Program-made: the position numbers and the translations under genes
In this document: positions 1-64,000 of the stretch, one piece after another
Layout of the letters: each line of letters starts with the position of its first letter
Position numbering within the stretch: the stretch's first letter is position 1
Notes under the pieces: generated by a model
Databases searched by the model: none
The model's input: only the letters and a program-made list of their open reading frames with translations
What the model was told of the DNA's origin: nothing
Source of the DNA: Thermodesulfobacteriota bacterium
Lineage (GTDB): Bacteria; Desulfobacterota; GWC2-55-46
Length of the DNA: 64,000 bases
Reading direction: 5' to 3'
Assembly (NCBI GenBank): GCA_030583865.1
Contig: CP129479.1
Coordinates: forward strand, 62,001 to 126,000

Positions 1-88
1 GCTAATGAGAAAGTGAGGATTTTGGGATTCAGTTTGGAAAAACATGCTCTTTGCAAAAGGCCTTTTAACGCGCTGCCGCGCTCTTTTT

Positions 89-226
89 GGGCATAAGGCT
101 CCGCTCCCTTTCCGCCTCCATCCTCCGGGCTCGGCCCTTAAGTCGCTCGGCCCTTTGGGGCCTCGCTCCTGCTGCCCCGCCTCGCCCGCCCCTCCTCCAT
201 CCCTATGTTCGCTCCGCCTTATGCCC
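89..226. repeat. MITE-like palindromic element A
   Basis: The arm gggcataaggc at 89-99 is matched by its exact reverse complement gccttatgccc at 216-226. The 138-base body is GC-rich and contains no plausible gene. A T-rich stretch lies just outside the left arm. It has the size and shape of a non-autonomous palindromic repeat, and a second element of similar build follows at 293-417. The family is not recognised. Confidence 0.55.
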
Positions 227-292
227 TGGGTTGTTTTAAATGCAAAAACAAAAGTGCTGTAAAAGTCCTTTTTTGTCTTGAAACAAACCCCG

Positions 293-417
293 GAGGGTAA
301 GGCGAGCGTAGCATAAGGGAGGAAGAGCGTGAACGGGCCGGGGAAGCCAGGAGCGAAGCGACTTTGGGGGTCCGTTCACGGGGTGGGGGAGGGGGTTAGC
401 AAGCGAGCCTTACCCTC
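293..417. repeat. MITE-like palindromic element B
   Basis: The outer arms gagggtaaggc (293-303) and gccttaccctc (407-417) are exact inverted copies. A nested inverted pair, gtgaacgg (329-336) and ccgttcac (372-379), lies inside. The element would fold into one long hairpin. It differs in sequence from element A but shares length, arm length and the 'taaggc' core of the arm. With element A it accounts for most of the 480 gene-free bases before the first gene. Confidence 0.55.
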
Positions 418-481
418 GAAAACCGCGCGGAAGCGCGGAAAAGGCCGCTTTTCGAAAAAAAGCTACTGAACAGGAGCCATC

Positions 482-985
482 ATGGCAAACGTAATCATGC
501 TCATCGAGAACGGGTTCGAGGACGTTGAGGCCCTGTATCCCTTCTACAGGATGCAGGAGGCGGGCCACAAGGTCACTGTAGTGGGACCGAAGCCGGGCAC
601 ATACAAGAGCAAGCACGGCTATCCGATCGAAGCCGTAAAGGGGGCAGGGGAGGTGCGGGCCGCGGATTTCAAGGGCCTCATCATACCCGGAGGACAGGCG
701 CCGGACAGGATGAGGATACACGAAGACATGGTAAGGCTCGCAAGGGAGGCGGTCGAGAAGGGGCTTGTTGTGGGCGCCATCTGCCACGGCGCGCAGCTCC
801 TCATAGAGGCTGACGTGCTCAGGGGCAGGAGGGCGACCTGCTATATATCCGTCAAGACCGACGTCATAAACGCGGGCGCCGTGTACATGGACGCTCCTGT
901 CGTTGTGGACGGCAGGCTCGTCACCTCAAGGAACCCCGGCGACCTGCCCGTCTTCGGCAGGACCCTCGCCGAGATGCTGGGCTAG
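482..985 (+). CDS. DJ-1/PfpI family protein (putative deglycase/protease-like)
   Basis: This 167-residue cytoplasmic protein has the full length of the DJ-1/PfpI class I glutamine-amidotransferase-like fold. The nucleophile elbow reads AICHGAQ with Cys101 followed by His102. The N-terminal FEDVE motif supplies the conserved acidic residue (Glu13) that pairs with the cysteine in PfpI. Family members act as glyoxalase/deglycase-type repair enzymes or as weak peptidases, and the exact substrate cannot be read from sequence. The ATG at 482 follows an aggag-like ribosome site. The gene is monocistronic and its end overlaps by four bases the end of the convergent sensor gene at 982-4575, so the two transcripts collide there. 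Confidence 0.9.
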   Translation: MANVIMLIENGFEDVEALYPFYRMQEAGHKVTVVGPKPGTYKSKHGYPIEAVKGAGEVRAADFKGLIIPGGQAPDRMRIHEDMVRLAREAVEKGLVVGAICHGAQLLIEADVLRGRRATCYISVKTDVINAGAVYMDAPVVVDGRLVTSRNPGDLPVFGRTLAEMLG

Positions 986-3900
986 CCGGAAATACCGGCC
1001 GGGAGGGGCCCACTTTCCTTCCCGTCCGTCACAAGGCCGGGCGAGGGCTTTCCGATAAGGTACCCTTGCGCGTAGTCCACCCCGAAGGACCTGAGTATCG
1101 AAAGCGTCTTTTCGTTCTCGACGAACTCGGCGATGGTCTTTATCCGGAGGCCCCGGGCCATCTCGGTCATCGCCTTCACAAGGACCTGGTCATCGGGGTT
1201 CTCGTCGAGCTTCCTTATGAAAGAGCCGTCTATCTTGATGTAGTCGACCGGCATCTCCTTTAGATAGGTAAAAGAGGTGAAGCCCACGCCGAAATCGTCT
1301 AAGGAGAACCGGCAGCCGGTCTCCTTCAGCGATTTCACGAACCTGATGGCCTTTTCGAGGTCGCCTATCGCGGCGGTCTCGGTTATCTCGAATACGAGCA
1401 TTTCAGGCTCAGCCCCGGTCTCCATTATCTTCCGTTTTATGAAATCAAGGAGCTCCGCGTCGCCCAGGTCCTTTCCGGAAAGGTTCATGCCGAAGGATAG
1501 GCCGCGCCCCGCTTTCATCTCTTCCGCCTGCGTGCGCATCGTCTTCTCTATGATGACCCGGTCTATGAGGCCCACAATGCCGAACCTCTCGGCGATGTCT
1601 ATGAACGCGCCCGGCAGGAGCACCTTCCCGTCCTCCGAGACGAGCCTCGCCAGGGCCTCGTAATGGTGTATCCCGTCAGTTTTCAAATCCAGTAGGGGCT
1701 GGAACCAGGGCACGAACCGGTTCTCCCTTATGCCCTTGAATATCCTTTCCTTCCACGCGAGCCTCGAATGCATCTTTTCAAGGTCCTGGTCCTCGGGCCG
1801 GTAGGCGTGGGTCCTGTTCCTTCCGAGCTCCTTTGCGCGGTACATGGCGGCGTCCGCCTTAGAGAGAAGCTCTTTCATGTGGAGTCCGTGGTCGGGGTAG
1901 AAGGCAACACCGGCGCTTACGGTAAGCGTGCTCGACGCCTCCGTGAAATAGAAGCCCTCGACCTCGGCCCTGACCGACTCGATTAATTCCATGCCCCTTT
2001 TCCGGTCGATACCCGGGAAAAAGACCGCGTACTCGTCCCCGCTAAGGCGTGAAAGGAGCGGACGTGAGTCGAATGCGGCCGGCTCCTCCCCGTATTCCCT
2101 GTCCAGGAGATCCTTGATGACCTTTCCGAGCCTCCTCAGGTACTCGTCCCCCGCGCCGTGGCCGAAGGTGTCGTTAAGGAGCTTGAACTGGTCCATGTCT
2201 ATTATCGAGAGCGCGGCTGTAACGCCCTTGGGCCCCGCCTCCAGCATCCACGCCTCAGCCTCCTCGATGAAACGGGAGCGGTTCATGAGCCCGGTAAGCT
2301 CGTCGTGCACCGCGAGGTAATTGAGCCGCTCCTCGTTCATCATCTTCTCGGTCACGTCCTCCTGCACGGCCAGGAAATGCGTTATCTGGCCCTTTTCGTC
2401 CCTTATGGGCGTGATGACGGAGTTCGCCCAGTAGTATGTGCCGTTCCTCTTTCTGTTCTTGAGGGTGCTCCGCCAGGTCCTGCCCGAGAGGATGGTATTC
2501 CATAGCTCCTGGTAAAGGGCGTTCGTTCCATCTCCCGATGAGAGCACCCTCGGGGTCTGGCCGATTATCTCCTCCCTCGTGAACCCGGTGACCTGCTCGA
2601 AGGTGGGGTTCACGTACTGGATGGCGCCGTCCCTGTCGGTTATGAAGAGGAGGTTTACGCTGTGCTCCAGCACCGCGGAAAGCTTCCTCTGCTCGAATTC
2701 AGCCGTCTTCTGCTCGGTCAGGTCCTGGACCGTGCCTATCATCCGCTGCGGCCTTCCCTGCGGGTCTGGCAGGACCTCCGCCTCCTCGTGCACTATCCGC
2801 ACCGTTCCGTCCGGGCGCATTATCCTGTGGTCGATGGAATAGGGCCGTCTGTTCTGGAAGGCCTGCGCGACCGAATTCTTCACGAACTCCCTGTCGTCCG
2901 GGTGCACGTATTCGAGAAAGGCCTCGTAGGTCGCGCCGAATTCCCTGGGCTTAAGGCCGAATATGCGGTAAATCTCGTCGGACCACCAGAGCGTGTTCTC
3001 GCGGATGTCCCATTCCCAGCTCCCCATGCGCGCGAGCTCCTGGGCCTTTCTCAGGCGCTCCTCGCTTTCTCTCAGGGCCGTTTCCACGCGTTTCCTTTCG
3101 GTTATGTCGGTAGAGACGCAGCAGATGGCGTACGGAAATCCCTCCTCGTTTAAAAGGGGGAATTTCATCGATATATACGTGCGGACCCCGCCGGGCAGGG
3201 GCAGGCTTTCTTCGAACTCGAGCCTCAATCGGCGTTCAAGGACAATCGAGTCGTTCTCCTTGAGGCTATCGGCCGCCTCCTTGGGCAGGAGGTCATGGTC
3301 CGTCCTGCCGGCCATCTCTTCGGAAGAGGTCCTGAAAAGGAGCTCGAATTCCTTGTTGACCAGGATGTACCTGCCTTCAAGGTCCTTCATGTATACCAGT
3401 GCCGAAGAGTTGTCCAGTATGGATTTCAGGCGCTTTTCGCTCTGTGCAAGGGAGCGGCCCCGTTCCTTTATCTGCCGGGCCATCTCGTTGAAGGCCCGCG
3501 CGATTTCGCCGATTTCGTCGCTTGTTCCGTCCCTGAGGCCCGTGTCGTAGTTGCCTTTTGCGATCTGGGCGGCCGCATTGGTCACGGCCTGGAGCTTAAG
3601 GACCACCCGGCGATGGAATACGATGAAGAGCAGGGCCGTAAGAAGGGCCACAACGAGGGCGGTAAGCCCCGCGGACCGGCCGATCCGCGATACCGGGAAA
3701 AGGGCCTCGCTTGAATCTATTTCGACCAGGAGGGTCCATCCGAGCTCAGGCAGGCACATGGACGCGCCAGCGACCTCGACCCCTCTATAATCTGCATAGA
3801 GGCCAGTCATCTCGCCGCCCCGCTCCAGGCAGGCAGAAACAGGCAACGTGTCCACGCGCTGGTCGAATGCGGCCCCGTCCCTGAAGATAGAGTCGGTTAT

Positions 3901-4575
3901 CATGAGCCTGTCGCGGTTTACAAGGTATGCCTCGAAGGTCTCGCGGCGGTCGAGGCGGGAGCTTAATGCGCCGAGGTTTCTCGCAAGCTCGCCCGAGAGG
4001 AGGCCCCCCAGTTCGGAGGCGCTCACGAAATTGACCAGCACCCCGATGAGCTCGCCCCCCTCATTCCTTATGGGTGCGGAAAAAGCGAGGTCCGGGCCCC
4101 CCCGCAAGCCCTGCCGCCTCTCGGAAACCGCGACGCCGAGCCCGCCCTTCTTAAAGAAGTCTTCCTTCGAAAGGTCCGCGCCCCGCAGCGACCCCTCGCT
4201 TGAGACGATCACTTTTCCGAGCGGCGAAATGACCGCTATGGCGCTAATCTCACCGTTCAGCGGCAGCTTTTTCGATATTACATGGCGCTCGATTCCGTCA
4301 GCCGACCGGCTGCCAACCGATGCCCTTTCAAGCTCGGATATTATAAGCCCGTCGCTTGCGAAGTCCTGTGCCCTGCGCTTCCCGGCGTCGAGGAACTGGT
4401 AGACCTGGACCTCTATAGCCTCTGCCATTAGCGCCAGGTCGTCGAGGAAATACCTCTTGAGCACTTCCTTATTGTCCCTGAACCCGGCAGCAAAGGCGAA
4501 CAGGATGGGCAGGAGTATTATGACGACCGCCAGGAAGGCCTTGGCCGATAGGGAAAATTTCAGTCTTTTCTTCAT
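982..4575 (-). CDS. Membrane sensor with Cache, HAMP, three PAS, GGDEF and EAL domains
   Basis: A 1197-residue inner-membrane cyclic-di-GMP enzyme. A transmembrane helix (about residues 8-30) and a second near residue 310 bracket a Cache-like periplasmic sensor. A HAMP segment and three PAS repeats (about 385-760) follow, the second being a PAS_3-type fold. The GGDEF domain carries RLSGDEYAVFF, a Ser-for-Gly variant of the signature that is still compatible with cyclase activity. The EAL domain has EALARL, the metal-binding DDFG and the KIDG motif, so phosphodiesterase activity is likely. Which activity dominates is not visible. The longest open frame begins with TTG at 4611. I prefer ATG 4575 (MKKRLKFS), directly before the first membrane helix, though its ribosome site is weak. 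Confidence 0.88.
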   Translation of the reverse strand: MKKRLKFSLSAKAFLAVVIILLPILFAFAAGFRDNKEVLKRYFLDDLALMAEAIEVQVYQFLDAGKRRAQDFASDGLIISELERASVGSRSADGIERHVISKKLPLNGEISAIAVISPLGKVIVSSEGSLRGADLSKEDFFKKGGLGVAVSERRQGLRGGPDLAFSAPIRNEGGELIGVLVNFVSASELGGLLSGELARNLGALSSRLDRRETFEAYLVNRDRLMITDSIFRDGAAFDQRVDTLPVSACLERGGEMTGLYADYRGVEVAGASMCLPELGWTLLVEIDSSEALFPVSRIGRSAGLTALVVALLTALLFIVFHRRVVLKLQAVTNAAAQIAKGNYDTGLRDGTSDEIGEIARAFNEMARQIKERGRSLAQSEKRLKSILDNSSALVYMKDLEGRYILVNKEFELLFRTSSEEMAGRTDHDLLPKEAADSLKENDSIVLERRLRLEFEESLPLPGGVRTYISMKFPLLNEEGFPYAICCVSTDITERKRVETALRESEERLRKAQELARMGSWEWDIRENTLWWSDEIYRIFGLKPREFGATYEAFLEYVHPDDREFVKNSVAQAFQNRRPYSIDHRIMRPDGTVRIVHEEAEVLPDPQGRPQRMIGTVQDLTEQKTAEFEQRKLSAVLEHSVNLLFITDRDGAIQYVNPTFEQVTGFTREEIIGQTPRVLSSGDGTNALYQELWNTILSGRTWRSTLKNRKRNGTYYWANSVITPIRDEKGQITHFLAVQEDVTEKMMNEERLNYLAVHDELTGLMNRSRFIEEAEAWMLEAGPKGVTAALSIIDMDQFKLLNDTFGHGAGDEYLRRLGKVIKDLLDREYGEEPAAFDSRPLLSRLSGDEYAVFFPGIDRKRGMELIESVRAEVEGFYFTEASSTLTVSAGVAFYPDHGLHMKELLSKADAAMYRAKELGRNRTHAYRPEDQDLEKMHSRLAWKERIFKGIRENRFVPWFQPLLDLKTDGIHHYEALARLVSEDGKVLLPGAFIDIAERFGIVGLIDRVIIEKTMRTQAEEMKAGRGLSFGMNLSGKDLGDAELLDFIKRKIMETGAEPEMLVFEITETAAIGDLEKAIRFVKSLKETGCRFSLDDFGVGFTSFTYLKEMPVDYIKIDGSFIRKLDENPDDQVLVKAMTEMARGLRIKTIAEFVENEKTLSILRSFGVDYAQGYLIGKPSPGLVTDGKESGPLPAGISG

Positions 4576-4822
4576 TATCAGGGTTTGCCGGTTTTGGGAG
4601 AGGGTCGTCAAAGGCGTGCTTTCAGGCGAAGCCCTGCCGTTCGGGAAAACGGCGCTGAACCGATTCTGCCCGGCCTTTGCAAATCATATAATCAAAGCCT
4701 GAAAAAAGCAAACGGAACCACTGCCCCCTACTCTTATCGACAGGAACATGGAGGGGTTTAGCCATATATTGGGCCTTTTGCGCGTCCAGGCGCGGAATTC
4801 GCCATCGCCTGACCGAAAAGCC

Positions 4823-4851
4823 TTGACAATTCCGGACGAAAAAATTATTTT
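4823..4851 (+). promoter_or_regulatory. Predicted sigma70-type promoter of the mrp operon
   Basis: TTGACA at 4823-4828 is separated by 17 bases from TATTTT at 4846-4851, a close match to the bacterial consensus. Transcription would start near 4858 and leave a leader of about 145 bases before mrpE. The spacer contains aattccggacg (4828-4838), repeated exactly at 4929-4939 in the leader, so a regulator-binding site is possible. The rest of 4612-5001 shows no gene. Confidence 0.5.
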
Positions 4852-5001
4852 TACTGTGAATTGAAAAAAGATGCGAAGAGGCTTGGGCCGCGCGGGATTT
4901 GGGCGCCTGCCTTTTTAATGGCATGACGAATTCCGGACGGATTCTCCGGGACCCGGGGAGGAGCGTGACCCGGTGGGTTTGAAACCAAGGAAGCGATTCA
5001 C

Positions 5002-5469
5002 ATGAGCTTTGTGCTGACTGCAATAATAATGTTCGCCTTCTGGCTGCTCCTTTCCGGGGAGTTCGCTCCCATTCTACTCGGCGCCGGGGCGGTATCCTCT
5101 CTCCTGGTGGCTTACATCTCCCACGACATGCTCTTCGGGAATGTCCGTTTCAGCGTGCTGGCGGGCCGGTTCTGGCGCTTCCTCCTTTATCTCCCCTGGC
5201 TCTTCAAGGAAATAGTGGTCGCGAACTTCGACCTCGTATACAGGACCCTCCACCCCGGGATGCCCATAGACCCCGAGGTCACGAGGTTCCAGACCGGCCT
5301 CAACACGGACACCGGGATCACGATGCTCGCCAACTCCATCACGCTTACGCCTGGCACGGTCACGATGGAGGCCAGGTCCGACGGCTCCTTCACCGTGCAT
5401 TCGCTCGTGCGCGGCTCCGACGCAGAAGACATGGAGAGGCGCATCAAAAGAATAGAGGGGGGCGCGTAG
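5002..5469 (+). CDS. mrpE: Mrp-type cation/proton antiporter subunit E
   Basis: This 155-residue membrane protein matches MnhE/MrpE in length and layout: two N-terminal hydrophobic segments, a third near residue 60, then a soluble tail with the conserved pattern ending in the 'GTVTMEARSDGSFTVHSLV' stretch. In Mrp complexes subunit E helps assemble and stabilise the antiporter, which exchanges cytoplasmic Na+ or K+ for protons. It is the first gene of an eleven-gene cluster. An aaggaa ribosome site lies 8 bases before the ATG. mrpF follows after two bases, which supports translational coupling. Confidence 0.93.
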   Translation: MSFVLTAIIMFAFWLLLSGEFAPILLGAGAVSSLLVAYISHDMLFGNVRFSVLAGRFWRFLLYLPWLFKEIVVANFDLVYRTLHPGMPIDPEVTRFQTGLNTDTGITMLANSITLTPGTVTMEARSDGSFTVHSLVRGSDAEDMERRIKRIEGGA

Positions 5470-5471
5470 CC

Positions 5472-5726
5472 ATGTTCACTGGAGCCGCCCTCGTGGTGGT
5501 GTTCGCAGCGGTGCTAGTCCTTTACAGGGCGATAAAGGGGCCCAGGGTCTACGACAGGCTCCTGGCAGTGAACGTCATCGGCACGAAAACGGTCATACTC
5601 ATGGCGCTTATCGGCTTCATGTACGAGCGTCCGTATTTCCTGGACGTCGCGCTCGTGTACGCGCTCATAAACTTCATAGCCACAATAGCTTTTCTCAAGT
5701 ACAGGGAATTGGGGAGGCTTGACTGA
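5472..5726 (+). CDS. mrpF: Mrp-type cation/proton antiporter subunit F
   Basis: An 84-residue protein with three transmembrane helices and the family signature 'GPRVYDRLLAVNVIGTK', in which the acidic residue and the surrounding glycine and arginine are conserved. MrpF is a small integral subunit of the multi-subunit antiporter and has been linked to sodium and bile-salt efflux in Bacillus. Length is typical (about 90 residues). Its stop shares a base with the mrpG start (TGATGG), so translation of the two is coupled. Confidence 0.93.
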   Translation: MFTGAALVVVFAAVLVLYRAIKGPRVYDRLLAVNVIGTKTVILMALIGFMYERPYFLDVALVYALINFIATIAFLKYRELGRLD

Positions 5727-6040
5727 TGGACCTGAGGGTGGTTCTGGCGGGGCTCTTCATAGCAGCAGGGTGTTTTTTCCTAATCGTAGCCGCGATCGGC
5801 ATACTAAGGTTCCCGGACTTCTACACCCGCATGCACCCCGCCGGAAAGGCCGACACGCTCGGCCAGGCCCTCATCATAGCGGGCCTCATCATCTACTGGG
5901 GCATAAACCTCGTAAGCGTGAAGCTGCTCATCATCGCGCTCTTCCTCATGGTGGCCAATCCCACCGCGGCGTACGCCCTTGCTAACGCGGCCTACTCCTC
6001 GGGGATAAAGCCGTGGAAAAAGGGGGAGGAGCGGAGATGA
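5726..6040 (+). CDS. mrpG: Mrp-type cation/proton antiporter subunit G
   Basis: A 104-residue protein with three membrane helices and the MnhG hallmark 'RFPDFYTRMHPAGKADTLG'. It belongs to the small-subunit trio E-F-G of the Mrp antiporter and is placed exactly as in canonical operons. The ATG overlaps the mrpF stop. After it the operon has an unusual 143-base gap before the next gene. Confidence 0.93.
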   Translation: MDLRVVLAGLFIAAGCFFLIVAAIGILRFPDFYTRMHPAGKADTLGQALIIAGLIIYWGINLVSVKLLIIALFLMVANPTAAYALANAAYSSGIKPWKKGEERR

Positions 6041-6183
6041 GAAAGCCGTCGTACTGGCCGGCCCTGTAATGCCCGGCCCGTCGCGGCCTGGCCGAGCCCT
6101 TTTCCGGGCGTCCGTCCGGGCACGGGCGCGCAGCCGCGGACAGCGGCTGCCTCCGGTTCAAGGGGCCGGCATATAGGTTTGAA
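6041..6183 (+). other. Intra-operon spacer with a hairpin
   Basis: This is the longest gap in an otherwise tightly packed operon. It holds a GC-rich hairpin, cagccgc/gcggctg at 6131-6149 with a five-base loop, and no run of T, so it is not an intrinsic terminator. It may mark an mRNA processing or stability site separating the E-F-G segment from the channel subunits. The only open frame, starting at 6037, encodes ten residues and is not believed to be a gene. Confidence 0.35.
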
Positions 6184-6747
6184 ATGGGCGGAATAATAAT
6201 CGACATCGTGCTCCTTTTCTTCCTGGTCGTCTGCGCTCTCGCCGCGGTCAGGATGAAGGACCTCCTTAGCGCCACTGTGGTGCTTGGCGCCTACAGCCTC
6301 ATCATGGCCGTCATCTGGACCGTGCTGAACGCGGTCGACGTCGCGTTTACCGAGGCGTCGGTCGGCGCCGGCATAACGACGGTCCTCCTGCTTGCGGCGC
6401 TAAGCAGGACCAGGAGGGGCGAGGCGGGGTTCGACAGCGCGCCCAAAAGAAAGGTCGTGACCGGCTTCAGGCCCGGGAACCTGGTCCTCTTCCTCGTGGC
6501 CGTATTCACGTTCGCCATGCTTGTCTACGGCTCTACCGACCTGCCTGCTTTCGGCGACCCTGAAGCCCCGATCCATACCCATGTCGCGCCGCGCTATATC
6601 GAGAGCGCCTATAAGGAGACCGGGGTCATCAACCTCGTGACCGCGGTGCTGGCGAGCTACAGGGGATATGACACCCTCGGGGAGACCACGGTCATCTTCA
6701 CGGCAGGCCTGGCGGTCATAGTCCTCCTCAGGAGGACCCGGGAATGA
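6184..6747 (+). CDS. DUF4040/MbhD-MbhE-like subunit (equivalent to the MrpA C-terminus)
   Basis: A 187-residue membrane protein. Residues 1-75 form three helices typical of DUF4040 (MbhD of archaeal membrane-bound hydrogenases and the C-terminal part of MrpA), with the VRMKDLLSATVVLGAYSL motif. Residues 90-187 resemble MbhE, with 'ETGVINLVTAVLASYRGYD' before a last helix. So MbhD and MbhE are fused here. In Mrp complexes this portion contributes to the ion-translocation interface next to subunit B. Its last codons overlap the start of the subunit B gene by four bases (ATGA). Confidence 0.82.
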   Translation: MGGIIIDIVLLFFLVVCALAAVRMKDLLSATVVLGAYSLIMAVIWTVLNAVDVAFTEASVGAGITTVLLLAALSRTRRGEAGFDSAPKRKVVTGFRPGNLVLFLVAVFTFAMLVYGSTDLPAFGDPEAPIHTHVAPRYIESAYKETGVINLVTAVLASYRGYDTLGETTVIFTAGLAVIVLLRRTRE

Positions 6748-7169
6748 AAGAGCATGTGGTATCGAAAACGGTCGCCAAGCTTCTTATACCGTTCATACAG
6801 CTCTATGCCCTGTACGTCCTGGCCCACGGCGAAAACGGCCCGGGCGGAGGGTTCCAGGCGGGCGTCATCTTCGGCGCCGCCCTCATCCTCTACGTGATCT
6901 GCTTCGGCATCGACGAGGGGAGGAGAAGGTTTTCGGAGAAGACGGGTGACATACTGAAGTCGCTCGGCGTCCTCATATTCGCGGGCATCGGCATTGCCTG
7001 CCTGTGGGCCGGGGGCGCTTACCTCGAGTACGCGGCCCTGCCGCTCGGCGCTCCCAAGCTCGCAAGCCATTTGGGGATATTCGGCATCGAGATAGGCGTC
7101 GGGATAGCCGTCGCCGGGGTCATGATAACCATATTCTTCGAGACCGCGAGGAAGGACGAGGATGATTGA
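6744..7169 (+). CDS. mrpB: Mrp-type cation/proton antiporter subunit B
   Basis: A 141-residue MnhB-domain protein with four membrane helices. It has the signature 'HGENGPGGGFQAGVIFGAA', which is nearly invariant in MrpB and MbhF. MrpB packs against the MrpA C-terminus in the antiporter structures. It overlaps both neighbours (four bases upstream, eight downstream), so the channel half of the operon is translationally coupled. Confidence 0.93.
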   Translation: MKEHVVSKTVAKLLIPFIQLYALYVLAHGENGPGGGFQAGVIFGAALILYVICFGIDEGRRRFSEKTGDILKSLGVLIFAGIGIACLWAGGAYLEYAALPLGAPKLASHLGIFGIEIGVGIAVAGVMITIFFETARKDEDD

Positions 7170-7524
7170 GCTCATCCTGGGCAAGTACAATTACTGGATA
7201 TGCATTGCCCTCATGATGGTGGGTTTCTACGCCATGATAGCGAAGGAGAACCTCATCAAGAAGGTCATAGGGATGAACATATTCCAGACAGCCGTTTTCC
7301 TCTTCTACGTCTCGGGCGCGAAGGTCAACGGCGGCACCGCCCCGATATTGACGGAAGGAGCGAAGCTCTACGACAACCCGCTCCCCCACACCCTGATGCT
7401 CACCGGGATAGTCGTGGGCGTAAGCACCACGGCAGTGGCGCTGGCTCTCATAATAAGGATATACAAGGCGTTCGGCACCATAGAGGAAGACGAGATACTG
7501 AAGATGCGGGAAAAGGACGGATAG
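7162..7524 (+). CDS. mrpC: Mrp-type cation/proton antiporter subunit C (NuoK-like)
   Basis: A 120-residue homologue of NuoK/MrpC with three helices, the conserved 'KENLIKKVIGMNIFQTAVFLF' region and the 'PHTLMLTGIVVGVSTTAVALAL' helix. In NuoK and MrpC, glutamates inside these helices are part of the proton path. The standard length and position directly upstream of mrpD make the call secure. A 73-base gap follows before the first mrpD. Confidence 0.93.
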   Translation: MIELILGKYNYWICIALMMVGFYAMIAKENLIKKVIGMNIFQTAVFLFYVSGAKVNGGTAPILTEGAKLYDNPLPHTLMLTGIVVGVSTTAVALALIIRIYKAFGTIEEDEILKMREKDG

Positions 7525-7597
7525 CGTCCGCTCCCTCCACCCAGCCAACCAACAGCGGAGAAGACAGGGCATTGGACCGGGCCCGTAGCATAAATTG

Positions 7598-9112
7598 ATG
7601 CTTGCAGACAACTATCCTATCCTCGTAATAGTAATCCCGCTCATAGCGGCCGTAATCGCCTTCCTGGCCGGGCTCCTGAAAAAAGAGCTCGCCTGGTATG
7701 TGACCGCCCTCGCGTGCCTGTCGTCCTTTCTCATGGCCATGTCCATGCTCCTTTCCGTCCTCGGCGGCGAAACCATAAGCTACCGTCTCGGCGGGTGGGA
7801 GCCGCCCTGGGGCATAGAGTACGTGGTCGACTACCTGAGCGCCCTTGTGCTCGCGATAGTCACCTTCATCGCGCTCGCCGTGACCCTGTACGCGAAGCGG
7901 AGCGTCGAGCATGAGATAGTCCCGGGCAAGCATGCGCCGTTCTACGCCCTGTACCTTCTCATGGTAGCGGGCCTCCTCGGCATGACCATAACCGGGGACG
8001 TCTTCAACCTGTTCGTATTCATCGAGATCGCGTCGATATCAGGGTACGCGCTCGTGGCGATGGGCCGCAGCCGCGACGCACTCATATCGAGCTTCAATTA
8101 CCTCATCCTCGGCACCGTGGCCGCCACCTTTATTCTCATAGGAATAGGCTACATCTATATGGTCACCGGCACGCTCAACATGGCGGACCTGCGGATTAGG
8201 CTCCCGGAGCTTTACGACACCAGGGCAGTGAGGACCGCTTTCGCCTTCCTCACGGTGGGCCTGAGCCTGAAGCTCGCGCTCTTCCCGCTCCACATATGGC
8301 TCCCGGGCGCCTACACGCACGCGCCCTCGGCCGTATCGTCCCTCCTTGCGGCTACAGCCACCAAGGTAGGGGCTTACGTGCTACTGAGGTTCATGTTCAC
8401 GGTCTTTACCGTGGATTTCGACCTGGAGATAGTGCCGGTAACCAGGATATTCATAGCGCTTTCGTCCGCGGCCATAATACTGGGCTCTGTGCTGGCGATC
8501 TCCCAGACGAACCTCAAGAGGATGCTCGCGTATTCGAGCGTGGGACAGATAGGCTATATAGTGCTCGGGGCCGCCCTCGTGAACGAGCTCGGGCTCACCG
8601 GGAGCATCATCCACATCTTCAACCACGCGCTGATGAAGGGCGCCCTTTTCATGGTGGCGGGCGCGGTAGTCCTCCGGACCGGTTCCGAGAAGATTTCCGA
8701 CCTTAGGGGCATTGGGAGAAAGATGCCCTTCACCATGGCCGCGTTCACGGTAGGGGCCCTTTCCATGATAGGGGTGCCCCTGACAGTGGGGTTCGTGAGC
8801 AAGTGGTACCTGGCGCTCGGCGCCCTCGAGGCCGGGATGTGGTTCCTGGTGCCCGTGATACTCGTAAGCTCGCTCCTCACGGCGGTCTATTTCTGGAGGA
8901 TAGTGGAGGCCATATACTTCCGCCCTTACGAGGCGGCCGCCGCCAGGCCGGGGCACGCGTTTGACGGCGCCGGACGGCCCGTAAGCGAGGCGCCTTTCAC
9001 GATGGTCGTGCCGATGGCGGTCCTGGCCGCGCTCTGCATCGTATTCGGGGTCGCCGCCCACCTGCCGGTCTCGGTCGCAGGCAAGGCCGCGAGCCTTCTA
9101 CTGGGGAGCTAA
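7598..9112 (+). CDS. mrpD: Mrp-type cation/proton antiporter subunit D, copy 1
   Basis: About 504 residues with the proton_antipo_M core: roughly 14 helices, the 'FVFIEIASISGYALVA' segment with the key glutamate, 'KLALFPLHIWLPGAYTHAPS' with the broken-helix lysine and histidine, and 'ISQTNLKRMLAYSSVGQIGYI'. It is a proton-pumping channel subunit of the NuoL/M/N type. The open frame also has TTG at 7595, but ATG 7598 is preferred. It lies three bases before a second paralogue and is the closest of the three channel proteins to canonical MrpD. Confidence 0.92.
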   Translation: MLADNYPILVIVIPLIAAVIAFLAGLLKKELAWYVTALACLSSFLMAMSMLLSVLGGETISYRLGGWEPPWGIEYVVDYLSALVLAIVTFIALAVTLYAKRSVEHEIVPGKHAPFYALYLLMVAGLLGMTITGDVFNLFVFIEIASISGYALVAMGRSRDALISSFNYLILGTVAATFILIGIGYIYMVTGTLNMADLRIRLPELYDTRAVRTAFAFLTVGLSLKLALFPLHIWLPGAYTHAPSAVSSLLAATATKVGAYVLLRFMFTVFTVDFDLEIVPVTRIFIALSSAAIILGSVLAISQTNLKRMLAYSSVGQIGYIVLGAALVNELGLTGSIIHIFNHALMKGALFMVAGAVVLRTGSEKISDLRGIGRKMPFTMAAFTVGALSMIGVPLTVGFVSKWYLALGALEAGMWFLVPVILVSSLLTAVYFWRIVEAIYFRPYEAAAARPGHAFDGAGRPVSEAPFTMVVPMAVLAALCIVFGVAAHLPVSVAGKAASLLLGS

Positions 9113-9115
9113 ACG

Positions 9116-10603
9116 GTGGAGATCATCCATTCCATAAAGCCGCTCCTGGCCGTATCCGTCTCGCTCGCGGCAGTGCTCCTTATCGGGCTCTCGTCGAGGC
9201 GTCCGGACATCCGGGAGTCCTGGACGGTCCTGGCCGCCCTGGCCAAGTTCATAATAGTCGCCTCGATGCTGCCGGAGGTCCTCTCGGGCAAGTCCCTTGC
9301 CATCCATCTTGCGACGGTGGCCCCCGGGCTCGAGATAAAGCTACAGGCGGACGCGCTTTCGCTCGCCTTCGCGGCCACGGCCTCTTTTCTCTGGATAATC
9401 ACCTCGTTTTATTCCATAGGGTACATGCGCACGCTGAACGAGCACGCGCAGACCAGGTACTTCATGAGCTTCGCCCTTGCCATGTCCGGCGCCATGGGCG
9501 TGGCCTTCTCGGCAAACATGTTCACGCTCTTCATCTTCTACGAGATGATAACCTTCTCGACGTTCCCGCTCGTCGCTCACAAGGAAACCCCCGAGGCCAT
9601 ACAGGGCGCGAGGCGCTATCTCGTCTATCTCCTCGGCACCTCGCTCGCGTTCCTCCTGTTCGCCATGTTCCTCACCTACCAGGCAGCCGGCACGCTGGAT
9701 TTCAGCCCCGGCGGCATACTCGACGGCAAGGCTTCGGACGCGCTCATAGCGGTCATCTTCATACTTTTTATCGCCGGGATAACCAAGGCCGGCATGATGC
9801 CGTTCCATTCGTGGCTGCCCGCCGCCATGGTCGCGCCCACCCCGGCGAGCGCGCTCCTCCATGCCGTGGCGGTCGTGAAGGCCGGGGTCTTCACCGTAAT
9901 TAAAGTCGTCCTTTTCATATTCGGCACGGACGTGCTCTCCAGGATCGGGCTCAATGAAGCGCTCATGTACTTTGCCGCCGCGACCATAGTCATCTCTTCC
10001 ATAGTGGCCCTGAAGCAGGACAATTTGAAGAGAAGGCTCGCCTACTCGACGATAAGCCAGCTTTCGTACATAGTGCTGGCCGTGGCCATACTCACGCCCG
10101 GGGGCATTACCGGGTCGGTTATGCACATAGTCGCCCACGCCTTCGGCAAGATCACACTCTTTTTCGCAGCCGGGGCCATATATGTGGCCCATCACAAGAC
10201 CAAAGTAAGCGAGCTCGACGGCATAGGGAGGAAGATGCCATTCACAATGGGCGCCTTCGCCGTGGGGTCGCTATCCATGATAGGCGTGCCGCCTTTCGCG
10301 GGCTTCATAAGCAAGTTCTACATCTTTACCGGGGCGATAGAGGCCGGGCACCTCGTGGTGCTCGCGGTTCTTGCCGTCAGCACCGTCTTGAACGCCTGTT
10401 ACCTCCTCCCGATAGTCTACGCGGCGTTTTTCAAAAAGCCTGCACCGGCCCCGCGCGACTACCCCTTGAAGCCCGACCTGCACGAGGCGCCGACCCTGAT
10501 GCTCATACCTCTTGTGCTTACGGCGGCGGCGACGCTGGTCTTGTTTTTCTATCCGTCGGTCTTTCTCGAGCTCGCGGCCTCGGTGGCCGGGGCGGGGAGG
10601 TAA
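9116..10603 (+). CDS. MrpD/NuoL-like antiporter channel subunit, copy 2
   Basis: A 495-residue paralogue of subunit D starting with GTG at 9116. The antiporter core is intact: 'FTLFIFYEMITFSTFPLVAHKE', 'KAGMMPFHSWLPAAMVAPTP' and 'LKQDNLKRRLAYSTISQLSYI'. The mid-membrane glutamate and the lysine/histidine of the discontinuous helix are present, so it is probably a working proton channel. The difference from copy 1 is spread along the whole length, so this is an old paralogue and not a recent duplication. It is followed at once by two very small membrane-protein genes. Confidence 0.88.
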   Translation: MEIIHSIKPLLAVSVSLAAVLLIGLSSRRPDIRESWTVLAALAKFIIVASMLPEVLSGKSLAIHLATVAPGLEIKLQADALSLAFAATASFLWIITSFYSIGYMRTLNEHAQTRYFMSFALAMSGAMGVAFSANMFTLFIFYEMITFSTFPLVAHKETPEAIQGARRYLVYLLGTSLAFLLFAMFLTYQAAGTLDFSPGGILDGKASDALIAVIFILFIAGITKAGMMPFHSWLPAAMVAPTPASALLHAVAVVKAGVFTVIKVVLFIFGTDVLSRIGLNEALMYFAAATIVISSIVALKQDNLKRRLAYSTISQLSYIVLAVAILTPGGITGSVMHIVAHAFGKITLFFAAGAIYVAHHKTKVSELDGIGRKMPFTMGAFAVGSLSMIGVPPFAGFISKFYIFTGAIEAGHLVVLAVLAVSTVLNACYLLPIVYAAFFKKPAPAPRDYPLKPDLHEAPTLMLIPLVLTAAATLVLFFYPSVFLELAASVAGAGR

Positions 10604-10607
10604 GCGC

Positions 10608-10736
10608 ATGAAGAGCGAAGAGGGAAAGGAAATACAGGTGCTTCAGCATGACGAGGTGCCGGGGTACAGGACGGCGTTCTATATCGTCTTCGCCGTGGCC
10701 GTCATTTATTTCTGGGCCATCATAAGCTACGGTTAG
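10608..10736 (+). CDS. Single-helix 42-residue membrane protein in the mrp operon
   Basis: An ATG at 10608, four bases after the previous stop, opens a 42-residue frame. It has a charged N-terminal 20 residues, then one helix (YRTAFYIVFAVAVIYFWAII) and a four-residue end. Its location inside a coupled operon and its clean single-helix design suggest a real accessory subunit that could sit beside one of the channel proteins. I do not recognise a named family. The longer frame starting at 10512 lies inside the upstream gene and is not used. Confidence 0.6.
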   Translation: MKSEEGKEIQVLQHDEVPGYRTAFYIVFAVAVIYFWAIISYG

Positions 10737-10771
10737 CCAAGTCGGCGCGGCTGCGCCGGGGAGAGATCGCA

Positions 10772-11017
10772 ATGTCAGGTGAGAATCCGCTTTTCAAGAG
10801 CCCGCGCACCCTGAAGGTGCTGCTAAGGGTGTTCTTCGCCTCTCTTGTCGGGCTGGTAATCCTCGATTTTTTCATAGAGAAGCACCCGGAATTCCCCTGG
10901 GAAGGCTATCCGTCCTTTTACGGCACCTATGGCTTCGTAGCCTGCGTGGTTCTGGTGCTCGCGGCCAAGTACATACTGCGCCCGCTCGTGAAGCGCAGGG
11001 AGGACCACTATGGTTAG
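10772..11017 (+). CDS. Two-helix 81-residue membrane protein in the mrp operon
   Basis: An 81-residue protein with helices at about 17-34 and 49-68, a polar loop between them (EKHPEFPWEGYPSFYGTYG) and a basic end (RPLVKRRED). The loop proline/tryptophan/tyrosine pattern looks conserved, but no named family is recognised. A gagag ribosome site precedes the ATG. Its end overlaps the next gene by eight bases, tying it to the antiporter. It is likely a small structural subunit of this operon's complex. Confidence 0.7.
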   Translation: MSGENPLFKSPRTLKVLLRVFFASLVGLVILDFFIEKHPEFPWEGYPSFYGTYGFVACVVLVLAAKYILRPLVKRREDHYG

Positions 11018-12806
11018 CGCCGTGCACCCTGGTGCGCTCCTCATAGCCGGCGCGCTCCTCATCCCCTTCCTCCGGGGGAGCGTGAAGCAGGCGTATCTTC
11101 TGCTCCTCACTGCCGGCGCGTTCCTTGCGGCGATAAGCCTGCCCGAAGGCGTTTACTGGACGGTCGAGTCCGGGTTCCTGGGCCACGACCTCGTATTCGG
11201 AAAGGTGGACAGGCTTAGCCTGGTATTCGGCTACATCTTCACGCTCATGGCCTTCATAGGCACGCTCTTCGGTATACACATGAAGGACGACGGCGAAAAG
11301 GTCGTGTCGCTCATCTACGCCGGGAGCTCCATAGGGGCGGTGTTCGCGGGGGACATGCTGACCCTATTCATATTCCTGGAGGTAATGGCCCTGACCGCCA
11401 CCTATCTGGTCTGGGCCAGGAAGACCGCCGCCTCTTATCTGGCCGGGCTCCGCTATTTCACGGTGCACGCCATAGGCGGGCTCCTTTTCCTCGCGGGCCT
11501 CATAATGCACTCGTACGAGACCGGCTCCATAGCCTTCGGGCTCATCGGCCTCGATTCATTGGCGTCCTATCTTATACTCCTGGGCTTCGGCGTCAACTGC
11601 GCCTTCCCGCTCCTTCACGCGTGGCTGCCCGACGCCTATCCGGAATCGACCATACTGGGGACCATCTTCCTGAGCATCTTCACGACCAAGACTGCGGTAT
11701 ACCTCCTGGCCAGGGCCTTTCCCGGGACCGAGGAATTAATCTACATAGGGGCGGTCATGACGGCCTTCCCCATATTCTATGCGGTCATCGAGAACAACAT
11801 GAACCGCGTGCTCTGCTACAGCCTCATAAACCAGGTGGGGTTCATGGTCGTGGGCATAGGCATCGGGACCGAGCTCGCCGTGAACGGCGCGGTTGCGCAC
11901 GCCTTTACCAACATACTCTTCGAGGGGCTCCTTTTCCTCTGCATGGGCGCGGTATACCACCAGACCGGCAGGATAAACGCGACCGACATGGGCGGCCTCT
12001 ACAAGACCATGCCCCTGACGGCGTTCTTCTGCATCATAGGCGCGGCCTCGATATCCGGCTTCCCGCTCTTTAGCGGCTTCGTCACGAAATCGATGATAGT
12101 GAGCGCCTCGGCGCACGAGGGGCTCGCCATAATCTGGTTCACGCTCCTCTTCGCGGCCGCGGGTGTTTTCCACCACGCCGGCATCAAGATACCGTTTTTC
12201 GCGTTCTTCTCGCACGATTCGGGCCTCAGGCCCAAGGAGCCGCCCGTCAACATGCTCATCGCGATGGGAATAGCCGCGTTCCTCAGCGTCTTCATAGGCG
12301 TCTACCCCTCGTCGCTATATTCGATACTCCCGTACCCCGTCGATTACGTGCCTTATACCGGGGCCCATGTGATGGCTCAGACCCAGCTCCTCTTCTTCTC
12401 GGCGCTGGCCTTCACGCTGCTCATGCTCGCGGGCATTTATCCCGCCGAGATGCGCGCCATAAACATCGACGCGGACTGGTTCTACAGAAGGGGCGCGGCC
12501 TGCTTCATGTGGCTTCTGCGGAACACCTTCACCCGGTTCGGCGAGGCCGTATCCAGGTTCGCCTTCGCCACGGTCCCCGGCGCGGCCATCCTTCTCAGCA
12601 GGAACCCGGTCGCGGCCCTCAAGATAGCCGGGGACACCCTGGCCGCGAGCTTCAGCTCCGAGCCCAGGAGGACCGTCATAAAGAGCCGCATCAGCCACGA
12701 GAAGGCCATATACCCGGGCGACATCATAAAGCACTGGCCGATAGGCGCCACCATGCTGTGGATAGCAATCTTCCTCGTGGCCTACCTTCTACTGTACTAT
12801 ATCTGA
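11010..12806 (+). CDS. MrpD/NuoL-like antiporter channel subunit, copy 3 (long form)
   Basis: A 598-residue NuoL/MrpD family protein. The core motifs are 'TLFIFLEVMALTATYLVWA', 'NCAFPLLHAWLPDAYPEST' and 'IENNMNRVLCYSLINQVGFM'. The lysine normally in the discontinuous-helix motif is replaced here by a cysteine/alanine sequence (NCAFPLLHAW), which may alter proton transfer. About 150 extra residues at the C-terminus contain a soluble segment (ADWFYRRGAACFMW onward) and a last membrane helix. It may take the place of the MrpA N-terminal half, which is otherwise absent. It is the last gene of the operon and is followed by a strong terminator. Confidence 0.85.
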   Translation: MVSAVHPGALLIAGALLIPFLRGSVKQAYLLLLTAGAFLAAISLPEGVYWTVESGFLGHDLVFGKVDRLSLVFGYIFTLMAFIGTLFGIHMKDDGEKVVSLIYAGSSIGAVFAGDMLTLFIFLEVMALTATYLVWARKTAASYLAGLRYFTVHAIGGLLFLAGLIMHSYETGSIAFGLIGLDSLASYLILLGFGVNCAFPLLHAWLPDAYPESTILGTIFLSIFTTKTAVYLLARAFPGTEELIYIGAVMTAFPIFYAVIENNMNRVLCYSLINQVGFMVVGIGIGTELAVNGAVAHAFTNILFEGLLFLCMGAVYHQTGRINATDMGGLYKTMPLTAFFCIIGAASISGFPLFSGFVTKSMIVSASAHEGLAIIWFTLLFAAAGVFHHAGIKIPFFAFFSHDSGLRPKEPPVNMLIAMGIAAFLSVFIGVYPSSLYSILPYPVDYVPYTGAHVMAQTQLLFFSALAFTLLMLAGIYPAEMRAINIDADWFYRRGAACFMWLLRNTFTRFGEAVSRFAFATVPGAAILLSRNPVAALKIAGDTLAASFSSEPRRTVIKSRISHEKAIYPGDIIKHWPIGATMLWIAIFLVAYLLLYYI

Positions 12807-12817
12807 GCGTCCGAATG

Positions 12818-12856
12818 AAAAAGGGCCGCCGTTATCATAACGGCGGCCCTTTTGTT
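12818..12856. terminator. Bidirectional intrinsic terminator
   Basis: A near-perfect stem, aaaagggccgccg paired with cggcggccctttt around the loop ttatcataa, is flanked by A on one side and T on the other. It can end the mrp operon on the plus strand and typA on the minus strand. Confidence 0.85.
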
Positions 12857-12877
12857 TTTACGGTATAAAAACCGGCC

Positions 12878-14689
12878 TCAATCCGCTTTCTGCTGCTTCG
12901 GCCTTTTCCCGGCCTGGAGCACCCTTTTCCGTATCCTTATGGAGGCGGGCGTGACCTCCACGAGCTCGTCGTCCCGGATGAACTCCAACGCCTGCTCGAG
13001 CGTGTGGGACTTGGGCGGGAAGAGGAACATCGAATCGTCCGAGCCAGACGCCCTCATGTTCGTGAGCTTCTTCTCCTTCACCACGTTCACGTCCATGTCG
13101 TTTTCACGGGAGTTCTCGCCTATTACCATGCCCTCGTAAACCGGGGTGCCTTCCTTAATGAAAAGCGTTCCCCTGGGCTGGAGGTTATAGAGGGCGTATA
13201 CCGTCGAGGCCCCGGCCCTGTCGGCCACAAGAGCGCCCGTTGCCCTCGTGGACATGGGGCCGTGCCACGGCTCGTACCCGTCGAAGAGGTGGTTCAAAAG
13301 GCCCGTGCCCTTTGTGTCGGTGAGGAACTGGGAGCGGAAGCCTATGAGCCCCCTAGATGGTATCCTGAACTCCATCCTCACCCTGCCGTGGCCGTTGTTC
13401 TGCATCTTCTGCATCCGGCCCTTCCTGGCCCCGACCTGCTGCGTGACGACTCCTATGAACTCCTCGGGCACGTCTATAACGAGGTGCTCCATGGGCTCAT
13501 GGAGCTTCCCGTCTATTTCCTTTGTGATGGTCTCGGGCATGGAGACCGAGAGCTCGTAGCCCTCCCTCCTCATCATCTCGATGAGGATCGCGAGCTGCAG
13601 CTCCCCCCTGCCCATCACCCTGAAGGCGTCGGCCTTCTCGAAATCCACCCTTATCGAAACGTTATATAGGAGCTCCTTTTCGAGCCTCTCGCGGAGGTTC
13701 CTTGAGGTGACGAACTTCCCTTCCTTTCCGGCGAACGGAGAGGTGTTAGGGGAGAAGATCATCGATATGGTCGGCTCGTCCACCTTTATCCTCGGCAGGG
13801 CCTTCGGAAATTCTGCTGAAGTGATGGTATCTCCTATGCAGACGCCCTCCATGCCCGCGAGCGCGACTATCTCTCCGACACCCGCCAGGGCGGCGTCCTT
13901 CCTTTCGAGCCCCTGGAAGACATACAGGGCCGAGGCCTTAGCCTTGATGGTCCTTCCGTCCGCGTGCACCATTGCGACGGTGTCCGCCGCCTTGATGGTG
14001 CCGCCGAATACGCGGCCCACCGCGAGCCTCCCTACATAGTCGCTGTAGTCGATATTGGTCACAAGGACCTGGAGCGTCGCCTGGCAGTCGCCCCTGGGCG
14101 GCGGCACGGTCTTGATTATGAGCTCGAAGAGCGGCCTAAGATCAGGCGAGTCCGCCTGAAGGTCCAGGGTCGCGGTGCCCTTTTTCGCGTTGGTGTAGAC
14201 GATGGGGAAGTCGAGCTGCTCCTCTTTTGCGTCCAGGTCTATGAAGAGGTCGTAGACCTCGTTTATGACCTCCTGTATCCTGGCGTCAGGCCTGTCTATC
14301 TTGTTTATGACTATGATGGGCACGAGCTCCAGCTCAAGGGCCTTCTTGAGGACGAACCTCGTCTGCGGGAGCGGCCCCTCGGAAGCGTCGACAAGCAGCA
14401 ATACCCCGTCGACCATCTTGAGGGTCCTCTCGACCTCGCCGCCGAAGTCCGCGTGCCCGGGCGTGTCGACGATATTTATCTTTACCCCGTCGTACTCTAT
14501 GGCCGTGTTCTTGGCCATTATGGTTATGCCCCGCTCGCGCTCAAGGTCTATGTTGTCCATGACGCGCTCCTGGACCTTCTCGTTTGCGCGGAAGGTCCCT
14601 GCCTGCCTGAGCATCGCGTCAACGAGGGTCGTCTTCCCGTGGTCGACGTGCGCGATTATGGCTATGTTCCTCAAATGGGTCTGTTCCAT
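12878..14689 (-). CDS. typA: Ribosome-associated translational GTPase TypA/BipA
   Basis: A 603-residue TypA/BipA, counting from ATG 14689 ([12 protein letters not shown]). The frame extends 32 codons further upstream, but conserved sequence begins at this methionine. G1 is AHVDHGKTT, the switch II motif is [11 protein letters not shown], and NKIDRPDAR gives G4. EF-G-like domains II, III and V and the BipA-specific C-terminal domain ([19 protein letters not shown]) follow. TypA binds the 70S ribosome and supports ribosome assembly and growth under cold or stress conditions. It is transcribed alone, ending at the shared terminator. Confidence 0.95.
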
Positions 14690-14785
14690 GTTCACCGGCT
14701 CTTTCTTAAGTTTTTTGGCCCTGAAAAGAATCAGATATTTTAACCTGAAAGGGCCGCGTAGTAAAGAGAAAACAGGCACATACAA

Positions 14786-14820
14786 AAGAAAGGCCCCTTT
14801 GGGAAAAGGGGCCTTTCTCG
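14786..14820 (-). terminator. Intrinsic terminator of the cytochrome gene
   Basis: On the minus strand, agaaaggcccctt folds with aaggggcctttct and runs into TTTTGT, a typical Rho-independent terminator for the cytochrome c gene at 14951-15400. Between them, near 14861-14892, lies a copy of the 'ccccttgatgggg' type repeat also seen near 24,240. The rest of the interval shows no gene. Confidence 0.7.
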
Positions 14821-14950
14821 GGTCACTAAAAAAATTCCGCTTACTTGTCGAGTCTATATCACTCCTTCCCCTTGATGGGGAGGCTGTGAGGGGTATTCGC
14901 CAACCCTCTCCAATCCGTCTGCGGGGCAGTCCAGTTGCCGCGGAGATTGT

Positions 14951-15400
14951 TCAGGGCCTGAAGACGGAATGGCAGCTTACGCAGCCGTCGAGGAGCTTCT
15001 TCGTAAGGCCGCTCATCTTCTGGATGTCGCTTGAGTGCGCGGCCTTCGCGAGTGATTCGAGGTCGGCGTGGAACTCATGGTCCATGCGCTTGAACTCCTT
15101 TGCCTTTGCCGCGTTTTTCCTGAGCTTTACCTCTCCGTGGTGGAGCGCCTCCTGCGTTTTTTCCATGGTCCCGTGAAGGGAGTGGACAGCTTCATGCACC
15201 CTGTGCCCGTCGCCGAGGGCGACCGCCGATACTATCTCCCTGAACGCGGCGTCGAGCTGCCGCATCTCGTCGATAAGGGCGTTTGTCGAAGCGCCTTTCG
15301 CCGGTGCCTGGTGATCGTGCCTGTGGTGGTCGTCAGCCGCAGAGGCGATGCCCGGGGCGCATAGCAGGAAAGCAAGAAAAATAGCGGATAAGTTTTTCAT
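14951..15400 (-). CDS. Periplasmic cytochrome c of the c'/c556 type
   Basis: A 149-residue exported protein with a signal peptide (about 1-21, cleavage after ASA) and a histidine-rich mature start (DDHHRHDHQAP). Three helices with regular heptads follow. A single heme motif, CVSCH, lies at residues 140-144, eight residues from the end. A C-terminal CxxCH on a four-helix bundle is characteristic of cytochromes c' and c556. Function is probably periplasmic electron transfer or gas/ligand binding. The histidine-rich segment could bind metal. A strong aggaggtg ribosome site precedes ATG 15400, and the gene is monocistronic. Confidence 0.85.
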   Translation of the reverse strand: MKNLSAIFLAFLLCAPGIASAADDHHRHDHQAPAKGASTNALIDEMRQLDAAFREIVSAVALGDGHRVHEAVHSLHGTMEKTQEALHHGEVKLRKNAAKAKEFKRMDHEFHADLESLAKAAHSSDIQKMSGLTKKLLDGCVSCHSVFRP

Positions 15401-15485
15401 CCTTTCACCTCCTGTGAATGGGCAAGCAGCTTATCATCTCCCGTTGGATGCATATATGACAAGGGTCATATTCGGGGGGGTGCGC

Positions 15486-16340
15486 TCAGGTATTCAAGCT
15501 GAAAGACGCCCTCCCAAGCCCTGCCCTGATCCTCTCAATAGTTTCGGGATCCGGCTTGAAGGGGAGGTCTGTTTGAGGAGCGGGCATCTCTATCCGGTAG
15601 TCGCCTTCAAAGGGGGTCGAGGAGACCTTGAGGTTGTGCGCGGTGACCATGAGCGGCTCGAGGTTCACAACGTCCTGTATGTTGTATGCCAGGAGCGTTT
15701 CGAGCGCCTTGGGGTTCCTGTTCCTTCTGTAATCCTTCCAGAGGAGGACCGCGAAGTATCCGTCAACTCCGTCGAGCCCGCCGCGGTCGATGCCTATGAG
15801 CTTTTCGCAGCCCTTGAGGCCTCCCTTGAATCCCAGGTCGCGGAGCACGAAACGGAGGTCGATGTGCGCATGGGGGAGGCGGATATCCATGCTGCTTTCG
15901 ATAAAGGGTATGTCAAAACACCTGCCGTTGTAGGTGACGAGGAGCTTGTACCCGAATATGTCCTTCTTGAATTTGTCGAGGTTCTCGCCCCGTATGTAAT
16001 AGCGGACCCTCCTTCCGTCGTAAAGGGAGATCGCGGTTATGTAGCCGTGGCTGCCCACATAGCCGTTTGTCTCTATATCGATATAGGCGACGTCATCCCT
16101 GAATTCCGAAAATATCCTCCATGACTCCTTGGGCGGAATCAGCTTTCCGAAAAAAGCAGGGTCGCCTTCGAGAAGTTTCAGGCGGGATTGGTCCAGGACG
16201 GATTGAAAGACGCCTTCGGCGGTCCTCCGGAGCTTGAAATCCCCGAGCGGGGAGTCCCAGTCCACGATGCCGTTTTCCCAGAGCCTCCGCTCGGTCTTCA
16301 GCCCCACGCCCGGGATATGGCAGAAGGTATTCTTGAGCAT
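15486..16340 (-). CDS. RNase H-fold exonuclease (YprB-like)
   Basis: From ATG 16340 this is a 284-residue protein. Its first 60 residues contain the helix-hairpin-like sequence HIPGVGLKTERRLWENGI. The core is a DEDD-type RNase H fold: 'AYIDIETNGY' gives the first Asp and Glu, 'LLVTYNGRCFDIPFIE' the next Asp, and 'HIDLRF' and 'YNIQDVVNL' the remaining acidic residues. Such YprB/RNase H-like proteins are predicted 3'-5' exonucleases. The open frame extends to 17030, but that part overlaps the opposite-strand asparaginase and has no family similarity, so it is left out. The start has only a weak ribosome site. Confidence 0.8.
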   Translation of the reverse strand: MLKNTFCHIPGVGLKTERRLWENGIVDWDSPLGDFKLRRTAEGVFQSVLDQSRLKLLEGDPAFFGKLIPPKESWRIFSEFRDDVAYIDIETNGYVGSHGYITAISLYDGRRVRYYIRGENLDKFKKDIFGYKLLVTYNGRCFDIPFIESSMDIRLPHAHIDLRFVLRDLGFKGGLKGCEKLIGIDRGGLDGVDGYFAVLLWKDYRRNRNPKALETLLAYNIQDVVNLEPLMVTAHNLKVSSTPFEGDYRIEMPAPQTDLPFKPDPETIERIRAGLGRASFSLNT

Positions 16341-16455
16341 CAGGCGTATTCTAACATGGAAAGATTTACGGTAAAAACGAAAATGGCGTATATACTTAAA
16401 AAATCCGGCAGCACAGGCCCCGCAATGGGCATTGCCGGTCTGGGGGGGGCGCGTA

Positions 16456-17328
16456 ATGATAATACTTGTCCACGGCGGAGCGGGCGCAAAGAGGCCCCTT
16501 AAGAAGGCCCTGCAAGGGATAGGCGAGGCGCTTAAAACCGGATATGGCGTGCTTGAGCGCGGGGGAGCAGCGCTCGACGCGGTCACCGGGGCCATCTCGT
16601 TGATGGAGGACTCCGGCCTATTTAACGCCGGTGACGGCTCAAACATCCAGCTCGACGGAGTAAGGCGGCTCGACGCAGCGCTCATGGAGGGCGAAAGCCT
16701 CGGGGCAGGCGCGGTCATCGGCCTCGAAGGCTTCAGGAACCCGATAAGGGCCGCAAGGGAGGCTATGGGGCTTCCGAATAATGTATTCACGAATACGGGG
16801 GCGGCAGGCATAGCCGAAAAGGCCGGACTTCCGCGCCTCGGGCCGCCTACCGCGAAAGTCCTTGAACGGCTCGAGAGGGCGCGGAAAACCGAGCCGGGCA
16901 AGCTATACGAAAAATATTTCTCGACGGTCGGCGCGGTCGCGATGGACAGGGAAGGGAACCTCGCGGCAGGCTCCTCCACCGGAGGTGTCTTTGCCATGCT
17001 CCCCGGGAGGGTGGGAGACACTCCGCTCATAGGCTCCGGCGTCTACGCGGATAATAGGCTCGGGGCGGTCACGTGCACCGGAAGGGGCGAGGAAATACTG
17101 AGGGTTTGCCTTGCCAAGGAGGTCTCCATGCTCATGGGCGGATGGACCGCGCCGGAAGCTGCCAGGGCGGCGTTAAAAAGGCTTGTTGGCCTTGGCTTCC
17201 AGGCAGGGTTCCTGGCCCTGGATAGAAGCGGGAGCTACGCGATCGCGCATACGACCGCTTATATGGCGGCAGGCACCGCAAGCCCGGAAGGGGTCTTCGT
17301 CGGAACCAGCTTCGAAGCCGCCGGTTAG
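16456..17328 (+). CDS. Isoaspartyl peptidase / plant-type L-asparaginase
   Basis: A 290-residue N-terminal-nucleophile hydrolase starting at ATG 16456 (MIILVHGGAG). An upstream TTG at 16432 is less likely. The precursor would self-cleave before the threonine in KYFSTVGAVAMD, giving alpha and beta chains. The catalytic surroundings 'AAGSSTGGVF' and 'GSGVYADNRLGAVTCTGRGE' (oxyanion and substrate-binding loop) are conserved. It removes isoaspartyl dipeptides and may hydrolyse asparagine, helping turnover of damaged proteins. The last four bases overlap the convergent cupin gene. Divergent from the exonuclease, it may share a promoter region around 16,350-16,450. Confidence 0.9.
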   Translation: MIILVHGGAGAKRPLKKALQGIGEALKTGYGVLERGGAALDAVTGAISLMEDSGLFNAGDGSNIQLDGVRRLDAALMEGESLGAGAVIGLEGFRNPIRAAREAMGLPNNVFTNTGAAGIAEKAGLPRLGPPTAKVLERLERARKTEPGKLYEKYFSTVGAVAMDREGNLAAGSSTGGVFAMLPGRVGDTPLIGSGVYADNRLGAVTCTGRGEEILRVCLAKEVSMLMGGWTAPEAARAALKRLVGLGFQAGFLALDRSGSYAIAHTTAYMAAGTASPEGVFVGTSFEAAG

Positions 17329-17663
17329 CCGGTTGCCGAGTCGACCATCAGATAGACCATCTCGGACCCGGCGCTTACCTCCACTATGGCGTGCTCCTCT
17401 CCGGGCTCTACCACAAGGAGGTGTCCCCTTCTTAAAAGGACGCGCTCGCCCATGACGCTAAAGGTAATAGCGCCACTTACGCAATAGAAGATCTCTGATG
17501 AGCCCTCGTGCGTGTGGGCCGAGGCGGTCGCGCCCTGCTCGAGAACGATATGGCTTATCTTCTTAACACAGGAGACCGGTTCATCGAGGAGGACCCTTTT
17601 TTTAAGCTCCGGGTCGTGGGATACCGGCCTTTCAGGAGCGCCTTCGAGAGAGTAGTGCCTCAT
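17325..17663 (-). CDS. Small single-domain cupin
   Basis: A 112-residue cupin_2 barrel. Motif 1 reads 'SAHTHEGSSEIFYCVSG', with the two histidines and the glutamate that bind metal. Motif 2 is 'VVEPGEEHAIVEVS', with the third histidine. The charged N-terminal 25 residues are outside the barrel. Single-domain cupins of this kind bind small ligands or act as isomerases, dioxygenases or sensors, and nothing here decides among them. It converges on the asparaginase gene with a four-base overlap and lies 45 bases downstream of the RCC1 lipoprotein gene on the same strand, with no terminator visible. Confidence 0.82.
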   Translation of the reverse strand: MRHYSLEGAPERPVSHDPELKKRVLLDEPVSCVKKISHIVLEQGATASAHTHEGSSEIFYCVSGAITFSVMGERVLLRRGHLLVVEPGEEHAIVEVSAGSEMVYLMVDSATG

Positions 17664-17708
17664 GTGGAAAGGATATACGATGCCGGGGTTATTTCAAGGA
17701 CCTGCGCC

Positions 17709-18890
17709 TTATTCAATGACCAGGACCGGCACCGGCGAGGAGAAATCGGTTCCGTCCCCGAGCTGGCCCGAGGTATTCCTTCCCCAGCAGGCTATCCTTC
17801 CGTCGTCCAGGCCCGCGCAGGAATGGAAAAAGCCCGCTGTTACGGAAGTAGCCGTTGCGATTCCAGCCGCAGGCACCGGGTTTATCGTGGTGGTCGGCGG
17901 AGCGCCGGACCCGGGGGGAACGAACCCCGCGAAGCTCCCGTTTCCAAGCTGCCCGTCCGCGTTTTCACCCCAGCAGAAGACCCTTTTATTCGAGAGCGCG
18001 GCGCATGAATGCGAAAGGCCCGCGGCAACTGAAACAGCCCCGGACAGACCCGGCGAAACTGGCGTGCTGGAGGAGATAAGGTCCGGGGCGGGCCAGAACG
18101 AGCCGAGCTGCCCCGAGGAATTATCCCCCCAGCACCTTATCGAACCGTCTCCGAGAAGGGCGCAGGTGTGGCTTTCCCCGGCGCTCAATGAGACCGCGTT
18201 CGAAAGGCCGGTGACCTCCACAGGGGAGAGCGAGCCTGAGCCGGTCGGTATGCCCGCGTTGCCGAGCTGGTCAAAGAGGCTCGAGCCCCAGCACCGGACT
18301 TCGCCGCCTGAAACGAGGGCGCAGGTATGGGTGCCGCCCGCTGAAACGGCCGTGGCCCCCGTGAGGCCGGTGACCGCGATTGGGGAGGCCGAGTGCGCGA
18401 AGGAGCCGTTACCGAGCTGCCCAAACTCGTTATTACCCCAGCACGCGACCGTGCCGTCGGAGAGAACCGCACAAGTGTGCGAGTTTCCAGCGGAAGTCGA
18501 AGCCGCCCCAATAAGGCCGGATACCTCGATTGGAGTGGTCGAGCTCGCAACCGTTGCGTTGCCGAGCTGGCCAAAAGCATTTCTTCCCCAGCACCGGACA
18601 GTGCCGTCCGGAAGGAGGGCGCAAGTGTGCGCCCTTCCCGAAGAGACCTCGACAGGGGCGGACAGGCCCCCTACGGTGACCGGGAAGGGAGAATCGAGCC
18701 TTCCTCCATTGCCGAGCTGGCCGTCCGAATTTTCACCCCAGCATACGGCCGAATCGCCCGAGGCGGCGCATGTATGGAAGCCCCCGGCAGAAATTAGCGT
18801 TGCCCTGAGCTCAGTGCCGTCGTCCCCGTTACCGCAGCCCCAGAGGGATGGGAGGAGAAAAATAATAAGTAGAAACGGCTGGATTCTCAA
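17709..18890 (-). CDS. RCC1-repeat lipoprotein
   Basis: A 393-residue predicted lipoprotein. The hydrophobic leader ends in the lipobox LWGC (Cys19). The rest is made of about seven RCC1-type blades, each with the pattern 'SxGxxHTCALxxDGTVxCWGxNxxGQLGNG', expected to close a beta-propeller. The first cysteine in each blade (HTCA) and the one before WG could form blade-stabilising disulfides, fitting an extracytoplasmic location. Such proteins are common in Deltaproteobacteria, function unknown. Translation probably starts at TTG 18890, preceded by a ggag ribosome site; no ATG lies at the right position. Confidence 0.85.
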   Translation of the reverse strand: MRIQPFLLIIFLLPSLWGCGNGDDGTELRATLISAGGFHTCAASGDSAVCWGENSDGQLGNGGRLDSPFPVTVGGLSAPVEVSSGRAHTCALLPDGTVRCWGRNAFGQLGNATVASSTTPIEVSGLIGAASTSAGNSHTCAVLSDGTVACWGNNEFGQLGNGSFAHSASPIAVTGLTGATAVSAGGTHTCALVSGGEVRCWGSSLFDQLGNAGIPTGSGSLSPVEVTGLSNAVSLSAGESHTCALLGDGSIRCWGDNSSGQLGSFWPAPDLISSSTPVSPGLSGAVSVAAGLSHSCAALSNKRVFCWGENADGQLGNGSFAGFVPPGSGAPPTTTINPVPAAGIATATSVTAGFFHSCAGLDDGRIACWGRNTSGQLGDGTDFSSPVPVLVIE

Positions 18891-19045
18891 TATTTTCGCT
18901 CCGGATGCGCTCGTTTCCCGGCCCGATTAAGTATTCCGCAAAAAAGGGGCGTGTCAAGGGCCTAACCCGGATGAGCCCGGATGCTTGTAATTGACCGGAA
19001 GGCCGTTTTCTGCTATTTTAATCTGAGTTTCCAGCAGGGGTATTC

Positions 19046-20452
19046 ATGGGCAAGGGAAGGATTCTCGTAATCGATGACGACGCGTTCTTCAGGGTCCTTT
19101 GCTCTGACATGCTGACGGGCGGAGGTTACTCCGTAATAACCGCGTCCTCCGGAAAAGAGGCCCTGGCCGTCATGGAGGACGAAAGCTTCGACATCGTCAT
19201 GACCGACCTCGTCATGCCGGACCTAAGCGGCATAGAGGTGCTGGAAAGGGTAAAGCAGAAAAACACGCTCACGGACGTAATCCTCGTAACCGGCCACGGC
19301 TCGATAGAGTCTGCCATAGCGGCCTTGAGGAGCGGCGCTTTCGACTACATAATGAAGCCGCTCAACGAGGCCGAGCTCCTCCATACGGTCGGGAGCTGCA
19401 TGGAGAAGCGCAAGCTCCTCGAAGAGAACCAGGAGATGCGCCAGTCGCTGCGGCTCTTCGAGGTGAGCCGGGCCATAACCACCACCCTCGACATACCCAG
19501 GCTTTACGAGCTCACCCTCGACGCGCTCCTCCAGACCGTCCCGTCTGACTCAGGCATCGCCACCTTCTATGAAAGCGACTTAAGGACCCTCGCGGTAAAG
19601 GCGTCAAGGCACATAGACCCGGACCAGGCCGAGCGGCTTGCAGGACTCTTCAAGTCCATATTCGAGAGGGACTACGAGGCCAAGCCCGAGATACGGGTCT
19701 TTCCAAAAGAAGGGCTGGGCTTCGCGGAGAACGGGCCGCTTAAGGGGTTCGAGTCCTTCATCGTCGCGCCACTGGCCAGGGGGCAGAAGGCCATCGGCTA
19801 CTTCATCCTCCTCTCCCGCAAGCGGAAGGAGGAATACTCCGAGAAGGACCTGCTGAACGCCTCTTTCATATCGGAGCACGCCTCGACCGCCTATGAAAAC
19901 GCGGAGAAGTACGCGGACGCCAAGGAGATGGCCTTCATAGACAGCCTCACGAACCTCTATAACGCCAAGTACCTGGACCTCGTCCTCGACAAGGAGATAA
20001 AGAGGGCGGACAGGCTCAGGATGCACGTGACGGTCCTCTTCCTCGACCTCGACAACTTCAAGAACGTGAACGACTCTAACGACCACCTCGTCGGCTCAAA
20101 GGTGCTCATTGAGCTCGGGCATCTCCTCTTGAAATGCGTGAGGGAAGTGGACACCGTTATAAGATACGGAGGCGACGAGTTCGTAATCATACTGGCGGAC
20201 GCGGACCACAAGGCGGCGATGCAGGTCGCGAACAGGATACGGGCGGCCATAGAAAGGCACGAGTTCGTGCAGGCCGAAGAGAAGCTTGTCCTCAAGATAA
20301 CCGCCTCGATCGGGGTCGCGACCTACCCCACCCACACGAGGAACATGCGCGAGCTCCTGAAGACCGCGGACAAGGCCATGTACAAGGCCAAGGACCTTTC
20401 CAGGAACACGGTATTTCTCGCGCCGATACCTGAAATCGTGGTTCCCAAATAG
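19046..20452 (+). CDS. Response regulator with REC, GAF and GGDEF domains
   Basis: A 468-residue cytoplasmic protein. Residues 1-125 form a receiver domain with the acidic pair DD near the start, the phospho-acceptor Asp in MTDLVMPDLSG and the lysine in 'FDYIMKPLNEAEL'. A coiled linker leads to a GAF-like domain (about 140-285). A GGDEF domain with the full motif RYGGDEFVII follows, and an RxxD inhibitory-site-like pattern is not obvious. It is expected to make cyclic-di-GMP in response to phosphorylation and possibly ligand binding. No histidine kinase gene lies beside it, so it is an orphan regulator. Confidence 0.9.
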   Translation: MGKGRILVIDDDAFFRVLCSDMLTGGGYSVITASSGKEALAVMEDESFDIVMTDLVMPDLSGIEVLERVKQKNTLTDVILVTGHGSIESAIAALRSGAFDYIMKPLNEAELLHTVGSCMEKRKLLEENQEMRQSLRLFEVSRAITTTLDIPRLYELTLDALLQTVPSDSGIATFYESDLRTLAVKASRHIDPDQAERLAGLFKSIFERDYEAKPEIRVFPKEGLGFAENGPLKGFESFIVAPLARGQKAIGYFILLSRKRKEEYSEKDLLNASFISEHASTAYENAEKYADAKEMAFIDSLTNLYNAKYLDLVLDKEIKRADRLRMHVTVLFLDLDNFKNVNDSNDHLVGSKVLIELGHLLLKCVREVDTVIRYGGDEFVIILADADHKAAMQVANRIRAAIERHEFVQAEEKLVLKITASIGVATYPTHTRNMRELLKTADKAMYKAKDLSRNTVFLAPIPEIVVPK

Positions 20453-20628
20453 GGACGAATTCCCCCACAAAAAGACAGCCCTGCCATTTTGCGGAAAAAG
20501 CAAAATAGTTTAGCTGCTGAAAAGCTCCGGATGCGCGGCCCCAATAACAGGGAAGCGGGGAATCAGGAGTATTATCGTATAAGCCGGAGTATCGATCGGC
20601 AAGAAAAACGAAGCGGATTTCCAGCAGC

Positions 20629-23600
20629 CTAAAGGAAGCTCCCGCCTGCCCGGGCGAGCTCCGCCGCAAGCCCCCGTATCCTCTTCATGTCGGTTTTTCC
20701 GGTCGCTGTGACCGGAAGCTCCTCAATGAAAAAGAAGCTGTCCCGCTTGGGGAGCCATAGCCGCGGCAGGTCCGTATCGGCCAGCGCCTTCCATGCCTCT
20801 TCCGGGGCCGTATCCTTTTTCGTGTAAAAGGCCACGAGCCGTTCCCCCCGCGCCATGTCCGGCACAGCCGTTACGACGCAGTCCGAGGAGAGGGCGTTTG
20901 CGAGGGCTTCCTCTATCCTTATGTGCGGTATCATCTCGCCGCCTATCTTGCTGAACCTGGCGAGCCTGTCGAGTATCGTGATGAACCCGTCCTCCCCTAT
21001 CGAGGCTATGTCCCCGGTAACGTACCACCCGTTCCTTAAGACGCGCGAGGTGGTCTCGGGGTCGCCGAGATAGCCGAGCATGAGGTTCGGCCCTTTTACG
21101 AGGAGCATCCCTTCGCCCCCGGGCGGGAGCTCCATTCCAGTTTCAGGATTAACCACCTTTGCCGAGACCCCGGGTATGGGGTGGCCTACAGTGCCCGTAC
21201 GCGAGCCCCTCTGGCGCACCCCGCCGTGCTCGATATCAGGGATGTTGACCGAGACGACGGGCGACATCTCAGTTGCGCCGTAGCCTTCGAGGAGGTCGAT
21301 GCCGAACCTTGATTTGAACTCCGCGGCCACCTGTGGCTTAAGCTTCTCCGCGCCGGCTACGGCGTACCTCAAGGATGTGAAATCCCCGGGCTCGCACTTC
21401 TTCACGTAATGGGAGAAGAAGGTGGGCGCGCCCATTATCATCGTCGCGCGGTATTTACGCGTAAGCTCGCCTATGCCCCTCGCGTCCATGGGGTTGGGGT
21501 GGTATACCGCGCGGAATCCCGAAAGGAGCGGGAACCAGATTGTGGCCGTGTAGCCGAATGAATGGAAGAACGGGAGCGTGCCCATTATGGTGTCCCTGTG
21601 GGAATGGACGAATATCTGCTGGAGCCCCTCTACGTTGGAGATGATGTTGTGGTGCGACAGCATCACGCCTTTAGGGATCCCGGTCGAGCCGCTCGTGAAT
21701 ATGATGGTAGCGAGGCCCTTTGGGTCTTTGTTCACGCAGTAAAGGGCCGAAATGAGGCGGGCCGGGAAAAGCAGGGCGGCGGCCATGCCGAAAAGGCGCC
21801 CGGTCCCGGAGACCTTTGCCATCACGTCCTCGAGGAAGAGCATCCTGCCGTCCATCTCGATGCCCGCCTTTTCGATAAACGCCCTGGATGTGACTATCTC
21901 GCTCGCGCCGCTTTGCGAGACGGCTGACTGCACGGCCTCCCTGCTCGCGGTGAAGTTGAGGTTAACCGGGACCTTGCCGGCCATGAGAAGCGCGATATTG
22001 GCGAGCGCCCCTGCAACGCTCGACGGAAGGAGCAGGCAGACCTTCTCTCCCTTGAGGTTCGAGGCGGCCCACTTCGAGAGGATGATGCTCCCGGCAAGCG
22101 CGCGCGCCCAGGATAGCTTCTTTCCTGTAGAGTCGGCCATGCAGAACGAGAAGAGGCGCGAGCGGGCCTCTTTTATGAAACCCGAATGCAAGAGGTCGTC
22201 CTGAGAGCGCCTGTGGTCATGGGCAGCGCTCCCGAGTTCCATAACGGCCTGCCTCGCCTCCAGGGCCGCTGCGCCCCGGAGGGGTTTGCCGAATGAGACC
22301 GTGACCGGGTAAGGGAAATGCGCGGGGAACTTCCAGAAGAACTTCATGCCCTTGAAGCTGAAGACCGAGCCCCAGACCCGGTCGAGGTGGACCGGTATCA
22401 CCGGGACGTCGAGGCCGTCTATTATCCTCTCGAAACCCTTCTTGAAGGGCAGGAGGTTCCCTGTCCGCGTTATCGCGCCCTCGGCGAATATGCAGACCAT
22501 GTGTCCGGCCTTGAGTTCATCCCTTGCCCGCGAGATCGACTGAAGCACCTCTTTCCTGTTGCCGTCGGCTATGGGCAGGGCCTTCATGAGGCGTAAAAGC
22601 CACTGAATGGGTTTTATGTTGTAGAAGTACTCGTAAATGAGGAAACGGATGAAGCGCTGAACGCACGCCCCCACAAGAAAGGCGTCAACGAACGACATGT
22701 GGTTCGAGACGAGGAGCGCGGGGCCCGTAAGCGGCACGTTCTCCTGGCCGACCACCTTTATCTTGTAGAGGGTATGGGTAAGCATCCAGAGTATGAAGCG
22801 CGTAAGGAAATCCGGCAGGGCCTTGAGTACAAATACGGTCGAGAGGAGCGTTACCACGCCGAAGATGAGTATTATCTTATCCGCCGCAAGTCCCAGCGTC
22901 TCTGTCGCTACCCAGAGCACGCCCGAGGCGGCGAGAATGCCGCATGTGTTGAAGAAGTTGTTGGTCGCTATTATGCGGCCCTTCTCTACCGCCGCGCTCT
23001 TCTGCTGTAGAAGCGCGTTAAGGGGAACGATAAAGAGGCCGCCGGAAAAGCCGAGCATGAGCATGGCCGCCCCGGTTCGCGGGTACGAGTCCGGCGAGAA
23101 GGCGAGGAGGAGCGAGAATAGCCCCATGCCTATCCAGCCGAGCGGCACGAGCCCCGGCTCCACCTTGTCGCCGGAAAGCCTCCCGGCGGTGATGCTCCCC
23201 AGCCCTATGCCCACCGCGAGAAAGACTATCAGTATCCCGACCCATAGGTCGGTAAGGCCCATTACCTCCTTTCCGAGGAGGATTATGACCATCTGGAGGA
23301 GCGAGCCGAGGAACCAGAAATACGTTATGCCGCCGACGGTGAAGAGGAGGAGCCTGTTCTTAAGAAGGCTCCTGGAGCCTTTCCCTATCTCGGAGAAGGG
23401 GTTCCATTTGAAGCGCTTGACTGCGCCGGAATCCTTGACGACCGGCACACCGAAGCTCATGAGCATGCCTACAAGGGCCGTTACCACGAGGACGAGGCCC
23501 ACGACCGTGAGCCTGTCGCTCCAGGCCGAATACATTATCGTGCCGAGGGAGGTGCCCAGTATTATGGCAAGGAAGGTGGACATCTCAAGAAGGCCGTTTG

Positions 23601-24036
23601 CGCGGGATAAGTCCCTGTCCGGGAGCATCTCGGGCACTATGCCGTACTTTGCGGGGCTGAAAAATGTCGAGTGGAGCGCCATGAGGAAGAGGGTGCCGAG
23701 CATGAGCTCGATCCTCCCGGACCAGAGCGCGGCGAGCCCGAAGAGCACCGCGACCACCTCGAAGCCCTTGGTAGCTATTATGACGGTCCGCTTGTTGAAA
23801 ACATCCGCAACGTGGCCCGCATAACCGGAAAAGAAGAAGAAGGGGAGTATGAAGACCGCGCCCACCATTGAGAGGTAAGCCCCGCCCGAGGCGCCTTCCG
23901 AGCCCGCGATGTTCACGGCCACGAGGGACAATACTATCTTGAAGGCATTGTCGTTGAACGCGCCCAGAAACTGGGTCCAGAGGAAGGACTGGAAGCCCAT
24001 TGATTTTATGAGGTCTTTATATCTGCCTATGCTCAT
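20629..24036 (-). CDS. Acyl-ACP-phospholipid O-acyltransferase (MFS-PlsC-AMP ligase fusion)
   Basis: A 1135-residue membrane protein combining three activities for lysophospholipid repair. Residues 1-405 are an LplT-like MFS flippase (12 helices, FLGAFNDNAFKIVLSL at the start). Residues about 425-620 are a PlsC acyltransferase with the NHMSFVDAFL catalytic HX4D motif and 'FAEGAITRTGNL'. Residues about 640-1125 are an AMP-forming acyl-ACP synthetase with 'TIIFTSGSTGIPKGVMLSHH' and 'LEGYGATEMSPVV'. In E. coli these are the separate proteins LplT and Aas. The fused form is common in Deltaproteobacteria. The frame is fully intact, a useful contrast with the broken genes at 28-31 kb. Confidence 0.93.
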   Translation of the reverse strand: MSIGRYKDLIKSMGFQSFLWTQFLGAFNDNAFKIVLSLVAVNIAGSEGASGGAYLSMVGAVFILPFFFFSGYAGHVADVFNKRTVIIATKGFEVVAVLFGLAALWSGRIELMLGTLFLMALHSTFFSPAKYGIVPEMLPDRDLSRANGLLEMSTFLAIILGTSLGTIMYSAWSDRLTVVGLVLVVTALVGMLMSFGVPVVKDSGAVKRFKWNPFSEIGKGSRSLLKNRLLLFTVGGITYFWFLGSLLQMVIILLGKEVMGLTDLWVGILIVFLAVGIGLGSITAGRLSGDKVEPGLVPLGWIGMGLFSLLLAFSPDSYPRTGAAMLMLGFSGGLFIVPLNALLQQKSAAVEKGRIIATNNFFNTCGILAASGVLWVATETLGLAADKIILIFGVVTLLSTVFVLKALPDFLTRFILWMLTHTLYKIKVVGQENVPLTGPALLVSNHMSFVDAFLVGACVQRFIRFLIYEYFYNIKPIQWLLRLMKALPIADGNRKEVLQSISRARDELKAGHMVCIFAEGAITRTGNLLPFKKGFERIIDGLDVPVIPVHLDRVWGSVFSFKGMKFFWKFPAHFPYPVTVSFGKPLRGAAALEARQAVMELGSAAHDHRRSQDDLLHSGFIKEARSRLFSFCMADSTGKKLSWARALAGSIILSKWAASNLKGEKVCLLLPSSVAGALANIALLMAGKVPVNLNFTASREAVQSAVSQSGASEIVTSRAFIEKAGIEMDGRMLFLEDVMAKVSGTGRLFGMAAALLFPARLISALYCVNKDPKGLATIIFTSGSTGIPKGVMLSHHNIISNVEGLQQIFVHSHRDTIMGTLPFFHSFGYTATIWFPLLSGFRAVYHPNPMDARGIGELTRKYRATMIMGAPTFFSHYVKKCEPGDFTSLRYAVAGAEKLKPQVAAEFKSRFGIDLLEGYGATEMSPVVSVNIPDIEHGGVRQRGSRTGTVGHPIPGVSAKVVNPETGMELPPGGEGMLLVKGPNLMLGYLGDPETTSRVLRNGWYVTGDIASIGEDGFITILDRLARFSKIGGEMIPHIRIEEALANALSSDCVVTAVPDMARGERLVAFYTKKDTAPEEAWKALADTDLPRLWLPKRDSFFFIEELPVTATGKTDMKRIRGLAAELARAGGSFL

Positions 24037-24523
24037 TTATATTATTCATGGAGTTATCTTTTTTATTCCACGGGTTCAGCTCTTGCGAGGATCGTATCGG
24101 GTTCCGACGGGCATCACGGCAAATGAACCTCCCCTCAGGAAGCTCCGGGGCATCTTCAAACACCCCTCCCCATTAACAAGCAGGCGGGAGGGGATAGGAG
24201 GGGAGGGTTGCTTATCCTTCACCCCCTCCCAAACTCCCCCATCAAGGGGGAGGAGTTAAAGACAGCGCAGCAAGCTGCGTGGAATTTGACCTGAACATGA
24301 TTAAAAAGCGAAGGTCTATTATACCCCAAGAGGGCCCCGGATGGGGCAAAAAGCCGGGCCGCCCTGGATGAAAGGCGCTTGCTTTATACCCGGCATTCGG
24401 GCCAAAGGGCTTTTCTGGCAATCGAGCGAAATCAGGGGAGCGCAGGGGTGGAAAGGGATCGTTCAGGAGTGCTGGCTTTTCCGGTCCCTGGCATCCGCGC
24501 CATAAAAGCGGACTCCCGGCAAA
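24037..24523. repeat. Gene-free stretch with C/G-rich hairpin repeats
   Basis: No credible gene is seen. Around 24,165-24,260 there is a run of short palindromes built from ctccccc and gggggag, including 'cccccatcaaggggg'. This resembles the dispersed 'CTCCCCCTTGATGGGGGAG' repeats common in many bacterial genomes, and a related copy lies near 14,861. The remainder probably holds promoter sequence for the Aas-like gene. Confidence 0.45.
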
Positions 24524-24555
24524 TAAAAAACCCCTCAGGGACTGAGGGGTTTTTC
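24524..24555. terminator. Intrinsic terminator
   Basis: aaaacccctca pairs with tgaggggtttt around a short loop, flanked by A and T runs on both sides. It is placed 13 bases after the end of the zinc-ribbon gene on the minus strand. Confidence 0.8.
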
Positions 24556-24567
24556 TTTGAAAGGGGA

Positions 24568-24861
24568 TTACCTTTCGTGTGGGAGCTTGTAGCCGACACC
24601 GGCGAACTGGATGTTCTCCGGGTCGTCGCACCTCGGGGGGGATACCGCGTGCACGCCGCCGCACTTGGGGCACTTGCCGACGAAGGTCTTCAGGACGAAG
24701 GCCTCGCCGCAGCCCTGGCACTTGGCGTTAAGGCCGCCGTCCGGGATGGGGGCATTCCTCACCCCGCCGCCGTGCGCGTGATAGACGAACTCCACCAGCT
24801 CAAGACCTTCCGAGAACGGGCCGCCGCCGGCAGGCCCGCAACTTCCGCAACCGTCACCCAT
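24568..24861 (-). CDS. Zinc-ribbon protein of unknown function
   Basis: A 97-residue protein with a glycine- and cysteine-rich start (MGDGCGSCGPAGGGP) and a zinc ribbon made by CQGC and CPKC (about residues 48-67). A further cysteine lies at PPRCDD. An aggaggt ribosome site sits right before ATG 24861. A segment near 20-30, ELVEFVYHAHGGG, suggests a second metal-binding or folding element. Proteins of this design occur in Deltaproteobacteria, but I know no function. It is monocistronic with its own terminator, and its promoter region is shared divergently with the DpnI-like gene. Confidence 0.75.
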   Translation of the reverse strand: MGDGCGSCGPAGGGPFSEGLELVEFVYHAHGGGVRNAPIPDGGLNAKCQGCGEAFVLKTFVGKCPKCGGVHAVSPPRCDDPENIQFAGVGYKLPHER

Positions 24862-25052
24862 AAGACCTCCTGAAAAATAGAAATAAGCTATTGGAAAACT
24901 TACATTAAAGGATACTACACTTCTTGAGGTCGTTCAAACAAAAATGTTCACCGACCCGTATAATCTCATAACCTGTTATTTCATTCTTTCTTCAAGGGAA
25001 CATCGGTAAAACCGCTTGTCTTAACGGAGATGATTTTGTATCCTGATTCCCG

Positions 25053-25820
25053 GTGGACCTGTATTTCGACATAAGTAAATCCAGGGGGTACAAAAGCCCC
25101 TCGCAGATCGCCCGCGTCCTGACCGAGGACTGGGGGAGGCGGAACCTTTTCTGCGCCTCGTGCAGCCGCAATAGCCTCGTGTCCTCGAAAGACAACACGA
25201 AAGTACACGACTACGCTTGCGGGTGCTGCGGCGAAACCTACCAATTGAAGAGCCAGCGGAATCCGCTTGGAAATAAGTTCGTGGATTCAGCTTATCTCCC
25301 GATGATAGAATCCATTCGGGAAAACCGCGCTCCGAACCTGCTCCTTCTGCATTATCATCCCACGGAGCGCTGCGCGGAAAACCTTATTATCGTCCCCAGG
25401 TTTTTTCTATCCGAATCGTGCATAGAGGCGAGAAAGCCGCTTTCGGAATTCGCTCGCCGCGCGGGCTGGGTGGGCTGCAATATAGTCCTTAAGCAGCTCC
25501 CGCCTGACGGAAGGATCCCTATTATAAGAGATAGGCAGGCAATGAACAAAGGCCTGGTGAGGCGGGAGTTCAGCAGGTTCAGATTCCTGCTCGAAAAGAG
25601 GAGCGAGCTACGGGGCTGGACCTCGGACGTGCTTAAGGTCGTAAGGGATTTGGGAGAAAGAGAGTTCAGCCTCGAACAGGTATATTCCCGTGAGGATGAG
25701 CTTTCAAGGCTTCACCCGCATAACAGTCATATAAGGGCCAAAATCCGCCAGCAGCTCCAGCTTCTGAGGGACAAGGGGGTTGTGAAGTTCCTCGGAAACG
25801 GGCGTTATGGCCTCCTCTAA
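25053..25820 (+). CDS. DpnI-type methyl-directed restriction endonuclease
   Basis: A 255-residue protein that aligns end to end, from memory, with DpnI (254 residues), the enzyme that cuts GATC only when the adenine is methylated. Shared landmarks are the TEDW motif near residue 25, zinc ligands Cys34/Cys37 and Cys56/Cys59, the 'RRAGWVGCNI' segment and a C-terminal winged helix (about 185-255, ending IRQQLQLLRDKG). That helix is the second methyl-reading domain. Catalytic positions are Asp53 and Lys66 as in DpnI, but Glu64 of DpnI is Gln64 here. Start is GTG 25053, supported by alignment with the DpnI N-terminus. Its end overlaps the convergent dgt gene by four bases, and no methylase is adjacent. 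Confidence 0.9.
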   Translation: MDLYFDISKSRGYKSPSQIARVLTEDWGRRNLFCASCSRNSLVSSKDNTKVHDYACGCCGETYQLKSQRNPLGNKFVDSAYLPMIESIRENRAPNLLLLHYHPTERCAENLIIVPRFFLSESCIEARKPLSEFARRAGWVGCNIVLKQLPPDGRIPIIRDRQAMNKGLVRREFSRFRFLLEKRSELRGWTSDVLKVVRDLGEREFSLEQVYSREDELSRLHPHNSHIRAKIRQQLQLLRDKGVVKFLGNGRYGLL

Positions 25821-26971
25821 ACCCTCTCGTACGGGTCCCACAGTTTCTTGAACTCATCCAGCGCGAACCTGTCCGTCATGCCTGCTATGTAGTCGCAGAT
25901 CACCCTTTCCTTGCCGTGTCTCTCTATTTCCATGCAGGTCTTGGGCGGCAGCAGCTTCGGCTCCCTCATGTAGACCGTAAAGAGGTTCCTTAATATCCTC
26001 CGGGCCTTGTCCGCCATCCTTATCACCCTGTGGTGGTTGTAGAGGTTGGCCTTCAAAAACCTCTTAAGCTCCCGGTTTTTGGCGTCCATCTCCGGGCTGA
26101 AGCCCGCGATGTTCGCCCCGCGCGCCCTCACGTCATCGATAGAGCCGATGCCCTCGTCGGTTATGGCCTTAATGATGATCCCCACGAGGTCGGTAACCTG
26201 CGCATTGATTATCCTTATTATGGTCTGGGAGACGAGTATCCTCCGGTCCTCTCCGGGATAAAGGGCCTTCACCTCTTCAAAGTGCTCCTTCCAGAGCGCC
26301 ACTTCCCTGAGGGAGTCGATTTCCAACATGTCGGACGAGAGGCCGTCGTCTATATCGTGGTTGTTGTAGGCGATCTCGTCGGCTATGTCCACTATCTGGG
26401 CTTCGAGCGAGGCGGAGCTCCCGCCGTCGTATTCGGAATTGCGGCCGGGCCGGTCGTGCTCGGAAGAGTGCTTCACGATCCCTTCCCGCACTTCATAGGT
26501 GAGGTTGAGGCCGTTGAAGCCCGGGTATTTCCTCTCAAGCTCCTCCACTATGCGGAGGCTCTGCCCGTTGTGCTCGAAGCCGCCGTGCCCTTCCATCAGG
26601 TGGTTTAGCGCGTCCTCGCCCGTGTGGCCGAAGGGCGGGTGCCCTAGGTCGTGGGCCAGGGCTATGGCCTCGGCAAGGTCTTCGTTAAGGCCGAGGGCGC
26701 GCGCGATGGTCCGGGATATCTGGGCCACCTCGATGGTGTGCGTAAGCCGCGTCCGGTAGTGGTCTCCCTCGTGGTAGACGAAGACCTGGGTCTTGTATTC
26801 GAGCCGCCTGAAGGCGTGGGAGTGGATTATCCGGTCCCTGTCCCTCTGGAATGGGGTCCTGAACGGGTGCTCGGCCTCCGCGTGCCTCCTGCCCCTTGTA
26901 GCCCCGCTCCAGGCCGCGTAGGGCTGAAGCCTCCTTGATTCCGCCTCGATGTAATTCTGGGCCTTTGCCAT
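25817..26971 (-). CDS. dgt: Deoxyguanosinetriphosphate triphosphohydrolase-like HD protein
   Basis: A 384-residue HD-domain enzyme of the dGTPase family, which splits dNTP into nucleoside and triphosphate. The N-terminal 'FRTPFQRDRDRIIHSHAFRRL' motif, the metal ligands 'RLTHTIEVAQI' (first His), 'AHDLGHPPFGHTGE' (His-Asp) and a later Asp (DIADEIAYNNHDIDDG) are all present. Such enzymes balance dNTP pools, and some family members limit phage by draining dNTPs. It is convergent with the DpnI-like gene, so co-regulation is not implied. ATG 26971 is at the conserved start. Confidence 0.92.
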   Translation of the reverse strand: MAKAQNYIEAESRRLQPYAAWSGATRGRRHAEAEHPFRTPFQRDRDRIIHSHAFRRLEYKTQVFVYHEGDHYRTRLTHTIEVAQISRTIARALGLNEDLAEAIALAHDLGHPPFGHTGEDALNHLMEGHGGFEHNGQSLRIVEELERKYPGFNGLNLTYEVREGIVKHSSEHDRPGRNSEYDGGSSASLEAQIVDIADEIAYNNHDIDDGLSSDMLEIDSLREVALWKEHFEEVKALYPGEDRRILVSQTIIRIINAQVTDLVGIIIKAITDEGIGSIDDVRARGANIAGFSPEMDAKNRELKRFLKANLYNHHRVIRMADKARRILRNLFTVYMREPKLLPPKTCMEIERHGKERVICDYIAGMTDRFALDEFKKLWDPYERV

Positions 26972-27004
26972 TGACTTTTCCCCGGAAGATAATAGAATTA
27001 ATGC

Positions 27005-27571
27005 ATGAGAACTCTCGTCCTCATCCTGGCAGTTGCGGTGCTTGCGGGCTGCTCGGTCATGCCCAGGGGCGTCCTGAAGGCCGTGGACCGCGATATCACG
27101 CTCGACCAGGTCCAGGCCAACCCCGACCGCTATCTCGGCTCGAACGTCCTCTGGGGCGGCATAATCCTCGGCGCCGAAAACCTCGAGGACGCTACAGAGA
27201 TAGAGGTGCTTGAGACGAAACTCGGGTTCGACGAGCGCCCCGGTAACGGAACATCAAGGGGCAGGTTCATAATCCGGGCGAGGGGCTTCCTCGACACCAA
27301 CATCTACTCCAAGGACAAGCGGATAACCGTTGCCGGTACCGTAAGGGCCGTCGAGATGAGGAGGATAGGCAGGATGGAATACCCCTATCCGGTCCTCGAG
27401 CCCATAGAGGTACGGATTTTCGACCCGATCGAGGACAGGTACGTTTACCAGGACCCCTTCTTCTACGGGCCGTTTTACCCATACGGTCCCTACGGGCCCT
27501 TTCATCCCTTTAACCCCTACTACCCGTTCGGCCCGAGGCGGCCTTACTATCCCTACCCGTTCTTCCCTTAA
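27005..27571 (+). CDS. Slp family outer-membrane lipoprotein
   Basis: A 188-residue lipoprotein with the lipobox LAGC (Cys16). The Slp core (residues 25-145) includes 'DITLDQVQANPDRYLGSNVLWGG' and 'KRITVAGTVRAVE', as in the starvation-inducible lipoprotein of E. coli. The last 40 residues are unusual, almost entirely Pro, Tyr, Phe and Gly, an unstructured tail likely to lie at the cell surface. It is divergent from dgt with a 33-base gap, so their promoters must overlap or lie in each other's 5' regions. Confidence 0.85.
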   Translation: MRTLVLILAVAVLAGCSVMPRGVLKAVDRDITLDQVQANPDRYLGSNVLWGGIILGAENLEDATEIEVLETKLGFDERPGNGTSRGRFIIRARGFLDTNIYSKDKRITVAGTVRAVEMRRIGRMEYPYPVLEPIEVRIFDPIEDRYVYQDPFFYGPFYPYGPYGPFHPFNPYYPFGPRRPYYPYPFFP

Positions 27572-27573
27572 GA

Positions 27574-27715
27574 GGCAACCTCTAAAAATTGATCTTTTCC
27601 CCGGATTCTGGGTAGTTACGGGAATAAAAATGCTCACATATTATCATATATGCTCCGCTTTTTATTCCCGGCCTTCCTCGACTGCGGGAAAAATCTCTAA
27701 TTTTTAGAGGTTGCC
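27574..27715. repeat. MITE-like palindrome, family 1 copy 1
   Basis: A 142-base element with perfect 17-base terminal inverted repeats: ggcaacctctaaaaatt at 27574-27590 and its complement at 27699-27715. A nested hairpin centres on gggaataaaaa...tttttattccc. A degenerate second copy lies at 33211-33350, showing that this is a dispersed family. It begins three bases after the end of the Slp gene and may also act as its transcription terminator. Confidence 0.75.
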
Positions 27716-27749
27716 AAGAAAGATTCTTCGGGTCGAAAAAAGTCCGTTT

Positions 27750-27840
27750 GTCATTGCGAGAAGCGGTTTTGCGCGGCGAAGCAATCTCCTGATATTTGAT
27801 TTTCCTGAAAACGAGATTGTTTCGCTTCGCTCGCAATGAC
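27750..27840. repeat. MITE-like palindrome, family 2
   Basis: A 91-base element bounded by gtcattgcgag and its exact complement ctcgcaatgac, with inner arms of the gaagcaatctc/gagattgtttc type. This 'GTCATTGCGAG...AAGCAATCTC' palindrome is of a kind widespread in bacterial genomes. Confidence 0.7.
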
Positions 27841-27878
27841 GGAAAACCTTGGGAACCTCTGATTAATTCGCAAATGTT

Positions 27879-27966
27879 GTCATTCTGAGCGCAGCGAAGA
27901 ATCTCGTATTTAGAAAAATCATCAAGTTACGAGATTCTTCGGTCGCTTACGCTCCCTCAGAATGAC
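27879..27966. repeat. MITE-like palindrome, family 3
   Basis: An 88-base element with arms gtcattctgag and ctcagaatgac and inner arms gaagaatctcg and cgagattcttc. It is clearly related to the preceding element in design, differing mainly in the 'attctgag' for 'attgcgag' core. It completes a tandem cluster of three different palindromes between the Slp gene and queC; no gene is seen in 27572-28011. Confidence 0.7.
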
Positions 27967-28011
27967 AGAAAACGGAATCAATCAGACCTTCCCTTGTTTT
28001 TAAGCGAACCG

Positions 28012-28155
28012 CTAATCCTTTACCGGCGAGCAGCCGTCCTTCAAGCCCCGAAGATATTCCATATACTCGTCGTAATAATCGTCCATGAACTCGAAGACGT
28101 TCCTGCCTTCGGTGTCCAGCCCTTTTTTGATTTTCAGGAACTCCTTGAAGGTCAT
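28012..28155 (-). CDS. Small acidic protein coupled to queC
   Basis: A 47-residue frame whose ATG overlaps the queC stop (ATGA). The sequence starts MTFKEFLKIKKG and is rich in Asp, Glu and Tyr (FEFMDDYYDEYMEYLRG), with a final GCSPVKD. It looks like a short helical protein. Overlapping start and stop codons argue for translation after queC. No family is recognised, and a link to queuosine synthesis is only suggested by position. Confidence 0.55.
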   Translation of the reverse strand: MTFKEFLKIKKGLDTEGRNVFEFMDDYYDEYMEYLRGLKDGCSPVKD

Positions 28156-28838
28156 TGCCTTCCCCTTTTCGTAACGCTTAAGCGATAGGGTATTGGGTCG
28201 GTTACCCCTGCCTCCCTGAACCCCCGGAGCCGGAGGAGGCACGAGTCGCACTCCCCGCAGGCGGCCTCCTCGTCGATGTAGCAGGACCACGTAAGACGGA
28301 ACGGCGCCCCGAGCTCAACGCCCTTTTTTACTATATCGGATTTCCTGAGGCTTATAAGCGGGGTTACTATCGTTATCCTCGTCTCTGCCGGGTGCCGAGG
28401 TTCGCCGCCCCCTCGAATGCCTTGAAAAAATCGAGTGTGCAGTCCGGGTAACCGGAGCCGTCCTCCTCGACCGCGCCTATGTAAATCTCCCTTGCGCCCG
28501 TAACCTCGGCCCATGAGACGGCTATTGAAAGGAGGTGCGTTCCTGAACGGGACATAGGTCGCGGGCACATCTTTTCTATCGAGCTCCCCGCCCGGCACAT
28601 CGATATTCCTGTCGGTCAGGGCCGAGCCGCCTATGAGCCTCAGGTGGCTTATATCCACGACGAGCCTTTCCGTTACGCCGTAGAAATCGGCTATCGCGTT
28701 AAACGACTTAAGCTCCCTCGACTCGGTCCTCTGGCCGTAGTTCACATGGAGGAACGCGCATCCGCCCTTTTTCGCGGCAAATGCCGCCGTCACAGTGCTG
28801 TCCATGCCCCCGCTCAAGAGGACTATCGCCTTGCCCAT
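28152..28838 (-). pseudogene. queC: 7-cyano-7-deazaguanine synthase QueC (two compensating frameshifts)
   Basis: QueC turns 7-carboxy-7-deazaguanine into preQ0 for queuosine-type tRNA modification. The ATP-binding 'LLSGGMDSTV' is at the start and the zinc site 'CYIDEEAACGECDSCLLR' near the end, both in the same frame. The middle of the protein is in another frame: after VPFRN (near 28,538) the true sequence continues as '[20 protein letters not shown]' up to about 28,390, where reading returns to the first frame. About 50 residues, including catalytic parts, are lost if the sequence is literal. Two nearby genes are broken in the same way, so sequencing error is a strong possibility. Confidence 0.8.
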
Positions 28839-28871
28839 AAGGGAGATTAAAGCACATAAGGCTTGGACGGC

Positions 28872-30396
28872 TCAACCGAAAATTATGGAGAATACGTTCC
28901 TGACCCGCTCCTGTAGGGGGTCCTCTGCCCAGGAAACGAAGTGAGGCCCGGATATCTGCTCGAAGAGGGCCTTCTGCCTGAGATAGATGTCCCAGTCCGC
29001 GTCAGAGACAGCCTTGCCCGGCTCGGCGAGCCTCGCCCTCAGGCGCTCCCGTATCGTGGAATTCCGGGCGGTGCATTCGACGGTGTTGACGAAAACGCGG
29101 TTCCGTGCCGCCATTTCACTGGCCCTCAGAAGGTGCTTCCGTTTTCCGAACGTCGCGTCCAGGATGACCGAACGGCCCTTTTCCAGCAGGTCAGAAGAGC
29201 GCCTTATGAGCTCGTCATATGTCCTCTCGTGAAGTCATCGGAATAAATACCCTCTCCGAAGGGCTCCTTCCTCCTCTCGCCGGGAGAGAGCCCTGCCAGC
29301 TCCTTCCTGACCGCGTCCGAAGAGAGGTGGACGAAACCGGTATGCCCGGCTATTTCGGCTGCCAGAGTGGATTTCCCGGTCCCGGAAGGCCCGGAGACTA
29401 TAGCATGGGGCCTGAAACCCGCCCGCGGCGTAGAGCCCGGAGAGGTGGAAATGGTAGGCGGCGCGGAGGAATGAGGCTTCCTTCTCGGCCCCCTTGACCT
29501 CCGGCTCCGAGGCCTTGAAGCCCTCGACCTTGCCCCGGACGAATGCGCCGGTAGCACCTGTAGAAGTCTATGAGGCGGCCGCCTTCGTAATCCCCGGTTT
29601 CATGGAAGTACGCTTCGTCGAAGGCGGAGGAAAGGCCGTGGCTGTTGAGGAAATCGAGGGTCCATCGAGAGAAAGGCGGCGTCGGCGATAACGTCCGAGT
29701 ACCTGAAGCGCTCGTTGAACTCTATGCAGTCTATTATCTGCACTCCGCCGTCGATGAAGACGTGCTCGGGAATGGATGTCGCCGTGGCAGTCCCTTATGA
29801 AGCCGTTCCTTATCCTGCCTTGAAGGAGGGGGGCCTCGAAGGAAAGGAACCCCTCGGTATGGTCTTTTATCAACTTATAGAGCCGCTCGCTCAGTGTCTT
29901 TCCGATAAATGGAAGGGTCTGGGAGAAGTTCTCGCCGGTATTTTTCTTTATGGCCTCTATCGAGCCGAAGCCTGAGATATGCGCGTCCCGTGCGGGCTTT
30001 TTGATGGAACGAGGCTATGGCGCGCGCGACTTGCGCTACGGTCTCCGGTGCAGCCCTGTCCGACGCGATGAGTGTCGAGAGGCACTGCCCGTTGTCGAGC
30101 CGCTTCATCTTGACGGCGTATTCGACGGTCTTGCCCGGCCCGTCAACGAAAAAGGCCCCGCCCTCCTCGGTCACACGCGAGACACCCAGGTATGCGCCGG
30201 GCGCAAGCCGGCGGTTGAGCCTGACTTCCTCCTCGCAGAAGAAGCGGCGCTTCTCGAGGCTGGTAAAATCCAGAAACCCGAAGTCAACGGGCTTTTTTAT
30301 CTTATAGACGAAATCCGGCGTGAACAGTAGATATGAGACGTGAGTCTGGCGGAGTTCGATTTCCAAAGGGCGCTCAGGGAACGCCTCGGGCCTCAA
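28872..30396 (-). pseudogene. Aminoglycoside-phosphotransferase/AAA kinase fusion, multiply frameshifted
   Basis: Reading across frames restores a protein of about 505 residues. The N-terminal half is an APH-like kinase fold (LEIELRQTHVSYLL, DFVYKIKKPVDFGFLDF, with the catalytic '[10 protein letters not shown]'). The C-terminal half is a P-loop kinase (VSGPSGTGKSTLAAEIAG, then 'VHLSSDAVRKELAGL'). Breaks occur near 29,229, 29,425, 29,549, 29,660, 29,770 and 29,988, mostly one extra or missing G or C. Start is probably TTG 30396, eight bases after the hpt stop. This bifunctional family is widespread and its substrate unknown. No single frame could give a working protein as written. Confidence 0.75.
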
Positions 30397-30403
30397 AGCC
30401 CGC

Positions 30404-30951
30404 CTATGAGCCTGGCAGGTCCATCCACTGCTCCCCCTCTTCCTGAACGGTGTAGAGGGCCGGGAAGGCCCCTCAGCCTCTCCTTGTAGTCCATCCCGTA
30501 GCCGACGACGAAGCCGGGCCCGATTATCGCTCCCGTGTAGTCGGCCTTAAGCTCCGGGGCCCCGCCTTCGCGCTTGAGGAGCGTGCAGAGCCTTATGGAG
30601 GCCGCGCCCCTGTCGGAGAAGTACTTCATGAGCGCCTTCGCAGTGTGCCCCCTGTCGATGATGTCCTCCACAATTATCACGTCGCGCCCGCTCAAGTCCG
30701 CTGTTATGTCCCGTACTATCAGTACGTCCGCAGCCGGGGTGTCGCGGTGCCCGTAGCAGGGAGGTCTGGATGAAGTCTATCTCGTGCTCGATATCGAGCT
30801 TCCGTACGAGGTCCGAGAGGAAGAGAAAAGCGCCCTTGAGCACGCCCACGAGCAAGGGCGTCCGTCCGCTGTAATCGCTATTTATCCCGGCGGCGAGCCG
30901 CCTTACTATCTCGTCTATCGCTTCTCGCGGGATGCAGGGCTTAAGGTTCAT
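30404..30951 (-). pseudogene. hpt: Hypoxanthine phosphoribosyltransferase (two frameshifts)
   Basis: The N-terminal part (MNLKPCIPREAIDEIVRRL, then 'PLLVGVLKGAFLFLSDLVRKL') and the PRPP-binding part 'GRDVIIVEDIIDRGHTAKAL' are typical of Hpt, the purine salvage enzyme making IMP or GMP. They lie in different frames. A shift near 30,757 separates 'EIDFIQTSL' from the catalytic loop, and another near 30,460 misreads the C-terminus, which should end 'YTVQEEGEQWMDLPGS' at 30404. Restored length is about 181 residues, normal for the family. The breaks look like the ones in the adjacent kinase gene. Confidence 0.78.
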
Positions 30952-31086
30952 ATTGTTTGAGGAGTCCGATTTTAGTAAAGCATATAATCCCGGCCCTCCG
31001 GTGTCAAGCGGAGTTGGACTTGAATTGGGGTTCTCCGGTGTGCTACATATTTACAATAACTTAACCCTCAAACGCAGGGGAGAAGA

Positions 31087-32445
31087 ATGATAATACATTG
31101 CGACAGGTGCGGCACCAAGTTCCGCCTGGACGATTCACGTATAACCGGCAAGGGGGTAAGGGTCCGGTGCACCAAGTGCCAGAACGTCTTCGTGGCCGCC
31201 CCGCCTCCGCCGGTCGAGGAGATACAGCTGGAAGATATCTTCGGGGCCTCGGCAGGCGAAGCTGCGGCGCAAGCGGATGCGCCGAGGCGGGATAAGGCCG
31301 GGCGAAAGACTGGCGGGGACGAAAAAAGAGAGAACCTCGCCTTTGACTTCAGGGAGGGTTCTGAAGGGACCGAGGCACGTGAAGCCGCCGCGCACGAGTC
31401 CGTAAACGAGCAGGATACGGGAGGCGGCTTCGGTTTGGATGCCGGGCCGGATACCGGTTCGGATAGGGTCGATTCCGGTGTCGCAACAGGCCAGGGCTTC
31501 GAGTTCAGCCCCGAAGACAAGGCTCATGAAGAGAAAAATGAGTGGGGCCTCGGGGATGAGAAGGACGATTTCAGCTTCGGCTTCGAAGGCGCTGAAAAGG
31601 ATCGCCGTGCCGAAGAGGAAAGGGAGCCGATAAAAGAGGAACCAAAAGAGGAAGAGGACGATATAAACTTCAGCTTCGAAACCCCCGAGCTCGTCAATAG
31701 AGAGGCGGCCCCCTCCCTCCAGGGCGCTATCGCGGCAGAGGCGCCGCAAGCGGCAAAGGCAGCCAATGAGAAGGTGGAGAAGGCGATACCTTTTTCCGCC
31801 TCGGGCTACGCCAAGGAGGCCCTTGCCCCTGAAAAGGGCAAGCAAAAGGCCCCGGATGACGATTTCAAGGAGATACTCTCCCAGAACCTTTCGAGAGAAG
31901 ACCTTCCGGCCTTTGAGGATGGCGGAGAGGAAGAGGAGCGGGAGAGGGGAGGCAATAAGACGGCCCCGCAGCGGCCCGCCTCTTTCGGCCTTATAGTAGC
32001 CGCGCTAATCGTACTGATAGGAGGCGGCCTCGTTTACTTCACCGGGGCCATAGACAAGCTCGCGCAGGCGCTTACGCCCGGAGAAGCGAAGGCCAAGACC
32101 GTAGGCATAGAGACCATTGAGGGCTATTATGCCGAGAATGGGAATGTCGGAAGGATATTCGTCATACAGGCGCGCGTAAGAAACCTGACCGAAGAGCCCC
32201 AGGAGATAAAGGCCGCAACCGGGGCCATCTACGACCGGAGCGGCAAAAAGCTGGGCTCGCGCTCTGTATCACCCGGCAGGGTGGTATCGCTCGAGGAAGT
32301 GGGGAGCCTCTCGAGGGAAGACCTCCTCAAGGCCTTCAAGGACCCGTCCGGCGGCGTCATACCGCCCAGGGGCACGGTGCCTGTTATGGTAGTCTTCACC
32401 GAGGCGGAGGGAGTGGCCGAGTACGGCATAGACATCGTAAGGTAA
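31087..32445 (+). CDS. MJ0042 zinc-finger protein with DUF3426-like membrane C-terminus
   Basis: A 452-residue protein. Residues 1-35 form a zinc finger (Cys5, Cys8, Cys28, Cys31) of the MJ0042 type found at the start of many deltaproteobacterial regulators and gliding proteins. Residues 40-290 are low-complexity, highly acidic and probably disordered, with recurring 'NFSFETPE/FDFREGSE'-like phrases. One membrane helix (about 297-318, FGLIVAALIVLIGGGLVYF) precedes a DUF3426-like beta domain that would lie in the periplasm. Function is unknown. The gene is followed after 19 bases by the next frame on the same strand, probably one operon. Confidence 0.82.
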   Translation: MIIHCDRCGTKFRLDDSRITGKGVRVRCTKCQNVFVAAPPPPVEEIQLEDIFGASAGEAAAQADAPRRDKAGRKTGGDEKRENLAFDFREGSEGTEAREAAAHESVNEQDTGGGFGLDAGPDTGSDRVDSGVATGQGFEFSPEDKAHEEKNEWGLGDEKDDFSFGFEGAEKDRRAEEEREPIKEEPKEEEDDINFSFETPELVNREAAPSLQGAIAAEAPQAAKAANEKVEKAIPFSASGYAKEALAPEKGKQKAPDDDFKEILSQNLSREDLPAFEDGGEEEERERGGNKTAPQRPASFGLIVAALIVLIGGGLVYFTGAIDKLAQALTPGEAKAKTVGIETIEGYYAENGNVGRIFVIQARVRNLTEEPQEIKAATGAIYDRSGKKLGSRSVSPGRVVSLEEVGSLSREDLLKAFKDPSGGVIPPRGTVPVMVVFTEAEGVAEYGIDIVR

Positions 32446-32464
32446 CCGCCCTTCGGAAAACTCG

Positions 32465-33205
32465 ATGCGCCGCCTTGAGGGCATAGCAGAGAACCTCCTT
32501 TCCGGCCTTTCGGCCCTGCCCGAGAAAAGCATGAGACTCGGGCTCTTCGCAAGGACCCTGGCCGCCCTGCCGCCCGAGGACGCCGCCAACCTCATCGAGA
32601 TAATCTACGGGATGGACCCGCGCGGCGCGGGCGTTTCGATAGTCCGCGCCATGATGGTGGACCATGACGCGCTCGGGAAGGCGCTTGGCCGTGCCGCGGA
32701 TTCCATCTACCTCTCGGCGCTCAGGCTTAATCTATCGAGGGTAGAAAGGCTATTCAACTATTTCGAGCCCTTCAGGGAAGGGGTGAGCGGCTATGAGGAT
32801 GAGGAATTCGTCAAGACCGGCCACCTCACTCTCGGAGAGCGGAGAAGCCTCTCAAAATCGCACCGCTACAAGGACATAGAGAGGCTCCTTACCGACCCGG
32901 ACCCGGTCATCGTAACGAACCTACTAAATAACCCCAGGATAACCGAGAGGGAGGTCTTGAAGATCGCCTCCAGGCGGCCAAACTCGCCACATGTCTTGAA
33001 GCTCGTCGCCCTTCACGGGAGATGGTCGGGCAGGTACGAGGTCCTTAAGGCCGTATCGAGAAACCCGTACGCCTTTCCGAGGGTGTCGATGGCCCTCATC
33101 GAGGGCCTCCTTGCCCAGGACCTCAATGAAATAGCCGAAGACAATACCCTTCACCCGGAACTTAAAATAGCGGCAAGGGACCTGCTGGATAAAAGGAAAG
33201 GCTGA
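32465..33205 (+). CDS. Helical-repeat protein of unknown function
   Basis: A 246-residue, all-helical, soluble protein. Residues 125-240 look like short repeated helices with the recurring phrase 'DPDPVIVTNLLNNPRITEREVLKIASRRP', reminiscent of HEAT or leucine-rich-variant repeats of about 30 residues. The N-terminal 100 residues are also helical (ALPPEDAANLIEIIYGMD). It is the second gene of a pair with the zinc-finger protein and the last host gene before the prophage. I do not recognise a named family. Confidence 0.75.
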   Translation: MRRLEGIAENLLSGLSALPEKSMRLGLFARTLAALPPEDAANLIEIIYGMDPRGAGVSIVRAMMVDHDALGKALGRAADSIYLSALRLNLSRVERLFNYFEPFREGVSGYEDEEFVKTGHLTLGERRSLSKSHRYKDIERLLTDPDPVIVTNLLNNPRITEREVLKIASRRPNSPHVLKLVALHGRWSGRYEVLKAVSRNPYAFPRVSMALIEGLLAQDLNEIAEDNTLHPELKIAARDLLDKRKG

Positions 33206-33210
33206 TTAAA

Positions 33211-33350
33211 GGCAACCTCTAAATCGGTCTTTTCCCCGGACTCCGCGTAGTTACGGGAATAAAAATGCTCACATATTGAATATATGCTCCGCTTTTTATC
33301 CTCTCTGTAGCGCGTCGAGATAAAAAACGGGAAAAATCGCGATAACTGCC
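33211..33350. repeat. MITE-like palindrome, family 1 copy 2 (degenerate)
   Basis: The left part matches copy 1 at 27574 closely: the arm ggcaacctctaaa, then cttttccccggactcc, then tagttacgggaataaaaatg. The right arm has decayed to 'gggaaaaatcgcgataactgcc'-type sequence and no longer pairs well. It starts five bases after the last host gene and ends within about 30 bases of the first prophage gene. Confidence 0.65.
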
Positions 33351-33378
33351 TTTTCGCCTCCGTTTGACCCAGTAAAAC

Positions 33379-34485
33379 CTATTTTGAATTCCAGCCCGCT
33401 ATCAGCCTTTCCCCTATGGCCCTGACCACCGGAACGCTCACCGCGTTCCCGAGGCATTTATACCTCTGCGTGTCCGAAACCCCTTCCGTCCAGCCGTCCG
33501 GGAATCCCTGGAGCCGCTCACATTCCAGCGGGGTCAGTCTCCTTATCCCTGTGACGGTCTCAACGGCCTGCCCGTTCCCGCTATCCAGGCAATAGGTGTT
33601 ACCGTCCTCCCTGCTTAAAGGCCCGCTCCCGCCCGAGGACGTCTTGTTCCTCAAGGAGGGCCTGTCCGGGCTCCTGGGCTGAAGGGAGTGAACGATGATC
33701 CCGTGCCTGTCATGGCAGGTCAGCGTGAACATGGGCTCCTCCGGCTCCTTGAAGCGCCTGCCGCCCCAGACTTTCTCATTAGCCGCGCTCTTTACCGGGA
33801 TGACGTAGCCACATAGGGGTCCGTCCGACCCTGCTTGGCATACCTGGCCGTCAGGGTGCCCGCCACCTGGTCCTCGCCTTTGGGCTTGCATTTGCCCCCG
33901 AAGCCGCCGTTGTAGCTCAATAATCTCCGGGTCGCCTTCTCCGAAAGGGAATACTTTGGGGCGGGATTTTCCTCTAAGATGTCCGATAAAGTAGACGCGT
34001 TCTCTATTTTGGGGTAGAAACCACTGTGTATTAAGCAGCTGCCATTCGCATTCATAAACCCCAAGGTCGGCAATTGCTCGCAGGACGGCCGTAAAGTCTC
34101 GCCAGTCCGATGATGATAGGAGCCCTTTGACGTTTTCAAAGATAAAGACCGTGGGGCTGGCAGCTTTAATGATTTGCACAGCCTCAAAAAAGAGCCCACT
34201 CCGTGCCGCATGAAGTCCTCTTCGTTTTCCTGCCATTGATAGATCCTGGCATGGAAACCCGAACGTAAAGAGGTCGAGTCGACCCGGCAATTTTCCAGCA
34301 GGGATAATTGTTCTGACATCGCCCATATCCTCCGCACTCGGAAAGTGCTTTTTGTAGATCTGTTTAGCGTACTTGTCTATCTCGGAAAAACCGACCCACC
34401 CGAACCGAAACCCGGCTTCCTCGAGTCCTCTATGGAAGCCTCCTATTCCGGAGAACGCGTCAAGGTAATTAAGCGGCCTGGCCAT
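33379..34485 (-). CDS. Phage DNA (cytosine-5)-methyltransferase
   Basis: From ATG 34485 this is a 368-residue C5 methyltransferase. Motif I is DAFSGIGGFHRGL, motif IV 'FGFPCQDLSMAG' with the catalytic Pro-Cys, motif VI 'FIFENVKGLL', motif VIII 'PQNRERVYFIGHL', and motifs IX-X lie in 'RRLTPLECERLQGFPDGW' and 'YKCLGNAVSVPVVRAIGE'. It would methylate phage DNA at an unknown sequence to evade restriction. In the variable region (about 33,790-34,000) another frame carries methyltransferase-like sequence (TLSDILEENP, then 'AGTLTARYAKQGRTDPYV'), so the region may contain two compensating frameshifts. It is the last gene of the phage, three bases after the adenine methylase. Confidence 0.85.
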   Translation of the reverse strand: MARPLNYLDAFSGIGGFHRGLEEAGFRFGWVGFSEIDKYAKQIYKKHFPSAEDMGDVRTIIPAGKLPGRLDLFTFGFPCQDLSMAGKRRGLHAARSGLFFEAVQIIKAASPTVFIFENVKGLLSSSDWRDFTAVLRAIADLGVYECEWQLLNTQWFLPQNRERVYFIGHLRGKSRPKVFPFGEGDPEIIELQRRLRGQMQAQRRGPGGGHPDGQVCQAGSDGPLCGYVIPVKSAANEKVWGGRRFKEPEEPMFTLTCHDRHGIIVHSLQPRSPDRPSLRNKTSSGGSGPLSREDGNTYCLDSGNGQAVETVTGIRRLTPLECERLQGFPDGWTEGVSDTQRYKCLGNAVSVPVVRAIGERLIAGWNSK

Positions 34486-34487
34486 AA

Positions 34488-35246
34488 TCAGAAGTTCCTC
34501 ACCAGGAGCTCGCCTCTTGCCGCCGCCTTGCCGCATTTGCTCCCCAGGCTGTAGTCGGTTTTGAGGGCTGTCTGTTTAAGCCCCTTGAACGCCTTCCTCA
34601 TCTCCGGGATGTCGTTTACGCTTATAAGCATCTTTCCCTTTACGGACCTGGCCTTCTCGGCCAGGAGGTCGTACTGCTCGAGGCCGAAGTCCACCCCATA
34701 CCCTTCCGTGCCCCAATAGGGCGGGTCGCAATAGATGAAGGTGTGCTCCCGGTCATATTTCTCGATGCATTCCTGCCAGCTAAGGCGCTCCACAAAGACC
34801 CTGGAGAGCCTCAGATGGGCTTCGCTCAGCTCCTCCTCGATCCGGAGGAGATTAAGCCTGGCCGGGGATGTGGTCGCGGTCCCGAAAGACTGTCCCCGGA
34901 CCTTCCCGCCGAAAGAAAGCCTCTGGAGGTAATAGAACCGGGCGGCCCGCTGGATGTCGGTCAAGGTCTCGGGCGGGGTGTCCTGAAGCCAGTCGTATAT
35001 TTTCCGGCTGGTAAGCGCCCATTTGAACTGCCGAAGGAACTCCTCGAGATGGTGCTGGACCACCCTGTAAAGGGTCACCAGGTCCAGGTTGACATCGTTA
35101 AGGACCTCCACCTTCGAGGGCTCCTTAAGGAAAAAAAGGGCTGCGCCCCCGGCAAAGGGTTCGCAATAACAGGTGTGTGTTGGAAATAAAGGCAGGATTT
35201 GCTTGGCTAACCGGCGCTTTCCGCCGATCCACGGGATTATGCTCAT
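34488..35246 (-). CDS. Phage D12-class DNA adenine-N6 methyltransferase
   Basis: A 252-residue alpha-class (D12) N6-adenine methyltransferase, the class of Dam and DpnM. Motif X is 'WIGGKRRLAKQILPLFP', motif I 'YCEPFAGGAALFF', and the catalytic motif IV 'FIYCDPPYWGTEGYG' (DPPY). 'LNDVNLDLVTLYRVVQHH' matches the conserved helix after motif I. The target sequence cannot be read, and GATC is one option. It is encoded with the C5 enzyme at the right end of the phage, where Mu carries its own modification gene mom. An aggagg ribosome site precedes ATG 35246. Confidence 0.9.
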   Translation of the reverse strand: MSIIPWIGGKRRLAKQILPLFPTHTCYCEPFAGGAALFFLKEPSKVEVLNDVNLDLVTLYRVVQHHLEEFLRQFKWALTSRKIYDWLQDTPPETLTDIQRAARFYYLQRLSFGGKVRGQSFGTATTSPARLNLLRIEEELSEAHLRLSRVFVERLSWQECIEKYDREHTFIYCDPPYWGTEGYGVDFGLEQYDLLAEKARSVKGKMLISVNDIPEMRKAFKGLKQTALKTDYSLGSKCGKAAARGELLVRNF

Positions 35247-35328
35247 TACAGGAGGCCCCTCCTTATCAAATAGGATTTGATTTCCATGAGGGTGCCCTGC
35301 TACATTAAATCCGCCCTTGCGCGAGGGT

Positions 35329-35403
35329 GCGGATAGTAGCGGGCAACCGTCCTGTGTTATTGCACAGGGTTGGGGAGGGGCAAACTCCCCGACTGCTATC
35401 CGC
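35329..35403 (+). ncRNA. Candidate structured RNA (three-way junction)
   Basis: A 75-base segment between the last tail-operon gene and the methylases folds into a compact junction. The outer stem is gcggatag (35329-35336) with ctatccgc (35396-35403), extended by three more pairs. Hairpin 1 is cctgtg/cacagg (35351-35368), and hairpin 2 is ggggag/ctcccc (35372-35390). In the outer stem and hairpin 1, the extra pairs work as G-U only on the plus strand and become C-A mismatches on the minus strand, favouring a plus-strand RNA. It does not match a tRNA or a family I know. Confidence 0.4.
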
Positions 35404-35407
35404 TCTG

Positions 35408-35722
35408 CTATTTCAGCTTGAAAGCCTTCTCTTCTGTCGTCACGTCCGTATAAGTCCCGTCACCCCCTTTGCACTTGGCCTTGTATTCCCCGGTAAGCCA
35501 GTTTTCCGCCGTCTGGCAGATGTAATAATACTTCCCGACCTGGCCATCTTTCTTCGTCATGGTCGTTTCAGCCACCTTTTCCACATTCTGCGGGTCCAGG
35601 ATCGCGATAGTCGGCAGGGTAGGAGGGTCGAAATACTCGATGGCTCCAAACGGGGTATTTCTTTTGAACTCGACCTGGATCAGGATCGCCGACCCCCTGT
35701 CCTTGGTTACTATGGCACTCAT
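35408..35722 (-). CDS. Phage hypothetical protein, probable tail-tip component
   Basis: A 104-residue predicted beta-rich protein (SAILIQVEFKRNTPFGAIEYF, KVAETTMTKKDGQVGKYYY, 'WLTGEYKAKCKGGDGTYTD'), reminiscent of the small beta-sandwich proteins that follow phage tail-fibre genes. A clear aggagg ribosome site stands before ATG 35722. It overlaps the upstream 82-residue frame by four bases (ATGA coupling), so it is the last gene of the tail operon. No family is recognised. Confidence 0.6.
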   Translation of the reverse strand: MSAIVTKDRGSAILIQVEFKRNTPFGAIEYFDPPTLPTIAILDPQNVEKVAETTMTKKDGQVGKYYYICQTAENWLTGEYKAKCKGGDGTYTDVTTEEKAFKLK

Positions 35723-35967
35723 ATGTCCTCCTGCGCCTGTATTGCTATTTGAATGTTTCTACAGGCAGAAAATTCCGGATTAATGAAGCGCTCCGCGTTA
35801 ATAAAGGTGTCTCCCAGGCCAATCCCGAGCATCGAGGCATTGAGGAGCTCCTTTCCATCAAGATCCGCGTCAATGAGGTTCTCCGCCTCGATAGCTGTCT
35901 CATCCCTTTCAGCCCCGGATATGAAGGCCTCCAGGAGACCTTTTGAAAGCAGGAACTCCCCGTCCAT
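35719..35967 (-). CDS. Phage hypothetical protein with pentapeptide-like pattern
   Basis: An 82-residue frame rich in short phrases such as NLIDADLDGKELLNASMLG and 'FINAERFINPEF', where A/L/F residues recur with a spacing of about five. This suggests a small beta-helix or pentapeptide-like coil. It lies one base after the end of the neighbouring tail gene and is coupled to the next gene by a four-base overlap. Function unknown. Confidence 0.55.
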   Translation of the reverse strand: MDGEFLLSKGLLEAFISGAERDETAIEAENLIDADLDGKELLNASMLGIGLGDTFINAERFINPEFSACRNIQIAIQAQEDI

Positions 35968-35968
35968 A

Positions 35969-37063
35969 TCAGTAATCCGGCACCGTTATAGTCGTTTGAA
36001 CGTAGGGTTTTATTCTGATCAGAGAGTAAGGTACGGCCGTCGACATTCCTCCGGACCAACCCCAAAACGCGATGCTGTCCCCGCCTGCTCTCCAGCCCCA
36101 AAAGGCCGGGTCTATCTGCCCTGATTGCTCCGCGGCGGAATCCAGAACCCAACTCAAGAAGGCCGCCCTGCCGCCCAGGACCAGCCCGCCCTGGCCATGT
36201 CTTACTGCCCCGCGCTTTATAACGGCCGTCCCGCCGAGAATAAAGCCGCCGCTCCCGGTTATGGACGGGCTGGCGGGCTCCCCTGTCATGTCGGCCGACC
36301 CGCCGAGAATGAAACCTCCGGTTCCCGCCAGGGATTGCGTTTGCGGTATATGGAGGTCTACGCCCCCCATTTCGCCCGACGAATACCTTTGCGCGCGGTT
36401 GCAGATGTTCCATAGCGCCCAGTAGTTATCGCCATATACGAACTCATCAATCTCTCGGTCGAAATCGAGCGTTAGCGTGGTGACCAGGTTTGTCCGCGCC
36501 GCATCGCTGAAGAGCTTGAGGTTTACTCTTCCGTAGGTTCCGCCGTCCACCCTCTCGAATCGGCCATAATAGCCAGTGTTAAGGGAGATGGTCGCCTCGG
36601 TTGAATAGGTCTCCGGATTGACCCCTATCTCCTCCGTATACGAAATCGAAAAGAATGCCTTTAGTGGCCCGCCTTCTGTCTCTCTCCTTATGTCGGCATA
36701 CAGGTATGTTTTGGCCCAGTTCTCCTCCCAATTCGGGTCCCATATCGGCGCGGAAGTAAGCTCATAAATCTGGAGCCTGTGGGTGCCGACTGTCCCGCCG
36801 CCCTCGAACTCGGTAATCTTGAAATAAAAATCATGCCGGAAATTCCCGCATGGAGTTCCCGAAAGAGCTGCCAGCTCCCGTGCGCCATATGCGGTCGCCT
36901 CGTCGCCGTATTCGGTGCCGCCGTAGCTCGGCCCGGCAAACAATTTCGTCCAGGTAAAGTAATCCTGGTAGACCGTAAATACAGGGTCGTAAGGAGGGTC
37001 GGGCTGAAGCCGTGCGGAGTAGAACTCCCACGGCGGCTGCTGTAAAAGGTCCTCGATGGCCAT
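35969..37063 (-). CDS. Tail-tip protein with GGFxLGG repeats
   Basis: A 364-residue protein. The first 230 residues are predicted beta structure (WEFYSARLQPDPPYDP at the start). Residues about 235-330 hold three copies of a glycine-rich phrase: GTGGFILGGSADMTG, then 'GSGGFILGGTAVIKR', then 'GQGGLVLGGRAAFLS'. The same phrase recurs in the upstream neighbour (37064-37927). The position after the baseplate-hub-like genes suggests a structural or fibre role. The ATG follows the neighbour's stop with no gap, so the two are co-translated. Confidence 0.65.
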   Translation of the reverse strand: MAIEDLLQQPPWEFYSARLQPDPPYDPVFTVYQDYFTWTKLFAGPSYGGTEYGDEATAYGARELAALSGTPCGNFRHDFYFKITEFEGGGTVGTHRLQIYELTSAPIWDPNWEENWAKTYLYADIRRETEGGPLKAFFSISYTEEIGVNPETYSTEATISLNTGYYGRFERVDGGTYGRVNLKLFSDAARTNLVTTLTLDFDREIDEFVYGDNYWALWNICNRAQRYSSGEMGGVDLHIPQTQSLAGTGGFILGGSADMTGEPASPSITGSGGFILGGTAVIKRGAVRHGQGGLVLGGRAAFLSWVLDSAAEQSGQIDPAFWGWRAGGDSIAFWGWSGGMSTAVPYSLIRIKPYVQTTITVPDY

Positions 37064-37927
37064 TTATTCCACTATGACAACTTTGCTGCGGACCTTGGTG
37101 GCCGGGTTGTACTCGTAGGTCATCACGGGGTATTCGCCGTTTGCATCAAACGCAGCCCAAATTTCAATACCTTCAGGAGTTACAGATATTCGAGCAAACT
37201 TGTGAGTCATAAGCACGTAAATCGTTTCTATCTTGGCCGCCAGCTCGGGCGATATGCTCGGTTCGCTGTAGGGCGTACCTGTCATCGTCCCCGAGCCGCC
37301 GAGCACGAAGCCTCCTGAGCCGTTTATGGTCTGGTCCTGCGCCTGCCCGGCTGGCGTACCTGTCATCGTCCCCGAGCCGCCGAGCACGAAGCCTCCTGAG
37401 CCGTTTATGGTCTGGTCCTGCGCCGAGCTCTCCTGATAGATGATCCCTTCGATACGGGAATCCCTTGTGGAATTACCGTAAGTGAGCTCCGCCTCGCCCC
37501 ATTCGGCGGCATCGGCAAAGGTCCATCTGATAAAATCCCATGTGGCCGCGCTCAATACCCCGTCAAAGCCGAGCTGGGCTGAAATCCATGTCCTGGTGTA
37601 TGTGTTGGCTCCTATAATGAGCTTTTCAACGACCTTGATGGCATCTGTTGAAACGACAGAAACATTATTATTGAGCGTAAAACCGGCGTTCTGATAGCCT
37701 TCGCCATCTGCACTGCGCGAAACGGACGCGACATCCGTGCCCAACGAGGTTTCAGAGCCGTTTGAATGGCGAATAGAAATATTCGCCCGCCAGGTAACCG
37801 TCCCGCCGGAATACCCGGCTCCATGCGCCTCCGGGTCTCCGGACGTCTGGACGGTGTCGAGCTTTTTTCCGGCCTGCCCGTTTATAGTGACGTCGGTTTT
37901 TGTATGGTGAAGGATCAACTCTGCCAT
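37064..37927 (-). CDS. Tail-tip protein with a perfect tandem repeat
   Basis: A 287-residue protein. The N-terminal 180 residues are beta-rich and include a Ser/Thr-rich core (ISIRHSNGSETSLGTDVAS). Then comes a 27-residue repeat present twice, QDQTINGSGGFVLGGSGTM followed by TGTPAGQA-type sequence. The last 60 residues form a separate small domain ending 'KVRSKVVIVE'. The repeat shares its GGFVLGG phrase with the next gene. It probably belongs to the tail fibre or tip, where repeats lengthen a shaft. No enzymatic motif is visible. Confidence 0.65.
   Translation of the reverse strand: MAELILHHTKTDVTINGQAGKKLDTVQTSGDPEAHGAGYSGGTVTWRANISIRHSNGSETSLGTDVASVSRSADGEGYQNAGFTLNNNVSVVSTDAIKVVEKLIIGANTYTRTWISAQLGFDGVLSAATWDFIRWTFADAAEWGEAELTYGNSTRDSRIEGIIYQESSAQDQTINGSGGFVLGGSGTMTGTPAGQAQDQTINGSGGFVLGGSGTMTGTPYSEPSISPELAAKIETIYVLMTHKFARISVTPEGIEIWAAFDANGEYPVMTYEYNPATKVRSKVVIVE
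37272..37424 (-). repeat. Perfect 72-base tandem repeat with period 81
   Basis: Bases 37272-37343 are repeated without a single change at 37353-37424, separated by nine bases, so the period is 81 bases or 27 codons. Identity at third positions means the duplication is recent or kept uniform by recombination. It lies inside the tail gene 37064-37927. Confidence 0.9.
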
Positions 37928-37974
37928 CAGAAGCTCCTAAGGGGGCCGGAGCCCCCTCGTGGATTTTAGAAAGA

Positions 37975-38403
37975 TCAGGTCGGCGTGCCTTTGGATGCCT
38001 GGATTTTCAGATTGATCTTATAGGTATCCCCGTCGCCGGCCGGGGTGAACGGATTCGGGTCCCTCTCTGCATAGATATGCACCCCGTCGGCGTCCAAAAC
38101 CTCATATCCATAGATGGTCGCGCCTCCGTTAAGGGGTCCCGTGAAGGTGAATGTCTGTTCGGGGTAGATCGCCTGGTCTATTCCGCCGACATTCGAGACC
38201 GTGAACGAGCCGTTGGCGAGCGTCTTGGCCGCATACCCCCCGCCGGCTGCCTCGGTGAAATTGCCAGCCGTGTGAGAGTCCAGCGGAGTTATGTCGTTCG
38301 TGAAGAGCTTCAGTTGAAAATTGCTTCCTCCAGCGGGTCTCACATTGTTGAAGTAAGTATTAAGTATTGCATTTGCCCCTGAATCGCCAAGTACGAGTGC
38401 CAT
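37975..38403 (-). CDS. Phage tail-associated structural protein
   Basis: A 142-residue, predicted beta-sandwich protein. It starts ALVLGDSGANAILNTYFNN and contains 'FQLKLFTNDITPLDSHTAGNFTEAAGGGYAAKTL', a pattern common in short proteins next to phage tail fibres. It ends with a KIQASKGTPT tail. An aggtat-like ribosome site stands before the ATG. No enzymatic function is visible. It belongs to the tail operon between a fibre-like gene and a small hypothetical gene. Confidence 0.6.
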   Translation of the reverse strand: MALVLGDSGANAILNTYFNNVRPAGGSNFQLKLFTNDITPLDSHTAGNFTEAAGGGYAAKTLANGSFTVSNVGGIDQAIYPEQTFTFTGPLNGGATIYGYEVLDADGVHIYAERDPNPFTPAGDGDTYKINLKIQASKGTPT

Positions 38404-38432
38404 TTTTTATACCTCCGTTTAAGGTTCAAATT

Positions 38433-38786
38433 TCAATCCCGCCTTACCAGCCGCCGCACCTTCATCCCCTCGGGGATCAGGACTCCCGGAGGCGGGGTGA
38501 ATTCGTAGGCCGTGTCCACCTTGTAATTCCCCATGACGTATTCGGCCCTGTCCACGTTCACAATTTCGGGCTGGCCGGTTTCAGGGTTCAGTGCGGCCTT
38601 CTGCCCGCTTGCTCCGTCGATTTCCATCGCGGTGAGCGTGTCGATATTTATCCGGGTCTGCTCATAGCCTTCCGGCACGCCTTCGCGGATCGTGAACAAA
38701 GGCGCCCCGCTATTCACCGGCAGGGAATCGGTGCAGTAGCAGCCGAGAATATTGCCCTCCGAGTCGTGCAAAACCTCCAGATACAT
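38433..38786 (-). CDS. Phage hypothetical protein
   Basis: A 117-residue protein with a beta-rich start (MYLEVLHDSEGNILGCYCTD) and a C-terminal half with charged residues and a 'VIPEGMKVRRLVRRD' end. The intervening sequence EGVPEGYEQTRINIDTLTA suggests a small chaperone or adaptor next to the fibre genes. It is preceded by an aaggaggc ribosome site and lies nine bases after its upstream neighbour. Not recognised. Confidence 0.55.
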   Translation of the reverse strand: MYLEVLHDSEGNILGCYCTDSLPVNSGAPLFTIREGVPEGYEQTRINIDTLTAMEIDGASGQKAALNPETGQPEIVNVDRAEYVMGNYKVDTAYEFTPPPGVLIPEGMKVRRLVRRD

Positions 38787-38795
38787 AAGGCCTCC

Positions 38796-39647
38796 TTAAT
38801 TGCTGTGGTAGTCCCAGTAAACTATAAAGGTCTCGCCGTTGCCGATTGGCATACTCAACATGACCTGTCTGGCGGCTCCGGTTGAGACAAGGTCGGTCTG
38901 GCAGATCATTCTGCCGCTGTAGACGCTTCCGTACTTGTACAAATCCGGGTAATGAGAATACCTATGGACTGTGATATATACGTCCCCTCCGAAAGCATAC
39001 GAATAACTTCCCTGAGTCATCTTGAGCTTGGAAAGGGTTATGGCCGTATCCGGCGACTGGAATAGCTGGACACCGTCGAAGTAGGTCGAGCCCGCCACGT
39101 CAGTATCCGTATACCCGCCTATCAAACGGATTTTGATATAACGCGCGTTCGCCGGAGGGGTGAAGTTATAAGAGAGCGACCGGGCATTGGCATCCGGGGC
39201 CGTGGCGTTGTAAAGGTCCGCTGAGGAAAGGAAGACCTTGTCTTTATCGAAATAGCGGACCTGGACGATGTTCCTTATGCCCGAAACCGAGGACCTGATG
39301 TTGAGCTTGATCGAGTTCTGGTCGAGGCTCGAGACCTCTACATAATCGCTGTCGAGATAGCCGCCGCCGTTCCCGCCGCCTCCGGGGTGAGTGAAACGGT
39401 ACGCCCTGGTCCCGTGCATCGGGTTGTCGGTGTCAAACCCGGCAGACCCGCCCGGATACAGGCTCCGCGTCCAGTTGTCCGGGATGCCGTCCTCGTCCGT
39501 GTCCGTTTCAAAGGAGCCGTTCTTAAGCCCGCCTTCCACTGCGATGCTGAAAAGGTGCTCGAAGTTCCCCTTGATCTTCTGCCAGAGGCTCCTTTTGGCC
39601 GGGCGTCCCACGACTATGTCGTTGTCTGTTATCGCCTCGTAAGCCAT
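38796..39647 (-). CDS. Tail-tip protein with carbohydrate-binding-like domain
   Basis: A 283-residue protein. After a short helical start (RSLWQKIKGNFEHLFS), residues 40-195 resemble a CBM_4_9-type jelly roll, signalled by 'KNGSFETDTDEDGIPDNWT', a calcium-loop-like 'DTDEDGIPD' and the late 'STYFDGVQLF' strand. The last 80 residues form a separate beta domain. Such modules in tail tips bind surface polysaccharide, so this is a candidate receptor-binding protein. It is flanked by the hub-like 561-residue gene and a small hypothetical gene. Confidence 0.68.
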   Translation of the reverse strand: MAYEAITDNDIVVGRPAKRSLWQKIKGNFEHLFSIAVEGGLKNGSFETDTDEDGIPDNWTRSLYPGGSAGFDTDNPMHGTRAYRFTHPGGGGNGGGYLDSDYVEVSSLDQNSIKLNIRSSVSGIRNIVQVRYFDKDKVFLSSADLYNATAPDANARSLSYNFTPPANARYIKIRLIGGYTDTDVAGSTYFDGVQLFQSPDTAITLSKLKMTQGSYSYAFGGDVYITVHRYSHYPDLYKYGSVYSGRMICQTDLVSTGAARQVMLSMPIGNGETFIVYWDYHSN

Positions 39648-39656
39648 CCTGCTCTC

Positions 39657-41342
39657 CTAATATATGTGGTAGCCGGGGCTGCCGTCGGGCATGAGCCCGT
39701 CGTCGTCGCAGATATACCCGTACTCTTTGTCCTCTTCCGTCGCCTGGTCCCAGTCGGGAGCGTCATCGGGGGCGATTATGTCGATCTTCCTCGGGCTTAT
39801 CCGGAGGGCCCTGAGAGCTATCCTCTTGCCCTTGAATTCGCGCTTGATTATCTGGAAGGGCGCCCTCACCAGGGGGCTTCCGTCCGGCTCCACGACCTCG
39901 TCGGTCGAGAGCCTTATGTTCTCTCCGGTTTTTGCATCGGCGTCCTTCAGGTGCGCGTCGAAAGAGACTATCGGCATGGGGTCCCTCTGCCGCCAGACCT
40001 GACGCATTGCAAAGTCCTTTATGAAGCTCGCAATCGTCTCCTCCTGGGCGTACCAGGTACCGAGCCAGCGGCAGAAGAATTTCTTCTCGGCCGCCGTGCC
40101 GTATGAATTCGCGCTCTCCGCGTCCGGGTCCACGGCCAGGTCGAGCCTGCCGTATGATCCGGGCGAGTCGAGCTCGCCTATGGGGCTTTTGTCCCAATAG
40201 ACCAGGACCCTCGATACTCTTGACGACTTGTTATCGTCCACCCCGGAAGAACCGTTGATGATATTAGCCTCGTCGCTGAATTCCCTGTACGACCGGCCGG
40301 GCTCGTTAGGGATGTTCCGCCGTATGGTGACCTTGAGGTCCTCGCCCACCCATGATTTGCAGTCCAGGAGGTCTACTATCTCGAAATAGAGCTCTTTGAG
40401 CTTGGTCGGCTCTGAGACGACGGCCGAGAAATCGACCTCGCCGCCCGGCCAGTCCCGCCAGTAATCGAACCCGTCCGAATCCACGCTCCCGGCGTCGTAG
40501 CCCGCGTCCTCGAGGAGCATCTGCTTCAGGATGTCGAAGGGATTCGCCGGGGCGTAGTACCTTACCTTCTGCACCTTCTCTCCGGGGCCGTATCCGGCGG
40601 CGATGGTGCCGAAGTGGCCCCTCTGGCAGCCGGTCAGCTGGTTTGCCTGGGCGCTTGCCCCGGTGTAGCTGATTATCTCGTCTCCCATCCTGATATAGCC
40701 CGAGGGAGATTTCAGCCCTTCGACCGTCGTAAGCGTCATCTCATTCGCCGCTTCGTCCACGGCGGCCACTAACTTTATATCGAGCTTCGGAGGCACTTCG
40801 ATCTTGTCGAGGGCCTTCAGGAGGTCCACTATCTCCACCTCCACGGTCCCCTTGCCGCGCTTGATGTTCTCGATCCTGCCGATGAAGGTCTGACGGAACT
40901 CCTCTTCCGGGTCTCCCAGGTTACCCTCATAGACCCTGGCCTCGCGGCCCTCGTAGTTTTTGTTCCTGGCCAGGAGCTTCTTCCAGTAGGTGCCCTGCAC
41001 CGAGGATCTCTGAGAGACATACGGGTCTATCCCTATGTCGGTGTCCGGCTCGTCGTATAGGGTCGCCTTCACTCGGGCGCTCGCGGTCAGGTTGTCCTTT
41101 ATCTCCGTGGGCATATAGGAGATCTTCTCGATGTACGGCCGCTCCCCGCTCCTGAAAGGCAAGGCGGCATCATTCGATGTGAATTTATAGTCCCTCGTCT
41201 GCCTGAGATAGGCGCTCTTGTACCTGCAGGTCGGGTAAGTGTTGTAGCACGGCTCGCCGGTCGCCAGGCACGGGTTCGCGCCGAAAGTCCTGCCGCAAAA
41301 ATCGAGCGTGAGTATGAGCATGGAAACCGGCGTCACGTTCAT
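39657..41342 (-). CDS. Tail hub/tip protein (561 residues)
   Basis: A 561-residue protein in the place where siphoviral transposable phages carry the baseplate-hub or tail-tip complex. The N-terminal region contains a cluster of cysteines (FCGRTFGANPCLATGEPCYN, then PTCRY) that could bind a metal or form an iron-sulfur site, as in some tail-tip proteins. The middle is a beta domain with the phrase 'DEIISYTGASAQANQLTGCQRG', typical of phage hub proteins. The C-terminal part ends 'DDDGLMPDGSPGYHIY'. It overlaps the upstream gene by four bases. The exact role is inferred from position. Confidence 0.65.
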   Translation of the reverse strand: MNVTPVSMLILTLDFCGRTFGANPCLATGEPCYNTYPTCRYKSAYLRQTRDYKFTSNDAALPFRSGERPYIEKISYMPTEIKDNLTASARVKATLYDEPDTDIGIDPYVSQRSSVQGTYWKKLLARNKNYEGREARVYEGNLGDPEEEFRQTFIGRIENIKRGKGTVEVEIVDLLKALDKIEVPPKLDIKLVAAVDEAANEMTLTTVEGLKSPSGYIRMGDEIISYTGASAQANQLTGCQRGHFGTIAAGYGPGEKVQKVRYYAPANPFDILKQMLLEDAGYDAGSVDSDGFDYWRDWPGGEVDFSAVVSEPTKLKELYFEIVDLLDCKSWVGEDLKVTIRRNIPNEPGRSYREFSDEANIINGSSGVDDNKSSRVSRVLVYWDKSPIGELDSPGSYGRLDLAVDPDAESANSYGTAAEKKFFCRWLGTWYAQEETIASFIKDFAMRQVWRQRDPMPIVSFDAHLKDADAKTGENIRLSTDEVVEPDGSPLVRAPFQIIKREFKGKRIALRALRISPRKIDIIAPDDAPDWDQATEEDKEYGYICDDDGLMPDGSPGYHIY

Positions 41343-42106
41343 TCCCGCGTTCCCTCCATGTCGAGGACCAGCTCGTCTACCAGGCTCAGGACGCTAAGCG
41401 GCGTCTGGTAGGTAGCCCCGTCCTTCATCTTGACGAAGAAGGCGTCCTCCGGAAATTCATCAAGGTCCCAGGAGTAGAAGAACTGGTTCATGCCCCGCGC
41501 GTGCCCTTCCCAAAAAGGGGCGTACTCCTCGAAGACAAAATCCCGCGGCAGGTTTGCAAAACGCGCGTTTATCTCTATGGGGCTGTACCTTATGACGGTC
41601 CCCAGGGCGTGCCCTTTTTTGCTCCTCGAGGTCTCGGCCTCGCCGATCTCCTTGAACGGTATATAAGGCGACTCGGGCGGGTAGGGGAACTGAAGCCTTT
41701 TCCCGAACATAAGGACCGCCATCTTTGGGGCCGCGCTCATGCCTGTTATCCGGAGCCGCCAGTGGCGCTTCCATTCCTGGGTAAAGCACCGGAGGATCGA
41801 CTTGTCGTTCTCCGGGGTGAGACTCATTACGGTTTCCCTGTTGCCGCCCCATTGCTCGTCAGGGCACCACTGGAGGTCTATGGTGGCGCCGATGCTTCCG
41901 AGGTTGTGCCCTGCTATCCCGAGGCAATCGACGGGCCGGGGCTCGCCGCAGTCGATGGTAATGGTCTGCTCATCGGTATTCGCCGCCTGCCAGAAGGTAT
42001 AGGTACGCAGATCCCGCAGGTTCAGGACGCTCGTGCCAGTGGCCTCGCTTGTGGCCACGGGCGCCCCGTCATTCAGCCGGTTATCGTAGAGGATCACGGG
42101 CTCCAT
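41339..42106 (-). CDS. Tail protein with discoidin-like N-terminus
   Basis: A 255-residue protein. Residues 10-130 (LRDLRTYTFWQAANTDEQTI, 'DCLGIAGHNLGSIGATIDL', 'RHWRLRITGMS') resemble the F5/8 discoidin fold used in phage tail tips. The second half carries 'PFWEGHARGMNQFFYSWDL', a pattern seen in proteins just downstream of the tape measure in B3-like phages. Its ends overlap both neighbours, one base with the tape measure stop and four with the hub gene, so it is firmly part of the tail operon. A role in the distal tail is probable. Confidence 0.65.
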   Translation of the reverse strand: MEPVILYDNRLNDGAPVATSEATGTSVLNLRDLRTYTFWQAANTDEQTITIDCGEPRPVDCLGIAGHNLGSIGATIDLQWCPDEQWGGNRETVMSLTPENDKSILRCFTQEWKRHWRLRITGMSAAPKMAVLMFGKRLQFPYPPESPYIPFKEIGEAETSRSKKGHALGTVIRYSPIEINARFANLPRDFVFEEYAPFWEGHARGMNQFFYSWDLDEFPEDAFFVKMKDGATYQTPLSVLSLVDELVLDMEGTRE

Positions 42107-44283
42107 CAGTGTACGTTGTCCTCCACGGCCTTCTGTATCGAGGGAAGCATTATGCGCGCAAGCTCGTCATGGCTGTTGAGCACGTCCCCGTAAATATGCA
42201 CCTCCACGGCTATGGGCCGTTTCTCAGGCTCGAGCCTCTGCGGGACAGGGTACGCGTTCGGCGAGCCGCCCCCGTATGACGGAGTGGCCGAGCCGCCCGC
42301 GCTGATGCTCGCAGTGCTGCCCGGCTGCTGCGATTTAATGGCCTGCACCCTTGCCATGCCCGCAGCGATCGCGGCAGCCGCCGCCGCAACGCCCAGGGCA
42401 GGGCCGACTATCGGTATCGAAGCAAGCGCCGTGTATGCCTGCTGTGCGCCCTTATACGTCGATATGACCGTCTCCGCGATCGCAAAGACCTTCATGGCCT
42501 CGAACATGGCCTTGTTCTTCGAGCCGGTCGCGGTATAGAGGTTTTGCAGGATGTTGGACATGGCGCCAGCCGCACCTGCGGCATAGGAGAGTTTCAGCTC
42601 ATTTTTCTTTTTCTCCGTCTCGGTCTCCAGGTGGCTGTACATCTCAAATATCTGCTGTTGAGAAGCCCCTGAGTCGATCATCGCCTGGATGACCTGGGCG
42701 TTGTAGTCGTGCAAGGCCCCGAGCTTCTGCTGGTATTTGGCCTGTAGAGCGCCTATCTCGTTATCGCCCTCGAAGTTCTCGATCGAGGGCTCGTAAGGGC
42801 TTTCCTGCTTCAATTTCACGAGGTCCTGTTCAGCCTGCCTTTTGCTCTTTTCCTCTTCGATAGCCCTTTCTATTTCAAGCTGCCTTTCTCTGGCGGCAAC
42901 ATATCTCTCGACTTGCTCTGTAGTGGCCCCCTGGCCCGAGAGTTCGAGGCTTTCGAGTTCCAGCTGCCGTTCCTTGCTCGCGTTAAGCTTTTCAGTAGCC
43001 ACCCCGACAGAACGAATCCTCTCCTCGGCGCGTGCCTCGGTTACTTCAGCCTCCTTGGCTGCCTTAGCCTCGTTGAATTTTTGCTGTGCCGCCGTGAGCT
43101 CGTTTACCAGCTTTATATCCGCACCCTTGGCGACGAGGCTTTTACTCTGCGCCTCGGAATACGCCGAGGCGCTCATCGTAAGCCTGTTGTATTCGTCACT
43201 GAGCTTTTCGATCTCCGACCTGAGTGATTTATTAAGTTCCTCTATTTTCTTTGAGGTGGATTCGCCCTCGTTTTTCGCCTGCTGCTGAGAAGCGGCATAC
43301 GCGGCCATGACGGTCTCGCTTGATTCAAATATCGTTTTAAGGTTCTCCTGCGACTTCTTGGCCAGATCGTCTGCGGCCGCAAAAGCGGCCTCCGCGTCCA
43401 TCTCCCATCTCTGTGTAGCCCCGGATGTTATTCCGAGCCAGTCGGAAAGCTTTGACAGCGCGGATATCATCTTGAAGATGCCGCCCGCGAGGAAGAGCGC
43501 CGCGGCGGCAGCTCCCTGGAAAATCCCGTATAAGGCTATCCCGCCTTTTACTACAAAAGCACCTGCCATGAGCTTGAGATTCCCTATCGTGGCCGTGAGC
43601 TGCTCCATTTTCTCCTTGGCGGTAAGGACCTCGAGGTTGTGCCTGCTGAGGGCCTCTTTCCCGGCCTCCAAGGTGGAGTTCAAGATCGCGAGCTTCTGGT
43701 CCTTGGCCGAGAGCTCCTCGACCGACTTTCCGAGGGACCTGGCCATCGCCTCGTTCGCCTCGCCAAGTCTGAGGGTAAGGCCGAGGTTATCGATGATCAT
43801 GGGGCTTCCGCGCCCGATGCCAGTAGCGAGGTCGTTGAACGCCTGGGTGGTGGATATCCCCATGTCCCTGGCCTTGGCCCTTGCCACGAGCATGAGGTCT
43901 CCGAGCTTTTCGACCGGTATCTGAAGGGACATGGCCCTGTTGGCAGCTTCCGTAAGGGACTTGTTATCGATCATCCCTGCAGAGAGGGTCCTCAGGCGTC
44001 CAAAGACCTGCTCCGCATCGTGCCCCATGCCCTCGACCATCGAACGGAAAGCGGCCCTCGACTGCTCGTACTGCGCAGCCTGCTCGGCGAGGTTCCAGGC
44101 GCCCTGCAGAGCTTTCACGGCTCCGTAGACCGCTGCCGAGACCTCGAGCCAATGCTTCTTGATCTTCCCGGTGAGCCCGCCGGTAGAAGTCTCGAACTTC
44201 TCGGTCGATTCCTCGACCTTCTGCATGTTCTCGATGTAGGCCTTGCCGTTCGCGTCGATTACTATCGTGACCTTGTTAGCCAT
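42106..44283 (-). CDS. Tail tape measure protein
   Basis: A 725-residue protein that sets tail length. The N-terminal 230 residues have the typical tape-measure domain (FGRLRTLSAGMIDNKSLTEA, 'AMSLQIPVEKLGDLMLVARAKA', 'QAFNDLATGIGRGSPMIIDNLG'). Two hydrophobic stretches lie near residues 245-285. A long coiled coil (about 330-560, many Glu/Lys/Gln) follows, then a third hydrophobic region (600-690). At about 1.5 angstroms per residue the tail would be roughly 100 nm. The start overlaps the end of the frameshift extension of the chaperone gene by 22 bases, as in lambda, where the GT protein loads onto the tape measure. Confidence 0.9.
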   Translation of the reverse strand: MANKVTIVIDANGKAYIENMQKVEESTEKFETSTGGLTGKIKKHWLEVSAAVYGAVKALQGAWNLAEQAAQYEQSRAAFRSMVEGMGHDAEQVFGRLRTLSAGMIDNKSLTEAANRAMSLQIPVEKLGDLMLVARAKARDMGISTTQAFNDLATGIGRGSPMIIDNLGLTLRLGEANEAMARSLGKSVEELSAKDQKLAILNSTLEAGKEALSRHNLEVLTAKEKMEQLTATIGNLKLMAGAFVVKGGIALYGIFQGAAAAALFLAGGIFKMISALSKLSDWLGITSGATQRWEMDAEAAFAAADDLAKKSQENLKTIFESSETVMAAYAASQQQAKNEGESTSKKIEELNKSLRSEIEKLSDEYNRLTMSASAYSEAQSKSLVAKGADIKLVNELTAAQQKFNEAKAAKEAEVTEARAEERIRSVGVATEKLNASKERQLELESLELSGQGATTEQVERYVAARERQLEIERAIEEEKSKRQAEQDLVKLKQESPYEPSIENFEGDNEIGALQAKYQQKLGALHDYNAQVIQAMIDSGASQQQIFEMYSHLETETEKKKNELKLSYAAGAAGAMSNILQNLYTATGSKNKAMFEAMKVFAIAETVISTYKGAQQAYTALASIPIVGPALGVAAAAAAIAAGMARVQAIKSQQPGSTASISAGGSATPSYGGGSPNAYPVPQRLEPEKRPIAVEVHIYGDVLNSHDELARIMLPSIQKAVEDNVH

Positions 44284-44534
44284 AGCTCGAATTCATCCTT
44301 TAAGACCCCGATATCGGTCCACTCCTGGAGCGTCAGATCATCCGCCTCGAAGGGAAAGCCGCCGCGCTGTAGCCTGAAAAGGTTCCATATATGGCCGAAC
44401 CACCTGCCCGGCTCATAGGGCTTTGAGAGCGGGCATCTGGCGCACATCGTTGCGAGGTGAGGCCCGGAGTTTGCCGCGCACTCTTTTTTCTTCGCCGTCG
44501 TGCACCTGTCGAGAAACCTCTTTAGTTCTTCTCC
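44262..44534 (-). CDS. Frameshift extension of the tail-assembly chaperone (lambda T-like)
   Basis: This frame has no good start of its own: the first ATG (44447) lacks a ribosome site, and the frame is open back through the stop of the upstream chaperone gene. If ribosomes slip back one base at 44534-44540, the product continues LGEELKRFLDRCTTAKKKEC and then adds a zinc-binding-like set of cysteines (MCARCPLSKPYEPG) and a helical end. About 90 residues are added, giving a fusion of about 228. A short chaperone with a -1 extension directly before the tape measure is the standard siphoviral arrangement (lambda G and GT). Confidence 0.78.
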   Translation of the reverse strand, partial: GEELKRFLDRCTTAKKKECAANSGPHLATMCARCPLSKPYEPGRWFGHIWNLFRLQRGGFPFEADDLTLQEWTDIGVLKDEFELWLTRSR

Positions 44535-44947
44535 AAAGGGGCGGGCTCTTCGTCAATGACCTCCTCGATATCGATATCGTCCGCGGAATCCACCCTTACC
44601 CCCTCGAATACCGCGAGTGCGAGCGTACGCACTATGTCGGACGCGCCCTCGGCCACTATCATCTTCCAGTCATCCCGGTAGTTCGGGTCGTTCGGGTCGC
44701 TCGATATGGGCTCGCCGCCCACGCCGAAGTCGCCGGTCCTGAAGCCGGTGAGTATCTTTAGGCCGAATTCCGCTCTCACATCGAAGGAACGGACGACTAT
44801 CTTGCCGCCCTTCTTTTTCATAAGCCTGGACTGATAAAGCGCCTCCTCCCTGGACGTGGGATTCCGGTAGTAAAGCTCTATCTCCGAGCCGCTCCGGGAG
44901 TCGAGGACAGTCAAAGTGTTTTTTTCGCTTCTGGTGAGTTCCCTCAT
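44522..44947 (-). CDS. Tail-assembly chaperone (lambda G-like), zero-frame product
   Basis: A 141-residue protein from ATG 44947 (MRELTRSEKNTLTVL), which is preceded by ggagg at a proper distance. The longer open frame (to 45169) lies inside the tail tube gene and is disregarded. The acidic C-terminus (EEVIDEEPAPLEKN) contains the slippery codons. Homologues in long-tailed phages coat and stabilise the tape measure before the tail tube polymerises. It lies 27 bases after the tube gene stop, just as lambda G follows V. Confidence 0.82.
   Translation of the reverse strand: MRELTRSEKNTLTVLDSRSGSEIELYYRNPTSREEALYQSRLMKKKGGKIVVRSFDVRAEFGLKILTGFRTGDFGVGGEPISSDPNDPNYRDDWKMIVAEGASDIVRTLALAVFEGVRVDSADDIDIEEVIDEEPAPLEKN
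44534..44540 (-). promoter_or_regulatory. Programmed -1 frameshift slippery site
   Basis: Minus-strand bases read C CCT TTG in the zero frame. This is the canonical X XXY YYZ heptamer CCCTTTG, with re-pairing CCC TTT possible in the -1 frame. It is placed three sense codons before the zero-frame stop TAA (44522-44524). The -1 frame is open for 90 codons beyond it. Confidence 0.8.
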
Positions 44948-44973
44948 CTGTTCATCCTCCGCTTTCTTCTTTT

Positions 44974-45909
44974 TTACTGGAATGAAAGGCTTATCTCGTC
45001 GTTGCCCGCGTCCGGCGTGAATATGATGGGGAGCGCGTAGGTGAGTATGTTCTCCCGGTCGCCGTACTTGGGCACGTCGAGCTGGACCTTGGGTGCAGTT
45101 ATCACGCATTTGTTCCCCGCCGCGCTCCCCACCGTGGCCGAGAGCGCAACCTGGGCCGACGTCTCCCACATGGACCAGAAGTTTTTGGTCGCGAGCGCCA
45201 CGGCCTCAGGGTCGCACTCGCCCTTGATGGATCGCCCCTTGATGAAATACTCGAGTATGCCCGTCGCCGCGTTCGCGCTGTTCCGCCTGGCTATCTCGTT
45301 CCCGGCGTCGAATTTGAAGTTCTCGATCACCGCCGCGTACCCGTCGATGGCGAAAGCCGCGGAAAGGACCCTGGCCGGGTCGGTTTCGTTGAAGACCGGG
45401 TCCGCCGGGATGTTCTGGTCCACCGGCCCCTGCCACAGGCCCGTAAAATCGAATTTGACGTTCCCGTACTCCCCGGCCTTGAGCTCGACACCGAAGGTGC
45501 CCCTGCAGCCCGAGACCTTATGGAGGATGTTGTGCCGGTAGAAATAGATGGTGACCGACTCGCCGGTAGACGCGTCCGAGTTGGGGTCGTAGTCCACCTG
45601 GGTATCCGGCGTGACCGTCTCCGTGAAGTTGCAGGCCCTGAGAAGCGGCCCGATTTCCGGCGCGACACCCAGAGCGCCAGATCCCTTGAGCTCGGTGGTG
45701 AACGATACCTTCACCCCTTCGCCGATGTTGAACCCGGTCTGCGCCCCGTAATGCGGCTTCACGTTTGCGCGCTCTATCCTCCTCCCGAGAGATTCGACCT
45801 CGGGCGCGGAACAGAGTATTGCGTTTGCGGCGGCCGTGGGCACCGGGTCCACCCCGTAGCCGCCCGCTTCAAGCTTCACGAGCACGACCGCCTTGCTTTT
45901 CTGGAGCAT
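44974..45909 (-). CDS. Tail tube protein
   Basis: A 311-residue protein placed between the head-tail connector genes and the tail chaperone, the position of the tube subunit in siphoviral transposable phages. It shows a beta-rich sequence with an early 'GVDPVPTAAANAILCSAPEVES' and regular short strands ('VKVSFTTELKGSGALG', 'YGNVKFDFTGLWQGP'), as in HK97-type tail tubes. No sheath (Mu L) gene is present on either side. An aaggag ribosome site precedes ATG 45909. High expression is expected. The assignment rests on size, order and strand pattern. Confidence 0.72.
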   Translation of the reverse strand: MLQKSKAVVLVKLEAGGYGVDPVPTAAANAILCSAPEVESLGRRIERANVKPHYGAQTGFNIGEGVKVSFTTELKGSGALGVAPEIGPLLRACNFTETVTPDTQVDYDPNSDASTGESVTIYFYRHNILHKVSGCRGTFGVELKAGEYGNVKFDFTGLWQGPVDQNIPADPVFNETDPARVLSAAFAIDGYAAVIENFKFDAGNEIARRNSANAATGILEYFIKGRSIKGECDPEAVALATKNFWSMWETSAQVALSATVGSAAGNKCVITAPKVQLDVPKYGDRENILTYALPIIFTPDAGNDEISLSFQ

Positions 45910-45943
45910 CTTTTATTCTCCTTTCTTGCCCTTGCCGGTTTTC

Positions 45944-46357
45944 CTAAGCCGGTATGGGAAGGTACTGCCTGGTCCTGAATCTCACCGCGTACTCGATGAC
46001 CCCGGACTCATACCCCGCGATCTCCCGTGATACGCAGGCAAGCGGCTCGATGTCGCTAAAGCCCAAAGTATTGCCGATGAGCGCGTCCCTCACCGCGTCC
46101 ATTATCGAGTAGGCGTCCCTCGCGGCATCCTTCTCAGACCTGAGGTTCTTGACCGCGACCACCACGTCATATACGAGCTCGACCACCGGCCTCGGCTTCG
46201 TCCCGGTATCCCTCTCCGAGACGAAGTAAACATAGGCCGCAGGATGGGATATGGACGCGGGGATTTCCTTCCTCCCCACGGACCAGACACCTTTGAAGAT
46301 TTCGAGGCCGGTAACCGCCTGGATGATCCTGTCCTCGATGTCGGCGATCGTGCTCAC
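45944..46357 (-). CDS. Mu gp37-like protein (DUF1834), head-tail connector
   Basis: A 137-residue protein of the DUF1834/gp37 family. It starts 'STIADIEDRIIQAVTG', has the central 'PAAYVYFVSERDTGTKPRPVVELVYDVVV' and ends 'RFRTRQYLPIPA'. In Mu-like phages this protein follows gp36 and is thought to join the head completion complex to the tail. It begins at the base after the gp36-like stop, so the two genes are fully abutted. Confidence 0.85.
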   Translation of the reverse strand: MSTIADIEDRIIQAVTGLEIFKGVWSVGRKEIPASISHPAAYVYFVSERDTGTKPRPVVELVYDVVVAVKNLRSEKDAARDAYSIMDAVRDALIGNTLGFSDIEPLACVSREIAGYESGVIEYAVRFRTRQYLPIPA

Positions 46358-46783
46358 CTAAAGGTCCTCCATCCTGCTCCGCGAGAAAATTCGGGCCGGG
46401 CCGCTTATGTCCGGCCGCTCGCTCTGCGTACCCGACTGGGGAGGGGGGTCCACTCCGAGAGATATGGTCCCCTTCGATATCCCCTCGAGCTGGCGGATGG
46501 CGTTCCGATATCTATCCGTCCTGGTCTGCGGTATTTCCTCGACACGCCTCGAATAGAGGTTATATACGGCCAGGTCCACGGAGCACTTCCTCAGCAGGTC
46601 CGGGACCGGGTCGAACGGGACCCTGTATTTAACGGCGCAGTACGAGTCGATCTCGGCGTCTGCCTGGGCTATCGCTTCGTCCACCCGGCCCTGGTCGACG
46701 GTCCCGTTCCCCTCATCGTCGGTGAGCTGGATAAGTATTTCCTCGGGTAGGAGCTTCTTTATGTCGTCGAGCGTGCAGTACAT
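46358..46783 (-). CDS. Mu gp36-like protein (DUF1320, gp436 family)
   Basis: A 141-residue DUF1320 protein. The family signature is complete: YCTLDDIKKLLPEEIL at the start, 'VDEAIAQADAEIDSYCAVKYRVPF' in the middle and 'RTDRYRNAIRQLEGI' after it. It probably forms part of the head-tail adaptor ring. The last residues (FSRSRMEDL) overlap nothing, and the next gene begins directly after the stop. Confidence 0.88.
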   Translation of the reverse strand: MYCTLDDIKKLLPEEILIQLTDDEGNGTVDQGRVDEAIAQADAEIDSYCAVKYRVPFDPVPDLLRKCSVDLAVYNLYSRRVEEIPQTRTDRYRNAIRQLEGISKGTISLGVDPPPQSGTQSERPDISGPARIFSRSRMEDL

Positions 46784-46807
46784 GACCGGTCCTCAGGAGA
46801 AGGGCGC

Positions 46808-47011
46808 TTAAGCGCCCTTCTCCTTCTTGTCTTCCTTGCCTTCTTTCTTTTTGTCTTCCTTCTCTTGCAGGACCTCGACCGCTAACATGGGCTCGTCCTG
46901 GAGGACCTTGAGCGTCTTTTCGTCGACCTCGACCACCCTGGCCTCCCGAGTGAACTCCATCCCGGCGCGCCTGAAGCGCTCGGGCCTTGAACTGACTTTT
47001 GCCTTAGGCAT
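46808..47011 (-). CDS. Mu gp35-like small protein
   Basis: A 67-residue protein with the short conserved head 'SSRPERFRRAGMEFT' and the core 'LKVLQDEPMLAVEVLQ' of the gp35/HI1506-related family, followed by a lysine/glutamate-rich tail. It lies between the major capsid and gp36 genes as in Mu. The role is unknown but the synteny is strict. The charged tail may be a linker. Confidence 0.75.
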   Translation of the reverse strand: MPKAKVSSRPERFRRAGMEFTREARVVEVDEKTLKVLQDEPMLAVEVLQEKEDKKKEGKEDKKEKGA

Positions 47012-47044
47012 TATTTTCCTCCGCTATTTTTTATGCACTGCGCA

Positions 47045-47920
47045 TTACAGCCAGGGCGTTACGAGCAGCTCGGCCGTGGCCCTCCATGAGTTGGTGGCTC
47101 CGGCGTCATCCCGCTCGTTAAGGAGTATCGCCCTCCCATTGCCCTCGAGCGAAGGCGGTACCACGAGGAGGTTCGGCTTTATGCCGAGCGGCTTGCCCTC
47201 ATCGTCCTTGAAGGACATCATGGCAGCCCTGGCCGCGGCATAGTTTGTTGCGTCGAGCGTCTGCTTGGAGGCATAGGCCAGCTGCCAGAGGCCGAACCCG
47301 GCGTTGTCCCTGCAGTCCACGCCATAGATGTATTCCTTCCTCATGAAGACGTTCTCGTCCGTGGGCCTGTCAAGGGAGATGAACTCGGCCGGTTTTCTCT
47401 TCTGGAGGATTATGGGCTTTATCGCCCTGGTCGTATCCAGGAGGTACCAGGCCGCGCCCGCGCCGCCTCCGTAGTTGGAAACGACTCCGGCCCCGACCGG
47501 ATGATCGGTATCGAAGAAATACTGGCCGTCGTAACAGAGGGCGGTCAGGCCGAGGGGCAGCATGGAAAAGGAGAGCTCGTCGTAATGCGCCGCAGAGGAC
47601 CGTCCCATCTCTGCTATGAACGGGCGGCATACCCCGTAGGTGTCGTCTTCTATGCTGTTCCTGTTGACGGCGACCGAAGACTCCCAGTCCTTGTTCTTTA
47701 TGGAGTAGCCGTGCGCCTCGAGGTTCTTTATGTGCCTGTCGCCTATCCACTCCCTGAGCTTGGGGAAGGCGCCGAGCCATCCGTACTCCTCAGTGCCGGT
47801 CGATGACGGCACTGACATGGCTATTTTCTCCCATTCCGGGGCGACGCCCTGGAACGCCTCGTTGTATATGGTTTTGAAGCTCTTGTAGACGGCCGCAAGG
47901 GCGGCCTGATTGAGTTCCAT
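47045..47920 (-). CDS. Major capsid protein (Mu gpT family)
   Basis: A 291-residue Mu-like major head subunit with 'AVYKSFKTIYNEAFQGVAPEWEKIAM', the 'GWLGAFPKLREWIGDR' motif diagnostic of gpT, and 'CYDGQYFFDTDHP'. It adopts the HK97-type shell fold and builds the icosahedral head. A strong ggagggc ribosome site lies before ATG 47920. The 85-base spacer upstream contains a hairpin (acggcctc/gaggccgt, 47948-47972), which may help to isolate high-level capsid expression. Confidence 0.93.
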   Translation of the reverse strand: MELNQAALAAVYKSFKTIYNEAFQGVAPEWEKIAMSVPSSTGTEEYGWLGAFPKLREWIGDRHIKNLEAHGYSIKNKDWESSVAVNRNSIEDDTYGVCRPFIAEMGRSSAAHYDELSFSMLPLGLTALCYDGQYFFDTDHPVGAGVVSNYGGGAGAAWYLLDTTRAIKPIILQKRKPAEFISLDRPTDENVFMRKEYIYGVDCRDNAGFGLWQLAYASKQTLDATNYAAARAAMMSFKDDEGKPLGIKPNLLVVPPSLEGNGRAILLNERDDAGATNSWRATAELLVTPWL

Positions 47921-48005
47921 TTTTTGCCCTCCGTAGTTTTAAAGTGAACGGCCTCGGTCCGGAAGAGGCCGTGTTGCTACTCAGTCCTTAAATCCGGGAA
48001 CCTTT

Positions 48006-48545
48006 TTAGCCGAACTTCACCCAGACGCCGTTCGCGTCGACATCGAAGACCTTTCCGGCCACGCTCCTTGTATTGGTGCCGTTCGTCTTGGCCACGGTCT
48101 GGTCGTCGACGATATAGCAGTCCGCGCCGATATCTGCCGTAGTAATGGCGTCACCGGCTCCGGAGTTGCCGAACCTGAAGATGCCCTTTTCTATCCTTAC
48201 GCTCCTGGCTCCGGCTGCTCCGTCCGTATTGTCAACGAACTCGGCGAAGCGTCCGATGCCGAGCAGGGTGGTCGCCACGGCTCCGGGCGTTACATTGCCG
48301 TCGGCATCCCTTGCCGCGAGCCCTCCGGCGAAGCACTTGACGTCGGCCGCGACCGGGAGCACTAATGAATCCCCGCTCCTCTTCAGCGTGTTCCTGTCGG
48401 CTGTAAGGGCCGCCAGCCCGAAGACCGGGAGCGCCGAGGCCGCAATCGTCGTTTCAGTCGAGGAAAGGACGCCGACGCCGTAGAGGACTATCACCGCCAT
48501 GAGGGCCAGCGCAAGACATGCCCAAATGCTCTTTCTCATTTTCAA
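48006..48545 (-). CDS. Capsid decoration-like protein with an N-terminal hydrophobic segment
   Basis: A 179-residue protein located between scaffold/protease and capsid genes. Residues 60-179 look like the small beta-barrel decoration proteins found there in Mu-like phages ('RSGDSLVLPVAADVKCFAGGLAARDADG', 'FRFGNSGAGDAITTADIGADCYIV'). Residues 1-30 (MKMRKSIWACLALALMAVIVL) form a basic start plus a hydrophobic segment ending in an Ala-Ser-Ala-like region, as in signal peptides. An export signal on a capsid protein is unexpected. The start ATG 48545 has a ggag ribosome site, so the segment is probably translated. Confidence 0.68.
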   Translation of the reverse strand: MKMRKSIWACLALALMAVIVLYGVGVLSSTETTIAASALPVFGLAALTADRNTLKRSGDSLVLPVAADVKCFAGGLAARDADGNVTPGAVATTLLGIGRFAEFVDNTDGAAGARSVRIEKGIFRFGNSGAGDAITTADIGADCYIVDDQTVAKTNGTNTRSVAGKVFDVDANGVWVKFG

Positions 48546-48565
48546 ATCTCCTTTGAGTTTTTAGT

Positions 48566-48593
48566 ATCACTTTGCCGCCTCCGGCAAAGTGAT
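48566..48593 (-). other. 12-base-pair hairpin between scaffold and decoration genes
   Basis: atcactttgccg pairs perfectly with cggcaaagtgat around the loop cctc. On the transcribed strand it is followed by ACTAAAAACTC, not a T run, so it is more likely an mRNA processing or stability element than a terminator. It lies between the protease stop and the ribosome site of the next gene. Confidence 0.55.
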
Positions 48594-48598
48594 CAGGA

Positions 48599-49138
48599 TC
48601 AGTTCCCGGCGTTGTGCTTCTTGAACGCCTCGTCCGAGACGCCGAGGTTCTTGTTTACGAGCTTCTGGATTTCGTCCGCGTCCTCTCCCTTCCTGGCACC
48701 GCCGCCGGGCAGGGCGTCCACAGGCACCACCTTCGGTGCCTTGTTGACGAATATCCGGAACCCGTCGGGGTCGCCAAGGGCGTAGGCCTCGGCCCATTCC
48801 TTCTGGGCGGCCGTTATCTTGCCTTCCTTCATGGCATGGGCCACGAGCTCGTCCCTGTTCCTTTTTGCGAGGTCCTCCTTGAGCTTCCTGAACTCCTCGA
48901 CGCTTACTACGCTCCCCGGCTGTTTCATGGCCAGTATAGTGGCCTTGGCCTCGGACGCGCTCGCCCCTTCCTGGAGGCCCAGGACCTCCGTTATTTCTTT
49001 CGGCACAGCCCCTTTGTTTGCCAGTGCGGCGGCTTCCGTCTCCGCGCCCTTTGCCAGGAGCGCCTCGACGGCCTTCAGCACGTCCTCTTCCGTGGCGCCC
49101 TCCGCAAGCTTGAACGCCTTAATGAGTTTTTCCAGCAT
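48599..49138 (-). CDS. Internal-start scaffold protein (Mu gpZ-like)
   Basis: ATG 49138 (MLEKLIKAFKLAEG) lies in frame inside the protease gene and is preceded by aaaggagagg at a suitable distance. It would give a 179-residue, highly charged helical protein equal to the protease C-terminal half, exactly how the Mu scaffold Z arises from gene I. Both products share the same stop. Confidence 0.68.
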   Translation of the reverse strand: MLEKLIKAFKLAEGATEEDVLKAVEALLAKGAETEAAALANKGAVPKEITEVLGLQEGASASEAKATILAMKQPGSVVSVEEFRKLKEDLAKRNRDELVAHAMKEGKITAAQKEWAEAYALGDPDGFRIFVNKAPKVVPVDALPGGGARKGEDADEIQKLVNKNLGVSDEAFKKHNAGN

Positions 49139-49618
49139 CTCTTCCTCTCCTTTCTCGTTTGTTAGTTCGAGCTTGTTGACTATCGGCACCATGCCGTCTA
49201 TCTGAGGCGTATTCGTGAGCCCCGCGGAATGGAATATCGAGGGGCGCCAGAACCCGTCCGCGTCTTTTTTCTTCGAAAGGAGCACCGGCGAGAGATAGCG
49301 GTACTCCTTGTTCCTGAGATACTCCTGGGCCCTGCCGGTCCATTCCACGACTCCCCATAGCCCGCCCTTGCCCTTATTGATGTACTCCTTCACCCATCCG
49401 GCTGCCGGGGCCTCGGAACCCGCCAGGGTCTGGTGCTCGTAGTCAATTACCGCGTCGTTCACCTTCCCGGCTGCGTTCGCGATGATCGCTTTGACATCCT
49501 CTTCCGTCACCCTGAAGGGCCTGCCCTCGGAGTCCTTAAACTCCCCGAGCGGAGAGAGCTGTATCTCTGCCGGGGTTTCGTCAACCTGCATGGTTTTGAG
49601 TATCAGAAAGCGCTTCAC
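48599..49618 (-). CDS. Head maturation protease with fused scaffold (Mu gpI-like)
   Basis: A 339-residue protein starting with GTG 49618. Residues 1-150 are the Mu I-type prohead protease: 'GRPFRVTEEDVKAIIANA', then 'VIDYEHQTLAG' with a histidine, 'GGLWGVVEWTGRAQEYLRNKEYRYLSPV' and 'SAGLTNTPQIDGM' with the serine. The C-terminal 180 residues are charged and helical and act as scaffold. In Mu, the scaffold is also made alone from an internal start, and the same is predicted here. The gene ends before a hairpin that separates it from the decoration gene. Confidence 0.87.
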   Translation of the reverse strand: MKRFLILKTMQVDETPAEIQLSPLGEFKDSEGRPFRVTEEDVKAIIANAAGKVNDAVIDYEHQTLAGSEAPAAGWVKEYINKGKGGLWGVVEWTGRAQEYLRNKEYRYLSPVLLSKKKDADGFWRPSIFHSAGLTNTPQIDGMVPIVNKLELTNEKGEEEMLEKLIKAFKLAEGATEEDVLKAVEALLAKGAETEAAALANKGAVPKEITEVLGLQEGASASEAKATILAMKQPGSVVSVEEFRKLKEDLAKRNRDELVAHAMKEGKITAAQKEWAEAYALGDPDGFRIFVNKAPKVVPVDALPGGGARKGEDADEIQKLVNKNLGVSDEAFKKHNAGN

Positions 49619-49621
49619 CTG

Positions 49622-50128
49622 CTACCTCCCTTTCTCTGCCGCCATGATATGCGCCGTTATCGCCGTCCTGATCTCGGCTATGTCCTCGTTTTGGACCATG
49701 AGATAGGGGCGGGCGGGGATCATGACTCGCTTCCGCTTCCTCCCAGCCTCTCCGCCGAACTGATGTATAGCGGCATAGACCTTGTTTGTCCCTACCTCGA
49801 CCCGGTTTGCAGAAGCCCTCCAGTTCACCGAGCCCATAAGGTGCGACTCCTTTATAAGCACCTTCCTGTTCCGGAACTTTTCCTCAACGCCTTTCCTGAA
49901 CCGGCCTCTTTTGGTTACGAACTTGCTCTTTTTTCCCGCGAAGAGGGTAGCCATCGAAAGCGGCGCCCATCTCTCCGGGCGGCCGCCCTCACGGAAGTTC
50001 CGCTTAACGGATTGCGTTACCGTCGCCCCTATCCGCTTCATGACTGGGGTAAGGTCTCCGCCCGCCTTCCTGAGCCTTCTAAAGAGGTCCCTGACTCCGG
50101 CGAGGTCCATTTTGATGTTTATATCCAT
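49622..50128 (-). CDS. Phage virion morphogenesis protein (Mu gpG family)
   Basis: A 168-residue member of the Mu G family: 'DLFRRLRKAGGDLTPVMKRIGATV', then 'SVKRNFREGGRPERWAPLS' (the invariant RPxxWxPLS region) and 'VYAAIHQFGGEAGRKRKRVMIPARPYL'. It is involved in head-tail joining or tail completion in Mu. It starts with ATG 50128 and lies three bases before the protease start. The 107-base gap upstream has no evident gene. Confidence 0.87.
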   Translation of the reverse strand: MDINIKMDLAGVRDLFRRLRKAGGDLTPVMKRIGATVTQSVKRNFREGGRPERWAPLSMATLFAGKKSKFVTKRGRFRKGVEEKFRNRKVLIKESHLMGSVNWRASANRVEVGTNKVYAAIHQFGGEAGRKRKRVMIPARPYLMVQNEDIAEIRTAITAHIMAAEKGR

Positions 50129-50235
50129 ACTTGAAAAATCAAACCTTATTTGGTATATTCAGATTGCAGGCACCGGTTGGGCCGTACTCCTATAATCGGT
50201 TGCCGGGCGACGTGCCCTGTACGGGGGGCATAGTC

Positions 50236-51516
50236 TCAGTCTCTTCCATATAGAAGCCTGCCCTTGCGCAGGTTTTTTAATGCCGTAACGCTCCCCCGAA
50301 AGAATCCCTCACCGGTCCACAGTCCATTCCTTGTTTCGGCATACATGCCAAGAACCCTGTCCTTTTCATCAAGGCGAAGCAGCTTGACATACCTCTTCCG
50401 TATCGCGACCCTGCCCGACATCTCGCTTTTTGCGAAACCGACCCATATCTCGTAGGGGCTCTCGATCAATTCCGGTATGAAAGGGAAGTAGGCTTCACGC
50501 CCGTCCAGTCGACGCGACACCTTTACCATATGGTCCACTATGGCCTGCGTAACCAGCGCTCCTTCGCCTGTCGGGTCCCTGAACGTCTTCTCATCTCCGC
50601 CGATAGCTTCTTTCAGTGCGCGCCTGACGCCTTCTATCGTGTCTGAGGGCTTACCGAGATCGGCCTTGGGCTGGTCCGCCGGAATCCGCTCTCGCCTCCC
50701 ATAAGCCGCAGGCCCCCGCGGGTCCAGGTCCACCCACGGCCCTTTGTCCTCCATGAGCCTCAGCGCCTCGTTGCGCCCCCAGGCCGCCTCTCCGGGGTTG
50801 TAGCCCCAACCTGGGTCTATGCCCTGAGGCACCTTGATAACCTCGCCGGTACGCGGATTGCTCCATTCATAGCTCTTCACAGGAGGGGCCTTGCTCACCT
50901 TGAGGCCCTGTTTTTCCAGCTCACGCCCAGAGAGGCTTATCACCTTGCACTTGCATCCCCATCCGTTTGGCGGGTAATGAGTCTTCCACCACGGGTCGTC
51001 GGCTGGCAGCACCATGCCGTTCCATTCAAGGTGCTCGGGCCTCGGCTCGGCGGAGAGGCCGCCTATGTATTGCCAATACGGCCGCTCGCTAATGACATCC
51101 GGGTCGGTCATCTGGCTGTAATGCCCGGTCGCGTAGGCCGTCCTCATGTTCGTGTTGAAGATCGTCGCGGTCCTCCAGCCCCTGCCGCCCTTGTAGCTCC
51201 ATCCGTGCTTCTCCACGGTCTTGTCAAAGGACTTCCGGAACTCCTGTATAGTGGTGCCCTTGGCTATGGCATCGTCCACCGCCGTCCTGAGGTCCGAAAG
51301 CAGTTCCCCCTTCATGGCCCCTGCCACTACAAAGGCCCTCGAATGCATGCCTTCCCAGAGGTCCGTCCACCTCTCGGTCGGGAGGTTGACTTTCTGCCTG
51401 AAAAACTCGATGGCCTTATCAAAGGGAAGGCTTGTGAATCTTGCGTCCATTTTGCCCAAAAAGTCCCACAGTGGATTTTTCGCCTGAGCCGCCTTTTCGA
51501 GGTCGGCCCTGCCCAC
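50236..51516 (-). CDS. Head morphogenesis protein (Mu gp30/F family, minor capsid)
   Basis: A 426-residue minor head protein with the SPP1 gp7-like core: 'GTTIQEFRKSFDKTVEKHGWSYKGGRGWRTATIFNTNMRTAYATG' and the cysteine-containing 'HYPPNGWGCKCKVISLS'. It associates with the portal and aids DNA ejection in Mu-like phages. The start is assigned to GTG 51516, immediately after a GC-rich hairpin. No ribosome site is visible there, so translation may be coupled to the portal gene 55 bases upstream. Confidence 0.87.
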   Translation of the reverse strand: MGRADLEKAAQAKNPLWDFLGKMDARFTSLPFDKAIEFFRQKVNLPTERWTDLWEGMHSRAFVVAGAMKGELLSDLRTAVDDAIAKGTTIQEFRKSFDKTVEKHGWSYKGGRGWRTATIFNTNMRTAYATGHYSQMTDPDVISERPYWQYIGGLSAEPRPEHLEWNGMVLPADDPWWKTHYPPNGWGCKCKVISLSGRELEKQGLKVSKAPPVKSYEWSNPRTGEVIKVPQGIDPGWGYNPGEAAWGRNEALRLMEDKGPWVDLDPRGPAAYGRRERIPADQPKADLGKPSDTIEGVRRALKEAIGGDEKTFRDPTGEGALVTQAIVDHMVKVSRRLDGREAYFPFIPELIESPYEIWVGFAKSEMSGRVAIRKRYVKLLRLDEKDRVLGMYAETRNGLWTGEGFFRGSVTALKNLRKGRLLYGRD

Positions 51517-51541
51517 GGGCCGGGTTTTGGAACCCGGCCCG
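51516..51541 (-). promoter_or_regulatory. GC-rich hairpin abutting the gp30 start codon
   Basis: cgggccgggtt (51516-51526) and aacccggcccg (51531-51541) form a perfect 11-base-pair stem with a four-base loop that touches the GTG start of gp30. In the mRNA it would occupy the space where a ribosome site should lie. No T run follows, so it is not a terminator. Confidence 0.5.
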
Positions 51542-51571
51542 CCGTAGCCCGTTTATAAACGCTCTGAGGGG

Positions 51572-53092
51572 CTATTCTGCCTCATACCTGCCGAGCATCT
51601 CGGCTGCCGCAAAAGCCCTTTGGAGGAGGTTGCCGAGTTTTACCGGGTCCATGCCCTGAAATGCGTCCAGGAGACGGTCCCTGAAATCCTCCATGCTCCC
51701 CGCCTCGGCAAGGAGCTTCCTGACCGGCTCCATGAGCGCGTCCAGGTCGGCCTCGTCGAGGAGCCTTTCTGTCAGTGCGTCTACCGCGTCCGATTTGCTG
51801 CCCGCCTTGTTGACCAGGCGGGAATACCCGGCCTTCATCGGAAATGCCGGCGCCGGTGCAGCGGGCGCCACTGTCTCCTCGCCTTCCTTAGGCATCGGGA
51901 TACCGAACCTCTCATGCACCCACTTTACCGGTATGGTCTTGACTCCGGCCCGAGTGAGCACATCGATCTTCTCGGCCTCGACTTTCAGGTCCTCCTCGGG
52001 CTGGTATTTGAACCTGAGCCAGGGAAGCCCGGCATCCCACCCGAAGTTGAAGCCCACGAGCGGCCTGAAAATGTCGCGCCTCACGGTCTTCGATACCATC
52101 TCGCAGTCCGCGCGCTTCAAGTCCTGCCTGACCTCTCCGGCCTGGTTCTCGTTACCGAGCTTCCCTGCCGTTGAGTCCGCGCCCGCGGAGTGGCCGAGGA
52201 CCGCCTTGGACATCTGTGCGTCGCAGAACCTTGCGAGCGCCTCGTAGACGGCCTCTCCCGAGTTCTTCACCGCCTCGACGAACTCGATCTCCGTGGACTT
52301 CGATATCACGCCCGCCGCGTCATGCCCCAGGGACCGGACCGCCTGTATGAGGGCGTCCCTGTCGTCCTTGGTTGCGCCGGCGTCGTACTTCCCGAGCCGG
52401 AGCGGCATGCCGTAGACCTCGGCGAAGGCCACCCAGTCCTTTATGTCGTAGTTCTTGAAGAGGTACATCCATGCACAGGTGCGGAGCACACCCTGCCTGG
52501 TGGGATAGCCCGACCTGGCCTTATGGAGATGGAAGACGAACTTGAAAGGCGGCAGGTCTATCCCGTTGGCCTGCGCCTCTTCGGTCAAGAGGCGAGGTTG
52601 AAGGGAATTCGCCCAGGTGAACCTTTTCGGATGCACCCACTCAAGATGGCGAGCTACGTTTTTCCCCTCCCTTACCTCCCAGTATATTTCGAGGGCGGAG
52701 AATCCCTTGCCTATGGCGTCCAGCATGTCAAGAAGGTTGTCCTCGAAGTCCGGAAGGTCGAAGATCGCCTTCCGCACGAACTCCGCTATCTCGATGTCTT
52801 TCCTTTCCTGGGAGAATGGCTCGACCTCGAAGTCGAGGCCCGTGACCGCCAGCTTCCGGGTCTGCAGGATCGAGAAAAGGTGCCCGTCTTTTTCCTCCAT
52901 CTCCTCGAAGAGCTCCGCCTGCCTGTAGACGTCCCCGGAGTCGGCCTCCCTGAATATCGCGCCGAGCTTCTCCGGGGTGAGCCCCTTCGAGGGATACCCG
53001 CTCCAGCGGTCCCGAAGCGTTGCGACCGCCAGGACCCTTTCGTCCGGCCTCTTTACCGGCCTTACTTCTCTCCCGAAACCGTCGTAGAGCAT
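51572..53092 (-). CDS. Portal protein (Mu gp29, DUF935)
   Basis: A 506-residue DUF935 portal. It has the characteristic 'YRQAELFEEMEEKDGHLFSILQTRKLAVTGLDFEVEP' region and 'HLEWVHPKRFTW'. Residues from 430 onward are a helical tail like the crown/barrel of other portals. Twelve copies form the DNA entry ring. The ATG overlaps the terminase stop by one base, a common coupling in phage packaging modules. Confidence 0.92.
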   Translation of the reverse strand: MLYDGFGREVRPVKRPDERVLAVATLRDRWSGYPSKGLTPEKLGAIFREADSGDVYRQAELFEEMEEKDGHLFSILQTRKLAVTGLDFEVEPFSQERKDIEIAEFVRKAIFDLPDFEDNLLDMLDAIGKGFSALEIYWEVREGKNVARHLEWVHPKRFTWANSLQPRLLTEEAQANGIDLPPFKFVFHLHKARSGYPTRQGVLRTCAWMYLFKNYDIKDWVAFAEVYGMPLRLGKYDAGATKDDRDALIQAVRSLGHDAAGVISKSTEIEFVEAVKNSGEAVYEALARFCDAQMSKAVLGHSAGADSTAGKLGNENQAGEVRQDLKRADCEMVSKTVRRDIFRPLVGFNFGWDAGLPWLRFKYQPEEDLKVEAEKIDVLTRAGVKTIPVKWVHERFGIPMPKEGEETVAPAAPAPAFPMKAGYSRLVNKAGSKSDAVDALTERLLDEADLDALMEPVRKLLAEAGSMEDFRDRLLDAFQGMDPVKLGNLLQRAFAAAEMLGRYEAE

Positions 53093-54393
53093 CAGTACGC
53101 TCCCGCTCCCTGCATCTTCCTGCCTTCGACCTTCTCGTATTCGGGCTTCTGGTAAGGCGTGTGACCGCCGTAGAGGCCCAGGAACCCGGCCCAGGTCCTG
53201 TCGGCGTGCCCCTTCGTCTCGCTTCCGTCCACGTCGAACCTTATGTTTCCGGCCTGGGTGGTGACCTTCCTGAGGGAATGGAGGTCGCCTCTAAGCTCCC
53301 TGTCGCCCATAGGTATCCTGACCTTGCGGTCCTCGAACATCTGCTTGCCTATGGTGGCGAGGTGCTGTTTTGATGCAATGGTAAAGAGCACGCCCTCGGT
53401 TCTTGCCGCGCCGTACCGCCTGATCGCGTCCTCGACCGGCTTCTCTCCCATGCCGGTCTGGTCCATCGAAAGCCTTACAACCCTGTACCGACCCATCAGC
53501 TCGTCAAGCACCGCATCCTGCTCTGCAAAGGACTTTCTCTTCAAAACTCTTATATCCCTGGTCCAGAAGACGTCACCGACCTTCTCCCAAACCCATGCGA
53601 CCCAGAGGTCGTTTCGCCTTCCTATGTCGTTTCCTATATAGCAGGGGCCTTCCTGGTAAAGCTCCGGGAGCCCGGCCTCATCGTGCTCGACGCTGTTTAT
53701 GAGGTCGTAGTCCAGCCAGGCGCTCGCCTCGTCGAGCCACTTGAGTTCGTACTCCTGGGACCATGCGTCCTCGTCGTTCAGTCCGGTCCGGAGCTCCTCG
53801 ATATTCCTCGGCAGCCCGTCGGCCACAGCCTGATAGATGTCCGTGGTCTGCCTGTACCAGAGGTCGTCCTCCCCGGTCATGATGTCGTAGAACTTGTTCC
53901 CCTTGCCGTTGGGTGTCGATACGACCCGCAGCTTGTGCCCTGCCGATATGACCGGGAAGAGCGCCTGCCAGATCTTCCGGCTATCGGCATGGAAGGCGAA
54001 TTCGTCCAGGAAGACGTTGGCCGAGAAGCCCCTGGCCGTGTCGGGGTTTGCCGGAAGAGCCGTTATCCTGGACCCGTTCGGGAATACGACCTCGAGGGAT
54101 TTATACGTCGCCTCCCCGGTCCATTCCCCCTCGATGGCGGTTATTCCGGCCCCGTATGCCTGACAATGGCGCTTTACGCCTTCCTCGACCGCCTCCTTGG
54201 CCTGCCGCTCTCCCCTTGAGAGGATTACCCACCGGGCCTTCCTGCCAAGCGACTCGGCCTCTACGCAATCGTCGACTATCTCAAGAGTGGTCGTAAAGGT
54301 CTTTCCCGTTTGCCTGGCGAACATTCCGGCCTTGAAACGGGAGCGGTTCTTGAACCACCGCTGCTGGAATCCGTAAAGGGTGATAGCTGGCAC
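53092..54393 (-). CDS. Terminase large subunit (Mu gp28)
   Basis: A 433-residue DNA-packaging motor. The ATPase Walker A is 'FARQTGKTFTTT', an adenine-binding RWF lies just before it, and 'NVFLDEFAFHAD' is Walker B. The nuclease domain contains 'CYIGNDIGRRNDLW', with Asp residues for metal binding, and 'RLSMDQTGMGEKPVED'. Members of this family package DNA by headful cutting into host sequence, as Mu does. It overlaps the small subunit stop by one base. Confidence 0.93.
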   Translation of the reverse strand: MPAITLYGFQQRWFKNRSRFKAGMFARQTGKTFTTTLEIVDDCVEAESLGRKARWVILSRGERQAKEAVEEGVKRHCQAYGAGITAIEGEWTGEATYKSLEVVFPNGSRITALPANPDTARGFSANVFLDEFAFHADSRKIWQALFPVISAGHKLRVVSTPNGKGNKFYDIMTGEDDLWYRQTTDIYQAVADGLPRNIEELRTGLNDEDAWSQEYELKWLDEASAWLDYDLINSVEHDEAGLPELYQEGPCYIGNDIGRRNDLWVAWVWEKVGDVFWTRDIRVLKRKSFAEQDAVLDELMGRYRVVRLSMDQTGMGEKPVEDAIRRYGAARTEGVLFTIASKQHLATIGKQMFEDRKVRIPMGDRELRGDLHSLRKVTTQAGNIRFDVDGSETKGHADRTWAGFLGLYGGHTPYQKPEYEKVEGRKMQGAGAY

Positions 54394-54911
54394 TAAAACA
54401 CTCCGTATATTTCTTCCCGCACCCGCTTAAGGGTGGCCGGGTCGAGCTTGCCGTTCTTTCCTGCCTCCGCCTCAAGGGCCTTGAGCCTGTCTTCCATCCT
54501 GCCCCGGACTTCGGCCCGGTACTTTTTAAGGGTCACGGACGACCGGTTCAGGTCGGCCACCATCTTTCCTATCGAGGCCAGGTTCACCTTGCCGGGGTCC
54601 TCGAGCTTCATGAGCGCCTCAAAGGCCTTCTGCTGGACGACTTGGGCGAGGGCGTCGCCGAGCGCGTTCTCCTCGTCCCCGACCTCTTCTACCACGGCCC
54701 TTGCCTGCTCGGTCGCGAGCTTAATGGCCGCGAGCTTTGATTCGAACTCCCTCCCGTACCTGTGTATCGAGCTCTTGGAGATTGAAAAACCCTTCTCCTT
54801 GAGCGTCTCCTCGAGGGCCTTGTAGTCTGAGAAGTTGCTCTTTATGAGCGCCTGGTCCAGCCAGGCCTTGACCTCCGGAGGGAGCCCCTTTACCGCGCTT
54901 CTCTTCGGCAT
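54393..54911 (-). CDS. Terminase small subunit (Mu gp27, DUF3486)
   Basis: A 172-residue DUF3486 protein from ATG 54911 (MPKRSAVKGLPPEV). The longer open frame to 54983 is inside the upstream gene. Conserved parts are 'PPEVKAWLDQALIKSNFSDYKALEETLKEKG', then 'SISKSSIHRYGREFE', a DNA-binding-like helix pair, followed by a coiled coil. It recognises the packaging end and recruits gp28. It lies four bases after the gp26-like gene. Confidence 0.88.
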   Translation of the reverse strand: MPKRSAVKGLPPEVKAWLDQALIKSNFSDYKALEETLKEKGFSISKSSIHRYGREFESKLAAIKLATEQARAVVEEVGDEENALGDALAQVVQQKAFEALMKLEDPGKVNLASIGKMVADLNRSSVTLKKYRAEVRGRMEDRLKALEAEAGKNGKLDPATLKRVREEIYGVF

Positions 54912-54915
54912 GGCC

Positions 54916-55236
54916 TCAATCCCACCACTTGGGCGGCCTGGCGATGCCGGGGTCGCATTCGACCGTATATTCCACGACATCAATGCCGGCCCGCGTCAGG
55001 TTCGCGAACCATTTTCTTGACGGGTCGGATTTGCCTTCGATGGAGATGAGCCCCCTGGTCTCGAGGTACCCCATCTCCTTTCGCAGCTCATGGCGGGTTA
55101 TCTGCACGGGCACGGCATTGATAGCAGAAAGGACCATGTCCTCGTTCGCGCCCATAGGCCGCGCAATGTCCAGCGTGGCGAGTATCAGCCACCGTACCTG
55201 CTCGCGTATTTGTTTCTGCACATCAAACCCGTTCAT
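54916..55236 (-). CDS. Mu gp26-like winged-helix protein
   Basis: From ATG 55236 (MNGFDVQKQI), a 106-residue winged-helix protein of the phage gp26/VpaChn25_0724 family: 'REQVRWLILATLDIARPMGANEDMVL', then 'HELRKEMGYLETRGLISIEG' and the highly conserved end 'GIDVVEYTVECDPGIARPPKWW'. It starts with an ATGA overlap with the upstream coiled-coil gene and has a ggagg ribosome site. The longer frame to 55389 is a shadow. Its role next to the terminase is not known. Confidence 0.85.
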   Translation of the reverse strand: MNGFDVQKQIREQVRWLILATLDIARPMGANEDMVLSAINAVPVQITRHELRKEMGYLETRGLISIEGKSDPSRKWFANLTRAGIDVVEYTVECDPGIARPPKWWD

Positions 55237-55544
55237 GTCCCGCGCCTCCCCCAAATCTCCATTTTCTCGGCCAGGGCGTCGAGCTTGGCGTTTATAACGA
55301 CCTCCTGCCTGATGGCGTCCTCGCGTCGGACATATTCCATCGGGAGGTCGGCCTTGAGCTCGAGGAGCTCCCTTTCTATGCGCTGCCAATCCCTTGCCTC
55401 TTCTTCGTTGGCCTTTTCAAGGGTTGAAAACCTTTTATCTATGTGTGCCTGGTTTCTGTCGAGCAATGTTTTAATAATCCCGATGAGAAGACCGCTCCAG
55501 GCGAGCAGTACGGTCACCAGCAATGCGATTATCTCTATTTCCAC
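55233..55544 (-). CDS. Membrane-anchored coiled-coil protein (Mu gp25-like, DUF2730)
   Basis: A 103-residue protein starting with GTG 55544 after an aggagcg ribosome site. One membrane helix (residues 4-27, IIALLVTVLLAWSGLLIGII) is followed by a long coiled coil (RFSTLEKANEEEARDWQRIERELLELKADL). Mu-like phages have such a DUF2730-type protein between the lysis and packaging genes. It may be part of the lysis apparatus or of assembly; the sequence does not decide. Confidence 0.7.
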   Translation of the reverse strand: MEIEIIALLVTVLLAWSGLLIGIIKTLLDRNQAHIDKRFSTLEKANEEEARDWQRIERELLELKADLPMEYVRREDAIRQEVVINAKLDALAEKMEIWGRRGT

Positions 55545-55569
55545 TGCGCTCCTTTCTTACTCCAGAAAT

Positions 55570-56157
55570 TCAGAACCTCAGCCCGGCCTTGAGCCTTATG
55601 TCAAAACCGTATGCCTCCGACTGGTTAAGCTCGGCTCCCACGCGGAAGGGCCCGAAGTCGCGGTCCACGAACGCGCCATATCCCCGCCCTACCGGGCTCA
55701 TGGTGAGCCCGGCTGCCCACTTGGGCTCCTTCACCTGGCGCGCCGCCTCGACAGGGATATCCACCCCGGCCACGACCTCGCCGTTTACGCTCGATGCTAT
55801 GACCCTCCTGGTCTCGTCCGGCAGCTTCACAAGCGAGAGGTCGACCTGCACCGGCGGACAGTCTACTTTTTCCCCCTCACCCTTGCCCTCTCCCGCCAGG
55901 GGAGAGGGGATTACAGGCCGTGACTTTATAGCCAACTTGACCACGCGCTCGACTTTCGCGCCCGCAGGAATCTGATGGACCGGCTTTGCAGCCGCATCGG
56001 GCTTCCGCTCGAGGAGCGCGCTCCCGTCCGCCTGTTGCTCTGCAGCCGCGTAGGTCTCGATGACGGGGGCCTTGTGCCAGAGCCTCCAGTTGACCAGGGA
56101 GGCCAGGGCCGCGCCCGCGATGAAGGCGATGATGATGAGGTTACGGTTTGCGATCAT
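55570..56157 (-). CDS. Phage protein with N-terminal membrane anchor, lysis region
   Basis: A 195-residue protein with a membrane helix at 6-24 (NLIIIAFIAGAALASLV), then a periplasmic portion. The middle includes 'SPLAGEGKGEGE', encoded by a hairpin repeat (55886-55908), and the end is beta-rich (GYGAFVDRDFGPFRVGAEL, 'GFDIRLKAGLRF'). It is next to a small membrane protein and the lysozyme, so a spanin-like or Rz-like role is possible, but there is no coiled coil to support it. It overlaps the upstream gene by 17 bases. Confidence 0.6.
   Translation of the reverse strand: MIANRNLIIIAFIAGAALASLVNWRLWHKAPVIETYAAAEQQADGSALLERKPDAAAKPVHQIPAGAKVERVVKLAIKSRPVIPSPLAGEGKGEGEKVDCPPVQVDLSLVKLPDETRRVIASSVNGEVVAGVDIPVEAARQVKEPKWAAGLTMSPVGRGYGAFVDRDFGPFRVGAELNQSEAYGFDIRLKAGLRF
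55886..55908. repeat. REP-like hairpin inside a phage gene
   Basis: ccctctccc and gggagaggg form a nine-base-pair stem around gccag within the coding sequence of the 195-residue protein. It adds the phrase SPLAGEG in frame. The same type of 'CCTCTCCC...GGGAGAGG' repeat occurs widely in intergenic bacterial DNA. Confidence 0.55.
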
Positions 56158-56368
56158 TGCCGCCCCCGAGGTTTATGTTCGCCGTGTTGAACCCGTATAA
56201 GCCGACGAGGAGTCCCGCCAGGCCGTATGGCATATCAGGGATTGTATGCCTGGCTATGACTATGACTGTCGCCCATCCGATGTAAGAGATGAGGATGAGG
56301 AATATCGTGAGCCGCGTCATTGAGAGCTGGCCGCTCTCTTCCTGGAGGAACTCTTTCATCCTTCCCAT
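56141..56368 (-). CDS. Small two-helix membrane protein, possible holin
   Basis: A 75-residue protein with a charged N-terminus (GRMKEFLQEESGQLS), two membrane helices (TIFLILISYIGWATVIVIA and YGLAGLLVGLYGFNTANIN) and a polar end. Placed four bases after the lysozyme gene, it has the size and topology of a class II holin. A gggagg ribosome site precedes ATG 56368. Confidence 0.65.
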   Translation of the reverse strand: MGRMKEFLQEESGQLSMTRLTIFLILISYIGWATVIVIARHTIPDMPYGLAGLLVGLYGFNTANINLGGGNDRKP

Positions 56369-56372
56369 ATTC

Positions 56373-56777
56373 CTACCCCCTCCCGGTCCTCATCATCTCC
56401 ACGAGCTCCGGCCCTCTCTTGCCGACCTGGGTGAACCAGGCCGAGAGCACCATTTCGGCTGAGGCCGCGTGATAGTCTCCGGCCTCAAGGGCGGCGATGG
56501 TCTTTTTGAAGCCCAGGAACCTCGACAGGCCAAGATTGAAGACCATGCTGGCGACCACGGTCTTCCTGACGTTATCGAGACTTTCATACCAGGGAAATGT
56601 CTGACATTCCCGGATGGTCTCCTTGATGTCGTTTTCGAGCATGTACATGGCCTCGTCGTTCGAGATGCCCCGGTCTTCGAGGTTCCTGCCGACGCCGATG
56701 GTAAGCTTTCCTGCCGTGCACCTGTACGGCTTGAGCTTCAGCCCTTCATGCTTGATGAGCAGTTCCTTGAGCGTCAC
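56373..56777 (-). CDS. T4-type phage lysozyme (GH24 endolysin)
   Basis: A 134-residue muramidase that cuts peptidoglycan for host lysis. 'IKHEGLKLKPYRCTAGKLTIGVGRNL' aligns with T4 lysozyme so that Glu11 and Thr26 are kept. Position 20, aspartate in T4, is cysteine here; a D20C change is known to leave T4 lysozyme largely active. 'FNLGLSRFLGFKKTIAALEAGDYHAA' and 'SAWFTQVGKRGPELVEMMRTG' complete the fold. The start is GTG 56777 with aagga in front. No signal peptide is present, so release needs the neighbouring holin-like protein. Confidence 0.92.
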   Translation of the reverse strand: MTLKELLIKHEGLKLKPYRCTAGKLTIGVGRNLEDRGISNDEAMYMLENDIKETIRECQTFPWYESLDNVRKTVVASMVFNLGLSRFLGFKKTIAALEAGDYHAASAEMVLSAWFTQVGKRGPELVEMMRTGRG

Positions 56778-56895
56778 GCAAATGTCCTTTTTTTTAGGGG
56801 AGGTGGGGCGGCCACTCGCCGCAAAGTGGACCGCCCCGGTTGGATAAAGATCAAGCGTGAAGATTCTAACTCGGGGGATATGAAGACGGGAATAC

Positions 56896-56919
56896 GAAGC
56901 CCTTCATATGAAGGGCTTC
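56896..56919. promoter_or_regulatory. Perfect 24-base palindrome downstream of mor
   Basis: gaagccctt and aagggcttc flank catatg, giving a fully symmetrical 24-base site between the mor stop and the lysozyme gene. This is where a Mor/C-type activator is expected to drive the following genes. A second imperfect hairpin (ggggcgg...ccgcccc) lies at about 56,809-56,840. The palindrome could be an operator or a processing hairpin; no T run follows. Confidence 0.4.
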
Positions 56920-56941
56920 CGGTGCTTCGTTTCGGTTTTGG

Positions 56942-57271
56942 TCAGCGGGATTTTTCGAAGAGGGTAAAAAGGGGCAGGGGCAAGTCGGCCCTGTCAGTGC
57001 CGGAGAGGATGTCGCTGATCCTCCTGTCGGTAAGATTGAACTTTAATGCAAGCGCTCGTATATCACATTTTCCGGAGTCGTACAACTCCCTGATCTTCCG
57101 GTTACGCATTTCCCTGAGCAGGTCCTCGCACTTCGGCACGTGGATGTAGGTGCCCCCGTACCTCTCCACCAGGCGCATGGTCAGCTCGACGCCTATCAGC
57201 TCGGCCACGTCCTTTAGGTCGCCGGGGAGCTGCTCTATGATTTCATTCTGCGCGTTTTTCTTCTTGCTCAT
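56942..57271 (-). CDS. Mor-like middle/late transcription activator
   Basis: A 109-residue protein of the Mor/C family. The N-terminal dimer region is 'LPGDLKDVAELIGVELTMRLVERYGGTYIHVPKCEDLL' and the C-terminal helix-turn-helix 'DIRALALKFNLTDRRISDIL'. In Mu, Mor switches RNA polymerase to the middle promoter. It is encoded after the GemA-like gene, as in Mu, and before the lysis genes. The start overlaps by 29 bases the end of a small zinc-ribbon gene. Confidence 0.92.
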   Translation of the reverse strand: MSKKKNAQNEIIEQLPGDLKDVAELIGVELTMRLVERYGGTYIHVPKCEDLLREMRNRKIRELYDSGKCDIRALALKFNLTDRRISDILSGTDRADLPLPLFTLFEKSR

Positions 57272-57395
57272 TTCGACGAAGCGAGGCTCCTTTGTATTTT
57301 ATCCAGGGAGAATCGCAGTGAGCGCATCTTCTTTTGAAAGTATCAGACCGGCTCACTTCAAAGACCTTTCTGCATTCCAGGCATTCATATTCCAT
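57243..57395 (-). CDS. 50-residue zinc-ribbon protein (Com-like) between gemA and mor
   Basis: ATG 57395 opens a 50-codon frame encoding MEYECLECRKVFEVSRSDTF, then a second CxxC (Cys24, Cys27) in RRCAHCDSPWIKY and a charged end. This is a classic four-cysteine ribbon like Mu Com, the small zinc protein that activates translation of mom, or like FmdB. It overlaps both neighbours, by 11 bases with the gemA-like stop and 29 with mor, which argues for a coupled operon. It is conserved-looking and very likely translated. Confidence 0.7.
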   Translation of the reverse strand: MEYECLECRKVFEVSRSDTFKRRCAHCDSPWIKYKGASLRRNEQEEKRAE

Positions 57396-57816
57396 GTTCG
57401 CCCTCTTTCTTGTTCAGTTCCTTTATCCTTTCCTTGAATGCCTTTAGCTCCGCGACCTTCATGAACCTGTAATGCGTGTAGGCGCCCTTGAGCCCGTGGC
57501 TGTTGATGAACGCCAGGAGAGGCTTCTTGAACTCCTCGCCCCACCTGGCCCTTGCCGCGGCCTCGAGCTCGAGGAGTAGCCCGGTCTTGCTGCTATCGAA
57601 TTTCTGGTAGCCGGACTGCATGTATATTTTGGTCACATGGTCAAGGACCTTGAAGAGTTCTTTGGAGGATGCCTCGGACAGGCGCTTCCCTATCACGGAG
57701 GGCGCTATCCTTTCGCGCAGCTCGTCGGATTCAATGCCGTACTGCCTGGCCTTGGCGAATAGGGACTGAAGCAGCCTCTGCCTCGGCTCGGTCTTCGGGA
57801 ACGATTTACACTCCAT
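57385..57816 (-). CDS. GemA/gp16 family regulator (DUF1018)
   Basis: A 143-residue protein of the Mu gp16 family. It has the typical 'RQRLLQSLFAKARQYGIESDELRERIAPSVIGKRLSEASSKELFKVLDHV' pattern and later 'LEAAARARWGEEFKKPLLAFINS'. GemA of Mu modulates host gene expression and DNA replication. It precedes mor as in the Mu genome. It overlaps the upstream gene by 11 bases and the downstream zinc ribbon by 11. Confidence 0.82.
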   Translation of the reverse strand: MECKSFPKTEPRQRLLQSLFAKARQYGIESDELRERIAPSVIGKRLSEASSKELFKVLDHVTKIYMQSGYQKFDSSKTGLLLELEAAARARWGEEFKKPLLAFINSHGLKGAYTHYRFMKVAELKAFKERIKELNKKEGEHGI

Positions 57817-58180
57817 CTATGTCCAGCCTCCCTTGCCTGAATATCTCCTCGATGCTCGACTTCGAGAGCGCCGCCGCCCGGACCAGGCACATGATGCCGC
57901 GGTGCCTAAGGCTCTTTATCTGCCGGTCGAGCTCCGCCTGGTCGGTTATGACGTAAAAGCCCGGCGGGTTGCCCGTGCTGCTGCCTATCAATTTGCCGTG
58001 CTCCCTGATGAGGTGCGAGACTATCTCCCGGACCTTCACTCCCTCGATCCCGGTCTTCCAGGCGAGGGCGTCCGCCTTGATGGCGTTATCCCGGCCCCTG
58101 TGCGCCTCGATGATCTCCCAAACCCTGTATTCCTCGGCGCTCAAACCCTGCTGGAATATGTCGAGCTGGTCAGCGGTCAT
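57806..58180 (-). CDS. Phage protein with winged-helix-like core
   Basis: From ATG 58180 (MTADQLDIFQQGLSAEE), a 124-residue protein. 'EYRVWEIIEAHRGRDNAIKADALAWKTGIEGVKVREIVSHLIREHG' reads like a winged helix with the typical short wing 'GFYVITDQAELDRQI' after it. A C-terminal helix pair ends 'SSIEEIFRQGRLDIDGV'. It may regulate early genes or bind DNA ends. The open frame extends 13 codons further, to 58219. It overlaps gemA by 11 bases. Confidence 0.68.
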   Translation of the reverse strand: MTADQLDIFQQGLSAEEYRVWEIIEAHRGRDNAIKADALAWKTGIEGVKVREIVSHLIREHGKLIGSSTGNPPGFYVITDQAELDRQIKSLRHRGIMCLVRAAALSKSSIEEIFRQGRLDIDGV

Positions 58181-58520
58181 ACCTGATACAAAAACCCCTA
58201 CTGAGTATATCCAGTGCATAGACCCCGGCGCCCGGACAGCTATGATGATTCCAGTAGTTCAGAAATTTTTCTCTTTTCCCCGAACACATGGAGCGTAAGA
58301 TCATGCGCACCTTTCGCCAATCATCTGCATGGGACTTCCGCATCATCTCCAACCATGAATCAAGACTTTCCTGCATCCTATTCTGGTATTCTTCTGCGCA
58401 TTTGACCAGGGCGGGGAACAGCGGTACTTTTTGGAGTTCTCTTTTGCGCCTGCGCTCCCCATATCCGGGCTTTATTTTTCTCCTCCCCGGCTTTAATAGC
58501 TGGCAACGGCTAAATCTCAA
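58170..58520 (-). CDS. Phage hypothetical protein, basic and helical
   Basis: A 116-residue frame starting with TTG 58520 in an overlap with the preceding gene's stop. The first half is strongly basic (KPGRRKIKPGYGERRRKREL) and the second helical with several cysteines and tryptophans. No family is recognised. The coupling at both ends supports translation, but the start codon is weak and base composition is lower in GC than the neighbours, so confidence is limited. Confidence 0.45.
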   Translation of the reverse strand: MRFSRCQLLKPGRRKIKPGYGERRRKRELQKVPLFPALVKCAEEYQNRMQESLDSWLEMMRKSHADDWRKVRMILRSMCSGKREKFLNYWNHHSCPGAGVYALDILSRGFCIRYDR

Positions 58521-58768
58521 GTGCGCTCCTTATTTTTTCTGGCTTGATCCCATCCCATCAAGGCAGCAGTTGCCTCGTTAGAGATGCGAATTCCAAGCAT
58601 CTTCAGATATGCAATCGCAAGCGTCTGCCCCGGCTCCGGGGCTTCCATTTTTTTTGCATACCTAATAAGGCGTTTCGTCGCTTTTAAATCACCGATGAGC
58701 TTTGTAACCTTTTTCCACTCAGGTGATTGTGTTCTCCGTCTTTTCTTTCGCATGCTTCTCCCGGTCAT
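58517..58768 (-). CDS. Phage hypothetical protein
   Basis: From ATG 58768 (MTGRSMRKKRRRTQSPEWKK), an 83-residue protein. The start is basic, the centre helical (LIGDLKATKRLIRYAKKMEA), and the end reads 'LKMLGIRISNEATAALMGWDQ'. ATG 58753 is an alternative start. The extended frame to 58975 lies inside the upstream gene and is unlikely. It lies in a stretch with lower GC than the rest of the phage. A hairpin (gcaccg...cggtgc) lies just upstream of the start. Not recognised. Confidence 0.5.
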   Translation of the reverse strand: MTGRSMRKKRRRTQSPEWKKVTKLIGDLKATKRLIRYAKKMEAPEPGQTLAIAYLKMLGIRISNEATAALMGWDQARKNKERT

Positions 58769-58817
58769 CATCAGGCACCGCCTTACGGTGCGACGGGGCT
58801 TAGCCCCGTTTCGACCT

Positions 58818-59345
58818 TTATATTTTTGGCTCTTCTGAAGATGCGGAGCTCGAACAGCCACCAGTGAGCCTCTTTTCGATCTCTTCCGTTTTAGCAGCCT
58901 GCCCCTTCTGGTAAGGCATCCAGACGGCATAGCCATCTTCGTTCGGAACAGCCTCGCCCTGAACGAGCTCGACACCGATGTGGCTGTGCCTCTCTCCGCA
59001 CTCGTCGAAGACGACCAGGTTTACGCAGGTTTCGGAATGGACTTTAGTGATGAGGGCAGCAAGCGGTTCCTCGGCACCAACCCCCCTGTTCCTGTAGTAA
59101 TGAACGACCCTTCCTACTGTCGGACGTATTACCGGTCCGGTCTTTACTATTTTCTTCTCTTCCATCTTTTTCACCTCCTTCCTCTCCTTGTAATCTTTAC
59201 ACTTCCGTCCCGGCTCGACCCATGCCCCTTTCAAGGCACACCAGATTTTTCCCTTCTTATAGCCCATCGGAGCCCAATAGAGGCACGTATCGAGACAGAA
59301 GGGCAGAAGCCCTTGTGTCTCCTCCTCCGTCCACATCGGGTTCAC
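58818..59345 (-). CDS. Phage protein, possibly two-product gene with internal start
   Basis: A 175-residue frame with two parts. Residues 1-60 contain four spaced cysteines (C17, C21, C36, C49) in 'FCLDTCLYWAPMG' and 'IWCALKGAWVEPGRKCKDY', a possible metal or iron-sulfur site. Residues 61-175 form a beta-rich domain ('RPTVGRVVHYYRNRG', 'PLAALITKVHSETCVNLVVFDECG') typical of early phage proteins. A strong aaggaggtg site stands just before an in-frame ATG at 59165 (Met61), so the second domain is probably also or mainly made alone as a 115-residue protein. Confidence 0.65.
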   Translation of the reverse strand: MNPMWTEEETQGLLPFCLDTCLYWAPMGYKKGKIWCALKGAWVEPGRKCKDYKERKEVKKMEEKKIVKTGPVIRPTVGRVVHYYRNRGVGAEEPLAALITKVHSETCVNLVVFDECGERHSHIGVELVQGEAVPNEDGYAVWMPYQKGQAAKTEEIEKRLTGGCSSSASSEEPKI

Positions 59346-59662
59346 GCGGCCCTCCTTTTTCTATCGTGTTCAAGGAGCCGGAGAATCCTCCCGCATCTCT
59401 CTTCCGTCATCTCTATAAAGGAAATCCCCTGACGAATCTGCGAAAGGTTTTCCTTGAGGCCGGTGAGCCCATGCCGGAGCTGGTCCTGCATTGCAAGAGC
59501 GAAGGTATCCAGCTTTCCGTATCCCGCGCCCACGAGCGTATCTGCTATCTCGCAGGCGAGCTGCTCTGTTGCAATAGACTTGTGTTTTTTGAGCACGTCG
59601 AAGACTATCTCCATCATGCTCGCGTAATCGTTCGGCACATTCTTGACCGTTTCATTGTTCAT
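59342..59662 (-). CDS. Phage early hypothetical protein
   Basis: A 106-residue helical, slightly charged protein ('YASMMEIVFDVLKKHKSIATEQLACEIADTLVGAG' followed by 'LDTFALAMQDQLRHGLTG'). It starts 11 bases inside the upstream gene and its end overlaps the following one by four bases. No named family is recognised. Position in the early operon suggests a role in replication-transposition or host takeover. Confidence 0.65.
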   Translation of the reverse strand: MNNETVKNVPNDYASMMEIVFDVLKKHKSIATEQLACEIADTLVGAGYGKLDTFALAMQDQLRHGLTGLKENLSQIRQGISFIEMTEERCGRILRLLEHDRKRRAA

Positions 59663-60179
59663 CGTTTCTCCTCCACGGCAGTTTACTGATCGCCTCTCCT
59701 ATCGGAGCCGGTCTGTCCCCCGGCTCGACCGGCCCCTCCCTCCGTCCGGTCCGGAGCCGCGCCTCCCTCTCCCTCAATTCCTTCTCCGCCTGTGCCGAGC
59801 GGCGCTTTGCCTCTTCTTCCGATATCGAGATGAGGACCTTCTTAAGGTAGTTGTGGTTCTCAAGCCCCGCCTCGAAGCGCTTGTTGCAGACCGTCTTCAT
59901 GCCCTGGACGATCCCGGCCTTCGATATCTCATAGACCCGCTTCTGAAAGGCGAACTTCTCGCCGGTCCAGATATCGCGCACCTCGGTAAGTATTCGGAGA
60001 AGCTTGGCTGGCTTGAGCGGCCTGGTGGTCTGGAAGAGCTCCGAGTACTCGAAGACGAGCCTGCTGTGCGGGGCGAAGTCGGCCTGCATCTCTATGATCG
60101 CGATGAGGTCCTTATCCTTCGTCGCTTCCCGCACGTCGTACTCGTAAATGCACCTCGGGCATTTGAGCTTAAAGGACAT
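59652..60179 (-). CDS. Phage early protein with an N-terminal zinc-like motif
   Basis: A 175-residue protein. It begins MSFKLKCPRCIYEYDVREAT with one CxxC; no second pair is seen nearby, so the motif may dimerise around a metal or bind it with His/Asp residues. The middle is helical (ELFQTTRPLKPAKLLRILTEVRDIWTG), then a long charged helix (EEEAKRRSAQAEKELREREARLR) and a proline-rich end. Its ATG overlaps the SpoVG-like stop by one base. Function unknown. Confidence 0.65.
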   Translation of the reverse strand: MSFKLKCPRCIYEYDVREATKDKDLIAIIEMQADFAPHSRLVFEYSELFQTTRPLKPAKLLRILTEVRDIWTGEKFAFQKRVYEISKAGIVQGMKTVCNKRFEAGLENHNYLKKVLISISEEEAKRRSAQAEKELREREARLRTGRREGPVEPGDRPAPIGEAISKLPWRRNDEQ

Positions 60180-60463
60180 CAGGCCCTGGGCCTCCGTACC
60201 GGTCCTTTTGCGGCGACCCTCCTGTACTCCTCGAGTACCGCCCTCTCCACCATCTCCCGCGCGCCGCGCGTCACGGGGAAGGCCAGGTCCTTATGAGATC
60301 CGTCCTTGAGCTTTTTGGAGGGCATGGCGACTATCATGCCGCCCGGCCCCTCGACCACCCTTATATCCCTTATGGCAAAGCTTCCGCCGATGGTTATCGA
60401 GGCGTATGCCCTGAGCCTGCCGCCGTCCGAAAATGGAGTAACCCTTACCTCTGTCACCTGCAT
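60179..60463 (-). CDS. SpoVG-like nucleic-acid-binding protein
   Basis: A 94-residue SpoVG family protein. The family core is clear: 'LRAYASITIGGSFAIRDIRVVEGPGGMIVAMPSKKLKDGSHKDLAFPVTRGAREMVERAVLEEY'. SpoVG of Bacillus and Staphylococcus binds DNA and RNA and affects septation, sporulation and virulence genes. Here it is in the early operon of a transposable phage, between Gam and small unknown genes. It has its full length, with a short basic end (KGPVRRPRA) that may add nucleic-acid affinity. Confidence 0.87.
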   Translation of the reverse strand: MQVTEVRVTPFSDGGRLRAYASITIGGSFAIRDIRVVEGPGGMIVAMPSKKLKDGSHKDLAFPVTRGAREMVERAVLEEYRRVAAKGPVRRPRA

Positions 60464-60481
60464 CTGCGTCCTCCTCTTCGC

Positions 60482-61000
60482 CTAAGCTTCCTCGTTTTCC
60501 GCGCCCTTGAGGAGCGCGGCCACCATTTTCTCAACGTCGCTGGCCACCGGCTTTATGACGACCACATCCCCGGTCTCCTCGACCGACACGCCGAGCCTCC
60601 GCAGGTCCCTCGCGTCCAGGCCGTCCAGCGCCTGCTTGTCCGGAGTCTCCTTCGTTCTGATCAGTAGCTCGACCTGCTCCGGAAAGTGCTTCTTTATAAG
60701 CTGGACGACCATGTCCGGGTCGCTCCATTCCAATTTGCCCTTGCCCTTCTTGAAGCCCACCTTCACGCCGTGGAAGATAAGCGTCTTCGGTTTTACGAAC
60801 GCCTCGGGGTGGGCCTCAAGCGCGGCCTTGAGTTTCTGCTCGGCCTCGGCTACCTTAGCGAGCGTCTTCCTGATGCCGGGGAGCTTCTGCCTCTTTATGA
60901 GGTCCAACTCGTCGTTGAACGCGCTCACGCGCTCAGAGAGGAGGTCCCTCAGCTCCGAGTATGCCCTTGTGAGTCCTTCGATATGCTCGACTGCTGACAT
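60482..61000 (-). CDS. Host-nuclease inhibitor (Mu Gam family)
   Basis: A 172-residue Gam-like protein. The family pattern is 'DELDLIKRQKLPGIRKTLAKVAEAEQKLKAALEAHPEAFVKPKTLIFHGVKVGFKKGKGKLEW', then 'ELLIRTKETPDKQALDGLDARDLRRLGVSV' and 'DVVVIKPVAS'. Gam binds the ends of linear DNA as a Ku-like dimer and shields it from RecBCD. In this operon it follows transposase B, as expected. ATG 61000 has a ggagaa-type ribosome site, and the gene is 13 bases after B. Confidence 0.9.
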   Translation of the reverse strand: MSAVEHIEGLTRAYSELRDLLSERVSAFNDELDLIKRQKLPGIRKTLAKVAEAEQKLKAALEAHPEAFVKPKTLIFHGVKVGFKKGKGKLEWSDPDMVVQLIKKHFPEQVELLIRTKETPDKQALDGLDARDLRRLGVSVEETGDVVVIKPVASDVEKMVAALLKGAENEEA

Positions 61001-61013
61001 TGCCGTTCTCCTT

Positions 61014-61961
61014 TTACGCTACTCCCTTGCGCCTGAGCACGTCGGTTATCGCCCGGCGCGCGTCGTGGTAGGTGTCGTCCGTGAGCGTGCCCTGCTTTTC
61101 GTTCGTGACCAGACTGAGGGTCGATTTGGGTATGCCCGTTTCCGCCGCGAGCTCCCCGAGGGATATATTCACGCGCTTCATGACTTCCTTGAACCCGCCG
61201 CCGTATAAGTCGAAGACTTCGAGGACCGAGACGGTCTTTTGCCCGATCTCTATGGCCTTGCTCATGAGGTTGAGGAGTATCTCCTGGAGGTCGAGGTAGT
61301 TCCTGGTGCCGGTGAGACGGGAAACGGCCTCCACGGCGTCCGGCTCGAAGCTCTTCCCGACCGTGTTCCTGGTATACTCGCGGACCTCCGAGTCGGTGAG
61401 CCCCTTCATGAAAACGGTGTCGCTCCTGAGCCGCACCTCGTCTACATACTTCTTCCGCATGGGGTCGTACTGTCCTATCATGACGACTGTGAAGAGCGGG
61501 CTCTGCCCCATCCACTCCATCTCCCGGAAGGTCTTCAAGGCCCGGAGCGTCTGCCCGTGCATGCGGTGGGCCTCCTCGAGGATGAGCACTATCGGCTTCT
61601 CGCGCGAGGCCTCGCCTAATATCCTCCGTATCTGCCTGGCGCGGACCTCCTTGGTCCGTTTGCACGACTCGTTCGATAAGCCGAGGATAAGGGCCTTCTC
61701 TATGTCCGAGACGACCACGCGCTCCTTGTCGGGCGTTATGAGCCTCACCATGTGCGCGTCTATCTCCCGGAAGGCTATCTCAAGGGCGCTCGTTTTCCCG
61801 AAGCCCCAGGACGCCACCACCGACACCATAGCTTTGGATTCAATAGCCATCTTGAGGAGCCGCTTGAGCCGCAGGCTGTCGGCCGTCTCCATCCTGAAGC
61901 CTTTGAAGGGGTCTTTCGAGTAACCGAATTCCGCAAGCACTTCCAACCTTGATACTGCCAT
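61014..61961 (-). CDS. Transposition ATPase B (Mu gpB family)
   Basis: A 315-residue AAA ATPase that selects target DNA and activates transposase A. Walker A is 'VASWGFGKTSALE', Walker B 'PIVLILEEAHRM', and an arginine finger candidate lies in 'VRLRSDTVFMKGL'. After the ATPase lid comes a C-terminal helix-turn-helix, 'NISLGELAAETGIPKSTLSLV'. In Mu the DNA-binding helix-turn-helix of B is at the N-terminus, so the order differs here. It starts with ATG 61961, 19 bases after A. Confidence 0.92.
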   Translation of the reverse strand: MAVSRLEVLAEFGYSKDPFKGFRMETADSLRLKRLLKMAIESKAMVSVVASWGFGKTSALEIAFREIDAHMVRLITPDKERVVVSDIEKALILGLSNESCKRTKEVRARQIRRILGEASREKPIVLILEEAHRMHGQTLRALKTFREMEWMGQSPLFTVVMIGQYDPMRKKYVDEVRLRSDTVFMKGLTDSEVREYTRNTVGKSFEPDAVEAVSRLTGTRNYLDLQEILLNLMSKAIEIGQKTVSVLEVFDLYGGGFKEVMKRVNISLGELAAETGIPKSTLSLVTNEKQGTLTDDTYHDARRAITDVLRRKGVA

Positions 61962-61980
61962 CTCTCCACCTCCGAGTTAG

Positions 61981-63564
61981 TTAACCGGCGCTTGCGCGCC
62001 TGATCTCGATCTCCGCCCTGAGCTCAAGGGCAAAGTCCCTCACGAATTCCTTTTTCATGCCGTTTTCTGCGATCAGCTCCTCTATGCCCCTCCTTTCGAC
62101 CGCCGATATCCCGGTTCCCACTATTGAGATAAGCTCCCTGAAAGCCTCTTCCATGCTGGCGTATGTCGTGGTGTCGAACGGGTCCTCGATTTCGCGCTCG
62201 GTCTCCCTAATAGGCAGCTCGACTATGCGCCCGTCCTTTTCCCGCGATTCCGTATAGGGCAGGGCGGCGTCCGAGATATTGAGGCTCGCCGCTTCCTTTA
62301 CGGCCTTCTGGTGCGGCGTTTCCGGGTGGGCCCTGTATTCCCCAAGGGGGACCGGCGCGAACCTCATGACTTCGTATTTGTCACCGGTCGATATCTCCTG
62401 GACTACGAGCCTGTCCTCAAAGACCCCTTCAAAGACCCATACCTCGGCCTCATGCAGGCCCTTGACCTCGTATATGCCACCCTCGTATTGCAGGATACCG
62501 TCCGCGCCGACCTTCCTCTTTGCCCGGCGCGCCGCTGTCGCCAGCGCGTTCTCGGGTATAGTGACAATGCCTCCGTGCAGGCGTATCCTGCCCCACGCCT
62601 GCATCCGGGTTATCTCCCGCTCGAAGCGGTGCGGCATGCTGTTGTACTCTTCAAGGTATGCATCGAGCCGCCTGTTAAGCTCCGCCTCGGTAATCTCGTA
62701 TTTCTGCCAGTCGTCCACCGCGAAGAAGGGCTTCTCGAACCGTTGCCATGCAGTCCGCCAGGGCCGCTCTATCTTGCCGTGAGCTTCCTTTTCGTATGGC
62801 ATCATCTCCGGCAGGGCGACATCGAGCCGTCTTATGAGGTCCTGCGAGGGGAGGCCTTTTTTGAGGACGCCCTGGTCCGCGAGGAGTTGCTCGGGAAGGC
62901 CTATCTCCGACCACGCCCGCTGGAGGAAGAGGAGGGCATCGGCCATCGATTCGCCGGCGGCAATCGTGTAGCGGGCGAGCATGCGCCCCGAGTGGTCGTC
63001 CACCAGGCCGTATATCCAGGGCCTTAGCCGGTCGCACGGGATCGGCTTGTTCTTGTAGCCGTTCGCGCCGGGCCGGTGGATCCTGAGCACGTAGTCGTTG
63101 CCGACCCTGCGGTGAACGTAGAAGAACTTCGACGATGAGGCGTCTATGTGGTGGGCCAGGTTGGGCCTCTCGGCCTGGTAGCGTGTGAAGCGTCGCTTCC
63201 TTCTCGTCACGCCGGTTTCCCGCATTATCCTGTCGAAGGTGCCGATTGCCACTGATAGGGCCTCTTCCGGTATGAGGCCGCGCCTGGCGGCTATCTCAAC
63301 GGCCTGGTCCGTCGATATCTCCCCGGCGCCGTCGGGCGGGCGCTTCTTAACCATCGCGACTGCCTTCGCCCACGCGCGGTATTCGGGCCGCCGCGCGCTT
63401 GACGACCGGGCCTTTTTCGGGCCGTCAGCGGCAATGCGGTACACCTGCTGGAGACTTACGCCAAGGACCTCGGCCCACCGCCGGGCTATGACCGACTTGT
63501 GTCCGTGCGGGGCTTCCCGGAGCTCGCGCCTTATCTGCTCGACTATCGCGGACGAGACCGCCAT
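61981..63564 (-). CDS. Transposase A (Mu-type DDE recombinase)
   Basis: A 527-residue MuA-like transposase. The N-terminal helix-turn-helix region (SVIARRWAEVLGVSLQQVYRI) is followed by a second DNA-binding part. The rve core (about 130-330) has the DDE acids in 'LAHHIDASSSKFFY', 'QLLADQGVLKKGL' and 'EAHGKIERPWRTAW'. A beta-barrel (about 340-410) and a helical C-terminus complete it; the C-terminus contacts ATPase B in Mu. It is shorter than MuA (663 residues), close to the B3/D3112 group. Intact frame, so probably active. Confidence 0.94.
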   Translation of the reverse strand: MAVSSAIVEQIRRELREAPHGHKSVIARRWAEVLGVSLQQVYRIAADGPKKARSSSARRPEYRAWAKAVAMVKKRPPDGAGEISTDQAVEIAARRGLIPEEALSVAIGTFDRIMRETGVTRRKRRFTRYQAERPNLAHHIDASSSKFFYVHRRVGNDYVLRIHRPGANGYKNKPIPCDRLRPWIYGLVDDHSGRMLARYTIAAGESMADALLFLQRAWSEIGLPEQLLADQGVLKKGLPSQDLIRRLDVALPEMMPYEKEAHGKIERPWRTAWQRFEKPFFAVDDWQKYEITEAELNRRLDAYLEEYNSMPHRFEREITRMQAWGRIRLHGGIVTIPENALATAARRAKRKVGADGILQYEGGIYEVKGLHEAEVWVFEGVFEDRLVVQEISTGDKYEVMRFAPVPLGEYRAHPETPHQKAVKEAASLNISDAALPYTESREKDGRIVELPIRETEREIEDPFDTTTYASMEEAFRELISIVGTGISAVERRGIEELIAENGMKKEFVRDFALELRAEIEIRRASAG

Positions 63565-63567
63565 CGG

Positions 63568-64000
63568 CTATTGGGCCTCCCCGTTCACATAGGCATCCCA
63601 GTCCGAGACGAAGAGCTTGAAGCGTTTCTCAACCCTGGTCTGGATGGCCTCGACCTTTGCCTGGAGTTCCGGGTGGTCGAGGATGCGCGAGTCTTTCATG
63701 AACCTCCGGAGCGCCGTGTCGAACTCGTCGGCGAGCTCGTCAATGAGCTGCATCTGCCCGACGCACCAGGAGGCGTCCTTGCCCTCGGGGTCGAAGGCCT
63801 TGAGGCGCTCGACCTCCTTGATCAGGGCCTTTTTCTCGGTCTCGATGTTCTTGACCTCGGCCTTGACGACCTTCTCTGTCTCGTTTTTGAGCTTTTTAAT
63901 GAGGTCGCGCATTTCCTTGACGGACATGCGATGGAGTTCATCGATGGTGTTTCCTGCCAGAACCCCCTTAGACTCAAGCTCTTTCAGGTCTTCTTCTGGG
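63568..64000 (-). CDS. Phage coiled-coil protein running off the window edge
   Basis: The frame is open from the right edge (PEEDLKELESKGVLAGNTID) through the methionine at 63927 to the stop at 63568, so the true start is probably outside the window. Visible are at least 144 residues: a helical start, a highly charged coiled coil (KNETEKVVKAEVKNIETEKK), then 'KDASWCVGQMQLIDELADEFDTALRRFM' and a helical end. It lies four bases before the transposase start, in the place of small early regulators. No family recognised. Confidence 0.65.
   Translation of the reverse strand, partial: PEEDLKELESKGVLAGNTIDELHRMSVKEMRDLIKKLKNETEKVVKAEVKNIETEKKALIKEVERLKAFDPEGKDASWCVGQMQLIDELADEFDTALRRFMKDSRILDHPELQAKVEAIQTRVEKRFKLFVSDWDAYVNGEAQ

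Follow-up and report, generated by a model that had tools for sequence, protein, structure and literature searches.

A conserved candidate small RNA gene opposite phage dam genes carries a copy of the ribosome-binding site of the gene that it faces and may belong to an antisense-controlled translational switch

What is the strongly paired element that lies upstream of a DNA methylase operon in a prophage of a Thermodesulfobacteriota bacterium, on which strand does it work, and what could it do for the methylase? We analyzed these questions in a window of 64,000 nt (assembly GCA_030583865.1, contig CP129479.1, positions 62,001 to 126,000; the coordinates below count from the first base of the window). 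The operon runs on the minus strand. A gene of 104 aa (35408..35722, an open reading frame for whose protein family-profile searches gave no family or function) lies upstream of the RNA region. It is followed by dam (34488..35246, minus strand), which encodes a D12-class N6-adenine methyltransferase (PF02086, E 6e-31; phrog_56) and is the proposed regulated gene, and by a C5-cytosine methyltransferase gene (33379..34536, minus strand; PF00145, E 3e-67) overlapping the end of dam. The gene com is absent between the element and dam in the window and is present in part of the RNA family. The original prediction described a gap of 75 bases filled by the element; the spacer is larger, with about 160 bases separating the start codon of dam from the stop codon at which the next gene ends (35408), and also contains an upstream hairpin and a promoter-like sequence.

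The plus strand of positions 35329..35403 folds at −47.5 kcal/mol compared to a mean of −24.6 kcal/mol for shuffled sequences (z −7.6, 0 of 200 shuffles as good), and the minus strand of the same region reaches −34.4 kcal/mol (z −4.6). The predicted structure is a four-way junction with three hairpins and zero unpaired junction bases, and this structured core is supported by the fold, by a covariance-model match and by covariation. P1 comprises 10 bp (35329-35338 paired with 35394-35403; 98.2% of cells paired in 11 homologues) and closes the hairpins P2 (GCGG/CCGT, 35339-35350, found in the fold and in the 11-homologue alignment), P3 (CCTGTGT/GCACAGG, 35351-35368, with double-sided changes at 5 of 6 pairs) and P4 (GTTGGGGAG/CTCCCCGAC, 35369-35393, read from the fold), all on the plus strand; P4 bears the copy of the dam ribosome-binding site (RBS) described below. 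A three-way junction with two hairpins had been proposed, which was right about the stable fold and missed P2; the fourth helix, the hairpin P0, the promoter and the copied RBS were all absent from that proposal. The covariance model scores the element with 80.9 bits on the plus strand compared to 32.5 bits on the minus strand, in agreement with the earlier remark that the extra G-U pairs belong to the plus strand. We consider it nearly certain that the element is a conserved plus-strand RNA, and judged by its sequence it looks like a real small RNA gene.

Relatives of the element were reached only by whole-genome blastn, DNA patterns, dam synteny and covariance models, and blastn of the element itself against named phages gave no match. 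Whole-genome blastn revealed the same element in relatives of the host, and a DNA-pattern search added two further viral contigs; together with the window we call this type A. A covariance model, R1, built from 7 sequences, matched in 9 of 147 relative genomes (E 0.01) and, of 297 genomes sampled from the phylum, in 3 (E 1e-4), the window's own genome being included in both counts; two of the nine matches (G019 and G076) are weak and were not used, and neither were the weak matches L100 and L101. When 11 type A members were aligned by fitting them to R1, 95.4% of the cells were paired and 14 of 30 pairs showed double-sided changes compared to 3.7 in shuffles (0 of 500 as high), while a MAFFT alignment of the first 7 members gave 3 of 30 such pairs, a value reached by 23 of 500 shuffles. 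P3 alone occurs as CCTGTG/CACAGG, CCTGCG/CGCAGG and CATGTG/CACATG. Counting identical rows once, G-U stands against A-C at 54:6 in type A.

Two type A copies are located away from dam and com. One of them (L165; G000:C1 1328000-1346000, RNA at 8493-8570, plus strand) belongs to another prophage in the window's own genome; blastn gives a hint of it (E 0.12) and the model scores it with 80.0 bits, the copy being part of the training set. Its neighbours, each recognised by a weak family match, are a minor-tail-like gene on one side and an HTH-like gene on the other. The next gene starts about 270 bases away, and a strong GCGGCATAG/CTATGCCGC hairpin precedes the RNA in place of the usual P0 and promoter. 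The other (L166, genome G001, RNA at 7173-7248, plus strand) is flanked by a gene whose product has a DNA methylase domain of the N6/N4 kind (PF01555) and by a gene for a 252-aa protein of no known family; by inspection, its P4 contains GGGGAGG, the Shine-Dalgarno sequence of the 252-aa gene.

The family extends far beyond the relatives of the host. We found 94 dam-bearing viral contigs and kept 80 of them for scanning. Weak R1 matches in these viral loci cluster at one site, on the opposite strand directly upstream of dam, and many of the 80 loci have strong multibranched folds on the strand opposite dam. From 14 sequences, 13 of which belong to the 80 viral loci, we built a second model, R2, with a three-way body P1-P3-P4 and the linker CUUG; in this training set double-sided changes occur at 22 of 33 pairs (0 of 500 shuffles). 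R2 matches 54 of the 80 viral loci on the strand opposite dam with E 0.031 or better, and R1 adds L010 and L078, which gives 56 of 80 in total; L083 has a match at the right position with E 0.3 only. In titled bacterial genomes, 29 of 58 dam loci have the RNA (R2 26, R1 3); several of them repeat a prophage already represented by a viral contig or by an earlier locus. It is also present in 11 of 12 named phages, namely VP882, B3, phiHAP-1 (whose sequence is in the R2 training set), TJ1, Aval, KS9, KP12, MuM16-1, Mae-JY22, Bise and S1, with no real match in StopSmel (best 9.7 bits), and in the stretch examined the named-phage records have no feature annotated for it. In these many unrelated phages the RNA keeps the same position, directly ahead of a D12-class dam or of com-dam and on the other strand. 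For 41 distinct type B members 94.1% of the cells are paired and double-sided changes are found at 30 of 33 pairs (0 of 500 shuffles), with G-U against A-C at 264:22 (identical rows counted once). Because G-U far exceeds A-C in the alignments, and A-C would be G-U on the other strand, the RNA strand is the one opposite to dam. The original prediction of an RNA antisense to the late transcript and linked to the methylases is well supported by the covariation over homologues, which it had named as the check and which favours an RNA, by the strand-specific G-U pairs, by the conserved −10 elements described below and by the conserved position. Among its three options, a small RNA, a processing site and a leader, a separate small RNA with its complement within the methylase leader is favoured.

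Several further features were seen during this survey. At seven loci (viral L079, L080, L084, L087 and L088, genome L149 and L153) a distant P1-P2-P3-P4 junction fold lies upstream of dam, for which neither R1 nor R2 scores well; several of these are in Desulfobacterota, and they possibly represent a third subtype. The tip of P4 in type B (e.g. L060, L014 and L024) is conserved as (A/G)TGTTnnnGCA(C/T) or GTGCTCnAACAC and contains a start-codon-like ATG or GTG. In Pseudomonas phage Bise (L168, 52-1083) a gene annotated as reverse-transcriptase family directly precedes the RNA and com-dam. The contig of Klebsiella phage KP12 (L167, OM835952.1) is filed under Vequintavirinae and carries a dam of the temperate-phage type together with the RNA; it may be a misassigned prophage.

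For the flanks of the RNA we grouped 68 pairs of RNA and gene (all 69 except L075) into 37 clusters and kept one representative of each. In the window an extended −10 element, TGCTACATT (35298..35306, plus strand), is preceded by a −35-like TTGATT (35277..35282, plus strand), 18 bases before the −10 hexamer. All 9 type A loci in the alignment agree in the TGnTAnnnT of the former and in the TTG of the latter, and differ in the bases between them. Of the 37 clusters, 32 have a TAnnnT at a distance of 16-36 bases ahead of P1, compared to 3 in an upstream control and 15 on the other strand, and in 22 of the 37 a TGn stands ahead of it. This signal before the RNA is sigma-70-like in its sequence; a strict promoter and terminator scan of the window found none above threshold, TTGATT lying below it. 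The RNA in the window would probably start near 35311-35314. On the other strand, the complement of the −35 region (35265-35283) forms a small hairpin, ATCAAAT...ATTTGAT, in the dam mRNA of several type A loci, just before the dam Shine-Dalgarno sequence.

Between the −10 element and P1 lies P0, which in the window is the hairpin CCCTT-GCGC-GAGGG (35314..35327, plus strand, read from the sequence and the fold). In 30 of 37 clusters the four loop bases are self-complementary, where chance would give about 1 in 16; examples are TCGA, TGCA and CGCG, and the window has GCGC. A fixed DNA-binding protein at P0 is unlikely because the P0 sequence varies, and the simplest reading is that the loop can kiss another copy of itself. 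We make no claim that P0 and P1 are mutually exclusive, as it seemed by eye, since swapped P1 strands pair nearly as well (mean 6.8 for own compared to 6.0 for swapped strands, of 9 bases; at least 5 bases pair in 34 of 37 own combinations and in 78% of the swaps). Downstream of P1 the 14 bases on the RNA strand are 46% T compared to 13% on the other side, and a run of at least four T follows in 10 of 37 clusters compared to 0 of 37 on the other side. This tract is T-rich as for an intrinsic terminator, which it resembles; the T-run of the window is poor.

A feature that links the RNA to its neighbour is a copied RBS. Opposite the RNA is the start of dam or, where com precedes dam, that of com. 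In the window, GGAGGGGC in P4 (35374..35381, plus strand) has the same sense as positions −16..−9 of the dam mRNA, and the dam Shine-Dalgarno region copied there (35255..35262, minus strand) is its perfect inverted repeat; by inspection, TCCTGT in the 5' strand of P3 also matches dam −7..−2. In type A the copy of the Shine-Dalgarno region occupies the 5' strand and the loop of P4 and comprises 15 identical bases in L098, 12 in L099, 11 in L078 and 8 in the window. In type B it is the 5' strand of P3 that repeats the bases preceding the start codon (e.g. GGCTCAC, GACTTGCAG or GGTTCACAG). Comparing each RNA with its own start region in the 37 clusters (L075 was excluded for a wrongly called start, and L054 and L055 had theirs moved 27 bases downstream by hand; the P0, promoter and T-run counts depend on the start only through the clustering), the mean best similarity was 7.23 compared to 5.45 for permuted pairs (sd 0.18, z 9.8, 0 of 20 000), where z and permutation counts are not strict probabilities since the clusters share ancestry. 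A held-out set gave 6.17 compared to 5.12 (z 3.7, 5 of 20 000) for 12 non-redundant pairs; these were located later by the models, and of the 23 loci entered one had no gene (L139) and 10 were redundant. In an earlier held-out test the domains of distant loci had been called crudely; it shares some loci with the former, which we prefer as the cleaner one, and gave z 3.1. Little or no copy is found in L028, L048 and L076. Watson-Crick complementarity of the whole RNA to the RBS was not significant (z 1.1).

How could such an arrangement act? The reading that we rate highest, above a direct antisense repressor and above a decoy, starts from the leader of the operon. A phage small RNA gene of about 95-110 nt would lie in the leader of dam or com-dam, the DNA-modification operon, and be transcribed from the other strand; its RNA would consist of P0 and a multibranched body closed by P1, followed in some phages by a U-run, with the RBS copy of the faced gene in P4 (type A) or P3 (type B). 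Since the complement of the copy lies in the sense leader, it would be an anti-RBS in the read-through mRNA: a late mRNA reading into dam would carry the complement of the RNA, fold it onto the dam RBS and shut it. The small RNA, a perfect antisense of the leader, might then compete for the leader via its hairpins and pick between this closed state and another one. Leader and RNA together would form an antisense-RNA-controlled translational switch that times the phage DNA methylase. Folding predicts the sequestration within the sense leader: the dam or com start region pairs with its own leader with a mean probability of 0.31 compared to 0.08 for swapped leaders (p 5e-7), higher with the own leader in 30 of 37 clusters and without excess in seven. 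For the window the predicted values are 0.64 and 0.01, and in the minimum-energy fold of its sense leader GCCCCTCC lies on GGAGGGGC. Next to its own leader the start region is only slightly less accessible (0.40 compared to 0.44, p 0.03), and several clusters show no drop. The RNA would be made, bind the leader and thereby either activate or repress the methylases. On this comparative and computational evidence we give this switch on dam or com-dam an even chance of being the correct explanation.

The same signals have to be weighed for other mechanisms. In one of them the dam or com RBS would be bound in trans by a 3' strand of the RNA, that of P3 in type B and that of P4 in type A, which would block ribosomes, the same-sense copy being a by-product. 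Contiguous pairing of the RBS with these 3' strands, G-U included, is indeed above permutations (z 3.7, 1 of 20 000; 5' strands z 0.2), and by inspection most variants of the type B RBS can be matched through wobble by CUGUGGGUU, the 3' strand in type B. However, stable stems hold these 3' strands, the net RNA-RBS energy is not clearly better than for swapped pairs (−1.7 compared to −0.9 kcal/mol, p 0.07), and in L098, L099 and L078 the copy extends into the hairpin loop, for which a directly blocking RNA has no need. Taken together, a direct antisense repressor appears unlikely. A copy that includes loop positions would also suit a decoy, by which the RNA mimics the RBS and titrates an RNA-binding protein (Dam, Com or a host factor) controlling dam or com translation: same-sense identity is the strongest statistical signal, and in Mu the protein Com is known to bind RNA and to activate the translation of mom (PMC6483171). 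Against this, the copy varies (CUUGCAG, GGUUCACAG, GGCUCAC) among phages with related Dam, which a fixed protein specificity would resist, and com is absent beside the RNA in many phages; we regard a decoy as improbable. Where RBS and copy differ, the pattern of wobbles does not discriminate between sequestration by the sense leader and the other readings, the decoy included.

A role in trans on other targets (a host mRNA, a host sRNA or a protein), with the RNA merely located beside dam, would agree with the conserved loops and linker (the CUUG linker and the apical loop of P4), which need not concern dam, and with the two copies beside other genes (L165 and L166). It is nevertheless hard to reconcile with an RBS copy that changes from phage to phage along with the gene beside it, be it dam or com, and we consider it rather improbable as well. 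Finally, a DNA element (a cruciform, operator or recombination site) would account for the inverted repeats and for the perfect palindrome of the P0 loop in 30 of 37 clusters but is very improbable given the one-stranded G-U excess of both types (on which a purely DNA terminator or operator is rejected), the conserved −10 element and P0 sequences that differ widely yet remain palindromic.

We compared the element with known RNAs. Rfam 15 gave 0 matches in the window at the gathering score, allowing E up to 10 yielded one chance match outside the element, and in two partly shared sets of 20 loci the scan found only two tRNAs, located elsewhere. A tRNA or tmRNA was rejected: ARAGORN reports 0 genes, and the cloverleaf-like outline has a P1 of 10 bp and a P4 of 9 bp. 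In systems such as FinP/traJ and CopA/CopT, a small stem-loop RNA opposite an mRNA leader decides access to the RBS. The dam-facing RNA resembles these, as far as its sequence tells, in being a small stem-loop RNA opposite an mRNA leader, and differs in that its gene lies without overlap of the RBS, carries a separate RBS copy about a hundred bases away and has the self-complementary loop of P0. Rfam also contains a model for the c4 antisense RNA, and c4 was not among the matches of the window or the scanned loci. According to PMC12197685, c4 of phages P1 and P7 is a short structured phage RNA that acts around the RBS of a phage gene via short complementary segments, and the dam-facing RNA may be alike in this. 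Unlike c4, the window RNA lies on the opposite strand, has another multibranched fold, faces a DNA methylase and bears a same-sense RBS copy; the 3' strands mentioned above show complementarity to the RBS (z 3.7), yet the same-sense copy is the stronger signal.

The Com-mom system of Mu (PMC6483171) controls a late DNA-modification gene at the level of translation with leader RNA structure near the start. The likeness lies in the late DNA-modification gene and in the position of the RNA just upstream of com-dam in B3 and others, whereas Com is a protein activator and here a conserved opposite-strand RNA is found, usually without com. VpdS, listed in PMC12197685 as a trans-acting small RNA of about 50 nt, belongs to VP882, a phage that also carries a member of the dam-facing family. 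Our literature search retrieved no description of an RNA opposite phage dam, and the VP882 copy may have been described earlier. It is well supported that the dam-facing RNA is a new RNA family, and as a kind of system it would, by analogy, be a variant of antisense control that is most like the leader antisense RNAs.

The full picture would be a previously undescribed and very widespread class of phage regulatory RNA whose RBS copy co-evolves with the RBS of the operon, whose sense leader and antisense RNA form a two-RNA translational switch and whose P0 loop lets the RNA dimerise or kiss its complement; we hold this to be about evenly balanced between right and wrong. In any case, a large and strongly covarying RNA family missing from Rfam 15 is added, with an unusual co-evolving RBS copy. 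The phages that bear it have hosts among many proteobacteria and Microcystis, and VP882 and B3 are laboratory phages. Phages need modification enzymes late and not too early, and a conserved RNA at one site would give a common answer to the timing of modification in Dam-bearing phages. If true, the two-RNA switch would be, in these phages, the RNA counterpart of Mu's Com control of mom.

Follow-up and report, generated by a model that had tools for sequence, protein, structure and literature searches.

The tail chaperone locus of a Mu-like prophage

The window analysed here, a stretch of 64,000 nucleotides from the genome of a Thermodesulfobacteriota bacterium, contains on its minus strand a prophage that, judged by its genes, is a Mu-like transposable phage. 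A MuA-like transposase and a MuB-like ATPase are encoded, and the gene order runs from a Mu-type terminase through gp27, portal, F protein, major head protein and gp36 to the tail genes, which comprise a tail terminator, a tail tube protein of the Phage_tube_2 type, a chaperone gene and the tape measure gene. Since no sheath gene was seen between the head and the tube genes, the tail is presumably of the siphovirus type. The Mu F-like head protein (window positions 50236-51516) carries a C-terminal PBECR2 nuclease-like domain (Pfam 2.8e-20), and two adjacent tail-region proteins (35969-37927) contain repeat motifs of the GSGGFVLGG type. The chaperone gene sits between the tail tube and the tape measure genes, the usual place of a gene of the G/GT type. 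The features of this region, with the evidence for each in brackets, are the following.

44974..45909, minus strand: tail tube protein gene (Pfam Phage_tube_2, 4e-15)
44955..44960, minus strand: Shine-Dalgarno GGAGGA of the chaperone gene, 7 nt 5' of its ATG (sequence)
44522..44947, minus strand: zero-frame tail assembly chaperone gene, ATG to TAA, 141 aa, with a putative gpG-like domain and an acidic linker (ORF with ribosome site, gene position, predicted fold)
44559..44566, minus strand: GAGGAGGT, Shine-Dalgarno-like, 18 nt upstream of the heptamer (sequence; strength largely due to a Glu-rich peptide)
44534..44540, minus strand: putative slippery heptamer C CCT TTG, pairing after a -1 slip on CCC TTT (sequence; CCCTTTN conserved in 42 non-duplicate homologues)
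44522..44524, minus strand: zero-frame stop TAA, with the heptamer and three sense codons before it (sequence)
44265..44534, minus strand: -1 frame extension of 90 codons, a putative T-like domain with four cysteines (sequence, alignment of 76 members, predicted fold)
44262-44264, minus strand: stop TAG of the -1 frame extension (sequence)
42106..44283, minus strand: tape measure protein gene (PHROG tape measure matches, best 2.6e-15)

The 3' end of the chaperone gene reads GCC CCT TTG GAG AAG AAC TAA, so that CCCTTTG is a canonical slippery heptamer in the X XXY YYZ phase, with three sense codons between it and the stop. Open from 28 nt ahead of the zero-frame stop, the -1 frame reads through 90 codons after the slip and ends within the tape measure gene, whose ATG (44283) it overlaps by 22 nt. 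In the -1 frame, counting from the CCC of the heptamer, none of the seven start codons of translation table 11 is found before codon 31; the ATG at that codon falls between the second and the third conserved cysteines, and no ribosome site was seen at it. The fusion predicted from the sequence would have 228 aa and contain the cysteine pattern C..C..CARC. An earlier note on this DNA had described the in-frame heptamer, the 90 open codons reaching the tape measure start, a downstream frame devoid of its own ribosome site and a predicted 228-residue fusion with four cysteines, and these descriptions hold at the level of individual bases.

In-frame XXXYYYZ heptamers occupy 17 of the 5,888 slots available in 20 genes of the prophage, and at this rate the chance of finding one in the nine-slot overlap is about 2.6% (about 1 in 40). 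Taken alone, the heptamer in the window is therefore modest evidence, and it is its conservation that makes the case strong. A comparison of the window with a homologous locus (L028) gave, upstream of the heptamer, 14, 6 and 33 substitutions at the three codon positions in the zero frame and, downstream of it, 10, 6 and 23 at those in the -1 frame. The third-position peak thus switches from the zero to the -1 frame, which indicates that the coding frame changes at the heptamer. The -1 frame, with its 90 open codons, its conserved domain and this third-position excess, shows the marks of selection at the protein level.

Slippery sites and separate genes among homologues

Used as queries, the two proteins of the window and the tape measure protein gave no match in viral contigs, and against a phage collection the two proteins gave only chance-level matches in Gordonia phages. 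Homologues first emerged when 297 genomes from the phylum of the host were searched and when the tail tube protein was used as a query. The second domain, once aligned, served as the next query and found 28 loci in species genomes plus another 80 in IMG/VR. Profiles of both domains then rendered 93 non-duplicate loci holding both, 83 of them arranged as in the window and 10 with separate genes. Members of the family occur in many environmental viral contigs and in genomes whose labels are Deltaproteobacteria, Desulfobacter and relatives, Nitrospina and Nitrospinae. When all members were compared with Pfam and PHROGs, neither domain gave matches that were strong or consistent; such a match is not strictly defining, since the tail assembly chaperones known so far are highly diverged. 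In 92 of the 93 loci a -1 shift separates the reading frame of the second domain from that of the first, and in none are both domains fused in one frame. The exception is L033 (positions 2615-3615), where some 220 nt separate the two domains and the second is read in +1 with respect to the first.

A canonical in-frame X XXY YYZ sequence is present at the junction of 70 of the 83 window-like loci. It is CCCTTTN in 42 (CCCTTTG in 35, CCCTTTA in 5 and CCCTTTC in 2) and another heptamer in 28 (AAAAAAC in 13, GGGAAAG or GGGAAAC in 8, CCCAAAC in 3, AAACCCT in 2, and AAAAAAA and AAAAAAG in one each). The comparison of homologues that the earlier note had proposed as a check on CCCTTTG has thus come out in its favour, and the heptamer, which that note considered less usual, is the commonest within the family. 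The conservation is at the nucleotide level. The codon preceding CCT at the CCCTTTN sites is NNC in 42 of 42 loci and yet encodes ten different amino acids, so that what is conserved is nucleotides and not a residue. Moreover, proline is encoded by CCT at all 42 sites versus 47 of 324 prolines elsewhere in the same genes, CCCTTTN in the slip phase occupies a single one of 10,435 other slots in these genes, and in a DNA alignment of 20 members CCCTTT provides 6 of the 12 invariant columns. The homology of the second domain starts directly after the heptamer. Taken together, the comparison raises what might have been a 1-in-40 coincidence to strong evidence, drawn from sequence conservation, for a frameshift.

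No canonical heptamer was found in 13 of the 83 window-like loci. Related non-canonical sites are GGGGGAA in L119 and L120, a recurrent phage motif according to PRFect (PMC10885494), GGAAAAG in L034 and L118, and CCCCTTG in L045. In a related group (L043, L051, L116 and L117) the first gene ends in GAC CCT followed by a non-slippery codon, ACC (or ATT), and TAG, and the second domain runs in the -1 frame from GGA CCC TAC/TAT CTA, a conserved junction lacking a canonical heptamer; L103, placed beside this group, has A AAC CCT. Six loci labelled Nitrospinota, Nitrospinaceae or Nitrospina (L046, L047, L049, L052, L054 and L055), whose divergent first protein was missed by the profile, carry A AAA AAC immediately ahead of the stop, and their second domain is in the -1 frame.

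In a midpoint-rooted FastTree phylogeny, the ten separate-gene loci group together as a single clade (support 0.966) that lies within the frameshifting members, and at their junctions no in-frame canonical heptamer is present. In seven of them (L005, L010, L017, L021, L023, L041 and L053; L019, L033 and L037 being less clear) an ATG or GTG in the -1 frame overlaps the stop of the first gene and is preceded by a strong ribosome site (-8.9 to -10.3 kcal/mol). The median length of the zero-frame tail is 12 residues in this clade versus 24. It appears from these sequences that the frameshift was lost and a coupled start gained in one clade, a state that would be derived if the midpoint root is right, and the second domain would there be made as a free protein. 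The literature examined provided no precedent for separate chaperone genes. Homologues lacking the heptamer and having a start of their own, which the earlier note had regarded as evidence against a frameshift, do therefore exist, but they are confined to this clade, itself nested among frameshifting relatives.

It is improbable that the window shares this arrangement, with its -1 frame started independently or by coupling at the zero-frame stop and no fusion made. The nested clade seems to work in that way in seven of its ten loci, with an ATG or GTG and a strong ribosome site, and an AGAGG located just 3' of the zero-frame stop of the window is weakly Shine-Dalgarno-like. On the other hand, with the first 31 codons of its -1 frame offering no earlier start, initiation in the window would cost the first two conserved cysteines, and 51 of the 83 window-like loci have no ATG, GTG or TTG in the searched stretch, while in the remaining ones most starts precede the junction or have a weak ribosome site. 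Independent initiation would, besides, leave the conservation of CCCTTTN unexplained.

Two further explanations have a still smaller probability. Slippage of the RNA polymerase instead of the ribosome could operate on the A runs of some clades (AAAAAAC, AAAAAAA), which might slip either way, but known sites of transcriptional slippage are long runs of A or T (PMC3711429), the longest homopolymer at the site in the window is of at most 4 nt, and the ribosomal phase of CCCTTTN is kept in 42 of 42 loci, all of which makes this explanation very improbable for the window. The lack of a start in the -1 frame is also what would be expected of a broken gene, that is, of a single chaperone gene split across two frames by decay or by a sequencing error. 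The same relation between frames is, however, found in 92 of 93 loci from many phages, none of them fused in frame, and both frames have an excess of third-position substitutions, so that this reading, to which hardly any probability can be given, is refuted by the comparison of homologues.

Proposed frameshift mechanism and protein domains

The chaperone gene thus very probably directs the synthesis of a G-T fusion by -1 programmed ribosomal frameshifting at CCCTTTG, an event of the known G/GT kind. Most ribosomes would read the gene to its TAA and produce the gpG-like protein of 141 aa, while a minority would shift by -1 at C CCT TTG. In this tandem slip, tRNA-Pro in the P site would exchange CCU for CCC and tRNA-Leu in the A site UUG for UUU, and the slipped ribosomes would continue for 90 codons to render the 228-aa fusion with its four-cysteine C-terminal domain. 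By analogy with phage lambda (PMC5009743), the short form would coat the tape measure protein and the fusion would recruit tail tube subunits. The heptamer, its phase, the open -1 frame with no start in its first 31 codons, the switch of coding frame and the conservation are observed, whereas we infer that slippage occurs, as well as its efficiency, the ratio of the two products, the chaperone function and the existence of one metal site shared by the cysteines. Among the tRNAs of the host are tRNA-Pro GGG and UGG as well as tRNA-Leu CAA and UAA. The tRNA-Pro GGG would pair better after the slip, but the Leu anticodon mispairs with the third base of UUU, which counts against slippage.

No stimulator has been established, because the downstream structure is weak and the upstream signal is mostly a matter of acidic-peptide composition. 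In the window, the structure that begins right after the heptamer has -6.3 kcal/mol (z about 0.25). Single members with AAAAAAC or GGGAAAN fold well below shuffled sequences (z down to -5.5), and a consensus downstream helix for those clades was tested and not supported. The upstream Shine-Dalgarno-like strength averages -10.2 kcal/mol, compared to -4.2 in other parts of the gene, but synonymous shuffles already give -8.5 kcal/mol and only 4 of 42 sites go beyond 90% of their shuffles, so that little of the signal is left for a Shine-Dalgarno stimulator. In the window, the upstream sequence GAGGAGGU lies 18 nt from the heptamer, within a Glu-rich stretch, and this Shine-Dalgarno-like sequence remains a possible stimulator.

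The model of the first domain (pLDDT 88.6) gave matches to chaperones that are recurrent but weak. The best structural match was 3fgx, an uncharacterised protein (Z 6.7), followed by YqbN (3klu, Z 4.5) and the HK97 chaperone (2ob9, Z 3.9), and many BFVD matches are annotated as tail assembly chaperones. Foldseek E values for the structural matches to known chaperones were above 0.001. The predicted fold is thus weakly indicative of a tail chaperone-like domain. The second domain is predicted to consist of four helices (pLDDT 93.2); none of the four PDB chains retrieved by Foldseek reached Z >= 2, and nothing of note was found in BFVD.

Its four cysteines are conserved in 74, 76, 76 and 76 of the 76 aligned members, in most of them with the spacing C-x7-C-x(10-19)-C-x2-C, and all four are absent from the six loci of the Nitrospina type. 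This all-or-none pattern would fit a single metal site. In the model, one helix (DSSP) extends over residues 15-35, which include C21 and C33, and it does not obviously bring the four cysteines together. The extension had been called zinc-like in the earlier note; what speaks for that name is the conservation of the four cysteines, and the metal site itself is a prediction.

A putative new chaperone family and its relation to known systems

The family, apparently absent from Pfam and PHROGs as far as sequence comparison can tell, adds to the frameshifting tail chaperones a group whose second domain gene callers will usually miss because it has no start codon. It also constitutes a natural experiment, in which related phages have CCCTTTN, AAAAAAC, GGGAAAN or an apparent coupled start that replaces the slip; since relatives differ in this way, the reason why G must be fused to T becomes testable. 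Frameshifting of this kind is already well known in phages. Most of the interest lies in the cysteine domain and in the separate-gene clade. A bolder reading, which we hold tentatively and consider slightly less probable than its opposite, is that the -1 extension represents a metal-binding T domain (Cx7Cx10-19CxxC) not described before, so that the initiation of tail assembly would be metal-dependent, and that one clade has escaped frameshifting by means of a coupled start and supplies T unattached, in contrast to lambda, where T is joined to G.

The gpG and gpGT proteins of phage lambda result from a -1 frameshift (Xu, Hendrix and Duda 2004, as reviewed in PMC5009743). The window shares with lambda the position between tube and tape measure genes, the short zero-frame protein with a -1 extension and an X XXY YYZ sequence near the end of the first gene, and differs in having CCCTTTG where lambda has GGGAAAG and in the four-cysteine second domain of its family. 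No relative by sequence was found in the phage collection, and the literature searched, which covered few subscription papers, yielded no tail chaperone described with CCCTTTG. Phage Mu shares the Mu-type head and transposition genes and the order tube, chaperone and tape measure, but it has a sheath, the shift in its gp41 region is of -2 (PMC5009743) and the family profile gives no match to its chaperone.

Among published cases, the closest is that of the D3112 group of Mu-like siphophages; for PaMx73 and D3112 a -1 slip at T TTT TTC has been predicted in the chaperone gene (PMC4378225). These Pseudomonas phages, as well as B3, are transposable and Mu-like, with long flexible tails and the order tube, chaperone and tape measure, although their site lies 130-133 nt before the zero-frame stop as compared to 16 nt in the window. 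Profiles of both domains gave no match in the tail regions of D3112, B3 or Mu. The chaperone ORF44 of B3 (NC_006548) has an in-frame C CCT TTC (L136:9447-9453) 130 nt before its stop, and its -1 frame is open beyond that stop. Judged by sequence and by its position, close to that of the site of the D3112 group, this C CCT TTC is likely a frameshift site of the CCCTTTN class.
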